Source of the DNA: Arctopsyche grandis
Taxonomy: Eukaryota; Arthropoda; Insecta; Trichoptera; Hydropsychidae
Assembly: GCF_051622035.1 (NCBI RefSeq)
Contig: NC_135359.1
Span: 29,293,501-29,357,500, forward strand
Direction of reading: 5' to 3'
Length of the DNA: 64,000 nucleotides
This document shows positions 1 to 64,000 of this stretch, in pieces. The stretch's first letter is position 1. Each line of letters opens with the position of its first letter. A program made the position numbers and the translations under genes. The notes beneath the pieces were generated by a model. The model searched no databases. It had not been told where the DNA came from and worked only from the letters and a program-made list of their open reading frames with translations.

Positions 1-6
1 AAATAC

Positions 7-226
7 GGTTCGGTGATTACTAGTCAAATGTGAACCTGTCACAGGACAACTGGTCGCTCTAGATCGGTCACTCGTGATCATCCGTCACGCTAAAACTGGT
101 CACGAGAAAACTAGTCAAACGCTAAAACTGGTCACGAGAAAACTGGTCACACGCTAAAACTGGTCACGATAAAATTGGTCACACGCTAAAACTGGTCCAG
201 AAATTAAAACTGGTCTAAGACTACTT
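7..226 (+). mobile_element. Foldback MITE, 3'-truncated copy
   Basis: The left end begins GGTTCGGTGATTACTAGTC and continues into the short motif AAAACTGGTCAC, repeated several times. The complete family member at 29745-30042 shows this is a foldback element with 9-bp target duplications. Here the right arm is missing and the sequence runs into the truncated ISCU exon 1. Confidence 0.7.
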
Positions 227-276
227 TCGTACTCCCTAAGCCAGCCGACCGCTCTCTACCACGCTAATGTCAGACT

Positions 277-1129
277 TGTAGGAATCTCGTCGTCGTCATC
301 GAAACCTTCGAGAATATTCCGCAACAACAAAATACATCGAGCGGAACAGCGCCAAGCATTCCAGAAAATACTACGCCTCGACGAAAGCAAATTCCCCTTG
401 TACGCATCAACAACTAAATGCTCGTACGACCACTTCCATCAAGCATTCCAGAAAATTCTACGCCTCGACAAAAGTTCATTCCTCTTGTACGCATCAACAA
501 CTAAATGCTCGTACGACCACTTCCATCAAGCATTCCAGAAAATTTTACGCCTCGACAAAAGTGCATTCCTCTTGTACGCATCAACAACTAAATGCTCGTA
601 CGCATCAATAACCACTTCCATCAAGCGTTCCAGAAAATTCTACGCCTCGACAACAGTGCATTCCTTTCTTACGCATCAACAAACCACCACCATCGGTCAG
701 GCGATTCCAGAAACACTATAAAAGGAGGTACAACCCAAACAACGCCAGTCGACCCACAGCAGCAAGCGTCGACACACAGCAGCAGATCAGTCAACATACA
801 GCTCCTGACCAGCCACCACTACACTACGCGGACTTGGAAGATCAACCAGCCGGACGAGCCAGCAACACACTGCCGTATCCAGAGACCTTCCGAACATAGC
901 CGAACACCGAGCCAGCAACACACTGCCGCATCCAGAGACCTTCTGAACATAGCTGAATGCCGAGCCACCGACACTCTACCATATCCAGAGACCGCTGAAC
1001 GACATACTTTTGCCCACAAATACCATACCTTTGTACAACCATAGGCAAACAATAAAACTTTATAAAACTAGCACAACAGTGTTTCGTTAGGACGGGATAC
1101 GGTCAACACACACATGTACCCCGCCTACA
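277..1129 (+). repeat. 5' LTR (853 bp) of the element at 277-3344
   Basis: It starts TGTAGGAATC and ends CCGCCTACA. It contains an internal tandem repeat of about 88 bp (about 398-640, the GTACGCATCAACAACTAAAT unit), a TATA-like ACTATAAAAGGAGG near 715-728 and an AATAAA signal near 1050. Confidence 0.9.
714..728 (+). promoter_or_regulatory. TATA box of LTR promoter
   Basis: CACTATAAAAGGAGG lies in the 5' LTR and is repeated in the 3' LTR near 2931-2946. It is followed about 320 bp later by AATAAA, the usual LTR order of promoter then poly(A) signal. The 3' LTR copy points toward exon 2 of ISCU copy 1. Confidence 0.55.
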
Positions 1130-2487
1130 TTGGTACTACCCCGACGTGATCTACGCAACCTTCTGATCATCCAACAGCGCTGTCAACACACATCCCTACC
1201 CCGCCTACATTGGTGACCCCATCTTTGAACTACGCAGCCTTCATAGCAGTCAACAGCGCAGTCAACACGGCAGCCCACAGTGCAGCCTCCACAACAACCA
1301 ACAGCCGCCACGACAGCAGTCAACAGCGCAGTCCACATTGCAGCCCAGATCGCAGCCTACATAGCAGCCCACACCGCAGCCTACATAGCAGCCCACAGCG
1401 CAGCCTACAAAGCAGCCAACAAACGCCACGACAAGGCAACAGCCAGAAGCCTTCACGCAACCGCAAGCTTCGAGCAACCACAAGCTTCACGCAACCGCAA
1501 GCTTCAAGCAACAGCAAAACGCCTGCACAACAGCACCGTCCAGACCGACACAAACCTTCACTACCATTGTAACGACCGCAACAGTAACATGGTGTGAAAG
1601 TACATATGGACCAGCTACCAACACAACCCGCTGTTGAGTCAACCCACTCCAGCACAACCGGCGAAACAAATCGCCACTGAGCCAACTAGCTCCAACACAA
1701 CACAGCCGCTGTCGAGACAACTAACTCCAGCACAACCAGCAAAACGCCTGCACAACAGCACCGTCCAGACCGACACAAACCTTCACTACCATTGTAACGA
1801 CCGAAACAGTAACATGGTGTGAAAGTACATATGGACCAGCTACCAACACAACCCGCTGTTGAGTCAACCCACTCCAGCACAACCGGCGAAACAAATCGCC
1901 ACTGAGCCAACTAGCTCCAACACAATACAGCCGCTGTCGAGACAACTAACTCCAGCACAATCAGCACAACGCCTGCACAACAACGCCAGTCGACCCACAA
2001 CAGCAAGATCCGCTGTCGAGACAACCAACTCCAGCACAACCAACGAAGACCAGCACTCAACGCACTTCGTCAACCAACGTTCTTCACGCAAGATCCGCTG
2101 TCGAGACAACTAACTCCAGCACAACCAACGAAGACCAGCACTCAACGCACTTCGTCAACCAACGTTCTTCACGCAAGACCCGCTGCCGAGACAACTAACT
2201 CCAGCACAACCAGCAAAACAGTCACGCGAATGACTCCACGCAGAACACAGCAGCCTGCACAACAGCACCATCCAAGCCATCACAAACCTTCACTACCAAC
2301 GCAGCTCGCCCAAAATAAGCAACCTGGTAGAGAACAAGACTTGGACCGGCATGCAACACAAGACCCGCTGTCGAGACAACTTTCTCCAGCACAACCGGAC
2401 AAACAACGACGCCATCGAGTCAATAGACTCCAACACATCAAGATTCCCACAAAATCACACACATCGCTAACACTCACCGGAGAGCCA
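1130..2487 (+). repeat. LTR element internal region with tandem repeats
   Basis: A primer-binding-like stretch (TGGTACTACCCCGACG, then TGGTGACCCC) follows the 5' LTR. A 225-bp unit is duplicated head to tail (1516-1740 and 1741-1965), and an 85-bp unit recurs (from 2007, 2092 and 2177). No polyprotein domain is visible. Confidence 0.75.
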
Positions 2488-3344
2488 TGTAGGAATCTCG
2501 TCGTCGTCATCGTCATCGAAACCTTCGAGAATATTCCGCAACAACAAAATACATCGAGCGGAACAGCGCCAAGCATTCCAGAAAATACTACGCCTCGACG
2601 AAAGCAAATTCCCCTTGTACGCATCAACAACTAAATGCTCGTACGACCACTTCCATCAAGCATTCCAGAAAATTCTACGCCTCGACAAAAGTGCATTCCT
2701 CTTGTACGCATCAACAACTAAATGCTCGTACGACCACTTCCATCAAGCATTCCAGAAAATTCTACGCCTCGACAAAAGTGCATTCCTCTTGTACGCATCA
2801 ACAACTAAATGCTCGTACGCATCAATAACCACTTCCATCAAGCGTTCCAGAAAATTCTACGCCTCGACAACAGTGCATTCCTTTCTTACGCATCAACAAA
2901 CCACCACCATCGGTCAGGCGATTCCAGAAACACTATAAAAGGAGGTACAACCCAAACAACGCCAGTCGACCCACAGCAGCAAGCGTCGACACACAGCAGC
3001 AGATCAGTCAACATACAGCTCCTGACCAGCCACCACTACACTACGCGGACTTGGAAGATCAACCAGCCGGACGAGCCAGCAACACACTGCCGTATCCAGA
3101 GACCTTCCGAACATAGCCGAACACCGAGCCAGCAACACACTGCCGCATCCAGAGACCTTCTGAACATAGCTGAATGCCGAGCCAGCGACACTCTACCATA
3201 TCCAGAGACCGATGAACGACATACTTTTGCCCACAAATACCATACCTTTGTACAACCATAGGCAAACAATAAAACTTTATAAAACTAGCACAACAGTGTT
3301 TCGTTAGGCCGGGATACGGTCAACACATACCTACCCCGCCTACA
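2488..3344 (+). repeat. 3' LTR (857 bp) of the element at 277-3344
   Basis: This copy of the 277-1129 LTR has one extra CGTCAT unit. It ends ACCCCGCCTACA immediately before the GACT target duplicate. Confidence 0.9.
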
Positions 3345-3780
3345 GACTTACTTATCTTTTTATTGTTATTGCACCACAGCTGTCTATCATATTTTTACAC
3401 CTAACCTTCAGCAGCGTCTGCCAGAATTCTTCATCCGGTTATATTTATAATTCGAATCTTTTGGCAATAGGAAGTTTATTTACCACGTCTATAACAGAAC
3501 ATACATGCCTGGTTACGTCTTACTTGAATGTCATATTTAGTGCTTGTTTATGTTCTGTTATCAGTACATTAGCAATTGTTGTATATGAAAAAAATTCAAT
3601 GTTTTCACATGGGTCTATTTTCTTAGTAGTTTGTTCTCAATGTTCTAGAAGCGCATGGAATTTTTTTAATTAATTTCATATTTAGAACTATACCAATAGC
3701 TATATGTTTTCATTGTCATCGACATACAATGAAAATTCATTACATTTATGTTTTGTTTTATCAGTCGTGAATATCATTTA

Positions 3781-4132
3781 CCTAGTGAATAGCCCGATGA
3801 AACATAATCGCTTGGGTATAAAATTATTATATACTCGTATAAAACTAAAAACGAGATATGGCGAGAAGGAATATTTCAATTAATGTTTAAAAAAAAAAGG
3901 CGAAATGAAAAATTGGATTTGGCGCGATGTCCGAGACCATTAGCTCATTAGACCCATATTCAGGCTATTTGGGGTGATCGGTTCGAGTCGCGACAAAGTC
4001 GTCTCGTCGAAAAGTGAATTAATCGATTTTTATCGATTCGTTCATTATGTTCGGCGAGAGTTAGGACACACACACACACACACACCCACACCCACACACA
4101 CACACACAGATTACCGTATTTATATATATATG
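3781..4132 (+). other. Extra segment in intron 1 of ISCU copy 1, possible SINE plus CA repeat
   Basis: The segment is absent from the paralogous intron (which joins at about 13676). It holds a tRNA B-box-like GGTTCGAGTCG near 3981 and a CA microsatellite at about 4068-4110. A SINE-derived insertion is the best guess. A deletion from the other copy is the alternative. Confidence 0.35.
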
Positions 4133-4754
4133 ATGTTTCTTCTAAATATGTTATACGTATATAAAAGCTTCAAAGTATCTATTGAGCTATTTTTTCACAC
4201 TGAAAATTTTAAGTACATAGATTTTGCTCAAAACTGCAAAAATTTTATTTTATTTCCTGGAAAACGAGTTTTACAGTCATCGATGATATATGCGGTCTGA
4301 AAATATTGACGTTTGCCACATCCACTAGGTTTAACCGTTTGCCCGCGGCCGTCTTCTATGGAAGCTTTGCGCGACAAGTCTGTAGCGCGGCTGTCTTCCA
4401 TAGAATTTCTGAACTTTGCACAAGATTTTCAGCCTTATATTCGCCTATTTCATCTGTTTTAAGGTTCAAAATTGGTTGAATATATTACTGAGAGTCGAAT
4501 GCCATCTATTCAATTTGCTTAAATTCATATATACCAGTCAAAATTAGTTTTTTGTGGAACCATACTGAAACCTCGTTTATGTGACGTCACGTCTGTTGAA
4601 CAATGGCGACGATACGTCTCAATTGTATGAAGAATGATTATTTGACAATTAAGCCAAAACTACGAGATATATTATGCATTTTATTGTTTAAAATAATACT
4701 TTGTGTTAATTAACATATCTGGTTACTTGAGTAAATATTAAAATCTGTATTTAA

Positions 4755-6262
4755 CCCATTTGAACCCAGAGCTCGCGTGAAAACACATGTCCCATGTGCC
4801 CAGGACTATTTTTTCGTTTATTTTCCAAAATCTTTGAGTTATTTCATGGGAAATATTTTTTATAGGATAGGGATGGATAATTAGTTGATTTTTCAACATT
4901 TTTAATTTTTTTCAAGGTGGTGTCGTGAACGACCTTTGGGGCTAATGAAACATTTTTTTTAAAATAATACAAAAACCACAATGGAGTCACATAATCAGTT
5001 ATAATACTTTCTCACTGGTTATTTGTAATTTTATTGTTAAGAAATTTATAAAATTAATTTTAAAAATAACAAACACGCATCTCTTCGATAAAATGATATT
5101 TTCAAATCGCATAATATAACACACGTAGGTACATATATTGTGACATATACACATCGTCAACAAAAAAAGGGTGCACCCTTTTAAAAGAAGAAGTGTTATA
5201 AACGAGATTTTGGGTTCAAAAATCGTAAAAACAAAATACATGAAGACAAAATAATTAATTATTATGATACGGTACAAAACATTTGTCATGCAATGGAATT
5301 TCACAGTTATCACAAGCGGAAAACGTTTTATTTTTACAGTGTCCACAATTTCTCCTTTTCTGTTTGACCAATATCAAATGTCTTCCAACTTCCTTTTGAT
5401 TTTGATTAACTTTGCCGGGTCTGAATGGGACCAATTGTTTTCGTTTTTGACCATAACACTTGCACAACGTCTCTGTTACCTGTCTGATAAATCCTAATTT
5501 ATCAAGTTTACAACCAAAACTTTTGCTAAGAATCCAAGCGTTATTCACAGCTACATCGATGTTCCAAAACAGAATAGGCATGTACCATTTTTTCCCTCTA
5601 ATACTTATGTTATAGTTAGAAATATGGTTATCCATTTGATTAACCCCACCCATATATTTATTATACATATTTATACTAAATGGTTGATTGATTTCCACCC
5701 TACTTTTTTCTTTAACCGAATGTCAGTTTCCAGGGGTGGTAATATGTATGTATATGGAATCCGGAAGTTGAGACTCGTCCCAATTATCAATTTCTTCCCG
5801 TATCTCTGCAGTAGTAAAACTGCATTCTCTGGAAAAAAATATGTGTCATTATCCCAAGGAGTCATATACGACTCCGTCGACTTTGATTTTTTTTTTCAGG
5901 AATATGAGATATGTAAACGCAATTTCTCTTATTCATATTATACAATTAGTCCTACTGTATTAGAAACATAAAGATAAATAAAAAATATGTAAAAATAAAA
6001 AAATTACGTATGTTTTCTCTTCGACATATCTGCAAGTCGAAAAGCGCTCGATGTTATTCCTTCAAAACTCCAAAAGGAAATGATTTAATTTCGTGTGACT
6101 TTCTTAAAATTCATCACCAACATCTAACCAAGCGTAACGAAAGGTTTTACGGCCGGCCTGAGTGATCCCTTTATTTTACGACGCAAAATTGTAAAATGCC
6201 GTGAATGACCGCGCTGGCATACATCGAGTAAGTTCATAACTGACCGCGTGGGTTCAAATGGG
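4755..6262 (-). mobile_element. piggyBac element, defective, 14-bp TIRs
   Basis: The termini CCCATTTGAACCCA and TGGGTTCAAATGGG are exact inverted repeats. The left flank is TTAA (4751-4754) and the right flank is TTGA, one change from TTAA. The paralogous intron at about 14300 lacks the element. It holds only a C-terminal part of a transposase gene on the minus strand, so it is defective. Confidence 0.88.
5255..5865 (-). pseudogene. piggyBac transposase remnant (C-terminal half)
   Basis: The minus-strand frame 5698-5255 encodes the end of a piggyBac transposase. It has the NKYMGGVNQMD region (families usually have GGVDxxD, so an Asn replaces an Asp), the RGKKWYMPILFW block and a C-terminal Cys-rich finger (CGHC, CDNC, HDKC spacing). 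Another minus-strand frame at 5865-5671 continues the same protein upstream, so a frameshift separates the parts. The N-terminal half is missing. It is inactive in this form. Confidence 0.8.
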
Positions 6263-7552
6263 TTGAGGTCGAAAACTCGATTGCCAAATTCGCGAAAAAA
6301 GTGCGTTTGCTTTCTATCGGAATCAATTATAGTCTATGTTGACCGTCGAATCATTACTAGTAGTATTAAATCACAAAAAAAAACATACCTACTTAATATA
6401 TCATAGAATTAGTTAATTAAAGGAAGATATAATCATTAAAAAAAATATTGTATTGAATATTTGGTTTCAAGACTCGTTGAAAGTAATTCAAGTGTAATGT
6501 TGTAGGTTTTGGAGCACTATGAAAACCCTCGCAATGTCGGCTCTTTGGATAAAAAGAAGAAGAACGTCGGAACAGGATTGGTAGGTGCGCCGGCTTGCGG
6601 CGACGTGATGAAACTGCAGATCGAAGTAGACGATCAGGGAAAGATCATCGACGCAAAGTTCAAAACGTTCGGGTGCGGCTCGGCCATAGCCTCCAGCTCT
6701 CTGGCCACAGTATGGGTCAAAGGAAAGACGGTTGATCAAGCGTTGAAACTCAAAAATACAGACATTGCCAAAGAGTTATCTCTTCCTCCAGTCAAATTGC
6801 ACTGCTCTAGTGAGTCTCGCATTGTGTATTTCTATTAAACTATTGTACAACGTTTATTTTATTATATTAATTTTCATTTTCAGTGCTGGCCGAGGACGCT
6901 ATCAAAGCGGCTCTTTCAGAATATAGGATAAAGCAGCAGATGAAGGACGAATAAGTCGACGGAGGCTGTGAAATGTCGAGTGTAGTGTGGGCCCGTGAAA
7001 TTATACGATCTTATGGATATCCATGATCTAATTCAACTTGAAACATGTTTGCAATCCTTTTTTCTCTATGCGTATATTGTTATGAGTGTGTTAATAGAAG
7101 TACAAATTTCTTGTTTTTATTTATCTCTTAGAGAAAAGAATGTATTTTCAGAAAATGGCAATAAATAAAGCATTATAAAATGTACTTTTCTTTCTTTTTG
7201 TATATAAATACATTATTTACAGTAATTTTCAATCCACATTGACATTGATTAGGTATATATTTAAAAGTTCGTTCAGAATAAAATTTAAATTTATTGAAAT
7301 ATCTATATACAATCTGCTTTAACAAGATAATTGCTATTTTATTATTAATTGCACTTACACGATAGGTTTTTTATAGTAAATTTCAATTTTGTACTCTACT
7401 CAAAATAAAATTTATTGCATTTCGTAAAAACACAAAAACCTTTATAAAAAAAACACACATCCAAAGATCACATGTTTAATAAATTCATTCATTCACATGT
7501 TATGTATTAATTTATGTTTAATTGTTATTTTGTTTTTTTTGTGTTATATTTT

Positions 7553-7645
7553 TTGACCATTGTGGCGCTTTAGGAATTCCTGTTATGCCACAATGGTCTG
7601 TTTAGAATAAAATAAAATGAATAAATAAATAATAATAATTTATTT
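7553..7645 (+). mobile_element. RTE-type LINE 3' tail, 5'-truncated
   Basis: ACCATTGTGGCGC...GCCACAATGGT forms a short hairpin followed by a degenerate AATAAAATAAAATGAATAAATA tract. The same tail follows the RTE reverse-transcriptase gene at 60105-60175 on the minus strand, which identifies it. Confidence 0.65.
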
Positions 7646-7729
7646 TATATTTATCCCAGTATGCATTTATTGTGACCAGAGGGTAGATTTTGGAGTAAAT
7701 GATTTTAAACAAATTTCACACTTAGGCTT

Positions 7730-10397
7730 TTACCTGGTGTGAGTTCTTAAATGTCCCACAAGTGCATTTTTTCGAATAAATGATTTTAAACAAATGTCAC
7801 ATTTGTATGGTTTTATGTCAGCATGCGATTGTTTATGTCTCTCGAGGTAAGGTTTTTTAGTAAATGATTTTAGACAAATTTCACACTTGTAAGGCTTTTC
7901 CCCCGTGTGAGATCTTAAATGTACCAAAAGTGCATTTTTTTGAGTAAATGACTTTAAACAAATGTTACATTTGTGTGGTTTTATCCCAGCGTGAAATTTA
8001 TTATGTCTCTCGAGGCTAGATTTTTGAGTAAATGATTTTAGACAGATTTCACACCTGTAAGGTTTTTCCGCCGTGTGAGTTCTCAAATGAATAAAAAGTG
8101 AATTTTTTTGAATAAATGATTTTAAACAAATTTTACATTTGTGTGGTTTTATCCCAGCATGCAATTTTTTATGTGTCTCGAAATTAGATTTTTGAGTAAA
8201 TGATTTTAGACAGATTTCACACCTGTAAGGTTTTTCCGCCGTGTGAGTTCTCAAATGAATAAAAAGTGAATTTTTTTGAATAAATGATTTTAAACAAATT
8301 TTACATTTGTGTGGTTTTATCCCAGCATGCAATTTTTTATGTGTCTCGAGGTTAGATTTTTTAGTAAATGATTTTAGACAAATTACACACTTGTAAGGCT
8401 TTTCCCCCGTGTGAGATATCAAATGTTTCACAAGTCTATGTTTGTGAATATATGATTTTAAACAAATGTCACATTTGTATGGCTCTACCCCCGTGTGAGT
8501 TCTCAAATGATTAAAAAGTGAATCTTTTCGAATAAATGATTTTAAACAAATTTTACATTTGTGTGGTTTTATCCCAGCATGCAATTTATTATGTCTCTCG
8601 AGGCTAGATTTTCTAGTAAATAATTTTAGACAAATTTCACACTTGTAAGGCTTTTCCCCCGTGTGAGATATCAAATGTATCACAAATCTATGTTTGTGAA
8701 TATATGATTTTAAACAAATGTCACATTGAAACCCCTTTTCTCCAGGATGAGATCTTTTGTGTAAAATAAGTTCAGAATCACTGGGAAATGGCTTTAAGCA
8801 AATTTCACTATCCTTTCGGTGAATTGTCGATTGTGAAGGCTCATCGTCCCATATTAGATCTTCCAAGAAAACTTCTTCAGTCTTGATGTTCAAGCTATCG
8901 CCTAACCTCAGTTGAGACGTTTCGTGGCTTCGAAAACAAGCCTTTCGAAAGCTGATCAACAATTCGAGATTGGTCTTACACGAAAGACACACCGTGTCTG
9001 GCAACCCATCGCCTCTTTTAACCTGCAGATCAAATGAAAAAAACAATAGGATTGAGCGGTGAAAAGTTGGGAGAACCAATTGGGTCCACAACAGTATTGT
9101 AATGTGGCGGCTCGCTTATACGACATGGTCGAGTTTGGTTGCCTTCCTGCGAGTGGGGACCAACCCGGCTGGGTTCGGAGAGCTGCTACCCACTCCGTCT
9201 TCAGCTGTCATATAATAAACACGTGCATTAACATGCCAGTCGTCTCATTCGTTCATCCCCTATACTGGTGACCCCCGACATCGAGCCACGCAGCCTCGAT
9301 CAATTTCAACATGCCAGTCGTCTCATTCGTTCATCCCCTATACTGGTGACCCCCGACATCGAGCCACGCAGCCTCGATCAATTTCAACATGCCGCTCATC
9401 CCTGCCTCGCCGAGCCAGGCGGGGAAGCTACCCGCCGCGCCCCCATCGCCATCAACACGCGTCGCGGCCCGCGGGTGACAATAAACGAGCAGACACGGCT
9501 ACCTACCTATCTACCTATCGACTGGAGTCCAGCCACAACGTCGACGACAGGTGTTTTTAAAAAATGGGGGAGCGAATGAGACGACGATCTTGACAGCTGG
9601 ATGTGGAGTCATGCGCGATCCACTACACACAGAACGGTCATCCAGCACCACAAGACATACACCACCTCAGCACCATCATCATCATCAAGGCCCCGTCCGT
9701 CCCCACGAGCGTCGTCACGCCGAGACGGGCGGTAGCGCTACAACACCTCCACGAGCCACAACGACTCACAGTCCAGCTCGGAGTATCATCAACCACATCG
9801 ATGCCCCTGCCGCCCCCGCCGCCCCACCAACCGACATCAGCCTCGGAAGAGCGGCGCCGCCGCAGCATCGCATCGCGCGACCATCGGACCACCCACCGTC
9901 CTGCTCGCGACGTCACCGCCCTCGAATCTACCGACCATTCAGGGCGGTACACCTATGTACACAGCGGATGACCCACGTCAACATTTTTTTTTTTCTCCCC
10001 ACGTAATAATTTTTTCTCTTTGTGTAACAATAATTTTTTTCTTTTGTAAAATTTGTTTCTTTGTAATTTTGGTATCGCTGATGCTGGGGGGGGAGTGATG
10101 TGGCGGCTCGCTTATACGACATGGTCGAGTTTGGTTGCCTTCCTGCGAGTGGGGACCAACCCGGCTGGGTTCGGAGAGCTGCTACCCACTCCGTCTTCAG
10201 CTGTCATATAATAAACACGTGCATTAACATGCCAGTCGTCTCATTCGTTCATCCCCTATAGTAACCTGTAACCAGTAACCTACATAAATTTGACAGCAGG
10301 TCCGAATGCGTTGCTCCAGACGCTCTGGATGAGGATCGCCGAAGATGGAGAAGGAAGACTCGGCCGGAGCTGAACCAAGACAAAGCCTGCACTCCAT
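7730..10397 (-). CDS. ZAD C2H2 zinc-finger protein (2 exons, 468 aa)
   Basis: Exon 1 is 10397-10284 (38 codons) and exon 2 is 9022-7730 (430 codons and a stop). Donor GTAGGT and acceptor CTGCAG join in phase 0. The N-terminus is a ZAD domain split by the intron: Cys3, Cys6, then Cys50 and Cys53 in the GDGLPDTVCLSC block. ZAD domains dimerise and are typical of insect nuclear zinc-finger proteins. An acidic linker (about residues 90-110) follows, then one degenerate finger lacking its first Cys and 12 canonical C2H2 fingers with TGEKP-like linkers. Fingers alternate in two types, and neighbouring pairs are nearly identical. It is probably a DNA-binding nuclear factor; the target is unknown. 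The TAA stop sits in a linker and finger-like codons continue after it. The intron carries a complete LTR element (9103-10260). Confidence 0.9.
9103..9264 (+). repeat. 5' LTR of TRIM element
   Basis: The 162-bp LTR includes CATATAATAAACACG, a combined TATA/poly(A)-like sequence. A related solo copy, also 162 bp, lies at 44831-44992 on the other strand. Confidence 0.88.
10099..10260 (+). repeat. 3' LTR of TRIM element
   Basis: This 162-bp partner of 9103-9264 is preceded by a poly-G purine tract and followed by the GTAA target duplicate. Confidence 0.9.
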
Positions 10398-10490
10398 CGT
10401 CCCTGTATTTTACTTATGTACAGCAACCAGACGACTTGCCTTCGCCTTGTTATTTTTTTTAGTGACACCTTTGGTCTAAATTTGGTACTA

Positions 10491-11700
10491 CAGTATACTC
10501 TCGATTATCCAGATTGCGGATTATCCGTGCTTGAAAAAAAAAATTTTTTTCTTATGGTGCGTACGCACCAAGCCAACGAACGGCCCACAGGCCAGCTTTT
10601 AAAACCAGTAGCGTACAAAATATCGAAATAAAAATTAAATTTAAAAATTGAAATTAAATATCAAAATTAAAACTATTATTATTATATTAAAATTAAATTC
10701 AAGTATCAAAATAAAATTATAATCATTTTATTAAAATTAAAATTAATATTGAAAGTTAAAACAGAACATGCACAATTTAAATAAATTTTCGAGATTGACC
10801 TAAAATTTATTAAAACATCTTAAGTAATCCTCGACTTAAGATGTTTTGACTTACGAAGATACGCACTAAGATCGAAAAAAAATCAAAGAATTATTATTTT
10901 TACTTCCCCGTAATGCGCAGTTACTGAGAATATATCATGTATTAGTATGGGTGATCCAACGATTTTTGCTAACCCGGGGTGTTGTCGGTCACATCAAACG
11001 GATTTTTTTATTCTTCAATTGTTTCTCTCGTCGAAATAAATCAAGTAATTAAATCATTTCAGAGGTAAAATTTATCGGATAATGTGTGATTATTAATTTT
11101 ATTTCGACGAAAGAAAAAAAACCTTTGACAAATCACCGACATCCGACACCGCGTTTTTTATGAATTGTTTTTTTTTTATCGATCATCCACCTGGAAATAC
11201 AGTAACATCTCGTGACGACTTTAACAATATTTTTTTTCGCTCGTAAGCAGAGAAATTATAATATTTCTCTGGTTTTAAATGCGTATCGTCGTAATTCAAA
11301 ACATTGTCGTCGTTGGTTTAGTCCGTAAGCACCATTATATGATTATGAGACGCACCGATCGTAAACACGCGTGTTATTTGATTCTTCGAACAAGATTTGG
11401 AAAAAGATTCTTCCTGACATGGAAACAGATTAAGTGGATTCTGAAGAGAATGAAGCAAATGATATATCTGAAATATATGGATTATTGGAAAATTTAAAAT
11501 GTTTTGAAAACGTGGATAAGGAAAAGATCTAGGAGTGGCTCAATCATGATTTTAAGTGATCCACGTTTTAAACGCATGGATGATGCAGATATCGTTTCTT
11601 TTTTTTTTGTTTCTCTAGAGGAAGAAAATGAGAGAAGAACACTACAAGTGGAGAAGATACCAGTCATTAGTTATTCGTCATAAAGCGGTACAGCACTAGT
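10491..11700 (+). mobile_element. pogo/Tigger-type element remnant
   Basis: A TA dinucleotide is followed by CAGTATACTCTCGATTATCC, which resembles Tigger/pogo terminal repeats. Downstream at about 11460-11690 decayed frames read KNVDKEKI..EWLNHD, similar to the C-terminal acidic part of Tigger/Jerky transposases (EWLxxD). Stops interrupt it. The right terminus was not found. The stretch 10546-10920 recurs inverted at 41260-41640. Confidence 0.45.
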
Positions 11701-11954
11701 ACTAACTACTAACGGCCACTTATCTGCTTAACTATGAGCGTTTTTCTTAATAAATAATGAGTATTAAAATTATTATGAATCAAAAATTTGTGTTGTAAAA
11801 AACAAATACTTAAATAGTATTTGTTTTTGGTACCTTTCTGTTGGAAAGAGACAAAACACGGTCGGCGGATTGCGCGCGGGCTACGGAAATTTTGTGATCA
11901 CGACAGGCGAGTTGTCAGCACCCAAAGTGTTAAGTGAGATTTATTCTTATTTCA

Positions 11955-12000
11955 GCCATTCCCAGCGGCGTGGACTAGTGGTTAGCATATAATGCTTTCA
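11955..12000 (+). repeat. tRNA-derived SINE head fragment
   Basis: CAGCGGCGTGGACTAGTGG followed by TTAGCATATAATGCTTTC matches the head of the SINE at 53070, and stops where the foldback MITE begins. Confidence 0.5.
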
Positions 12001-12064
12001 CTAGTCACACTAAAACTGGTCACACCCCAAAACTGGTCACGAGAAAACTGGTCACACCCTAAAA

Positions 12065-12841
12065 GGTCTGTTCATACTTAACAGCACAGCACGGCTTCAG
12101 CACTGCACGACTCCGTTTCAAATATGTCATTTTATTACATTTCTATTCATATCTACCTACACGTCGCGGTTACGTCACGTTCACAGCACTTTGGCCTAGT
12201 GCAAGGCAAAATCGGCTTACTTATACATTACAGGCCATGACGATACCGCGCAACATTGCTTACGTCGTATTGTCGAGTACTTACAATATGAATGCATACA
12301 CGTGCATTCGTAGCTACGCGTCAGAATACAAGTCAGCAAAAATGTTTCGGCGTTTATCGAACGAAAAATTATGTATAAGGCGTTATGATGTGCATCCCAT
12401 GTTAAAACATAGAAAAACCAAAGGAGAGTTTTGGACACTGTATAAGGAGCTTGTGGATGATGGACAAATTTTTTTTAAATATTTCCGTAAAAAAATTAAT
12501 TTTTTTTTAAATATTTTTTAATATTCGCGCCAACACCATGTCGAAAGATTGAACAGCTGTCAACTGTCACTATCGATAATTGGTCCAAAACAGCAAAGCG
12601 GCAGACTCATGGCACGTAATTCGCGTATATATTTCCACGATGGCCAAAAGAACGGATACGATACGTTGACGGATGTTGCTGTAAGGTATGAACAGGAAAT
12701 GTCGGGTACTGCTGTAAGCCTGCCGTGGCGTAAACGTGACGGTTGGTATGAATATACCCATACAAAATGTACCAAAGAATACTTTTCGTACGACCGGATA
12801 CCTGCTGAAGTCGGTACGTGATGACTAGGTATGAACAGACC
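12065..12841 (+). mobile_element. PIF/Harbinger-like element nested in foldback MITE
   Basis: Inverted termini GGTCTGTTCATAC and GTATGAACAGACC are flanked by TAAAA on both sides (12060-12064, 12842-12846). TAA lies within the duplicate, as PIF/Harbinger elements prefer. The 777-bp interior encodes fragments only. Confidence 0.7.
12237..12521 (+). pseudogene. Harbinger transposase N-terminal fragment
   Basis: The frame contains YDVHPMLKHRKTKGEFWTLY followed by KELVDDGQIFFKYFRKK. This is the HPxxxxRxxxGEFxxLyxeL...FFxYFRM layout seen at the start of insect PIF/Harbinger nucleases. The catalytic part is absent and the frame ends in an AT-rich tract. A second frame at 12609-12821 is unrecognised. 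Confidence 0.55.
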
Positions 12842-12965
12842 TAAAATCGGTCACGAGACAACTGATTGACCGATTTTAGGGTGTGGCCAGTTTCAGTGTG
12901 ACGGGTGATCACGTGTGACCGGTTGTCCTGTGACTGGTTCACATTTGACTAGTAATCACCGAACC

Positions 12966-13127
12966 GAAAATATAAATTGAAAATATAAGTTGAAAATACG
13001 TTGGTGCGGTTTCGTACTCTGCGCGAGTGGTGGACCTGGCCAACGATTGAATACTCTGCGTCGCAGTCGAGTTTGACACTTGAACTGTCAACTCGTTCTT
13101 TTGTCAGGTGCTGCATTTATCCGCGAA
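12966..13127 (+). promoter_or_regulatory. Proximal promoter/5' UTR of ISCU
   Basis: Only 162 bp separate the foldback element from the start codon. No clear TATA box is seen. In copy 1 nearly all of this segment is deleted. Confidence 0.4.
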
Positions 13128-15068
13128 ATGTCTGGAATTCAATTGGGGCTGAGACGTGCTGTCAGCCTCACCCGGCTCACCCTCCTGCGCCCTCCACGCT
13201 CCCTAAGCCAGCCGACCGCTCTCTACCACGCTAATGTCAGACTTACTTATCTTTTTATTGTTATTGCACCACAGCTGTCTATCATATTTTTACACCTAAC
13301 CTTCAGCAGCGTGTGCCAGAATTCTTCATCCGGTTATATTTATAATTCGAATCTTTTGGCAATAGGAAGTTTATTTACCACGTCTATAACAGTACATACA
13401 TGCCTAGTTACGTCTTACTTGAATGTCATATTTAGTGCTTGTTTATGTTCTGTTATCAGTACATTAGCAATTGTTGTATATGAAAAAAATTCAATGTTTT
13501 CACATGGGTCTATTTTCTTAGTAGTTTGTTCTCAATGTTCTAGAAGCGCATGGAATTTTTTTAATTAATTTCATATTTAGAACTATACCAATAGCTATAT
13601 GTTTTCATTGTCATCGACATACAATGAAAATTCATTACATTTATGTTTTGTTTTATCAGTCGTGAATATCATTTAATGTAATTTTTCTTCTAAATATGTT
13701 ATACATATATAAAAGCTTCAAAGTATCTATTGAGCTATTTTTTCACATTGAAAATTTTAAGTATATAGATTTTGCTCAAAACTGCAAAAATTTTATTTTA
13801 TTTCCTGGAAAACGAGTTTTATAGTCATCGATGATATATGCGGTCTGAAAATATTGACGTTTGCCACATCCACTAGGTTTAACCGTTTGCCTGCGGCCGT
13901 CTTCTATGGAAGCTTTGCGCGACAAGTCTGTAGCGCGGCTGTCTTCCATAGAATTTCTGAACTTTGCACAGGATTTTGAGCCTTATATGCGCCTATTTCA
14001 ACTGTTTTAAGGTTCAAAATTGGTTGAATATATTACTGAGAGTTGAATGCCATCTATTCAATTTGCTTAAATTCATATATACCAGTCAAAATTAGTTTTT
14101 TGTGGAACCATACTGAAACCTCGTTTATGTGACGTCACGTCTGTTGAACAATGGCGACGATACGTCTCAATTGTATGAAGAATGATTATTTGACAATTAA
14201 GCCAAAACTACGAGATATATTATGCATTTTATTGTTTAAAATAATACTTTGTGTTAATTAACATATCTGGTTACTTGAGTTAATATTAAAATCTGTATTT
14301 AAGTTCGAAAACTCGATTGCCAAATTCGCGAAAAAAGTGCCGCGTACAGGGCTTGTTCGCTATATTTATTGCCGCGGGCAAAGGGTTAAGTATTGATTAA
14401 CTGTAAAATAGACGTTCGTTTGCTTTCTATCGGAATCAAGTATAGTCTATGTTGACCGTCGAATCATTACTAGTAGTATTAAATCACAAAAAAAATATAC
14501 ATATTTAATATATCGTAGAATTAGTTAATTAAAGGAAGATATAATCATTAAAAAAAATATTGTATTGAATATTTGGTTTCAATAGACTCGTTGAAAGTAA
14601 TTCAAGTGTAACATTGCAGGTTTTGGAGCACTATGAAAACCCTCGCAATGTCGGCTCTTTGGATAAGAAGAAGAAGAACGTCGGAACAGGATTGGTAGGT
14701 GCGCCGGCTTGCGGCGACGTGATGAAACTGCAGATCGAAGTAGACGATCAGGGAAAGATCATCGACGCAAAGTTCAAAACGTTCGGGTGCGGCTCGGCCA
14801 TAGCCTCCAGCTCTCTGGCCACAGAATGGGTCAAAGGAAAGACCGTTGATCAAGCGTTGAAACTCAAAAATACAGACATTGCCAAAGAGTTATCTCTTCC
14901 TCCAGTCAAATTGCACTGCTCTAGTGAGTCTCGCATTGTGTATTTCTATTAAAATATTGTCCAACATTTATTTTATCATATTAATTTTCATTTTCAGTGC
15001 TGGCCGAGGACGCTATCAAAGCGGCTCTTTCAGACTATAGGATAAAGCAGCAGACGAAGGACGAATAA
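13128..15068 (+). CDS. IscU: Mitochondrial iron-sulfur cluster scaffold ISCU (3 exons, 160 aa)
   Basis: Exons are 13128-13235, 14620-14923 and 14998-15068, in phases 0 and 1, giving 160 residues (human ISCU is about 167). Residues 1-30 are rich in Arg and Leu with no acidic residue, as expected of a mitochondrial presequence. The scaffold domain starts at the HYENPRNVGSLDK block. The cluster ligands are Cys67 (APACGD, with Asp69), Cys93 (TFGCGSA) and Cys136 (LHCS). The LPPVK chaperone-binding motif is at about 129-133. ISCU assembles [2Fe-2S] clusters with the cysteine desulfurase NFS1 and frataxin in the matrix. The first donor (GTCAGA) is weak but gives an exact family alignment. The ATG at 13128 is chosen because it begins the presequence; an earlier TTG-started frame is not needed. 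Intron 1 holds a TTAA-type MITE. This is the intact copy of a local duplication. Confidence 0.95.
13883..14385 (+). mobile_element. piggyBac-type MITE in ISCU intron 1
   Basis: The element is flanked by TTAA on both sides (13879-13882, 14386-14389). The ends are CCGTTTGCCTGCGGCCG and GCCGCGGGCAAAGG, which are imperfect inverts. It is 503 bp with no transposase. It is present in both ISCU copies, so it predates the duplication, and a reversed copy sits in Son intron 11. Confidence 0.82.
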
Positions 15069-15273
15069 GTCGACGGAGGCTGTGAAATGTCGAGTGTAGT
15101 GTGGGCTGTGAAATTATACGATCTTATGGATATCCATGATCTAATTCAACTTGAAACATGTTTGCAATCCTTTTTTCTCTATGCGTATATTGTTATGACG
15201 TGTGTTAATAGAAGTACAAATTTCTTGTTTTTATTTATCTCTTAGAGAAAAGAATGTATTTTCAGAAAATGGC

Positions 15274-15279
15274 AATAAA
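15274..15279 (+). terminator. ISCU poly(A) signal
   Basis: AATAAA lies 206 bp after the stop codon and is conserved at 7160-7165 in copy 1. Confidence 0.6.
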
Positions 15280-15599
15280 TAAAGCATTATAAAATGTACT
15301 TTTCTTTCTTTTTGTGTATAAATACATTATTTACAGTCATTTTCAATCCACATTGACATTGATTAGGTATATATTTAAAAGTTCGTTAAGAATAAAATTT
15401 AAATTTATTGAAATATCTATATACAATCTGCTTTAACAAGATAATTGCTATTTTATTATTAATTGCACTTACACGATAGGTTTTTTATAGTAAATTTCAA
15501 TTTTGTACTCTACTCAAAATAAAATTTATTGCATTTCGCAAAAACACAGAAACCATTAAAAAAAAAACACATCCAAAGATCACATGTTTAATAAATTCA

Positions 15600-16970
15600 A
15601 TAGAACATTCAATATCATTTCAAAAACGTTAACTTTTTGTACAAGCTATTGCCACCAATTTTGAATCGCCAGCCAGCCATTAGACCGGTTATTGCCAACA
15701 ATTTGTTTGTTTCGATATACTGGAGAAATAAGTAAGTACGAGTGGAAACTAGACATGAACTATTTAAAATCGTGACATGTGACATTTTTCAAGAGCTACG
15801 AAAAGAGCGGATCTCCTCGTCCGTTGAAATGCAGTAAACTTAACGAGACGAACGGTACAGCTATCGTTCGACTATAAATTCACCGCGCTCCTAAAAAATA
15901 TGCAAGAATTACAAACGCAATCAGAAAATCACCACTTATGAAATATAACTGACCTGTATCGCTATGAAAAATAGCCGTCTCGAATGAATTCCAGTTCAGA
16001 GAGGGCTAGTACATATAATAATTAAAAAAGCTAGATAGTTTTGTATCCGATAAGCACCTGCGCGGATTCTATTACAACTTGTGACAAATTAAACTAAATT
16101 ACCACAGTAGTGAACACCACAAGTATTGTCACCAGAGTTACAACGAATAAGCAGAGTCAACAACCAGTGGTTTGCGATCACAAATTATTCGCTTAAAAGA
16201 GGCAATCGATATATATATATCGTAACAATAGATATGATATATACATATGTATGTAGATAGCAGTGTTTCCCATTTGGGAATAAGCAAGGAGTCGTTTAGG
16301 GGTAACTTTTTTGCCAAGCGTTGCATGGGATGGTTTTCTATTAAGGATTGCAATCTACCGGTAAAATATGTAAATTAAAAAAAAAATTACGTGGATTAGA
16401 TAGCTGTATGTGGTTATTTTTCCTTAAAACTTGCATCCAGATTGAACCATAAAAAATTACTTCAATCAAAAACGTTAACAAACCTTAAAAAAAAGTTTTT
16501 TAAAAACATACCTCTTCTATAATTTGTATATAAAATTATTATTTTGAATAATAATACCAATAATTTTATTTTACTACCGCCATCTATGTTTAAAACTAAT
16601 AAACAAACGGTGGATAAACGTCAACGACTATCTCGCCGGGCAGATTTCAAACGCGTCTTACACGATATTTTTGCACCATCGTAATGGCGGAGGATCCATT
16701 TACTTATATTGATGACCAAAATGAGCAATATGGCCAAGTATGAAAACGATCGGATAAGAGGCAAACTTTTTCCTGAATTGTAATCGTAAGTGAAACGTAA
16801 AGGAGGTATGTAAAAATTAAAAATAAATTTAATCAAGTCCATTCGTAAACATTAATAAATAAAAATTAAAAATCGGCCACTAAAAAAAAATTAGATATGT
16901 AACTGTGTGTGGTTACTTTTCTAAATTAGTCTAAATTAATTAATAAGGTGAATAATAATGTCCATTTGTA
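15600..16970. other. Intergenic DNA without recognised gene
   Basis: Homology between the ISCU copies ends near 15598. The rest is AT-rich. About 16560-16860 is a reversed, diverged member of an interspersed repeat also seen at 47380-47800 and 58800-59190 (shared CGATCGTTTT and GGTCATCAATATAAGTGG-like motifs). Confidence 0.5.
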
Positions 16971-16971
16971 A

Positions 16972-17204
16972 TCTAATATATAATTTCGAACGAGACTTTG
17001 TATGTAAGGTTTTAAGGTTCGGGTGGGAGCATCGAAAACAAATCAAATTTTCTATGACGACGACATCGATATCGTTGAATATTATTATTTTTCGATTCAA
17101 ATACATTTAATAAAAAAACAAATGCATGTTTACTATTAGATTGTTTTGCCATGTTTAAGCTGTTTACATTACAAATACCGAGCGAAGCCGGGTAAATCCT
17201 CTAG
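16972..17204 (+). mobile_element. Short non-autonomous Helitron A
   Basis: It starts TCTAATATATAATT after an A and ends GCGAAGCCGGG...CTAG before a T, the Helitron rule. It is 233 bp. The ends match those of the 2.6-kb Helitron at 60954-63547. Confidence 0.65.
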
Positions 17205-17227
17205 TAATACATAGAGTCCATTTGTAA

Positions 17228-17445
17228 TCTAATATATAATTCCGAAAGAGACTTTGTATGTATATTTGTTTGGTTCGTAAAATCCGTGACTTTCAATTTG
17301 ATAAAAAAAAACAAATGAATATTCAAATAAATTTAAATAAAATAAAACTATTCAAATAGATTGAATAAAATGTTTACTATTTAGATTGGCCATGTTTGAG
17401 CGGTTTATATTACAAATACCGAGCGAAGCCAGGTAAAAACACTAG
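17228..17445 (+). mobile_element. Short non-autonomous Helitron B
   Basis: It has the same ends as copy A, begins 24 bp further on in the same direction, and again lies between A and T. Both copies also share about 10 bp upstream (GTCCATTTGTA), so they may be a tandem duplication rather than two insertions. Confidence 0.65.
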
Positions 17446-17449
17446 TAAT

Positions 17450-18060
17450 TAATAATCATAATGGAAACAGCCATCTTATCGATGTATTACGACTTGGTTG
17501 GTCCGTGTTGCCACTACTATTACGCCTGCGTCAGTGTAGCCACTCTTGAGAAAATGCATCAGTGGTGTTGCTACAAGAGAACTGTCAAACTGATAAAAGG
17601 CTGGCTGCAACTTGTAATATATCTAAAAGCTAAACTTCATATGTACAGTAAAATGAGTAATTGCGTGCACGCCCAAATTTTGCAATATATGTATCGTATT
17701 CTTATTAGAGCAAGCAGTGCTGCCAGTCGTAAAAATGCTGTTTAGACTAAAAAATTAGACTTTCCGGACATTGAATACTGAAAATAAAACAAACTCCAGA
17801 CTACCTAATCCACAATACGTCATTCGCATCGATTTTAAATACAATAATATGTTTGTATATGTACTTAATTGCCGATTCATCGGTAAATCGGTAGTGCAAT
17901 CCCTATATCTATTCGTTTATAATACTAAATGAAATTACAATTGTAAATTGTAGGTATCTTGTATTGATAAGCGTCTGCTTTGCTTTTCGTATTGTACTAT
18001 TAAGTGCAAATTATAGAATGAGTGTTGAAAGAGGTTAATTTTTGTAAGTAGTAGAATATC
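17450..18060. other. Unassigned AT-rich intergenic stretch
   Basis: A 94-codon frame at 17461-17745 has no recognisable domain. Nothing else was seen. Confidence 0.4.
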
Positions 18061-18064
18061 TTAA

Positions 18065-18647
18065 CACATTGCTTGCGGGTCAATCGAAATTGCCCCTTGC
18101 GGTATAGCCGGAAAATCAGAGAAATTTTCAAAAAGACTCAAAAAATTTATGAAAACTTTTATAAATGTTTGTAAATTGAACAAAAGTTTTAAACCTATCA
18201 ACTGACTCAAATAAAATTAAAATGGAATTGTTTAGAGCCTTCTAAATAATCGATAGTATTTTTAAAAAGGGGTTAGTATTTTTAAAACCTTTTTTATACA
18301 GGAAATTTTTTAGAGAAAAAAATCTAAAAATATTTATGGTATAAATGATTGCAAAATTTTAAATATAATAAATTAGGTTTATCTCACGTCAAAAATTTTT
18401 TTGTATAAAAAAAGGCTGTTTATCCAATTCAAAATTTTATTTTGTTTTAAATTTTGCAATAATTTATATCATTAAGACGGTGGGAATATTTTTAGATATT
18501 TTACTAACTCTCAAAATGTTGTCGTATTAAAAAATGGTTAGCTACCTACCCCTGTCCACGGAAATCACAGTCGGAGAGCAAACGAAAATCGCAGTCTCTC
18601 GCTGTCAAGCAACAATACTGTAATTTCCGTTTCCCGCATACAATGTG
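18065..18647 (+). mobile_element. Second TTAA-type MITE family
   Basis: The left end CACATTGCTTGCGGG follows TTAA (18061-18064). The right end CCCGCATACAATGTG is followed by CTAA, one change from TTAA. The termini are imperfect inverts of about 15 bp. No coding capacity. Confidence 0.6.
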
Positions 18648-19051
18648 CTAATATGATAACCAAATAAAGTAAGTGAAAGGATGATAGGATACAACAATAT
18701 ACAAACTTAAAGATCCAATCTGGCGTAGAATAAAAATCACTATGATCAAAAAATCATACTTTACACACGTTCAAAAAGTCACATTTAATTATACATATTT
18801 CAAAGACTAGGGTTCAAATTTTCGTTCCAATATTTAGTCAACTTCCACTTCATTATCATACAAAAAATATATAAAATATAAATTTATATAGCAGAAATGT
18901 TATCGATTGTAAAAACTATCGATGGACATATTCCGACATTGCTAAATCATCGAACCTATGACACTAAAATGGTACAAAATAACAATAATTTACATGACTT
19001 TCGATTCACCACTACTCTACTACATATAAAACAGCTCGGGCGGTGAACAAT

Positions 19052-22000
19052 TCACGGTATTATTCCCAACTTTTGCAAACAAACGGTAGCAGCATCCGCT
19101 TTCGCTTGCTTTTTATTTGCACTAGCAACACTGGGCTGATATTCAACACCATTAACAGTCACCTTAAACACAAAAAAAAGCAACATCAAAAAACCATATT
19201 CATTAAAGAAAACATACGAAAGTAGGTGCCACTTTAGTATGCGGTCTACCTTCACATATCTACTTTAGTATGCGATCTACCTTCACATTTTTACTTTAAC
19301 ATGCGGTCTTACTGTCTCAGTTCTCGCGTACGACAGCGAGACTGAATAATACCGACCCTAACAACCTAATCTTAAATAAATAGGGTTAACCCTAACTTAA
19401 CCTGACCCCTAAAAAAATAGATGCTGGCTGCTAAGATATGTTTTTTTTATGTACGCGGCACCTTTTTCGCGAATTTGGCAATCGAGTTTTCGACCTTGAA
19501 TACAGATTTTAATATTTACTCAAGTAACCAGTATTATTTTAAACAATAAAATCCATAATATATCTCGAGGCTTTGGCTTAATTGTCAAATAATCATTCTT
19601 CATACAATTGAGACGTATCGTCGCCATTGTTCAACAGACGTGACGTCACATAAACGAGGTTTCAGTATGGTTTCACAAAAAACTAATTTTGACTGGTATA
19701 TATGAATTTTAAGCAAATTGAATAGATGGCATTCAACTCTCAGTAATATATTCAACCAATTTTGAACCTTAAAACAGTTGAAATAGGCGCATATAAGGCT
19801 CAAAATCCTGTGCAAAGTTCAGAAATTCTATGGAAGACAGCCGCGCTACAGACTTGTCGCCCAAAGCTTCCATAGAAGACGGCTGCGGGAAAACAGTTAA
19901 CACCTATTTACTGAAGGTTAGGTTAAGTTAGGGTTGGCCCTAATAATTTATGATAAGGTTGTTAGGGTCGGTATTTCTTCGCTGCTGACGATATTTTGAT
20001 AGAAATACTTCGACAACATTATGGGGCAGCAGGAAAAAACAAAAACTATAATATAAACAGGTCGTTGCTACGGTACAAATAAAAAAAAAATAGTCGACTG
20101 CGATTCAAAGGTAAAATTGCATGCTAAGGTAGACCGCATACTAAAGTAACACCCGAAAGTATACCTTAAATAAGAAATTCTTCTTATGATCCGGCCCACA
20201 CTCGAAGCAAAGAGTGTACGAGGGTACACCCAGTTTACGCTTCGAACAGTACTCTCCGAGCAAGGACACCGGATGCTTACCGGACAGGGTTTTAACCGTG
20301 GGCACGAACGGCCTCTTCATGTTGTTGCGCTGCCTCGTCTGGAAACAACCACCGCGTTAAATTCGAACAGTTCACAACAATATACACGTGTTATAATGTA
20401 CGCACCTCTTCTTTGGCTACCAGACCGCGCGTGTCGAGTTTGACTTCTAATAATAACGGTGTTAGCGTGCCATTCTTTTGTTTACCGAGACCTTCACCGG
20501 GTTTCCAGCCCATCTTCTGCAGCAAATGCATACCCATTCCGCTGCTAACGGGTGCGGCAGTCTGGAGCTGATCCTAAACAAAGTGCATAATTTTCGTCGT
20601 TCAGAAAACATGTATTGTTGAGATTGTTCGTCAACGTTAGTAATAACTTAACATTATTGCTGGCATGCGACAAAAATTCTCATTTATACATATATTAGTA
20701 TTACACATTGATATCTTGAATAAAGGGACATAAGCGAAACATTGTTTTTTGCACTTACAATATAAAGATAAATGTTTGTTTGTTTGATAAATTTTAAAAC
20801 CACTAAATCTAGATTGATACCTCACTGTACTCAACTTTCATCTACCCAAGCAACGCCAGGCAACTCGGCTATACATATAATAAAAATATAGCCAATTACC
20901 CAGCATTGCTCCGATGAATGAAAGTCTGAAAAACTGTATGGGAGTAAATAAGGGTGAAAACACACTGAATGGTATGGGACGTCACGTCCCTGGCTTGTAA
21001 GCAGTGGGTGTTCCGCAAACCGAATTCGGGTGTAGTTGCACGTGCAGAATGCATATGTTTGGGAGATCACAAGTGTATGCATATCCATACGGAACCAACA
21101 AGTTTACCCTACACTTCGTCAAATATGGGATTCACGGTTATCGATCACTGTCAAGCAAGGATAAAATATCACCGAAAACACTACAGGGGGTGATTTTTGG
21201 GACTGTGTACCATGTACATGTGCTAGGGGGTGCTGCATATTTAAAATTATCTAAAAAAAAAACATGTACCACGTACAACTCAGTGTGTTTTCGCCCTAAA
21301 TGTACTGTACATAGGATCATGAGATAGGATGTCCAGACCTAATGGAATTCGTGCATAGACAATAGACATCCCGGATTAGGCTAACAGGACCCACAAGTGT
21401 CCAGACAATGGACGCCAGAGTTCTCACAGACCTGGTTGAGTTCATGCGTTAGCAAAAGGTAGACCGACCGGACACGTACGTGTCCAGACAATGGAGACAG
21501 AGGCTGTGCTGTGCAAATTGTCCTTTAAAACGAGGTACACACAGTAGATCAGATCGGTTTCATGTGGAACGTATTATAAATGCTGTTAACCGACTTTGGT
21601 CTTTCATTTGGATCCTGAACCTACCCTTACACAAGTCAGGGCCGCTATCAGGACTATTAGAAAAATACCTATATGTTAAATGCTACTTTTTGAAAGTATG
21701 ATATAACAGGTACGATTTCACATGGACACAAAGAATGTGCGGATCGAAAAATAATAAGCATTTAGCATTAAAGAGCTAAATTAGCAATATCAATCAGTTG
21801 AATGTCCCAATAGTCCGGGCCCTGGAACTTTAACCCCAGCTTTCCCCCCTCTCAGCGGCCCTGGCAACAGTACTATGAGATAGAATACCAAATTTAGTTG
21901 ATCTGAATTGAAAACCTTAGGCAAGTAATCATTCAAACGAGCGTTTATCTTTATACAGTAGAGGACATTTAGAATTAATGTCTATTAGGTATTGTGAATT

Positions 22001-25000
22001 TAAATTTTCAATCGTATATACTGTTACGGTAAACAAACGAATGTCCCTTTACCGAAATAATAAGGAAAACAAAACAAATAAAATATAAAGCACATACATA
22101 CATAAATCACCATATAACATCATAAAATACATTTGGAGTGAAATATATTCTACTTTTATGGAATCGAAATTGAGTGATTTTACAGCTGAAGAATGTAGAC
22201 TAAATAAATTCGCCATCGAAAAGTGGCGAGACAGACTTTAAATCATTGAAATCAGTGAAAGTTTTAAAAATTGTACAACAATCACAAGGATTTGAGATAT
22301 ATGTAATAATAAAATAAAAAAAATAAATAGCTGACGGTTAAATGTGATAGAGTTCTGGGATTATTTTAAACATTGGTCAAAACGAAAAAATGAGTTTTTT
22401 GCAAGTAAAATTTTCCCTCCGTTGCCCTTTAGTGCCAGCTCCGCCCCCTCATCCCCGGGAGGGAACGTTTTCAAGGGCAAAGCTTTGGCACCAAAGGTAC
22501 TCACCTACCAAATCAGACGCACTTCGGCTCACATTTCACTCCTCGGTAACTAATCAAGAGAACTGTGTCGGCCCTATTCAAATATTACAGCCGCGTGTGC
22601 ACGTGGATATATCGAGCCTGTCACTGAAAGTTACCTGTAACAGATTTTCAGGCGTTCTTTCTTCCCATTAATGAACGAGTCGGCACGCAACAAACAATCA
22701 ATTTTGGAGGGCAACGGACGTTCAATACAGAACGTCCATTCTCCAAAACAAACAATTCGAACTTTGTTTGATGCGAATCGTATTTTATTTGCAGAGAGAA
22801 TACAATATTTTCAAAAAACAATCAATGCTGAAACAACATGACGCATATCTTCCATTGCAAAAGTGCCGTCTTTCAACGACAAAATCGAAACATCAACACG
22901 TCTCGTTTCGTCGTTAGAAAGCGTCACTCTCTGAGTGTGTGGAAAACATGCCCATGTCAGAGAACAGAACACCTGAATATCTATTATCTGATCTACACTG
23001 CAAAAACTTGGAAGTAAACGAATGCTATTATATCTGTAAAAAAAAAGCAATTTTGGAAGATGACTGAACAAGTCATGGACCAAAATTGTCATTGCTCTAG
23101 CTAATCCGCTTTTTAGAATGCCCAAAATATCGTGAACATGTGCACAGAACTCTACCATCGAAGAATCCCACAATACACGTCCAACAAACATTGAACTGTA
23201 CCGGAAATAAAATCGACCATTTTCAATCACCTATGTAAGTCTCTAAAATAGTACAAATACTTTGGGCATGTAAAAAAAGACACCTGTGGATGCATTACAA
23301 AAGATAAACCAAGAGCATGGGGGCACTAAGTCTTGTGACCGATTGTCCAGCTAGAAAAAAAATTTCATTATAGTGAAGAAGCTGAATTAAACAACAAAAA
23401 TATCGACACGTAGATACGTTCAAATGATAATGCACATTTCAAGTAAATACGCATTGCTTATTTTTATTGTATTTAATTTCAACTTCGGTGAAAAGATGTC
23501 ACGGATGTCAAAAATATAATCGCGTTTCATAATTAGTATATAAATATCAAACATAAATATGATTCGATTGAGTGAAAATATTTAATGTGAACACTTTTTC
23601 AATATTTTAGAAATTTTTCAGTATACATAAAAGTTAGTTTAAAGCGAACTTATGTAATATGTAATATTAATAAACTTATTAAATAATTTGAAAATAATTA
23701 TATATCCATACTAATATTATTTATACATGCAGATGATAAAGAATTCCCAAAAGCATTAAAAAATTACAGTATACGTTTTTACATACATATACATATGTAT
23801 GTATTCTTTTATGTTAATTCTTTTCATTATATCTGCATTTTGATTGAAAATCTTTTTATATTATAAAACAGCGGTGGCGTACCAAGCAAGTGAATTTCCA
23901 TAAAAATTGATAAAAAAATTATAAGTTCTCTATAACTTCAGGCAGCAGAATAGCTTGGGGTTTGGGTTAATGCTAACCACCAAGAGGTTGCCAGGTTCGA
24001 TCTCATGGATTTAAATTGACTGAAAATCTTTCAAGTATTATATGTAGTGCTGCTAGTCAGACTTGGATATTTGTGACTCCAAGTCGACCGTTTCCTATCT
24101 GAGTTTGCCAATTTATCTGATTTCATTGTTGAAACGGTTCCTCATCAAATTGGCAAAAATTATCCTACCCACTCTGTCACCACTATTTGAATATGATTTC
24201 AAAAATTTATATATGTACAAGTTTAATACTATAGATGTCGCTCACGGGCAACCCAAAATTGGATAAAATAAAGTTGTGTCCATCGGCTACGTCGCCTTTC
24301 CCAAGAATTAAAAAAATAATTATTATTTTAATCATATTTGCACCTTTAATGTCTGTCTGTCTGTCTGGGATAACGCTCGCCGTACTATAATAGTCGTTTC
24401 GATTCGACATACATATGTACTCGACAGCTAAACCACTGCCAAAACTTATACGAAGATATAATAATAGAAAAAAGCTTCTATATATACGGATCGCTACTAA
24501 TGTTTCCTCTAGACCAGTGGTTCTTAACCTGGGTTCGATGAGTCAGTCTCAGGGGTTTGGCGGAGGTCAAGACACACACCTGACTCATATGATTCGGGTG
24601 CCAAGGATTCCATTAAGGGTTTGGTGAATGCGCGTATGAAACTGATGGGGGTCAGTACCTCCAACAATCAAGAACCACTGCTCTAGACTAAATAATACAA
24701 ATTAAATAACAATTTCATTTAAAATGAATTCATGGAGAAAGAGGGGGAGTAGTTATTATTTGGCTATTAAAGGTAAAAGTACCACTGACTTGAGAAATAG
24801 ATAATGATTTTTGAAAACTCAAATTATTAACAAGCTCAAAAAGATTCGCCACCGCTGCAATACAATCTACTACTTATGATGATAAATATAATATCCGAAA
24901 ATTAGTATGTACTTTATCAATATTCAAATATACAAAATAAACTCTTGAAACTATTTCAATATGAAAAATAAAACGATCAAAGTTTCACTTTAAGACGTTG

Positions 25001-28000
25001 GAAAAAATTGGTATACTTTGCGCTTCGGATGATAATTTAGCGAGCCGATAAATAAAATGTTAACATTTCGCACGATTTACCGAGACAAAATCTACTTACT
25101 CGTCTCGCCCAAGCTTGATAACCACTAGCTAACTCTTTAGGAGTTAAAATCTGTGCACCCGTACTGCCCGTGAACTGTCCTGGTTCTTGTTTCGACTGAG
25201 CCCACCGGGACATCTGCAAACAGATCACGCATAAAACAACGATACAAAATCATCACGACACACTCGAATACGAAAGACGAACTTCTTGGTTAGCTTGAGT
25301 GATTTGGTTCATCGCAACCGCATCGTTGGGATTCTGCTGCAGACGTCTGATTGCAGTCAACCTTTGGGACACTATCGATCCTATATCCATTGTCTGTAAT
25401 CAAACGCAACTAATTAATACCGATGTGGCAATATATAATAGTGCAATGTACGTCGGACGAGTTCACATACCGGAGGAGTCACATCCGTTGGGAAGACTTG
25501 GGGTCCTGGAGGAACGGCCGGTATATTGATCGCTTGAATCATACCAGGCACTGAAAATATAAAATAAAATAAGCGAAATTAGCAGACAAAAAAACAAATC
25601 ACACATGGATTTATCCATATATGAAACAAACGCATACTCGTAGATAATATAGCGTGCTCGATAGGTAATGGGACAGGATTTGCATGTGGTGTTTTCGTCT
25701 CGACGGGGGTTGCAGGTTTAACTGGAGTTCCACTTGCACTATTGTCTGCGTTTTGAAATCTGAAATGATATACATACATATCTGATTAGAAATCAATGAC
25801 GAAAATAAGTATACTCATCGTACAATGTCCCAGTGGACATTGCAAGTATTCTTAAATAAATTATTTAATAAATAAATTAAAGCAATTAGATGTTCGGTGA
25901 TTTGAACATGAAATATACACTAGCTAAATAAAAACATACTATAATCGAACCTACATAAATAGCATGAGACTTACGTAAAATGTATAATACTCCCCACTCG
26001 TCTCGTGATGGCCAATTAATTACATTTGGTTTCAGTTTCACATATTTCAAAGGGTACGATTTAACTGTACAGTGATAAAAATAGTTTTCGGTGCATTAAA
26101 CAATCTCGTATTGTGCATCGAATAAAATATTTTGGCATTATAAAGTGACAATTGAAAAATATGAAACGATCATTCGAAAAAATAGATTTTAGCATTAGAA
26201 TGGATACAAAAAGTGGCAACGACTGATGGAGCTCATCTAAACAACATTATCATCAAAACGTGACTTTGTGGCATAATGCTATTGTAGCATATGCTAAAAG
26301 GAGCCGCCGTTATAATTCATTTTCCGAGGATTATCTCCAGGCTTAAGTGCTATCGGCTAACAATGGAGATCCCCGAATGGACTTAGTGGTCGGTAACGGT
26401 ATTCGGTCACTTCCCGCTAGAGTACTCAGAACTGACAGCGCGAAAGCGTGGGACTGCATATCTGGTACGTGACTATAAAAATAGGTAAACAAACGTGTCG
26501 AGGAAGATGCACTAAGCGACCTGCCCTTTATAAGCAGGTATTTAGGCCATACCGAGGCATTCTGGAGGGAGCACTGGCAGTGCGTGGATCTCCTTAATCA
26601 CCCAATAAATGCTGTGAAGCAACTTTGGCCTTTTATTTGGATCCTCCACCCACCCCTACACAACACTATTTTATTTCGAGTTTCAAATTGTGTAATTGTT
26701 TCCGCCCTGTCCTGTAAAAAGAAAATTTTCATACGGTTTCGGAATGTTATTGGTAACTGGCAATGCAACTGTCGGTGGTGAGACTGGTCTCCATTCATTT
26801 TCAGCACCGCGATGCTGTGAACCGGATGATACAGGAAATTGTTGTCTTAAAACTTTTGTCTGTTCTATAGTCTTCTCTTGGAAGGATTGGGTCGGGAGAG
26901 GTGTTCCACCCTAAAACAAAGAAAATTAATCAAAAAGGTATTTAAGGTATATTTTGGGTATACAATCAATACAATGACACATCCAGATTTAATGTGTTTC
27001 ATTTTATAGTAGTAGTCCATAACGTATCATATATGTAAGTTGTAGCAAAGAGGATACTAGAAATATTATATACCTTAATATTTAATACTATAGGAGCTCT
27101 GTCTTTGAGTTGGAATGGATTATTGAAAGGTTTCGTCAAAGTATCTGCGGCATCGCCTTCTCCGTCAGATCCTGAGGTAACAGACGACAACTCTCCGATT
27201 GCTTCTTGTCTAGACAGGTTTTTACAAAAGTCGGTGAGTTCGTCTACAGATTTTCCTGCAACCATAAAAAATATATGATACAAAAATTCAAATAAAGCTG
27301 TTCCAATAAATAAATTCAGTAAACATACCTCCACATTTTATAGCTGTAATCACTTTTTGTTGAGCCTGTACTCCTAAATTTGCCGCAGCCGGAAGGTTAC
27401 CGGTCTGTAACATGGTTATTGCATTTTTCCTAGCTATTTCAAGCAACCGCTTTTTATCAATTTCTATTCTATCTTTTTCTTTGGATCTGTGGCGATCGTG
27501 TCGACGGTACCTAAAATGTTAAAAGTTGAAACTGTTAAAAGTTGATCAACGTTTCAAAGTCAAACATATTGTAACGTGGGAACAAGAGAGACAGTATTCA
27601 CTGTCTAAGTGCATTCATGAGTGAACAATAGAGACCCCGGATTAAGCTAACGGGACTCAGTAAGTGCCTGAACAAAGGATACGCTGGAGTTCTCACAGAC
27701 CTGGGTGAGTGCGTGCATAAACAATAGACTTGCCAGGGTAGACCTATAAGTGCCTAAACAATAGACACATTAATGGATCGGGGAAGTTGTGTTGCTTGTC
27801 CTTTATGAGGAGGTACACACGGTAGATCAGATTATGTATTCTGGAGTGAGCGATGGATGCATGTGGACCTTTTGAATCGTCGAATAAATGCTGCGAAGCG
27901 ACTTTGGCCTTTCACTTCGATCCTGAACCCGCCCCTATGCTACAATATTATCATTATTGAATCAGAAAAATGAGAAATAAACCTGGTCTCGTCATATTTG

Positions 28001-29176
28001 TCGTGATAATGTCTCGACTTGGATCGGTGACGACTACCAGATCGTCTACTATCCGACTTGTCCCTTGATCGGGATTTACTGCGGGACCGTTTATGCGACC
28101 GGCTTCTGGATTTCCTGTGTGACTTTTTATCGGATTTACTTTTTGATCTACTTCTTGATTTCCGAGATGATTTTTCACTAATAACTTTGGTTGGGTATTT
28201 TTCGCTGAAAGTAATAATAAAACGCAATTATTAAAAATACATACATATATACAATTAGGAATTCAACCATTCTATATAGTACTTACCCATTTTCACTGTT
28301 GTGTCCGCTCGATTTTCGTTCCGTTTTTTCGGTGCTTTTGGATAACAAGTCGCGCAAATCAATAGATTTCTTTTTTTCTGCTTCGGAATCAGTTTCGGTT
28401 ATGATGACTGCGCTCTCACTAGAACTAGAGCTACTCGAATCGGTGAGTTCACCGTCTTCATACTTTTCCGCTTTCTTACGAGCCTCCTCTTCCGCCTGCT
28501 TTACATTAGCTTCAAATACTGAGCTGAATTTGAGATTCTTTATTTGGATTTTATTTGAATTTTTGCCTTTATCTAGTGAAGAATCTGTAACATTCTTACT
28601 CCCCGACTTTGACTTTTCTTCGGGTAATTTGATTTGGGAAATATCTGGCATTTTAGGAATGGGAATTTCTGCCATACCGTTAGCTTCGTAAGATTTTTTA
28701 CTGTCATCGTTCAAGGCTTCCTCCTTCACTTGTAAGTCAGATTCTACGGAATTCACAGAGGATTTTTTACGTTTGGATTTAGTCTCACCTTCTTCTAAAA
28801 TAACATTTTCACCGGAAGACCCTTCCGAGTCTCTTACACTTTTGCGACGTTTCCGCTTTTTGTGTTTGCTCTTTTTGGACTTCTTCTTGACCTGTTCGGA
28901 ATCGGACTCTGACTCGCTGACATCCGAACTACTTCTGCCTTTCTTCTGAGACTTTTTCTTTTTCTTCTTTTTATGTTTACTTTTCTTTTTAGATTTCTTC
29001 TTCTTTTTGGTGGGATCGATGATTATGATTTCATCAGAAATAGTCGGCGGTCTAGCATTGAAGACGCCGAAGAGTTCCGAAAGGATTTCTGTCGAGGATT
29101 TGGTGACTTCGGTAGCCGCCAAAGTCTCCTTCTTAAGCTTAATCTCACTAGCATTTGACAGCTCGGCGAGGGCCAT
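19052..29176 (-). CDS. Son: Son, splicing cofactor with RS, G-patch and dsRNA-binding domains (12 exons, 843 aa)
   Basis: Exons: 29176-28287, 28204-27983, 27510-27329, 27255-27074, 26910-26735, 25759-25638, 25550-25471, 25393-25283, 25213-25100, 20573-20406, 20338-20165, 19162-19052. All phases agree and the total is 2532 nt. Residues 1-296 are a charged Lys/Ser-rich region, and 297-371 an Arg-Ser region. The DKKRLLEIARKNAITM block, QFPVSSGSQHR and PGQFTGSTGAQ are hallmark Son segments. The G-patch (about 700-746) contains KMGWKPGEGLGKQKNG, and the C-terminal dsRNA-binding domain (about 767-843) is split between the last two exons (GPDHKKNFLFK, then ANKKQAKADAATVCLQKLG). Son is a nuclear-speckle protein that supports splicing of weak introns. 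The start has a good context (CGAAATGG). Donors of introns 2 (GTTTAT) and 8 (GTTCGT) are non-consensus. Introns 2, 5, 9 and 11 are enlarged by transposons. Confidence 0.93.
19225..20153 (+). mobile_element. hAT-type element filling Son intron 11
   Basis: Inverted termini start GGTGCCACTTTAGTATGCGG on the left and GGTGTTACTTTAGTATGCGG on the reversed right. They are flanked by an exact 8-bp duplication CGAAAGTA (19217-19224, 20154-20161). It is 929 bp with no transposase. The right edge is 3 bp from the intron donor; without it the intron would be 65 bp. Confidence 0.9.
19450..19896 (-). mobile_element. TTAA-type MITE nested in hAT element
   Basis: This is a reverse copy of the 13883-14385 MITE. 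Its outer end (CGGCTGCGGGAAAACAG) abuts TTAA at 19897-19900. The other terminus lacks about 25 bp. Confidence 0.75.
20952..21296 (+). mobile_element. Harbinger-type MITE in Son intron 9
   Basis: The ends GGGTGAAAACACACTGA and CTCAGTGTGTTTTCGCCC are inverted, flanked by TAA on each side (20949-20951, 21297-21299). The interior GTTATCGATCACTGTCAAG is shared with the Harbinger element at 43180-44462. Confidence 0.75.
21330..21644 (+). repeat. Partial solo LTR in Son intron 9
   Basis: It matches the LTR at 27570-27944: repeated (A)GTCCAGACAATGGA-like motifs, GTCCTTTAAAACGAGGTACACAC (promoter position), TATAAATGCTG (poly(A) position) and ATCCTGAACCTACCCTTACAC. The 5' end is lost. Confidence 0.6.
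22811..23230 (-). other. Unrecognised 139-codon open frame in Son intron 9
   Basis: A minus-strand frame without stops begins at a GTG directly after a possible splice acceptor (TTACATAG). The predicted protein has hydrophobic stretches (for example ILGILKSGLARAMTILVHDL) but no family I recognise. It lies within the intron on the Son strand. It may be a decayed transposon gene or chance. Confidence 0.2.
23940..24280 (+). repeat. tRNA-derived SINE in Son intron 9
   Basis: The tRNA-like head has box A-like AATAGCTTGGGG...GGTTAATGC and box B GGTTCGATCTC. A conserved body follows, CAGACTTGGATATTTGTGAC then GTTTCCTATCTGAGTTTGCC, ending at AATATGATTTCAAAAATT. At least six more copies lie in the window. 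Confidence 0.75.
24515..24680 (+). mobile_element. hAT MITE, 166 bp
   Basis: The termini CAGTGGTTCTTAACC and CAAGAACCACTG are inverted. The exact 8-bp duplication CTCTAGAC lies at 24507-24514 and 24681-24688. It sits in Son intron 9. Confidence 0.9.
26283..26665 (+). repeat. Solo LTR in Son intron 5
   Basis: It starts TGTAGCATATGC and ends CCTACACAACA, with CTAT duplicated (26279-26282, 26666-26669). It has CCTTTATAAGCAGG (TATA) and AATAAATGCTGTGAAGC (poly(A)). It is 383 bp. Confidence 0.85.
27570..27944 (+). repeat. Solo LTR in Son intron 2
   Basis: It starts TGTAACGTGGGAAC and ends CCCTATGCTACA, with ATAT duplicated (27566-27569, 27945-27948). It is 375 bp. Without it the intron would be about 93 bp. 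Confidence 0.87.
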
Positions 29177-29400
29177 TTCGCGTTTATAAAAAAATGAGCC
29201 GAAAATGGCTACTCTAAAAAGTTATTGTGATTTATAAATAAGGACTACATCTATGCGTTTGCAAAATGTCCAAATGCAGTTGAAATACGCTTGAATGAAC
29301 CTTAAAACGACGCGAAAATAAGCCGTCAATATGTCAAACGCCGGCCACCTCGCGTAACATCGCCGGTACTAAACTCAACACCACAAATAACGACCTAAAA
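29177..29400 (-). promoter_or_regulatory. Son 5' UTR/promoter region
   Basis: This sequence immediately upstream of the Son ATG has several CpGs (CGCCGGCCACCTCGCGTAAC reading +). No TATA box or named site was identified. Confidence 0.3.
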
Positions 29401-29744
29401 CTGTTTTCCTTCATTCTTTATTTAAACGTTTCTTATCTCTACAAAAATATTATATTGATCATAATTGAAAACACACTTTTAAATTCATAACTTCCATCAC
29501 CTAACTTTTGTTCTGAAAGTTTTGTAAAAAAAATTTCGACAATGGTGGATTTTACTTGTATTTTTCTAGGTAAATAATTGTACAAATGATTAGTATTGTT
29601 GCGTGGATGTGAAGGCGGCTTCTAGATCGGAAGTTTAAATGAGAATCACATGCGAATATTATCCAGAAGGGAATGAATTTAAAATTTTTAGGTTTATAGC
29701 TATGACAATTCGCCGAACAATAGAGACATCCACATACAAAGTAC

Positions 29745-30042
29745 GGTTCGGTGATTACTAGTCAAATGTGAACCGGTGACAGGACAACCGGTCGCTCTAG
29801 ATCGGTCACACGTGATCACCCGTCATACTAAAACTGGTCACACCCGAAAATTGGTCACGAAAAAACCCAAAAATTAAAAATTGGTCGAATTTTTGGGTGT
29901 GACCAGTTTTTTCGTGACCAATTTTCGGGTGTGACTAGTTTTCTCGTGACCAGTTTTAGTGTGACGGGTGATCACGTGTGACCGATCTAGAGCGACCGGT
30001 TGTCCTGTGACTGGTTCACATATGACTAGTAGTCCGTTTACC
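29745..30042 (+). mobile_element. Complete foldback MITE with 9-bp TSD
   Basis: It is nearly palindromic over its whole 298 bp. The left end is GGTTCGGTGATTACTAGTC and the reversed right end GGTAAACGGACTACTAGTC, flanked by ACAAAGTAC (29736-29744, 30043-30051). A 9-bp duplication suggests a Mutator-like mobilising transposase; that assignment is inferred. Confidence 0.87.
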
Positions 30043-30079
30043 ACAAAGTACATAGGTTTGTATGTATCACTCAACCAAG

Positions 30080-30420
30080 GACGTCATTTCAGCTTTTTCC
30101 AGGGGGGGGGGGGGAAGCAAAAATTTTCACCAGTAAGGAATGACTTTCTAGGCAGGAAGGGTGTATTATATTTTAAAAAATGAGTATATATGAATTTTAA
30201 CTATTTCTTTTAATATTTTATTTATTTATATATTTTTATCAATAAAATTAATAGTTAAATAATTTAAAAAAATATATTATTAGATTTGGTTTGTTGGTTT
30301 AGTATTTTAGTATTTTAATTCATAAGAATACATTAAATAACATTGATAGTCCCGTTCAAATCTAGGGGGAGAGGGGCGATTGCCCCCCTCCTCCCAATGA
30401 TGCCCCTGCACCCAACTAAA
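30080..30420. repeat. Unclassified interspersed repeat with poly-G
   Basis: GACGTCATTTCAGCTTTTTC plus a G-run (about 30103-30114) recurs at 46350-46390. The right part is G/C-run-rich (GATTGCCCCCCTCCTCC). Confidence 0.4.
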
Positions 30421-30933
30421 CGATCGTTTAAATATTTATAACTATTTCTCTCTCACTTAAATTTTTCATTTGTCTTTCACTATTATGCCCGCTCTTGACG
30501 TTAGCCCCCACTCTGTAAAATAAACTTTGCGTATGTGAGGAAGTGATATGAGACCAAACAACGTGATTGTACCTGTTTTAAATTTTGCCAGCACCCAGGA
30601 TGGCCAATCCAGTGGCGGCTCGTCCTAATGGGCTGCCGGGTTGCAGCCTCTCCTATAAAATTCTAAGATATACGTTTAATAATACATTTAATATTTTATT
30701 TATTAATGATATTTTTTTTATTAGTTGGATGGACGAACTATTGGGGCCATCGACAGAGTAAATATTACTTAGAATATCACCCATATCCAAAAGGGTGATA
30801 TTGTAAGTAATGTTGACCGTTTCGAAGACCCCACTAACTTGTATGGTGACAGATGAATTAAAATGTTGCTGTACTGGCTGTAAAGTGTTACAGCGCCGCG
30901 CTGAACGCTGCGCAGCCCGGAGTTTCGGAACGA

Positions 30934-30979
30934 GAAAGAGAAAGAGCTATTTGCAACTGCAGATAGCTCTTTCTCTTTC
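30934..30979. repeat. 17-bp-arm hairpin inside hAT element
   Basis: GAAAGAGAAAGAGCTAT is followed after 12 bases by its exact inverse. Confidence 0.6.
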
Positions 30980-31264
30980 ACTCACTCTGCCGTTTTGGGC
31001 TGGACAGTCGGCAGCCTTCGCCTATTAAACGACATTCATCTGTCAGTTTGTTTAAGATTTCGCGCGCTTGATCTTACATTTGATTAGTTGAATCGCACGA
31101 TCACAGCTTTATTCGTTTTCGTTACTCTTAATTGGTTGTGTACGAGCCCTCATCAAATCTTCGGTGAGTCGTTTTCATTTTGATAACAGCAAACTTTTTT
31201 CAAATCTGTTTAACTTTTTCTCGTAATTTTTATTTAAATATATTAAGATTTTTTTCTTTTAAAA

Positions 31265-32210
31265 ATGGAAGAACAAAAGAATTCAGTAAAATATTTACAA
31301 AATTTGCACTTTTCGCGACTAGAACTTAACGAAAAAGTCGCTATAAAAGCATTAGGCTGCCCCACGCCCAATTTAATTATTTCACAGCCTGCAACTAGTA
31401 GATCTTTTAGTTACTCGCGAAAATTTAATCCAGACATTTATAAAAATACAATTGGTTAACGAGATGTACAGAAAAAAACGCGTTATTTTGTTATCCGTGT
31501 CTTTTGTTTGGAGGCGAGTCGCCAGGCGAAGCATCTTGGACGAAAACAGGAGTTATTGACTTAAAACATTTAAACGATAAATTTAAAAACACGAGGGAAG
31601 TGTCGAACACTTAAAAAATGTGTGTAATCTCACGATTTTGGGAAGCTTGTCGGCGGGAAATAGATAAGCATAACGAAAACGTCAAAAAAAATCGGGATGT
31701 TTTATTTAAAATTATTGATTGCGTTAAATTTTGCGGTAAATTTGAAATGCCAATGAGGGGACACGATGAAACAGATAATTCAAAAAATCCAGGAGTTTTT
31801 CGGGGGCTTCTAGAATATTCACAAAATTTAGATTCTAGATTCTTTAAAAAAACATTTTCAAACTTCTTCGGTTTTTAAAGGGACATCAAAAACTATTCAA
31901 AATGAACTTTTAGATTGTATTTTGAACGTGTGTAGGGAACAAATAAGTGCTGAAATAAAAAAGCAACTTGTCTAGCTGTTATGGCAGATGAAACAACCGA
32001 TGTATCGATGCATTGTCAACAGGCTAATGTTTTTCGTTACGAATTAGGGGGTTAAGTTTTTGAAAGGTTTTGGGGTTTTTTTTAATCCGCGTCGCGAAAC
32101 CAGCAAGAACGAATTTTTTTTAGCAATCTTACTGGAGTACCAGCGTATTTTTCGAAATCTTCATCGCGTTTGGACGCACCCCTTTAATGGGTGGTGAATT
32201 TTGCTAGTTT
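31265..32210 (+). pseudogene. hAT (TTF-type zinc finger) transposase remnant
   Basis: An intact frame of 64 codons from 31265 is followed, in shifted frames, by the Cys-rich LFCYPCLLFGGE-like block (near 31485) and ADETTDVS (near 31985), both typical of hAT transposases of the TTF/ZMYM type. Several stops and frameshifts are present. Confidence 0.7.
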
Positions 32211-32454
32211 TTTTTTCAATAATACTTAAATCCACATGTAAGTGGTCGTACGCCAAAAATTGTGCTTATTTTGTCCTGTTATGACATGATAGAATAATTA
32301 TGGTGACATTTTTTAGACATCTTTTCAGTGCAGCCCCGCCACTAAAAATTATCACGAGCCGCCACTGATGGCCACACAGACTATATTTGAAATATTACCA
32401 CTATAGTTGGTCCGCTAAAAACGTATATGTTGTCCCTTACACCGCCTTTAGACC

Positions 32455-32600
32455 AATAGCATTTCGTAATACAGCGATTAATGTAGTAAAAAAATGCTGC
32501 AATGTTTGTAATTAATTGTCTAGGAAGGCGCATTAGGGTTTACCTGTTAGGCCTTCCTGGTATATATCCATGTAAAAATAAAATAAAAAAGTTTTCGTAT
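32455..32600 (+). mobile_element. Jockey-like LINE 3' end
   Basis: The final codons of a Jockey-type ORF2 precede the conserved GGAAGGCGCATTAGGGTTTAC...TTAGGCCTTCCTGG tail and an AAATAAAATAAA end. The same tail occurs at 34278-34340 and, reversed, at 49440-49500. Confidence 0.6.
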
Positions 32601-33720
32601 TGATATCGTCAATTAAATATTATTTTTGCAATTACGGAGATTTCATTAGCTTTTATATTTTTTAAGAAACCTGATAGTTTTTAGATGATATCTACACGAT
32701 GCTATTTTGACATTTTAATATTATTTATTAGAAATATACAAATAGATGGATCAAGATGTTGTATTTACTAATTTACCTGGGACCGGCCATTCCGATGAAA
32801 TACGACTAGAATATATTACGGAAACATGAATATTGCTTAAGTTTTCTTATATATATATATATATATATATATATACTTATTTGTATGTATATTTGATACA
32901 ATTATTGAATTTTTATTTATTTTTTCGAGGAGCGTGTGAAATATTAGCAAAATAATAGTACATGGCCTATAATAAATAGTCAAGCTGTCACCGACGATTA
33001 TTGTAGGTGTTTGAATGAAAAACTTCCAAGAAAAAAAAGAAAGCAACCAATTGTAGAAATACAGTGCTTTAGAAAGAAGTGCGTAAAATCGTGAAGAATG
33101 TTATTCATTGTAGGGTCCGTACCCATTCCGTTTTTACGTGTGAAAAAATATGAACAACTCGCATTTGGAAATGAGAAAATGATATAAATACACAATAGAA
33201 TGTATCTCGGGAGCACCTTTGAAGAAACGTGCTTTTCAATTTGCACACGCCAACAGTTTCAAAAGATCAGTCTCGAAAAAGGTTAATCTTTTTACCTGAC
33301 GTACAGGTAAACTTTCATTAGATCCAATCCGAAAAGCTTTTTTTTCAGTTGAATTGTAATCGGTTATTTTAATGGTCGTCATTATTTGAATAACATGGTG
33401 TAAAATGAATAATTTTTCACAAGGCTTTTATATATGATACATTATGTGACCGTGAAAAACTTTGGAAAGCTCGGCTGACGTTGTGCGAAACGTACCGTGA
33501 AGCTCAGGCTGGCCAGAGATACTAAACTGTAAAATTGTGCCGTTTGCGAGACGATATTCTATTATGTAATAAATGTGTTTATTTTTTTCAACCAAATATT
33601 TTTTTTATAATTATTTTTTAACAAAATGAAATTTTCTCAAACAGAAGAGTTAATTCGCAAAAAAACAAAATGTCATAAAATTATGGTTAAAAATATTCAT
33701 CGATTGTTCAAAATTCAGTA
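32600..33720. other. AT-rich stretch without recognised gene
   Basis: It includes a TA microsatellite at about 32851-32873. No domain was recognised on either strand. Confidence 0.4.
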
Positions 33721-33734
33721 TTGCATAATATTAT

Positions 33735-34345
33735 TCCTGCCTATTCCTGCCTATTCGGGTCAGAACTAATGTGCTTGATGACTCACCCCTTTCAAGAGCC
33801 ATTCGACTATTTAACCTGCTTTCTGGGAGCCTTGATGTTTTTACTTCATCATACAGTTCTGTCAGGTAGCATATTTTAAATGACTTCTAGCTACATACAT
33901 ATTTACACATGTTGTTTTCATTTTTTAATTTTATTATTTAGCATAATGTGTATGTATGTTGGTTTTATCTTTATTTATATATGTATGCTATTTTTTATTT
34001 TTATATATATGAGTAATTTATCTTTATTTATGTGTTTATGTGTATATGCATGTATAATGTTTGTATGTTTATGGATGTATGTAATGTATGTGTATGTGTA
34101 TGTGTATATGTATATGTATATGTGTATGTATGTATATGTGAATATATATATGTGTAGGTGTGTATGTATGTATATATGTGTATTTTTATATTTATGTATG
34201 TATGTATGTGTATTTGTGTATACGTGTAAGTATTTGTGTATATATGGATGGTGTACATATATGTTTATATAATTGTATTTGGCCAGGAAGGCGCATTTGG
34301 TTTACCTGTTAGGCCTTCTTGGTGTAAATTAAATAAAAAAATAAA
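33735..34345 (+). mobile_element. Jockey-like LINE C-terminus with expanded TATG/TGTA repeat
   Basis: 33735-33870 encodes PIRVRTNVLDDSPLSRAIRL and following residues, the usual end of insect Jockey-clade ORF2. About 33880-34260 is a long (TATG/TGTA)n tract. The LINE tail is at 34278-34345. The open frames across the tract are repeat artefacts. Confidence 0.6.
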
Positions 34346-34399
34346 AATAAATTATAATTTAAAATGTTCAAATTTCTTTGATTTAGGGTTAGGAAAAAT

Positions 34400-35020
34400 T
34401 TGGGTGCACCTTACGGCAGCTGATGAAGACTCGAAAAATGAACTCGAAAAAATTCTTCTTCTTCTTCTAATGCCGAATCCATATTCGGACGTAGGCGACT
34501 ACCATGGGCAGACATCGTTTATGGCCCGTGCGAATTTTTCCCTATCATGGGCAAGCTGAAATAACTTTTCGAGACCGAGTCCCATCCATGACCTGATGTT
34601 CCGGAACCAAGAGAGCTTCTTTCTCCCAAGCCACTGATTGCCTTCTATTTTCCCTTCTATGATTGTTTGTAGAAGGCGATATTTGGGGCCGCGAATAATG
34701 TGTCAAGAAGCTCTCTCTTTTTATTATGAAGAAGCTGGAGGACTGTTTCGTTTCTTACATGCTCCTTCCACGAGATCTTTAGCATCCTCCGGTAACACCA
34801 CACGAAAAAAAATAACTTGTACCAAAGCATTAAAATTAGGAGTGGGGGTAGATGTTTTACAGGTCAGTTACGCGTGTATGCGTGAGATTCGTGGGAGAAG
34901 CCGATGAAACCGTCTACCCCCACTCCTAATCTTAATTCTTTGGTACGAGTTCATTTTTCGAGTCTTCATCAACTCGGAGTTTATGTCGTAAGGGCCACCG
35001 GAAAAAAATAAATGGCACGA
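34400..35020. mobile_element. Foldback element interrupted by LINE piece
   Basis: GTGCACCTTACGGCAGCTGATG and GACTCGAAAAATGAACTCG on the left recur inverted at about 34950-35000. An inner pair (GTACCAAAGCATTAAAATTAGG and its inverse) lies at 34820-34945. The left arm is split by a LINE fragment. Target duplicates were not resolved. Confidence 0.5.
34450..34805 (-). pseudogene. LINE reverse-transcriptase C-terminal fragment
   Basis: Decayed minus-strand frames read SWKEHVRNETVLQLL, KRELL, GKIEGNQWLGRKKLSW and RSWMGLGLEKLF. This is the post-RT tail common to RTE/L1-like insect LINEs. Frameshifts are present. Confidence 0.55.
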
Positions 35021-35336
35021 ACTCCAAATTCGAATGTTTTAACTGAGTAATTAGAATTTACTCTCCTAGATTAGTCGAAGATACAAATAATAACATTTGC
35101 ATGAAAGTTTTGTGCTATAAATACTGAAATATTTACTGTAAGGGTTAGTTTTTATATCAAAAACACTTTTTATGTATATATGTATGTATGTATTTTAATT
35201 CATACAATTTTATCCGATTCGGCATCAGTAGTCATAATATAATCATTACAATTTACAATTACAATATTTTTTTATATTTTTCTCATTCTTCGGCTTGACG
35301 CCCTTTGAAATGTGCCGCCCTTCGGTGCCACTTTAA

Positions 35337-35660
35337 GGTGAAATCACACAGAGAGGCACGTGGCACGTGGTTTTTTTTTTAAATACTTTGAAACATGCGA
35401 AAAAAAAAGGAACATTCCTAGCATACAGTCATTGCACACAGTCTCAACAATCACCCCTGGAGTGTTTTTGGTGATATTTTATCCTTGTATTGATATAAAC
35501 TTGACAGTGATTGATAACGGCTAATCTCAGATTTGAAGAAATGCAGGAAAAACTTGTCGAAATAATAACATTGTACGAATTAACAATGAACTGGGAACGA
35601 CCTTTGTTGACTCGAAGCCTAGACTGCGTGCCGTGCCGTTCATCTCTGTGTTTTCGCCCA
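35337..35660. mobile_element. Harbinger-type MITE, second copy
   Basis: The ends AGGTGAAATCACACAGAGA and TCTCTGTGTTTTCGCCC are inverted. The interior has CTTGACAGTGATTGATAACG, shared with 20952-21296 and 43180-44462. Target duplicates are unclear. Confidence 0.6.
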
Positions 35661-35699
35661 TACTTACCCATTCCTGCGGGACGTACGTGCAAAAAATAA

Positions 35700-36700
35700 T
35701 ATACATATGTACCCGATTTGAAAACTGGATCTGACATGATAAAAAGTCAATTTTTGAAACCCACAAAGAGAAAAAATCACTCATCTCGAGCCTAATGTCT
35801 TTTTATTTCATTTCAGAAGGGACGTAAACGCAAACGAATAATTGCCCAATACATATGGTGACGTTTTAGAGAATTGTAGTACAACGTCTATTTTCCGTAT
35901 TATCCAAAACAAAACAAGTTTGCAATAACCTGAACTATTGGCTGTTTGAATACAACCAGTGGATCAGACTTTTTCTTGCAGATGAAAATAATGAAGAAAC
36001 AATAAATTATCCTCCACGAGAAAATAAATTTAAACAGTATTGTTATATGGCAGCAGAGAATTTGAATTCTTAAGATGTGTCAACTTTTAAGGAGCGAAAT
36101 TTTGAAAAGATCGGTAGTTCGTTCCAATAATGCAGCAGAAAATAATTTAGAAGATATCATGAAAGCAATAAGCACAAATTCCAATATGCAGAGAATGCGA
36201 TGAAGAAGATATTACCGAGTAGTTAAATTGCAATGTGACCAATGTCTGGATTACAAAATTTTAATTAAGATTAAATAATTATGGAAATATCCGGCGAGTG
36301 GAGATTATTGATGGGGGGAGGGAGATACCATTCTGAAGCTTTTCAATGCTTATATGTCGCTATGAAGTAGTTTGAGAGGCAAGCAAAATTTAGCTTGAAA
36401 GAAGTTATAAAACTTTATCCCTAATTAGTAATCACAGATGCAAAAGAATACATCAAATAATACGTCAGCGCATGCGCATAGACTGTCAGTGTTCATGCGA
36501 CAAGCCTTTTATACCTATATATATACATATGTATGTATGTATATATATATATAAATAGGTCTGGAAAAAGTTCTTATTCTTATTCTGGAAATAGCTTGCG
36601 ATCCAGCTGAGTAACTTAATAGCTAACACAGGAAAAGTTGGAAAATAGTACTAACAATTAATGTATATCAAAGCAAACTAATGTTCAATAGTTATTGCAT
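35700..36700. other. Unassigned stretch, possible decayed transposon gene
   Basis: A broken plus frame near 35935-36072 (WLFEYNQWIRLFLADENNEE) resembles no family I can name. A TATG-rich repeat lies near 36510-36555. Confidence 0.25.
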
Positions 36701-36719
36701 GCCTGATATAATTTCATTA

Positions 36720-36850
36720 GATGATAAAACAGTAGATATTTTGGGCACATAATAGACATATCCAGAGTATAGAAGAGGAAGTAAATTACGTATGACATTT
36801 AAATGGAATGAATTTGGGCGAATGGATGCACATTTATGAAAAAACAATAT
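36720..36850 (+). pseudogene. RTE-like LINE fragment
   Basis: The decayed frame matches the VD..YLG..I....EE.I.RR.. block also seen at 48780-48900. No intact coding remains. Confidence 0.4.
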
Positions 36851-36981
36851 TAATTCCAATGTTCATAAACAGGCCCATCTCAAGGAAGTCGTTGATTGTC
36901 TGCCCCCTTACTTTTTTTAGATTTTGGGGAAAAATAAATAGTTTTCTTCAAATTCAAATTCTACACAAGACTGGTTAATAT

Positions 36982-37397
36982 TGTAACATACGCCGCTGGT
37001 TAAGTGCAATCGGATTAGGCCGAGTGGCATCCCCGCTATTTCCCAAAATCCAGTCGAGCGTAAGACGGCGCATCCCTGACACTATGCGACCGTTATAATT
37101 GGTTTAGAGGATTATCTCAAGGCTAAGTGCAAGTAGGCTAAATAACGGAGACCACTGAATTGGCTTAGTAACGGCACCCGGTCCCTTCTCAGAACTGACA
37201 GCGCGATAGCATGGGAGTGAGTGCCTTGGACCGTGGGAATGAATATCCGAGTACGTGCCTAAACAATAGGGAATTAACTGGACGTCGAAGATGCGGTGAG
37301 CGACCTGTCCTTTATAAGCAGGTACTTAGGCGATATCAAGGCATTCAAGGCCCAATAAATGCTGTGAAGTGACTTTTCATTTTATCACTGGACCACA
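36982..37397 (+). repeat. Solo LTR, same family as Son introns
   Basis: It starts TGTAACATACGCCGCTGG and includes CCTTTATAAGCAGGTACTTAGG and AATAAATGCTGTGAAG. The last about 20 bp are diverged, and TATT or ATAT flanks both sides ambiguously. Confidence 0.68.
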
Positions 37398-37619
37398 TAT
37401 TGTCCATCAAAGAGTCGTTCGGCAGGTGCATTTGTTCCTGGTAAACAGAGACAATATTCAACTAATTTGCAAAGTTTTTTTGTAGGAGATGATCTTTGTT
37501 GCTAAAGGCTTTGAATATTTCATTACATTCTGTACTTATTTTATCTCCCGACTTACCAGAACATATACCCAAAAATTCACTACTGTACTGGTAAAACCAG
37601 TACGAATGGTCACCTTACG

Positions 37620-37740
37620 CAAAGAAGATGGGTGGACGAAATTATAAAAATGTGTGAGGTGAGATGGATGAAAGTTGTGCAGTGTCCAGATCTGTGAAGT
37701 CGGTTCAAAATTGACGACTCATCACCAGACTAAGGCGGCC
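37620..37740 (+). pseudogene. RTE-like LINE C-terminal fragment
   Basis: It reads RRWVDEIIKMCEVRWMKVVQ, the RTE C-terminal block also found near 49245-49320. Confidence 0.5.
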
Positions 37741-38574
37741 AGGATGCTTTTACCCACAAAAAATGGTTCACTTTTAACCTACAAAACAAGAGAGGAAAAA
37801 AAAGGTTGACAATAGTGAACCATTTTTTTCAACCGATTATCTCTGGTCATCTCTGATGACTAGAGGTAGGATAGTCACAGTGCTATCCATTGTTCGGCAA
37901 ACCTTTAACAATGCATTTACAACCTTTGAAGAATACACGGCCCCCTCAGGCTCCGGTGACTACTGATGACCAGACTTTGATGGCCAGGATACTTTTACCC
38001 ACAAATAATGTTTCACTTTTGTCAATTACTATTGCAGTAGCGTCGCTAGCGTTGGTGTCACCTAAAAATATTTTTTATTAATTACACTGAGCAACAAAAA
38101 GTCACGTTTTTTAGTTACCAGAGCAGAGACTAATCAATCTTTTGTTATTACTAAGTTTGGCCCATTGAATTCGAATATGATAATAAATTTTGTAGGTTCA
38201 CTCTCGTTTACGAAATATGAGTGTTTAAAAAAATGCGCAATTTTTTGGCTTTTGCGGTCTTTAACTCCAAATCTAGTATGGCTGTGTTCAAAATGAGTAT
38301 TGGAATCAATAGTCAGATGTTTTTCCTATTGATTGTGATATTTCATTACTTTAAAATACTTATAATTAATTATCTAGCGAATTTTAAAAGTTACAAATAT
38401 ATATATTTTTTACACATTTTTTTTCATGCTATTATGCGTTTATATGGCCAGTTTTTTAAATCACTACGTTTATTGGTTTTTTATCTCAATATATTTTTTT
38501 TTATCTAAACGTATTAACTCGAGCGGTAGAAAGGTTTTCGTCGCGTACAAATTTTTAAAGCAGATAGCGTTGGT

Positions 38575-38640
38575 GCAAGCGAGATGGCAAGTAGTCCGAC
38601 CACAGAGTACAGCGGTCGGACTACTTGCCATCTCGCTTGC
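38575..38640. repeat. Perfect 27-bp-arm hairpin
   Basis: The left arm 38575-38601 (GCAAGCGAGATGGCAAGTAG...) and right arm 38614-38640 are exact inverts around a 12-base loop. It has no flanking TIR or target duplication, so its class is unknown. Confidence 0.85.
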
Positions 38641-39224
38641 TAATGGATATTAGTTTCCATGGGTTTCCGGAAACCCTTTGTTAAAAATCAAAATTTTCCG
38701 GAAACCCGTTATTTAATCTAAAAATTCATATATTTTTTGCCAAAAATTATACAAAATCTTGAAAATTTTCATGTAATAGTACCTTGGATGAAAAAAAATG
38801 TATATACATATGTATATATTTTCAAAATAATTTTATTGGAAAAAAAATTGGAAACCTGTTGTTCCGAAGTTGGGGTGACACTACTGGCTATAGTAATGAC
38901 TAGACACCGGTTAGTCACAGTGCTTTTTCTAGGAATCGGGGTGGTTTAGTTCCATTTACAAAGCTGGGGTCCAAAAAAAAAACTTTCTGTGAACCTTTAA
39001 TAATGCAATGAACAATACACAGCACCCTCTGGGTCCGTTTTTTTCAAGACGGCACCTTGGTTATCCGGCCTTTAGTAATGACTATCTTCGGCGGTGGAGC
39101 GTACTTTTTCCAGGAAAGAGGGCGTTTTGGGGCTGTTGTCCAGGAATCAAGGCAAACCACAAAGTTAGAGAGCAAAAAAAAATTATATATATTCTAAATA
39201 TTATCACTTCGATTGAAAATATAT

Positions 39225-39480
39225 CTATAGAAAAGTCAAAAATCTATTTGGGGGGGGGGGGGGGGGGGGGCGTCCCGATTTGACTTGTATGAAATCTGAC
39301 AACCCTAGTCTTATGGCGGCCTTAATGTTTATTGGATAAATGGCGCAGAAAACGCTTCTGAAATGATCTATGTGAGTTTGGTAATAAGGAGACCACATAA
39401 CTGAAGCATACTCCATATTACTGCGAACCAAACTGTTATAGATAAAGCCAGGACCCTGAGGGGGCTGTTTATTCTTCAAA
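39225..39480 (-). pseudogene. Jockey-like LINE RT fragment
   Basis: FIYNSLVRSNMEYASVMWSP is the conserved post-RT motif of Jockey-clade ORF2. A 21-base G run (39250-39270) terminates it. Confidence 0.65.
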
Positions 39481-39919
39481 TGTTTGCCGAACCTTTTTTA
39501 CAAAGCATTTACAACAATTGAACAATAAACGGCACGCTTCCGGTCCTACCTCTAGTTATAGAGCAATATTAGAGTATGCGGATTCTTAAAGGCCTTCGCA
39601 ACTCAGCAGATCAATCCCAATAGTTTGTATGAATTAGTGACTATATGGTTAAAATGCTAATTTAAAATTAAAGCTGAAACTTATTTTTATTTATTTTTTA
39701 TTTTATTCATTGAAAAATCAACAGACAACAAGATGTAGAAATGCATAAAAATAAAGAGTAAATATATAATATATATATAACATCCGAATCCAATTACAGA
39801 TTTTTACAAAAATAAACAAATGAAAAAGATAAATACAAGATAAACAAATGAAAAGGAAAATAATTAAAGCTATAACATGACTAAATAGTACATTGTATAA
39901 CTAAACTGAAGTGTTAAAA

Positions 39920-40205
39920 TATTGGAAAAAGGTTATAAAATAGAATAGAATCTCTTGATGTTAGTCCTGAATTGATTTAAGGAAATACCGAACAGATCAA
40001 CCTCATTCAGCTCCCCGTTAAACGTACGATAAACACGCTGCAGATAAGAATATTTGTGGGAATTGATATTGAAAGGATTAATATAATACCTAACTGGGAT
40101 CCTGAAATCAATCTTACTCAGTAAATCAGAACAATCAAGGAAACCATTTATGAGCTTAAAGAAGAATGTAGCATCAGTGAGTCGACGCCTGACAGAAAGA
40201 TTGTT
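39920..40205 (-). pseudogene. Jockey-like LINE ORF2 C-terminal fragment
   Basis: The minus frame reads NNLSVRRRLTDATFFFKLIN followed by GFLDCSDLLSKIDFRIPVR, the RR..D...F..L.NG..D...LL..I.F..P.R pattern of the Jockey tail. Confidence 0.6.
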
Positions 40206-40209
40206 AAAA

Positions 40210-41260
40210 GATAGGATTTTTAAAACATCGGGAACAGTGGAATGGGTCGGTCTCCGTCACGGGATTCTGTATCCACAAAAAATTTGAGAAATCAAGGTTT
40301 TTGAAATAATTGGAAAAATGCAGCACTAAACCACCCAAGTGGTCAATAAAAAGATTTTTACTTGCTTCAATATTGGCTGTGGCCCAGAAATCTTTGGAAA
40401 GTGAAAACATATCCAACTCATTCTTTTGTAAATTTGATTTCCATAACTTAACTTTTTAATGAAAGCTTTTACTTTGTCTTTTTGAACAAGTGGACGTATT
40501 TGTGATCCTTGCACTGCTTTATTTAAACCGCTCAATTTTCCAAAAATTTCAACCAAATAGGCAAGTTCATGTCTCTTCGTGTTGGTTTTCTTCGAGAAAG
40601 GTTGCTAATTAAAAGTGTATGTATATAAAAATGAAATAAAAATAAAAATAAACATTCACGCATTGAATTTTTACTGTTAAGAGGGCTGTACACCCGAAAC
40701 CTTAATTTTGTTACCGTTCCTTTCTTCGATATATATATTGAGTGTATGTATATATTGAGTGAATGCGACAATATATATCAATATATATATTGAGTGAATG
40801 CGACAGTTGCGCTTCGACCAAATAAAACGTATTTTAAATTGACAAAATCGAGGTTTCGTATTCTACTATTTTCTCCTCCAAAACTGGATCAATTTAAAAA
40901 AAAAAATCATTATCGGTATGAGAAAGATACTTTCTGTGCATCTATCGGCGTATTTTTTTAAAAATCGAACATTAAATAAGCACGCTGGACTCGTTTCGTG
41001 GGTGTAAAAAAGAGGCGATTTTATAGATGTTTGGCGGCTCCTAGCTCCTATAAAAAATAATTAATCAAAAAAATAAAACAATAGATGCACCCCAATGGTG
41101 GATATCCATAGCATATTAAAAAATAATTTCTCTAGTGCCATAATTGAAGAAGGGAGAAGTATAGTACGTTTGTATGGACAAGGCGCTGCTGTCCAGCCCT
41201 CTTAAGCTACGATATGAAGTTGTATTTATTTGTAGATATTATGGTATGAAAATTATTTTT
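40210..41260. other. Unassigned AT-rich stretch
   Basis: A minus-strand frame at 40556-40326 and a TATA-rich repeat near 40725-40790 are visible. No gene was recognised. Confidence 0.35.
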
Positions 41261-41640
41261 TTATTAAAAAGTTTTGGCCCCTCCCCTGGCAATAGTCCGC
41301 GCGTAAAAATAACAATTCTTTGATTATTTTTCGATCTTAGTGCGTATCAAGTCAAAATATCTCAAGTCGAGGACTACCTGTATGTGATTGTTGATGATCT
41401 AATTTTAGGTCAATCTCGAAAATTTTTTTAAATTGTGCATGTTCTGTTTTAACTTTCAATATTTTATTTTCATTTTAATATAATGATTATAATTTTATTT
41501 TTATATTTGAATTTAATTTTAATATAATAATAATAGTTTTAATTTTGATATTTAATTTTTGTTTCGATATTTTGACACTACTGGTTTAAAAAGTTGGCCC
41601 AGAGACCGTTCGTTGGTTTGGTTCGTACGCACCATAAGGA
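41260..41640 (-). mobile_element. Inverted copy of pogo/Tigger-associated repeat
   Basis: It is the reverse complement of 10546-10920 (shared CTTATGGTGCGTACG, CCAACGAACGG and GTGCGTATC...AAGTC motifs). The termini are missing. Confidence 0.55.
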
Positions 41641-41997
41641 CGCGGATTTATTTATTTATTATTTATTTGGAAAATTTACAGTTTATTATGTTACATAGAT
41701 TGATAGTAAAAGAATATAATTATTTTAAGTAAACCATTAATAATTTTCGCATATAGGTAAAAAAAGAAAAGCTAAAACATTTAAAATAAGAAACAAAAAT
41801 GATAATAGAGTAAGATAATTAGAGAAAACAAAAAGAAAAAATAGAAATAACAAAATAATAAGAATAACAAAACGATAATAATATGATAAAAATTATGAAA
41901 TAATAAAAATAATATAATACATAACAATAAACAAAAAGACAAAATAAATACATCAAAATAAAAATTCATAATCACAATTGTAAATATTCAATAAAAT

Positions 41998-42558
41998 TAA
42001 TCATCGAAAAACAAATTTGCAATAATCACTCTAGCTTGTATAGCATTAATATTAAATAAGTCAAACATAGAAATTGTAGAAAGTAGTTTATTGACGGTGG
42101 AGCTTGCACGCCAGATGAATGAGCTTCTTCCATAATTAGAAAAAATATTAGGTATGTAAAGGAGCTCATTACATCTGGACATTCTATTTGGCACACGCAA
42201 CGATAGTCTGCTCAATAATTGAGGACAGTCGATCGAGCCGTTAAGGATGTTCAAAATTGTTGAGATTTCAGCTATCTCCCTTCTTTTGACAAGTGGAAGC
42301 AGATGCTGACACCTACAAGCATCTTCATAGGATGTATAGAATAATCCAAAACGGCTGCCGATGTACCTCAAGAATCTCTTCTGGATGCGCTCCAATCTGT
42401 CTCTTGCACCAGAGTACTCTGGGTTCCAAACTTGGGATGCAAACTCAACAATACTTCTTACGTATTCATAGCATAGTATTTTGTATGATTTAATAGAAGT
42501 AAAGCATTTGGAGGACCGGATGACGAACCCGAGAGCCTTCGACGCTCGAGCTACAATG
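41998..42558 (-). pseudogene. Jockey-like LINE ORF2 C-terminal fragment
   Basis: The minus-strand frame runs RASKALGFVIRSSKCF, EYVRSIVEFASQVWNP, LERIQKRFLRYIG to FNINAIQARVIIA, the complete post-RT tail of a Jockey-clade ORF2. The RT core is missing. Confidence 0.75.
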
Positions 42559-42749
42559 TTACGGGGACGAGAAGGAGATGGTGTACAAATATTATAGTCA
42601 CAGTTTTTTTTTATAAGATCTTCTTTAATAGTAGTAAGTATACACGAGATTAATGTACAAGTTTGTATTACACGTTACTAGTTAGTAGTTTACTAGTTAG
42701 GCAGTTTAATCACAAGTGCCTTGTAAGACTTAAATATTTTGATCGTAAG

Positions 42750-42893
42750 TCACTAGTTACACTGTCTAATCGCAAGTGATTAGTAAGAGTGTTTGATCGC
42801 AAGTGCTAGTTACACTGTTCAATCGCAAGTTACTAGTTAGAGTGTTTGATCGCAAGTGCTCAGTTAGAGTGTTTGATCGCAAGTGCTCTTCCA
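42750..42893. repeat. Tandem repeat, about 31-bp unit
   Basis: About five variable units of TAGAGTGTTTGATCGCAAGTGC alternate with CACTGTYYAATCGCAAGT forms. Spacing and unit variation rule out a CRISPR. Confidence 0.7.
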
Positions 42894-43179
42894 TATGTTT
42901 AACATCAGTATATATTCAATAGAGGTAACAATTTGGACCAATCATAGTTCGTGAGAAAATAATATTTTTAGGGGGGAACTCGAGTTAAGTAAAACAATAT
43001 CTTAAGACTTTAATACTTTGACCCTTGAGAGTATCGAGAAATGGTTTACACACAATTAGTTACACAATTAGTTACGCAGGTTTAAAAAGGAGTCGAGTCG
43101 TGTTAAAAATGCTGGTAAAACTATAAAATTAATTAAAGACAATATTTTTGCATATGTATCCCTTGAGGTCGGATACACA

Positions 43180-44462
43180 ATTCGTCGTGCGGATCACACA
43201 GCGAGGGAGCGGTATGCTGTACGCGGGATATTTTTTTTAGATAGTTTTAAACACACACAAAATGTAGGGTCATACCCGGTATGATACGCCGGATCTTACG
43301 GGATCGGAGCGGTCTCGTTGAAATTCTATAGAATTGTTTATACTAACTTGACGGTGATATATACCAATTCGTCGACCCTCGGACGACGCTTGACAGTGAT
43401 CGATAACGGTGTAACCCATATTTGCAAAAAAATATAGCAGAACTTGTCGGAATAATAAGATTATAGAAAATACAAATTACATTAAGGATTTCAAGCTTTT
43501 ATTAATAATTCAGTTTTAAACTTAATTAGTAAACAATTAACAAAAATAGACAAACAAGTGTCCGGTTTATAACAACAATTGACTAATATTTCCGGGTAGG
43601 TTTAAGAATTAAATACTCGTTCGATACTTTCATAAACAAACTCTGCGATCACGGATAAAGATGTATTCAGCATAAAGGTTTTTATGTAGTACACTAATTG
43701 TTTACCGGAACCAATTGTTACTAAATAAACAGAAATGACTAGACAATGGACTCAAGTTTTTTGGTACAAAAACTAAATACGTACTTAAATCCCTAATACC
43801 ATCAACAGATAAACGAACAAAGATGTTTTTTACGTAAAGGGCTATAGTGCACTCAATATGGACTGTAACTAATTGATACTGAATGCATTTCCGTATGAAT
43901 GTATGTACATGTCGATACAATAACATGTTCGTTTAAAGAGAGCCCATTTTTACTTTATTTTATATCAAGAACAAAGTATTTTTTATTTATACTTTTTATA
44001 CTCAAGAAAGTGGTGACTGCAATTGCAGTTTTGTGTTTAACATCACAAACAGTTCGTCTTTTGAGCTCGGTCATCGCAGTTCATAATATCGGTACATCGC
44101 AGTTCATAATGTCAGAAAAATTAATAGAAGTTGTGCGATAGTACGAATGTGTCTATGACGTCAGATCCGTAAAATATAAGGACCAAAACATTCGCAATGA
44201 AGCTTGGGAGGAGATGTCAAAAAAAATATGGGATACACCGTTATCGATCACTGTCAAGCGTCGTCCGAGGGTGGACGAATTGGTATATATCACCGTCAAG
44301 CTAGTATAAACAATTCTATAGAATTTCAACGAGACCGCTCCGATCCCGTAAGATCCGGCGTATCATACCGGGTATGACCCTACATTTTGTGTGTGTTTAA
44401 AACTATCTAAAAAAAATATCCCGCGTACAGCATACCGCTCCCTCGCTGTGTGATCGCGCCCT
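43180..44462 (+). mobile_element. Harbinger-like element with long inverted arms and MADF gene
   Basis: About 43180-43440 is repeated in reverse at 44225-44462. Shared landmarks are GATCACACAGCGAGGGAGCG, CATACCCGGTATGATACGCC and CGACGCTTGACAGTGATCGA. The centre carries a decayed MADF-domain gene. PIF/Harbinger elements often carry Myb/MADF accessory genes. Exact target duplicates were not found. Confidence 0.6.
44109..44260 (+). pseudogene. MADF-domain gene fragment
   Basis: The frame reads MSEKLIEVVR, a stop, then YECVYDVRSVKYKDQNIRN and EAWEEMSKKI, the LIxxVrxyxxLYD...YKD...eaW.ei pattern of MADF domains. One in-frame stop breaks it, and the frame runs into the inverted arm. Confidence 0.65.
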
Positions 44463-44830
44463 AAGAAGGGTTTTGATATTTGGGGGAAACATAATTTGTC
44501 ACGCTGGTGGCGTGGGAATAAGAAATAAAGTTATTTAAAAACGATATTTTTAGTGTTAACATATGTGTTTTGAATGTATCGAGAAATGGTTGAGTGGATG
44601 CACAGAATTCGAGTCGTGAGAAAAATGCAACTAAAACAATAAAGATTTTGGAAGTCTCATAAATAAAATTAAAGGAAAATATCAATTAAGCGTACGTTCA
44701 AAGAATCAAGATAACAAGCGGGAATAAAGAGTAATATAAGTACATACATAGGTTGTAAGATATTCACAACATAACAACAACATTGTCAATATGTTTACTA
44801 AAGGATAGATCAGAGTTTAAATAAGACTCC

Positions 44831-44992
44831 TATGGAGGATGAACGAATGAGACGACTGGCATGTTAATGCACGTGTTTATTATATGACAGCTGAAGACAG
44901 AGTGAGTAGCGGTTCTCCGAACCCAGCCGAGTCGGTCCCCACTCGCAGGAAGGCAACCAAACTCGACCATGTCGTATAAGCGAGCCGCCACA
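44831..44992 (-). repeat. Solo LTR of the TRIM family
   Basis: It is exactly 162 bp, the same length as and near-identical to the LTRs at 9103 and 10099, in reverse. The flanks (CTCC, TCCC) do not give a clean 4-bp duplicate. Confidence 0.8.
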
Positions 44993-44999
44993 TCCCCAA

Positions 45000-45213
45000 A
45001 TCCCTAATTTCCAATACCCTTGTGAGTCTATGTCCGTTGATTGAATGAGGAAAGTCAATCGGACATAGTTTTCTGGTGAATGACATGCAGGAGCATTTTG
45101 CTACATTAATTTCCAACTTATTTATGCTGCAATGAGCCTCTAGCCTGAACAAATCATCTGGATGCGGATGCATGTCCGCGCAATGTTTGAAAAAGGCGGC
45201 TTGCAAAAGTTGG
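45000..45213 (-). pseudogene. Jockey-like LINE reverse-transcriptase fragment
   Basis: DDLFRLEAHCSINKLEINVA then KCSCMSFTRK and HRLTRVLEIRDLGM match the thumb-side RT motifs (W/HC..NKL..N..KC..M.F.RK...I.DLG) of Jockey-clade LINEs. The frame starts abruptly at the GC-rich island. Confidence 0.72.
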
Positions 45214-45640
45214 TGAGGCCTGCGTAGTGTGCGTCCGGCGCGGTTTCCGCTAAGCGGGGCTCGCCGGCTTTGTGCGGGGGTTGGCGTTTGCGCGGTGCAG
45301 CGCGGGGGCGAAGCGTTGCGCAGTGCGAGGGCGGGGGGAGGGACGGGCGGGGCAGGGTTTGGAGAGGGAGGGGGGTGTCGCCATACGGGAACGCGAACGG
45401 CAGTGTCGCTGCGGAGAGGCCAGCGCGCGGCCGCGGCTATCCGCGCTCTCCGAGGTACCGTCAACCCCCACCCCCACCCCACCCACACCACACCACACCA
45501 CCCCTCCCCTCCCTGCGCCCCTCTCGCAACCCCTCCCGCGCGAGACCCTCACCCCCTCGCGCCACGCCCCGGGCCCGCCACCCCCGCACCCTTCACACCC
45601 CCGTTGTCACCCCCCCCTTCCCCTCCCCCTTATATAGGTT
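45210..45640. other. CpG/GC-rich island
   Basis: About 430 bp is strongly GC-rich in an AT-rich surround, with many CpGs at 45210-45460 and C-runs at 45460-45640. It ends at CTTATATAGGTTAAACGG. The long frames across it on both strands reflect lack of AT-rich stop codons. It may be a promoter island or a GC-rich repeat. Confidence 0.6.
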
Positions 45641-46036
45641 AAACGGTTCACGTGCGAGGGTTGCCAATCGTCGATTTGACATTTGGCACTGTTTTTTTTA
45701 CGCGTCGGTTGGCTGCACTGTCGACCCCTCCGACACCGCTATTACAGTATTTATATCTTTTTTTTTTATTTTATTTTATTTTATTTTTTTAATATTAACA
45801 CTTTTGCGCAATATCGATTCGGTGCTCGAAATTTTTCGTCTCATTAGTATATTATCTTTTATATATATATATATATTTTTTTTTTGTTCCTTTGTTTCGT
45901 GATCGAAAAACGCCGATTACGTACTCGCTATCGACACTTCTGAAGATTATGCTGGAGATGAAGATCGACCGTTCCTTTGTTGAATACGAAACGCTCTGTA
46001 TATATCTCGCTCATTATCTTTTCGTATGTATGTATG

Positions 46037-46483
46037 CAGTGGCGGACTGGGACTGAAATTAGTGCATGCCAGGAGTCAAAGGGGGCCCACCCAGGTTTAA
46101 AAAATTCCCCCCCCCCCCCCCCCATATAACAAAATTTTCTTCTTTCCATCACGCTAAAAATCATGGGTAAAAAATTTTTTTTTTCAAAAATGGGAATAAA
46201 CAAATTTAAGTTCAAGAAAAATGGAAAAAGCAAAATAGATCCATAAATTACATTGTATATTTCTTTTTAACCCATTTCCTAGGTTAATAGAATGCATCAT
46301 AAATTAATGCGGCATAAAAGCGGCTTTTACTTTCGGTAGAAAACAATCAGGGACGTCATTTCAGCTTTTTCTTGGGGGGGGGGGGGCAGGCAAAGATTGG
46401 TCAAATTGGGCCCATATTTTCTAACAGCTAGTGGGGCCCACATGCCATCGGGCATGTTCGCTTGTATGGCTAGTCCGCCACTG
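46037..46483. mobile_element. hAT MITE, 447 bp
   Basis: The termini CAGTGGCGGACTGG and CTAGTCCGCCACTG are inverted. The flanks are TATGTATG on each side (46029-46036, 46484-46491), though these lie in a TATG repeat. Its first 9 bases match the hAT at 30610. It includes a 17-base C run. Confidence 0.8.
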
Positions 46484-46494
46484 TATGTATGTAT

Positions 46495-48685
46495 GTATAT
46501 GAATCTAGTCTCCTGTGACGATTCGACTAATCGAAGTATTCAAATCAAAGATTTTCCGCCCTTACAATGCTTAATTACAATGCTTCATTTTTTACAGCCG
46601 CTGAGTATCTAGTACGTTTAGAAAATTTATGAAGTATAATGCTTTTAGCATTTTTTTTTTAAATTACGGCTTGAGCGTTTGTTTAAATGTAGAATTTTCA
46701 ATTCAGAACCATTAAATTGTATCTACTATACATGTATGTATGTATTTTATGATACTACTATTCAAAGTTTTTTGAAAAAGTTTCTTTTTTACATATTTTT
46801 AAAACTTTCACTTACCCGAGCCACCCCGTATGATAATCTGGCTGTATATGTATTATATATGTAAAATACACATCTTTTCATGATAAATCTCTCATTTCTG
46901 TGATATTTTTCTCGGTAATCATTTGAAATATCGTGTTCGCGTGACCCACCGAAGATGGTTGGCCGATTCAACCCCGTTTTATGCTAGACGGGTGTTGTTT
47001 TTTTCACTCTATTTTTTTGTTTCCGTATTTTTTGGAACATAATTAATTCGTATCCGTCGGCAATCTTATACTGACAAATCGGCGCTTCTCAAATATGAAA
47101 TACGGTGCCTAATTTCGTATTCGCATTCATTATTTATACTGTATAGGTGCGCTTTCAAATTTACATATTTCCCACATACCAACTTATACGTAGATCAAGT
47201 TAAAATGAAAACTTTGCCGTTATGTATTTTGCATACTTTATGGGTGCTTTAATTTATTTTCTGCGAGTTTTTTATGCATTTTTTCATTTTAGAATAAATT
47301 GATCTGCATATTTTTAGAGCTGCTTCTGAACGGACTATAAATTCAATTAAGAACTTTTGAAATGAATTCAAACTGTGAAAATCTAAAAGTTTTTCACTTC
47401 AATTTCATACAACTTTTCACTAGCCTCTTTCGATTTTTTCGTCTGACGAAATTTGGGTTCTTATCCACCCCCTTCCGATCGTTTTCAAACTTTACCATTT
47501 TGCTCGGTTTGGTCATCAATATAAGTGGAAATCAAATCCGCCATTACGATGGTGAAAAATAATCGTAATAGACACGTTTGAAAATCTCAATTATCGTTCT
47601 CGGTGACGTCTATTTGCCGTTTTTATCCACACTGTTCCGATCGTTATTTCCCTTTTCGCCACCGTCTCGCTATTTCAGATTTTAATTGTTTAAACGCCTA
47701 TAACTTTTTCTTTTTTCACTCTATATTTTATAAAATTTGCATTATAGTCTCTCTTTACCACTCTTATATATTTTTCTTCACTTGTAGGTTATTTTGTCTA
47801 TAAAAATCATTCCAAAATTTATCAATTATTATCAAGTTACTACACACCACAACGATAACCGCAAACACGTGCATACAATATAAACATCTGCACATATTCA
47901 TTTCAACGGTAGCTTCATATTTTTTTTATTAATTAAATGATCCATTATTATTTAAACGTCACAAAAAAAGTTGACGGTAATGATAAAATTAAAAAAACCG
48001 AAATTTATGGCTTTTATAATATAAAAAAAAAAAAAAAATATGTATACATAATTAGATCGTTTTCCGAACTAAATACCGAATTGAATGATTTAATATTTTA
48101 CGACAGCAATAAATCACACCTAACGTAATACGTATTTAAGAAAAAATATTTTTAAGTTGAAAATATCGTCACTATCGTCACAGTAGTAAAGGTCAACCTT
48201 AAATTAAAATAGACTTTGCGTCAATGATCAGATGAAAATTTTTTCAGACGCTCCAAATCTCACATTTTCGAATATATATGTAATATGTATAAGCAATCAA
48301 GAGCACTGTAACGAAACACTCACAATGAACTGTGTACATATCGGCTAAAGACAGAATCCCGATAAATGAAAACTTGCGAACGTTTCGCAGAATTTCAGGG
48401 ATTTCAATGAAGCCCTCTTGCGATGTGAGCTATTTATAAAACGTATTATCGACGTCGATGCAATTAATTTACAGCGATGAAATTGATTCCATATTTTGGG
48501 AAATTTTAATCAGCGCGGCGGGCGATAATAAGTTACTTGACGCATATATGCGACCACGGCTTTCAACGCAAATCCCACTTCCACAAAATAAATTTTCACG
48601 CCCGACAATCAGGCGATACACATCGAATATTTATATAACTAAGTAATAGTTTTTATATCTGTGTCTCTTTTTCATGGTTAGGTCA
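46495..48685. other. AT-rich stretch, one interspersed repeat, no gene seen
   Basis: 47380-47800 is a member of the CCGATCGTTTTCAAACTTT repeat family shared with 58800-59190 and, reversed, 16560-16860. No host gene was recognised. Confidence 0.4.
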
Positions 48686-48689
48686 AATT

Positions 48690-49360
48690 ACGGAAAGGAC
48701 CGATATTTGAGATTTGACCAATATTCGAAAATCAGCCTATTTTGTGGTAGAATAACAGCTGCATTAATGTAGGGCATCAAAATAGATGATAAAATAGTAG
48801 AAATAGTCGATAGTAATTTATATTTAGGACAAATAATAGACATGTCCGGTAGTAATAAAGAAGAAATAAAGAGACGTATGAAATTAGGATGGAGAATGTG
48901 GTTTTTTAATTTAAAAAAATGGTACTTTGCCTGAAGAAAAAGATCTTCGATCAATGTGTTTTGCCAGTGATGACGTATGGATGTGAACCTTAGACATTGA
49001 ACGCCAAGTTTCTGCACAAAGTCCAATGAACTCAAAGAAGTATGAAACGTTGTATGCTTGGCATAACGAGGAAAAGCAGGAAACGGAATACGCGGGTGAG
49101 ATGTATGACAAGGACATAGTAAATAGAATAAAGGGATTGAAATGGCAATGGGCGGGCCACATGGGTAGAAGAATGGACAAAAGAAGTGCTAGAATGGTAC
49201 CCGAGGGAATGCTAAAGGGTAAAAAATGACCGCATGCCAGATGGGTAGACGAAATTAAGAAAATTTGTGGGGTGAGATGGACGCGAGTTGCGCAAAACAA
49301 AGACGAGTGGAAGCGTGTTGGAGAGGCCTTCATCCAGCAGTGGATGGTGAATGGCTGTAG
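48690..49360 (+). pseudogene. RTE-like LINE C-terminal fragment, decayed
   Basis: Frames include EIVDSNLYLGQIID, EEIKRRMKLGWRMW, WAGHMGRRMDKRSARM, RWVDEIKKICGVRWTRVAQN and EWKRVGEAFIQQW, the ordered RTE post-RT blocks. Stops and a frameshift interrupt them. The end runs into a TGATGATG tract typical of RTE tails. Confidence 0.7.
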
Positions 49361-49434
49361 ATGATGATCATGGTGATGAATATAGTTTTATATGGTCTTA
49401 CATACATATACAAATTTTATTTATTTATTTTTAT

Positions 49435-49515
49435 TACATTTTATACCAGGAACGCCTTACAGGTAAACCCCAATGCGCCTTCCTGGCCAACTACAAACAA
49501 TACAGCATTTTTATT
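49435..49515 (-). repeat. Jockey-like LINE 3' tail, reversed
   Basis: ACCAGGAACGCCTTACAGGTAAACC...GGCCAACTA is the reverse of the tail at 34278. Confidence 0.55.
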
Positions 49516-49599
49516 ATACAAGTCGCTGAATAATGAGACACTGAAAAGTCGCCAATTAACGAGACATCTATGAATTGTACATACATTTTATTTGTACAT

Positions 49600-49872
49600 T
49601 AATCATACTCAAATAGTGGTGACATAGTAGGTAGGAAGGATTTTAGCCAATTTTTAATAGGGAACCGTTTCAACAACGAAAGCAGAGAAAATTGGCAAAT
49701 TCTGATAGGAAACGATCGACCTGGAGTCACAAATATCCAGGTCTGACCAGCAGCACTACATGTATACTCAGAAAAATTCTTTTCAATAGAGGTCAGCTCA
49801 TGGGATCGAACACGGCGCCTCTCGGTGTTAGGCAGAAGCTTAACGACTGAGCTATGCTGCTGGCTTACATAA
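49600..49872 (-). repeat. tRNA-derived SINE, near-complete
   Basis: Reversed, it reads CAGCAGCATAGCTCAGTCG (box A) ... GTTCGATCCCATGAG (box B), then the family body ending near AATATGATT. Confidence 0.78.
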
Positions 49873-49879
49873 TACATAA

Positions 49880-51330
49880 AATCAAGTTGATATTTTCGAA
49901 TATCAACTTGATGTTGTAGTCATACTTTTTAAAGATTACATAGCCTTGAATTTTAGTTATAAATTGGCAATTACAGTGCGAAAGCTATGAAATCGACACC
50001 TTTGAAAAATCACTGCAGTGTCGAATCGCCCTTGACCTCAAAACGCGTACAAACATACATACAGATATCTCGTACTTCAACGGATTCTCGCCTTTAGTGT
50101 TCATTTATTGTCATTTGCCGGCAATTTCCATTTATCTTTCTGAAAATTACAACCGTGTATATCAGCTGCTTTTTTTCCAGCGCTAGCAATTAAAATGGCC
50201 GACGTAATCTCTTCAATTTCACACATTGTTACTTTTTATGATTTTTTCAGCCGGCGATTATGTATATCGAACCGGAAAAATTACAATGCGAAGCGTTGGT
50301 TTTTCGTTTGACTTTTCGTAGTCGTGTCGTGACCGTTGGTCGTTTCGACTTCTGATAGTGCTTTTGCTACCCCTTGCGAAAATCTTGCATTTTACGATCG
50401 GTTTAATTTTACCCTTCGCACGCGAATGGGTTTCGTGAGCTTACTCATACAGGTTGATTCATCTTGTGTCGATACTTTACTTCAGTCGAAGGCTTTGTGA
50501 GATTTGAACAATGCCGAATCGTACATACAGGTATGTATATGAAAAGAAAGGAATGACTCTATCGCTGTCGACATTACATGAACCATTTTCCTGAATGAGC
50601 ACACATACAATACAAATAATATCTTGAACATTTTCTTTTCACCGATACCTATTATGTACGCACACGTGTAATATATGTAATAATAGTTCGGCCTTTGCTC
50701 CATACCATGTATCTTTTTTTCTCATCTCCTACGCTATTTAAATAAGTAGTTTTAAGTTTAGAAACTGAAAGGCAAGTTTGACTGTATAATATCTTTGATC
50801 TTCTACTCTCTTATCCTACAATGCTAGAAACTACGCTAGGGTATCAAATTCAATTTAAATAAGTATGTGATTTTTTTTAAAAAGTAACTGCTATGAATAT
50901 GGTTAAATGAGCAATTTTCATATATTTTATCAATTTTGCGAGCTCATTTTATAGACATTGATAACATATCTTGTTTTTAGTTACAATAAAGCGAGTTAGC
51001 TAGGATTCAACCTTGGGATAAATCATTTAAATAATCAGATTAATTTCAGCAATCCCCCCGACGTTTGTTTGCTTCCAATATTGAGCCGTAGCTAGGGTAG
51101 TTTGCGCCCGGGGGGCAAACATGCTACTACCCCCCTTATAATTTATTTATACATTTTTCTATTCGCAATTTTCGAATACGTCAATTAAATAAAACTTTAA
51201 AATTACAGTTTTCTCGATATAATAAATCCAATTAAAAAAAGAATATTGTCATTGGCGAATGGTGCTCCTCAAAGCGCTCGCCTGCATTTTAAATTATAAA
51301 ATTTCAGATAATAATCAACATTTAAAATAT
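49880..51330. other. Unassigned stretch
   Basis: A short frame with good context starts at 50195 (AAAATGGCCGACG, 40 codons) and could be a first exon, but nothing confirms it. No other gene was recognised. Confidence 0.25.
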
Positions 51331-51335
51331 TATAT

Positions 51336-51669
51336 TGTTGCGTAGGGGTGACTTCAGGATTCAAATGAAAAGCCAAAGTCGCTTCACAGCAATGGTTCTG
51401 GAGATCCACACGTAGCCAGCGCTCGCTTCGGAATAATATGATATGGCCTAAGTACTTCCTTATAAAGGACAAGTTGCTCACCACAGCTTCCCCGATCCAT
51501 TTTTATATCTATTTTCTAAACACGAACAGTTTTAATTGAGTCTCACGCTCTCGAGTTCTGAGAATTTAGCGGCCACTTACTGATTATCGTTAGGCCAATT
51601 CGAGGGTCTCGATTGTTAACCCCCGAATGCACTTTTACAGCGGATACTCTCTCGTATTCCCACGTTACA
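51336..51669 (-). repeat. Solo LTR, reversed
   Basis: Reversed ends TGTAACGTGGG and CCCCTACGCAACA, with ATAT duplicated (51332-51335, 51670-51673). It is 334 bp and has TCCTTTATAAGGAAGTAC. Same family as 27570-27944. Confidence 0.85.
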
Positions 51670-51674
51670 ATATC

Positions 51675-53065
51675 AAAAAAAATTCCCGATATTGCTAACC
51701 ACATTTTGGCGCCCCCTCTTAAAACCTACCCCTGGGGTCATTTTCCTGCCCCGCCACCACGTTACAGCCCCCTGCAAATGAAAATAAATAACATAAAATT
51801 TTAAAATAGATCAGCACCTTTTTTACAAGCTTTTTACTATTACATAAATACCATAGAAACTTGTACTATCAATAATTACTTATGAAAGCTAATTTTTCAA
51901 AAAAGGCACTACGCTTATGCGATTTTTCTAAATGTCAAAATTTTGTTTTAACGCTCAAACAAAAAAAAATACAATTATCCCTCATAACATTGACCTAAAA
52001 ACCTATTAAAAATGACACTCTCAAAATAAATAATAAAAAAAAACATTCTCAGATTTACACCTGTCGCTTTTTCGCTCGTTTGTTCAACGGATGCCGAACT
52101 ATCCAGTAATGTTTGAGAGCACCTGTTGTCGCTTAATCACGCCCAATGTTTCTCAACTGATGAGCTAATTAACCCTGTGGACGTACACGGTTCGATTGCG
52201 GTTCAGCTTTGGAGAGGGTTAACGAAGCGTTTAAACCGACGAACGTGAGAACAATCATCTCATTGATATCAACAATCTGTTAAACTAGTATATAAATACA
52301 TATATATTAAATATTTACAAAATAAAAAAGCTCACATGGACACTTCATATATACATACATATATATTATAACAAAGTTTATTTTTATTATACTATGTATA
52401 CTATATTCTATACATATGTATATAGTGTATTGATGATTTTTCCTCAGTTGGTAATTCGGCGAGAACCGAAATAGACTGTAATCCATTTTCCGAGGAAATT
52501 CCTGATGGAGGCGTTCGTGAATATTAATGGATTAATTAATACGTGGATAATCGCAAAACGATGATGATAATTTTCGATTAAAAATATACCCATTAGTTTG
52601 CATAGGTATATGTATGTATGTAATTTCATATTCAATATATTACTATAATAATCAGGATTCACAAGTTTGTGAAAACTTCATACGAATATTAAATTGATAT
52701 TTTGCACACCATATTATATATGTACATATGTAACATAAATTTCGCGTATTAGTATGCGATCATGCCTTCGATATATGGGGGATGTTTCAATATTATTATC
52801 AATCATATATGATTGTGTGTGTGTGTGTGTAATTTATTATATATTGACAGTATATGGAGGGGATTTAACTAATGGATGTTTTACCCTTGTATAGGGGTTG
52901 AAGCTATTTTGAAAATGCAATTAGTATTGTTAACAGTATATTGGTTGTATTAAATAAAGCATTTATTTTATATACTGGTATATCTTAGTATTGAAAGCTT
53001 TATACATTTACATATGTATGGAAAAGCTTTATGAAATATTCCTAACATATTTAATCTGCAATATA
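51675..53065. other. AT-rich stretch without recognised gene
   Basis: It contains a TG microsatellite (about 52815-52831) and many ATACATATGTAT motifs. Confidence 0.4.
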
Positions 53066-53069
53066 ACCA

Positions 53070-53240
53070 GCGGCGTAGACTAGTGGCTAACCTTTTATGC
53101 TTTCGAGCAGAGTGGTCACGGGTTCGATTCCCACTAGAGTCCTACTGCTGGTCTGACCTTGGTTTGTGACTTGAGGTCGATCGTTTCTTATCAGAGTTTG
53201 TCAATTTTTCTGATTTTCATTGAAACGGTTCCTGTAAAAC
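53070..53240 (+). repeat. tRNA-derived SINE
   Basis: The head CAGCGGCGTAGACTAGTGG, box B GGTTCGATTCCC, and the body GATCGTTTCTTATCAGAGTT are present. The tail is diverged. Confidence 0.7.
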
Positions 53241-53779
53241 TGGCATCTTCTTCCTATCTCTTTTGCTAATCTCAAGTTATTCAGCGTCTTGAGTTTCGTC
53301 AATTTGATTATAAAATGCCGCAAAAATTTCTCCACAGATGTCACTGTGGATGTTTGTATAAATTCGCATTCTATATCATCCTTATGTAAATATGTATATT
53401 GATTGATTGTATTGTATCTGTATAAGTGCACTCGTCACTTTGGAGCGATCTATAAATGCGAGTTTCATGTTCATGTTCTATGAAATATAGGTAGAATAAA
53501 ATAAAGATGAATGCTCGTCTGTCCACTATGCAAATCTATGTACATCTTTAAATTATTAAATAACAAATTTGGTATATCATTTCAATGAGACAATAGACAA
53601 AGAATTTTTCTGAAAAAGTTCAATTTTTTACATTTTTTTCAAGCAATTCCAATTGATATTATATAAAAATAGTGTTGTGCCCGTTGATTTCGAAAAGGAA
53701 TTGATATACGAATTAAAATATAAGTTATATAAAAATATAATATAAGATGATTTATAGGTGCGCGTGCACGTATTGATCG

Positions 53780-54160
53780 TAAAAAGTTGAGTACGCACAT
53801 CACATGCTCATCGATCCAACCCATTCACCCGTTCAAAATGATTAATGAACGTGTGTGTGTCTTCGTGGATGTTTGTACGTGTGTACGCTCCCGCGCAGCG
53901 CATGTGACGCGGACGTCACCCGTTGTTCGGGGCTCAATATCAGGAGCACATGTCAGACGCTCTACACCCCACCCCCCCACCCCACTTTCCCACCGTCACC
54001 TTGGAATGGTCGCTTGTCACACCATATGCTTAAAATGCACCCATTGGTCAGAATGGATCCTCATCGCTCTAACTGGCCAGACGTTTTAGTCCACGTGGAC
54101 CACTTCACGCTGATTGGTTGTGCGCCTTGTCCGCGTGTATTTATTTTATTTAATATCTCT
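53780..54160 (+). promoter_or_regulatory. CpG/CCAAT-rich stretch, possible promoter
   Basis: Local GC rises, with CATGTGACGCGGACGTCACC (palindromic GACGTC) and two inverted CCAAT boxes (CATTGGTCAG near 54041, TGATTGGTTG near 54112). No transcript start or coding exon was identified. Confidence 0.3.
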
Positions 54161-54179
54161 AGGCACAAGATATACTTGT

Positions 54180-55125
54180 GATATACTAGGCACAAGATAT
54201 ACTAGGCACAAGATATACAAGATATATTTTTTTTAAATCCCTAAACTTTTAAACCCCACACTCCACGCGTCCGCCACAAATATACCGACATACATCGCGT
54301 CCGTTATATATATATATATTATTTTATGTCGTATTCAAACAAGTGTAATTTATTGAATGAACAAAGGAAATTGCGCATAGGATGCTTTAAGCTCGTTTGT
54401 ATGCAGCTATGTATTTAAACCATGATTACATGCACCTGCATTTTTGTACATATGTATATCATAGTTGCTCAAACTGGTGGTTCGCAATCTTAAATATAAT
54501 CTAAATAAAGCATGTGACAGTTCATCTCCAATACCAGGTCAATACCAGGCAATTAGACGAAAGCTTATGTATATACATATATATTATATAAAACCACCGA
54601 ATTATTCCACACAAGTTTTCTACATATGTATGTATACTTGTCTAAAGGTCCGATTTGAATTAACGCGACTACGGTTTCGTATGTTGACACGCGGCTGAAA
54701 GTATTTAGTGATTGCTCCAAAAATAGAAAATAAAGATAAATAATTATGTTGAGTGCATAGTGAAGGAACACGACACGATAGGTAGGGTTGAGATGTCGTC
54801 ATTGATTAATTTTACACCTGGCCTTATCTGAGAATTAGACCAAACTATTAGTTAGAATGCGCTGCAGATTAAATATTGTAGGTTTTTAGTTTAGAAAATC
54901 GTGCAGTTTTTTTCAAATCATAGAATTTGTTGCCATTTTTTCGTATACTCCACAAACTGGAGCTGCGTTCCAATTTTTTTTTTAAATATTTATACTTTGG
55001 GAAAGGTGGCATACCGGTGGACTCAGTTTTATATTATCCCATGATGCCGTTATCGGACTGTCTCTGAGCGCCATCTATGGTGTTAAACTTGTATATTATA
55101 GATTTTTAAATCATATTCAAATATT
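54180..55125. other. Unassigned AT-rich stretch
   Basis: A small tandem of TACTAGGCACAAGATA (about 54160-54220) and a TA run near 54305. No gene was recognised. Confidence 0.4.
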
Positions 55126-55129
55126 GGTG

Positions 55130-55415
55130 ACATAGTCAGCAGCATGGCTCGGTGGTTGCTTTGATACTAACCACCGATATGTCGCCGGGTTCGATCCGTG
55201 CGCTGACCTTGATTGAAAATAATTTATTCCGAGTATTTCTGTAGTGCTACTGGTCAGACTTGGATATTTTTGACTTCAAGTCGATCGTTTCCTATCAGAG
55301 TTTGCCAATTTATCTGATTTCATTGTTGAAACGGTTCCTCGTTAAATTGGCAAAACCATTTTACCCACTAATTAAATATGATTTCAAAATTTATTATCTA
55401 TAAAAAAATTTAATA
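55130..55415 (+). repeat. tRNA-derived SINE
   Basis: CAGCAGCATGGCTCGGTGG, box B GGGTTCGATCC, then body and tail as in the family. Confidence 0.75.
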
Positions 55416-55499
55416 TATTTATATATAAGTTTAATACCATAAATGTCGCTCAGGAGCATCCTATTAACGGCATCACGGGAAAATATAAAATCAAGTCCA

Positions 55500-55690
55500 T
55501 CGGCAATATCAGATTTGGATATTTGTAACTCCTAGTTGATCGTTTCCTATCAGAGTTTGCCAATTTTTCTAATTTCATTATTGAAGCGATTCCTCCAACA
55601 AAATTGGTAAAAAAAAAAGCCTACTCAATATTTCACCACTATTTGAACGTAATTTCAGAAGTTTTTTTAATCTTATTTATCAGAAGTTTT
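55500..55690 (+). repeat. Headless SINE fragment
   Basis: It starts at TCAGATTTGGATATTTGTAAC and keeps the GATCGTTTCCTATCAGAGTT body without the tRNA head. Confidence 0.65.
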
Positions 55691-55764
55691 AACATACGCT
55701 AATTTTGCTTATACATATGTCTGGTTACAGTGACGCGTTAGAGTATTCTGTAATGTAAATAAAT

Positions 55765-55952
55765 AAATTTCAACAATGAAATCGGATAAATGGGCAAACT
55801 CTGATATGAAACGATCAACTAGAAATTACAAATATTCAAGTATGACCAGCAGCTATACAGATAATACTCGGAATAAATTATTTTAAATCCAACCCGGCAA
55901 CCTCTCGTTGGTTAGCATAAGGCAACCAACAAGCTATGCTGCTGGATGATAA
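55765..55952 (-). repeat. SINE, reversed
   Basis: The reversed head CCAGCAGCATAGCTTGTTGG and the body GTTTCATATCAGAGTTTGCC are present. Confidence 0.65.
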
Positions 55953-56289
55953 TTTGTTCCGGTTCATTTCCGTGCTTACAATACTGGACTTTTTTTACAC
56001 TGATTTTCAGTTTTTTGAAGATCTTTACTTTTTTGTATGTTCTGAATTTAGCAATCGGTATTGATTCGTCACAAAGGTAATAAGTTTTTCCGGATTTTCC
56101 CCGATCGAATGTCGCACAATACTCGAAAGATGTACCGAGCGAGTGGCTTGTGAAGGTCGGCATCCATACTAATGCTCTGAGAAGTGACACCCGGTACTCA
56201 TTTCCGATACTCGGAGATTCGATTTGTGAGTAAACCGCAGAAACACACTGTATATACCGACTATAAAGCGCAATGCTAGCGGCCGACAA
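55912..56289 (-). other. Unrecognised 125-codon open frame ending in a SINE
   Basis: The minus-strand frame starts at a TTG, so an upstream exon or a later Met would be needed. Codon use looks ordinary and the composition is mixed, with a basic segment TYKKVKIFKKLKISVKKVQY. The last about 12 codons lie in the reversed SINE. No family was recognised. Confidence 0.25.
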
Positions 56290-56730
56290 CCATTTTTGCG
56301 AAGGACGAGTGTGACTGAGTTATCGGCGATCCGCTGTAAAATATGTATAAAGTTCGCAGTAAAACTGAGCTATTACAGCACGAAGCTAATGGATCGTACA
56401 TATGTACATACGTCTCGTTGGGTACTTTATATTTATAGTAATTGCTCCGGATGAATGTATTGCATTAATGGAAATTATATTGCTTTGGGATGCGTGCGTG
56501 GAGAGACAACATTCGAGACGGCACTCCTTGCTTTGAAACGCGCTGCGTCACATCGCGTCGCTCCAGTATGCACCTGAATATATGGCTCAATCACAAAGAT
56601 GGTTCAATAAACCAATGCAAAAAAGTTTAGATATCAAATTCTTATTTTTTATTTTTATTCAATCAATCAAAGTACACTGGTCATTACAGATCGCTCCAAT
56701 GCGACAAGTGTACTATACACATCAAGAAAT

Positions 56731-56733
<3 letters not shown>

Positions 56734-56822
<89 letters not shown>
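56734..56822. repeat. AT microsatellite, about 89 bp
   Basis: Pure (AT)n. The Tyr/Ile-repeat frames on both strands are artefacts of it. Confidence 0.95.
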
Positions 56823-56826
<4 letters not shown>

Positions 56827-56913
56827 AATACATAATAATTACATAATTCGAAATCTTACTCATAATCATATTTTTTTTCAACAATACAAATTTATTCAAT
56901 AAACACCCACAGA

Positions 56914-57307
56914 GGGATGCGGTGCATCCGCTCTAAAATCGCCAGACAAATTGAACGACAGATTAACGGACGGCTGCTTTAAATGCAATTCTCATCTTCT
57001 CGAATGATAGATTGCACATCAGATGACGGGTAGCCTTTCGATGTGCACAGATGCAATTATTAAAATGGTAATTATTAAAATTGAGTTGGATCTTTCAGGC
57101 GAGTTTAATAAGGCAAGATTCGATAAGTTCCGAATCTTGCCTTATTAAACTCGCCTGAAAGATCCAACTCAATTTTAATAATTGCATCTGTGCACATCGA
57201 AAGGTTACTCGTCATCTGATGTGCAATCTATCATTCGAGAAAACGAGAATTTCGTTTAAAGCTGCCGTTCTGTTAATCTGGCGATTTTAGAGCGGATGCA
57301 CCAAACC
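56914..57307. mobile_element. Long foldback element with 8-bp TSD
   Basis: Two arms of about 180-200 bp are near-exact inverts around a 8-base centre (GGCAAGATTCG ataagttc CGAATCTTGCC, centre about 57128). CCCACAGA lies on both sides (56906-56913, 57308-57315). The left arm has one extra partial unit (ATGGTAATTATTAAA). It is probably a hAT-mobilised foldback MITE. Confidence 0.88.
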
Positions 57308-57424
57308 CCCACAGATACATCTATGGAGAGAAACTCGGTGAATCCTGAGATATAATACAATAACTCAAGATTTCGCGAGAGAAATGGGAAAGGAAAGCCA
57401 ATTTTGCAGGAATCGATAAAAAAA

Positions 57425-57552
57425 ATTGGCAAACTTTGATATGAAACCTGGTTACAAACTAAGGTCTAGCCAGCAGCAAACAGTGTGACTCGAACTCATA
57501 ACCACACTGACCATAGCAAGATATGCTAACCACTAGTCCATGCTGCTGGTTA
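57425..57552 (-). repeat. SINE fragment, reversed
   Basis: The reversed head CCAGCAGCATGGACTAGTGG, TTAGCATATCTTGC and box B remnant GAGTTCGAGTC are present. Confidence 0.6.
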
Positions 57553-57559
57553 TGGTCCA

Positions 57560-59590
57560 TGATATTTCCCAAGAAAACTCTAATTATTTATTTACAATAT
57601 TTCATTTCTTTTTACCGCCTTTATAAGGCAATGAAATTCATTGATAAAATTAGCATTCTTAGAACTTTTCATTTTATGTCATGTAGAAACGCTTGTTATA
57701 TTAAAAATTACAATGAAATTGGTGTCAGAAGTGGGATAGTTAATGATTGGCGGTATTGTTTTTTTTCTTTCAAAATTTTGATATAAATAAAGTTATTCGT
57801 GAAGTATATAGTACACTGTAATTATAGCCTTTCCAAAACATGTCAAATTTTAAGCGAGGGATAAAAAAGTATACTGAACTAAATCGCTTTCAATGATATG
57901 AATTTTTAAAAGCATTCCTTTTTTTCTGCGTATTTTTGACGAAAAAAATCTAATTGCTTAAAAACTTGCTCTAAAAAGTTTAAAAGCTATGTTGTAATTT
58001 GTATTTGCGATATATCGTTAGCCAATTCATACTTTTGAAACATCTAAAACGTAACTAAATAATTGATTCAGACCAGGTACGTCATCACATTGCTTATACT
58101 CGTAAATCACAGTTCAAAAAATGTCTTGTCAAGTCATTCATTCGCATCAGCTGTTCCATTTTGTCAGTATCTTTGGCTGAAAAACAAAATTGTTTGATCA
58201 AACATTTGATTTGTGAATGGAGAGTAAGAGAGCAAGTCGGATAATCGCATCAAAAACCATTTCAACAAGCTCAATGTTCACAAGTACCACTATGAACCAT
58301 TGGACCAGCTTAGGTATCATCATTGGTTTCCAAGAATGGGATAATTCCCATTAAAACATAAATAGGATTGTGGTCTGGTTTCTGTCTGACTTATACAAGT
58401 ACGTGCTAGCATTTTATGTATGCTATGATAGGTCTGGGATTTCCGTTTTTTTTTCAGTACATTTGAGTCATACTAGCTGTAGTCATTGTGACACGTGAAT
58501 ATATGTACATACATATAATATACGTCAGTAATAAAACTGCTTTGATTGAGATTGTATATCTGTTTTTTATTTGAGTTTAACAGGAAGTCTGCTTAAATTA
58601 CAGAAAAATTATGTTCATGTAGGGTTAATTACTCGAATTGTACCGTACTTTGCTATTTTTTTTTTGTTTTGATTGGGTTTTAAACGTCTCCTGTAATTAG
58701 TTTGTGTTTTTTTTGAAGGTGTCAAACTAAATTAGGCAAAATTTATTGGACAAAGGTTACAAACGTATTCGTATTTTGTTTTGCTTCAAATGAATGTGTA
58801 TTTTTACTAGACTTTTCTATGTTTAACTTCGCTGACGATTCAGAATCTATTCCTACAGTCTTCCGATCGTTTTGAAACTTTGCCATTTTGCGCGGTTTGG
58901 TCAACGATGGAAATTTAAATCGATTGTGATAGTTAGATGGTGAAAAATAATCGTAATAGACACGTTGAAAGATGCAAACATTTTGAACATCTTGACGTTT
59001 AGCGGTCAGTAATATTATATGTTTGAATTTCCGCCACTCCCTCGTTTTTTCAGATTTTAATTGTTTAAACGCCTATAACTATCTTGTTCACACTATATCT
59101 TATAAAATTTGCATTATAGGCTCTCTAAAGAGATAAATCTCCAATATATATTTTTATTTCACTAATAGGTTATATAATTCTAAAAATAATCATTAATCAG
59201 CCGCAATTCGTTGAACTTTCCGTTTTTGATTTAAAGTGGGGGCTTTTAATGTTGTAAATATTCAAATGTATGTCTATCAATTAAATAAGGGAATTGTTTC
59301 ATTGAACGATCGTTTAGCTAAAATTGTTTTTCTGAATAGCTTTTTCGTTATTTTGGGTTTAGAAAGAAGACTTACATACATACATATGTAGATGTATTTC
59401 ATGAATTTTATTTTGATTCATATATTATAACCCCTTTACTTGTAAGAAAAATTACACAAGTTCAACAGTTGTTCACAAGTACACATTTGTTGAATAGCTG
59501 AATAGTTAATGACATATGAAATATGAAGTGGTATGTAAAAATAGCTAGAAGAGTTTACACATGAGTTCTTGAGTGAAATAAGGCGACTAA
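57560..59590. other. Unassigned AT-rich stretch
   Basis: 58800-59190 is the interspersed repeat described at 47380-47800. No gene was recognised elsewhere. Confidence 0.4.
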
Positions 59591-59609
59591 AATGGTAAAT
59601 CATTTCCTG

Positions 59610-59880
59610 GTTGACGGATTATTGGCCGAATGAACACTTGGCCGAACGGACATTCGGCTGACAGACATTTGGCAGAACGGATACTTAGCCGAAAATTTCA
59701 TTAGGCCGAAAGACATTTGGCGTAATGAAATTTTTAATTGCTTAAATTTATCGAAAATATCAAATTTAAATAAAGTGATTTCTCCATATCTGTTTTCGAT
59801 AACTTTTGAGTAATTTCGATACATAATTAGACAAAAATTCGTTTGTCGCTTAATGTCTGTCCGGCCAAACGTCCATTCTC
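59610..59880. repeat. GGCCGAA-type degenerate repeat
   Basis: Short units TTGGCCGAACGGACATTTGG recur with variation at 59630-59720, with an inverted partial unit near 59855-59875. It is probably an old DNA-element derivative. Confidence 0.45.
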
Positions 59881-59949
59881 AGAATTATTTCAAAAAATAT
59901 TCTCAGAATTCTTCCACCAACATTCGATATTATTATCTACATTTACCAC

Positions 59950-60105
59950 TGGACCAACCGTATAGCTCAGTGGTAGCGTGTATGTTTAGCACCGAGTGAT
60001 TATTGGGTTCGATCCCGCTATACTGCTGGGTATATTTGGATATTTGTGACTACAAGTCGATCGATTCTTATCAGAGTTTGCCAATTTTATCAGATCATTG
60101 TTATT
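59950..60105 (+). repeat. SINE interrupted by an RTE LINE
   Basis: The head CCGTATAGCTCAGTGGTAGC, box B GGGTTCGATCCC and body run to CAGATCATTGTT, where the LINE tail begins. The rest of the SINE should lie beyond the LINE, outside the window. Confidence 0.7.
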
Positions 60106-60109
60106 ATTT

Positions 60110-60950
60110 ATTTAAAGTTTGGACCATTGTAGCATAACAGGAATTCTTAATGCGCCACAATGGTTAAAAATATAACTCTATATTGCTGTCGGTTCCCTCA
60201 TCACTGAGGATCGTGACTATGATGTGCGGTCAACCAGCTGCCTCCATTCAGTTCTAAATTCGGCCAGGCGAAGACTTGCTACCGTGGAAGCGCCCGTCGC
60301 TGCAGATACTTGGTCAGTCCAGCGTGCGGGGGATCTGCCTCTGGCTCTTCTGCCTTCGACGCTACCAACCACAACCAACCGCTCCAGGCTCTCCTCACCT
60401 CTTTGTGCAATGTGGCCGAAGAACTGCAATATACGTTTCAGGCATATTGTTGACAATCTATCCTTGATTTTCAATTCTTCAAGAATAGACACATTCGTGC
60501 GTTTGTCAGTCCAAGGCACGCGCAGTAGCCGTCTCCAGGACCACATCTCGAAGGCATCGATTCTCCGTCTATCCGCCGCCTTCATGGTCCACGTCTCGAC
60601 ACCATAAAGGCAGACAGAAAAAACGAGACTCTTCACGAGACGGATTTTGACAGCAGTTGTAATGGCTCTATTCTTCCAAATCTTCGTTAGTTGTGACATT
60701 GCCGATTTTGCTAATGTAATCCGGCGCCGTATTTCCAATTCGCTGCCGCCGTTGTTAGATATGAGTGACCCCAGATAGACAAAATTATCAACCACATCTA
60801 TACCGTTTAAAGCTGAGTTGTTGTTTTGCAGCTGTTGGTGACGGTCAATTATCATAATTTTTGTTTTGGGGCGGTTTATCTGGAGGCCAAGCACATTACT
60901 CTCTGTCTCAACACGACGGATCAGTTCGGCCATTTCTTCATGATTATTAG
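60110..60950 (-). pseudogene. RTE-type LINE reverse transcriptase, C-terminal part
   Basis: The open frame 60952-60217 continues the RT cut at 63548. It includes LQINRPKTKIMI (RT motif), VYLGSLI, a CLYGVETWTM block, FEMWSWRRLLRVPWTDK and RARGRSPARWTDQV, the ordered post-YADD blocks of RTE-clade proteins. The 3' UTR hairpin and A-rich end lie at about 60105-60180. The frame is open, but a Helitron separates it from the catalytic part. Confidence 0.88.
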
Positions 60951-61163
60951 CTACTAGCTGTATTACCCGGCTTCGCTCAGTGTTTATAATATAAACCGCT
61001 TAAACATGACTAAGCTAATTTAATTAAAAAAAAAAAAAAAATTAAAAAATTAAAAAAAAAAATAAAAAAAAAAATAAAAAAAAAATCAAAAAAAAAATCA
61101 AAAAAAAAATAAAAAAAAAATCAAAAAAAAAATTTAAAAAAATCAAAAAAAAAAATCATTTTT

Positions 61164-62480
61164 TTTTTTTGCCTTCTAGGGCTTCGCCCTCGGCACCCCC
61201 CTGAGCCTTTGCCTTCTAGGGCTTCGCCCCTCCACGCCCCATGAGCAATTGCCGTTTAGGGCTTCGCCCCCCATGATCAGTTGCCTTTTAGGGCTTCGCC
61301 CCTCCGCGCCCCCATGATTCAAAGCCGTCTAGGGCTTCGCCCCCCTTAGTTAATGCCTTTTAGGGCTTCGCCCCCCGCGCCCCCAAGATTAATTGCCGTT
61401 TAGGGCTTCGCCCCCCTTAGTTAATGCCTTTTAGGGCTTCGCCCCTCCGCACCCCCATGATTAAATGCCGTCTAGGGCTTCGCCCCCCTTAGTTAATGCC
61501 TTTTAGGGCTTCGCCCCCCGCGCCCCCAAGATTAATTGCCGTTTAGGGCTTCGCCCCCCTTAGTTAATGCCTTTTAGGGCTTCGCCCCCCCGCCCCTAGG
61601 GCGGCGCCCCATAAGACTGCGCCCCTAAGGCTGCGCCCCATAAGACTGCGCCCCTAAGGCTGCGCCCCATAAGACAGCGCCCCATAAGGCTGCGGCCGAT
61701 AAGGCTGTGCCCCATAAAGCTGCGCCCCCTTTTGAGCCCCATGGGGCTGCGCCCCATGAGGCTGCGCCCTCATGAAAAAAAATTAATTAAAAAAAATTAA
61801 AAAATTTTAAAATTTTAAAAAAAAATTTTAAAAAAAAATTAAAAAAAAAATAAAAAAAAATCAAAAAAAAAATCAAAAAAAAAATCAAAAAAATTTTTTT
61901 AAAAAATAAAAAAAAAAATCAATTTTTTTTTTTGCCTTCTAGGGCTTCGCCCTCGGCACCCCCCTGAGCCTTTGCCTTCTAGGGCTTCGCCCCTCCACGC
62001 CCCATGAGCAATTGCCGTTTAGGGCTTCGCCCCCATGATCAGTTGCCTTTTAGGGCTTCGCCCCTCCGCGCCCCCATGATTCAAAGCCGTCTAGGGCTTC
62101 GCCCCCCTTAGTTAATGCCTTTTAGGGCTTCGCCCCCCGCGCCCCCAAGATTAATTGCCGTTTCGGGCTTCGCCCCCCTTAGTTAATGCCTTTTAGGGCT
62201 TCGCCCCTCCGCACCCCCATGATTAAATGCCGTCTAGGGCTTCGCCCCCCCTAGTTAATGCCTTTTAGGGCTTCGCCCCCCGCGCCCCCAAGATTAATTG
62301 CCGTTTAGGGCTTCGCCCCCCTTAGTTAATGCCTTTTAGGGCTTCGCCCCTCCGCGCCCCCATGATTAAATGCCGTCTAAGGCTTCGCCCCCATGATCAG
62401 TTGCCTTTTAGGGCTTCGCCCCTCCGCGCCCCCATGATTAATTGCCGTCTAGGGCTTCGCCCCCCTTAGTTAATGCCTAT
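61164..62480 (-). repeat. Minisatellite of GGGCTTCGCCC units
   Basis: About two dozen copies of (T/C)TAGGGCTTCGCCC occur, alternating GCCTTTTAGGG and GCCGTYTAGGG types spaced about 30-45 bp. The block with its preceding A-rich tract is itself duplicated (61020-61600 and 61780-62370). Between them, 61600-61770 holds a short GGCTGCGCCCCATAAG repeat. Confidence 0.9.
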
Positions 62481-62482
62481 TA

Positions 62483-63360
62483 GGGCTTGCGCCCCATGAG
62501 GCTGGGCCCCCCGGGCCCCCTTCGGGGCCCCACGGGGCTGCGCCCCTTGTGGCGCCCCCTTTTGAGCCCCATGGGGCTGCGCCCCATGAGGCTGGGCCCC
62601 CCGGGCCCCCATTCGGGGCCCCACGGGGCTGCGCCCCTTGTGGCACCCCCTTTTGAGCCCCATGGGGCTGCGCCCCATGAGGCTGGGCCCCCCGGGCCCC
62701 CTTCGGGGCCCCACGGGGCTGCGCCCCATGTGGCGCCCCCTTTTGAGCCCCATGGGGCTGCGCCCCATGAGGCTGGGCCCCCCCGGGGCCCCACGGGGCT
62801 GCGCCCCTCGTGGCGCCCCCTTTTGAGCCCCATGGGGCTGCGCCCCATGAGGCTGGGCCCCCCGGGCCCCCTTCGGGGCCCCACGGGGCTGCGTCCCTTG
62901 TGGCGCCCCCTTTTGAGCCCCATGGGGCTGCGCCCCATGAGGCTGGGCCCCCCGGGCCCCTTTCGGGGCCCCACGGGGCCCCACGGGGCTGCGCCCCTTG
63001 TGGCGCCCCCTTTTGAGCCCCATGGGGCTGCGCCCCATGAGGCTGGGCCCCCCCGGGGCCCCACGGGGCTGCGCCCCTCGTGGCGCCCCCTTTTGAGCCC
63101 CATGGGGCTGCGCCCCATGAGGCTGGGCCCCCCGGGCCCCTTTCGGGGCCCCACGGGGCTGCGCCCCTTGTGGCGCCCCCTTTTGAGCCCCATAGGGCTG
63201 CGCCCCATGAGGCTGGGCCCCCCCGGGGCCCCACGGGGCTGCGCCCCTCGTGGCGCCCCCTTTTGAGCCCCATGGGGCTGCGCCCCATGAGGCTGGGCCC
63301 CCCGGGCCCCCTTCGGGGCCCCACGGGGCTGCGCCCCTTGTGGCGCCCCTGGCGGGGCCC
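62483..63360 (-). repeat. GC-rich tandem array, 80/90/100-bp units
   Basis: The TTTTGAGCCCCATGGGG landmark recurs at 62560, 62651, 62741, 62821, 62911, 63011, 63091, 63181 and 63261, at intervals of 80, 90/91 or 100 bp. Length changes come from loss or gain of about 10-bp CCCGGGCCCC/GGGGCCCCAC pieces. Frames are open in several phases on both strands only because the sequence lacks stop codons. Confidence 0.92.
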
Positions 63361-63547
63361 CATGAAACTACTCGCCTTGCGCCCCCGCGGGGGTGAATCC
63401 ATTGAATCGAAAAAAACAAATCGGCGCCCATGGATCGAAAAAAAAAAAAAACGAATCACGTGTTCGATGACGTCACCGATCTACGGACGACGAAGAAGAC
63501 GACGACCAAGGATACATACAAAGTCTCTTTCCAAATTATAGATTAGA

Positions 63548-64000
63548 TGAGCGTTGTGTCATCCGCATACCGAAGATTGGATAGTTTTTTTCCACCAATG
63601 GACACTCCACCCTTCCAACCATCCAGTGCTCTACGCATTATATACTCTCCATATATATTAAATAGGTCTGGAGATAATATACACCCTTGCCTTACTCCAC
63701 GTTGTACTCGAAAATTTGTCGAGTTTAGCGAATTGATTCGAACTACTGCATTGTTATCATTATACAAGTTATGTATTATCTTTACAAGATGCATGGGGAC
63801 TCCCATGTCCAGTAGAACTTTCCACAGATAGTCCCAGTTCACAAAGTCAAAAGCTTTTTTATAGTCTATAAAACAAAGAACGGCTGGAGTTTGAAACTCC
63901 CGACATTTTTCAATGAGTTGACGTATATTCAGTATTTGTTCCCTCGTCCCTTTGCCTTTTACAAACCCTGCTTGTTCGTTCGGTATTTGCCATCCAAGGT
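63548..64000 (-). pseudogene. RTE-type LINE reverse transcriptase, catalytic part (partial)
   Basis: The minus frame runs off the window end. It contains CFIDYKKAFDFVNW (motif A), VQRGVRQGCILSPDLFNIY (motif B) and LRYADDTTL (motif C, YADD), and is then cut by the Helitron. It is open throughout. The endonuclease domain would lie beyond 64000. Confidence 0.88.

Follow-up and report, generated by a model that had tools for sequence, protein, structure and literature searches.

As far as the excerpts of the published accounts on which we draw go, canonical Helitron1 elements such as Helraiser and Helibat of bats begin with 5' TC, end with 3' CTAG and insert between A and T without target duplication, with a preference for AT-rich surroundings, above all on the 3' flank, and with 46 Helraiser insertions recorded at other dinucleotides (PMC4778049). 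Head-to-tail junctions are noted for canonical Helitrons, and where a right end is joined to a left end the transposase is shown to cut the plus strand (PMC5876387), and AT dinucleotides are reported for an active wheat family (PMC13286980). The FoHeli elements of Fusarium are credited with a longer, upstream target, TNAT next to T or A, in an account that also treats GAA-loop hairpins and discusses self-insertion (PMC5148889). Internal arrays are common in Helitron and Helentron elements (PMC12628747, PMC7492417), and the marks that distinguish HINEs are set out in PMC4067079. The family described here shares with the bat elements both terminal motifs, the A^T target, the lack of duplication and an AT-rich 3' flank, and with canonical Helitrons generally the head-to-tail junctions; it differs from Helraiser and Helibat in a base-specific ATA(A) at +7 or +8 of the target, in the likeness of that target to its own left end, and in a weak, putative 3' hairpin. 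It resembles HINE/DINE-1 elements in being non-autonomous and in its middle tandem arrays, which are frequent in that group (PMC4067079, PMC7492417, PMC12628747), but those elements have T-rich targets and subterminal inverted repeats, whereas here we find A^T, TC...CTAG and no such repeats. With FoHeli, as excerpted, it has in common a target that reaches beyond a dinucleotide, putative GAA-loop hairpins and the question of self-insertion; the additional target bases of FoHeli, however, lie upstream and its ends are Helitron2-like, whereas the additional motif lies downstream in the present family.

The element that introduced us to this family lies in a 64,000-bp stretch of the Arctopsyche grandis genome (G000:C5:29293501-29357500; genome 475.7 Mb, 189 contigs), hereafter the window. 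It is ordinary in kind, a recent Helitron in a young LINE, and its target rule is the interesting part. We put at roughly 90% the probability that it is a non-autonomous Helitron of canonical type, its Rep/helicase supplied from elsewhere, which inserted between A and T and thereby interrupted the reverse transcriptase of an APE-type LINE that is itself very young. The element has exact ends, which it shares with a family, is matched by empty sites, duplicated no target bases and is of recent age. Its parts and surroundings, in window positions, are as follows.

63548..64000, continuing outside the window, minus strand: LINE reverse transcriptase, 5' part to YADDTTL (RVT_1 match)
60954..63547, minus strand: non-autonomous Helitron, 2594 bp, 5' end 63547 and 3' end 60954 (empty sites; ends of relatives)
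63358..63547, minus strand: conserved left terminal region, starting TCTAATCTATAATTTGGAAAGAG (matches to the first 148 bp; 23-copy alignment of the first 175 bp)
62483..63349, minus strand: tandem array rich in GGGGCGCAGCCCC units (TRF, period about 90)
61973..62495, minus strand: tandem array of GGGCGAAGCCC units, block 1 (TRF, period 72/143)
61777..61924, minus strand: T-rich tract, the first of a pair (plus strand: A-rich)
61591..61769, minus strand: 15-bp repeats, GGGGCGCAGCCTTAT (TRF)
61210..61593, minus strand: tandem array of GGGCGAAGCCC units, block 2 (TRF)
61026..61155, minus strand: T-rich tract ahead of the right end (TRF)
60954..61013, minus strand: right terminal region, ending GAGCGAAGCCGGGTAATACAGCTAG (genome count of the last 25 nt)
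60967..60980, minus strand: possible terminal hairpin, CTG-A-GC-GAA-GC-CGG (reading of the sequence)
60944..60947, minus strand: ATAA at target +7 to +10, part of the extended target motif
60179..60953, minus strand: LINE 3' part, the remainder of the ORF with its stop at 60217 and a short 3' tail (paralogs spanning the junction)
16972..17204, plus strand: short relative, TCTAAT...CTAG
17228..17445, plus strand: second short relative, TCTAAT...CTAG

On the minus strand, the 5' flank of the LINE ends ACAACGCTCA at 63548, the insert runs from TCTAATCTATAATTTGG at 63547 downwards to GGGTAATACAGCTAG, with its last base at 60954, and the 3' flank starts TAGCTAATAATCATG at 60953, such that the 2594-bp segment TCTAAT...CTAG cuts the reverse transcriptase frame between A (63548) and T (60953). 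The Ile codon across the junction consists of that A and of TA (60953-60952), and joining both flanks by script yields a single open frame, YADDTTL-I-ANNHEEM, which reads YADDTTLIANNHEEMAEL. Empty sites were sought with a 301-bp query over the right junction, for which 40 of 1362 candidates were scored and seven loci read. All seven paralogous LINE copies read have the insert-free site ACGCTCA/TAGCTAATAATC, base-exact and free of any target-site duplication; the target is therefore A^T, with neither duplication nor loss, and the conserved register of the frame is not a one-in-three chance. Among the scored matches, 38 of the 39 outside the window stop exactly at the junction (query base 154) and are identical over those 154 bp, and the remaining one runs 16 bases past it, to query base 170, at 97%. 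The original prediction had placed the break one residue past YADDTTL, with an in-register restart at 60953; the joined flanks and the seven uninterrupted paralogs bear this out, and the A, the T and the insert termini it named are correct to the base at this site.

The 5' part of the LINE matches RVT_1 (E 1.4e-20), with Exo_endo_phos_2 outside the window, and a Pfam search with the 3' part alone returned no family above the cut-off. That part is tied to the 5' part by the paralogs, single copies of which align over the junction at 99.3-99.9%, so that the two reverse transcriptase parts do not come from different LINE families. Endonuclease and reverse transcriptase domains are common to this element and to APE-type non-LTR retrotransposons, and by its domain content the host appears to be a young LINE of APE type, perhaps of the RTE clade that the original prediction named. 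Against L007 and L005 the window LINE shows three differing positions (in 2275 and 2273 bases, respectively), against L003 and L004 four in 2275, against L006 two in 2176, against L008 ten in 2274 and against L002 11 in 1555. These figures are taken from BLAST rows; the accompanying alignment gives large private counts for L002 and L006, because BLAST found no LINE match at their 5' ends. A separation of two to four bases from five of seven paralogs, over about 2.2-2.3 kb, makes the Helitron insertion recent: so few differences mark the LINE copy as very young, and any element inside it, the Helitron included, must be younger still. The earlier inference of a recent insertion from two reverse transcriptase halves that were both still open thus stands, as does the openness of the joined frame itself.

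Within the insert, long open frames read through its repeats, and no transposase gene is apparent in what is otherwise a canonical-type, non-autonomous Helitron. Exact GGGGCGCAGCCCC units number 18 in the entire element, and a distal block is duplicated, element positions 1952-2531 being 95.7% like 1190-1768. Canonical Helitrons carry a hairpin about 11 bp from the 3' terminus; by reading of the sequence, a putative 3' hairpin, CTGAGCGAAGCCGG, lies 13 bases before the element end here, and in folding energy shuffled sequences performed equally well. Hairpins of the GC-GNA-GC type are unusually stable.

Exact copies of the last 25 nt number 1554 genome-wide, whereas the reversed control sequence has none. 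In a search with the first 148 bp of the insert, 41 of 1418 candidates, the window copy included, were scored and showed 83-100% identity; from the 40 non-window matches we fetched the best 20, chosen by left end. A matching 3' end is present in 19 of these 20, in elements of 1.1-3.7 kb, including L057, which keeps both ends and begins TT rather than TC. Other Helitrons with both ends, for which the original prediction advised a search, are at hand, and the identification as a Helitron is upheld by a repeat family with Helitron ends, by proven empty sites and by the lack of a target-site duplication. In the remaining relative, L043, foreign sequence starting TGTACAGACTCC interrupts the array from about 1007, and is perhaps a nested retroelement. 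Each of the 20 two-ended elements (19 relatives and the window copy) holds 12-54 GCGAAGC motifs, terminal included (27 internal units plus one in the 3' end in the window copy), and in every one the array has a single orientation. We considered whether strand-specific GNA-loop mini-hairpins are meaningful, and rejected the idea: the units share one orientation (loops were surveyed in three copies) but are no independent evidence, because they descend from a few repeat types. That internal GCGAAGC units act as efficient termination signals, like the terminal hairpin, was likewise rejected, as the window copy and all of the 20 fetched relatives but L043 pass through at least 11 of them and end at the true 3' end.

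Elsewhere in the window, gtccatttgtaa precedes both short relatives (within 16940-17230), as though one flank had been copied together with an insertion. Near the window start, similar tandem arrays occur in two pairs (353-682 and 2570-2899; 855-993 and 3072-3210), and the spacing of 2217 bp common to both suggests that a larger segment was duplicated there.

A search for the Rep domain Helitron_like_N gave 16 matches in this genome and none in any of 14 control genomes, and one match on contig C13 lies within an 836-aa open frame. Sequence was read at three of these loci, namely 9.9 kb on C13, 9.6 kb (one full repeat unit) on C3 and two 2.5-kb flanks on C9; it contains no ends of the family, and none of the three ties an autonomous partner with Rep and helicase to these elements. 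The C3 locus (L104; G000:C3:20710636-20738225) has a 9032-bp period, with four Rep matches in a row.

With respect to the base that precedes TCTAAT, the A^T rule taken from known Helitrons holds at the window site and loosens across the family, A being found at 23 of 33 left ends, T at six, G at three and C at one. Of the ten non-A ends, L025 stands after the CTAG of a family copy, L044 after ATAG, and L022 after the CTAG of an apparent 3' end of another Helitron. The other seven are preceded by a short pyrimidine stretch, which in five starts TC after A; an extra TC-starting stretch of this kind stands directly before TCTAATC in L012, L014, L016, L023 and L031, and suggests slippage or growth at the Helitron 5' terminus. 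A second Helitron-like 3' end, in which ACCCGTTGAAATCAACGGGT with its palindromic arms is followed by CCAACACTAG and T, was seen at two places, just before position 1501 of L022 and at bases 5-34 of the minus strand of L092; in L022 it directly adjoins the family left end.

Downstream of family 3' ends the landing site carries the motif T-N5-ATA(A), and the LINE target in the window reads T AGCTA ATAA. Genome-wide, T-N5-ATA follows 987 of 1554 3' ends and T-N6-ATA 291; together with the exact head-to-tail class these are non-overlapping and account for 1442, in counts that include duplicated copies and do not represent independent events. Background frequencies of ATA at T sites of the window are 3.1% at +7 and 3.9% at +8, and neighbouring sequence gives 3.0% at +7. 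A first set of 32 distinct 3' flanks, from the main family and the short relatives, has T at +1 throughout. A second sample consists of the 40 ends that head the list of 1554, and has T at +1 in 39, with ATA at +7 in 25 of the 40 and one base further on, at +8, in five; it comprises 35 distinct flanks, three of them already in the first set, and the 32 fresh ones show ATA at +7 in 23 and at +8 in four. In the union of 64 distinct flanks, T occupies +1 in 63, and ATA stands at +7 in 45 of them, with a further 11 at +8. Without the seven that represent insertions into 5' ends of the family, and without a TA microsatellite, 56 flanks are left, in which ATA is found at +7 in 42, at +8 in nine and at neither in five, and A at +16 in 41 (18/27 of the first set, 23/29 of the fresh set). 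In the text excerpts of the open-licence literature on Helitron targets we met neither a base-specific motif on the downstream side nor any connection of the target with the left end; such a motif may be visible in the sequence logos of PMC4778049 and PMC13286980, which are figures.

This extended motif, together with head-to-tail copies and the hairpin-like repeat units, goes beyond what had first been read from the locus. At 164 of the 1554 3' ends (duplicates included), the element abuts the 5' end of another copy exactly, CTAG/TCTAATCTATAATTTGG, which places ATA at +9. On one strand of G000:C1:10457071-10468594, six right ends stand in tandem, with a left end of the family after four of them, forming a Helitron nest.

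Two alternatives bear on what the window element is. An origin as a Helentron-derived HINE, of Helitron2 type, would account for the internal tandem arrays, which are described as common in HINEs (PMC4067079, PMC7492417, as excerpted), and is nonetheless very improbable. The window copy has the 5' TC and 3' CTRR termini of canonical Helitrons in the form TCTAAT...CTAG, and its A^T target, like the T-N5-ATA that follows 987 of 1554 ends, departs from the T-rich or TT sites that HINEs favour. Further, subterminal inverted repeats of 11-15 bp would be expected of a HINE, whereas a comparison of the first 80 with the last 100 bases for terminal inverted repeats gave a longest complementarity of 6 bp, equalled in 218 of 300 shuffles. 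The probability that the junction, as known from the assembly, is an artefact of it we consider negligible, given that both insert ends, like the empty site, are found again at many other loci and that the join is base-exact.

Two others concern the canonical Helitron's choice of target. Mere AT-richness, without base-specific reading, is suggested by the preference of Helraiser, strongest on its 3' flank (PMC4778049, in excerpt), and by ATA being raised among the 29 fresh flanks at +2 (10/29) and +4 (8/29) as well, to which general TA-richness is a fitting explanation. As a source of the main signal it is improbable: ATA occupies +7 to +9 in 22 of the first 32 flanks, against 0-7 at each other offset from +2 to +22, the peak is repeated in 21 of the 29 fresh flanks, against 1-10 at other offsets from +2 to +17, and in the 56 flanks G and C are absent at +7 to +9, with 10-14 at each of +3, +5 and +6. 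For the head-to-tail copies, the rival account is of rolling-circle concatemers rather than serial insertions into 5' ends. Such arrays have been proposed (PMC5148889, PMC12628747 and PMC5876387, in the parts available), the CTAG/TC junction is identical under both models, and a flank common to two of the six copies in the C1 cluster indicates that some duplication occurs. Against this, in the three pairs read out of 164 junctions the neighbours carry different left-end variants and are unlike in length (1107 v 2636, 1334 v 1342 and 2859 v 2377 bp), and in L037 and L056 the insertion is offset within a family 5' end. Concatemers thus seem the less likely origin, though a good deal more plausible than the other alternatives weighed here, and the differences between partners favour serial insertion.

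A reason for serial insertion at 5' ends may lie in the likeness of the target to the left end of the family, a likeness that can account for copies lying head to tail. From its third base onwards, TAATCTATAATTTGGAA, the left end itself fits T-N5-ATAA with A at +16. When the 56 flanks were compared with the left end, mean identity peaked at this third-base shift, at 8.68/19 over a background of 5.48 (z 11.8), with z of 1.5-5.2 at other shifts; outside the ATA core, the best shift reached z 3.5 and the others 0.3-2.7. Shared AT-richness accounts for part of this likeness. We think it somewhat better than an even bet that Rep selects a pseudo-left-end, namely DNA like positions 3 to 18 of the 5' terminus, with ATAA 6 to 8 bases past the cut, and that the family is thereby directed to 5' ends of its own kind, where movable head-to-tail nests form. 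In our main reading, a Rep/helicase from elsewhere would mobilise the element, an HUH Rep moving it as a single TC...CTAG strand or circle. Rep would then read a left-end-like stretch downstream, T-N5..7-ATAA with A favoured at +16, and would cut 6 to 8 bases ahead of it, at a T. Reading of this kind would explain both the LINE site, T AGCTA ATAA, and the insertions at sister 5' ends.

Published Helitron targets, in the excerpts consulted, amount to A^T plus AT-rich flanks, and the present family, through the 1554 identical right ends that a single genome contains, adds a base-specific motif that resembles its own left end. Target choice thereby becomes directly testable with short oligonucleotides and purified Rep. 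If the pseudo-left-end reading is true, one DNA-reading surface would serve both donor cutting and target choice, and homing to the family's own 5' ends would yield head-to-tail nests able to move as composites. A left-end-like target motif would thereby provide a simple route to head-to-tail Helitron nests.
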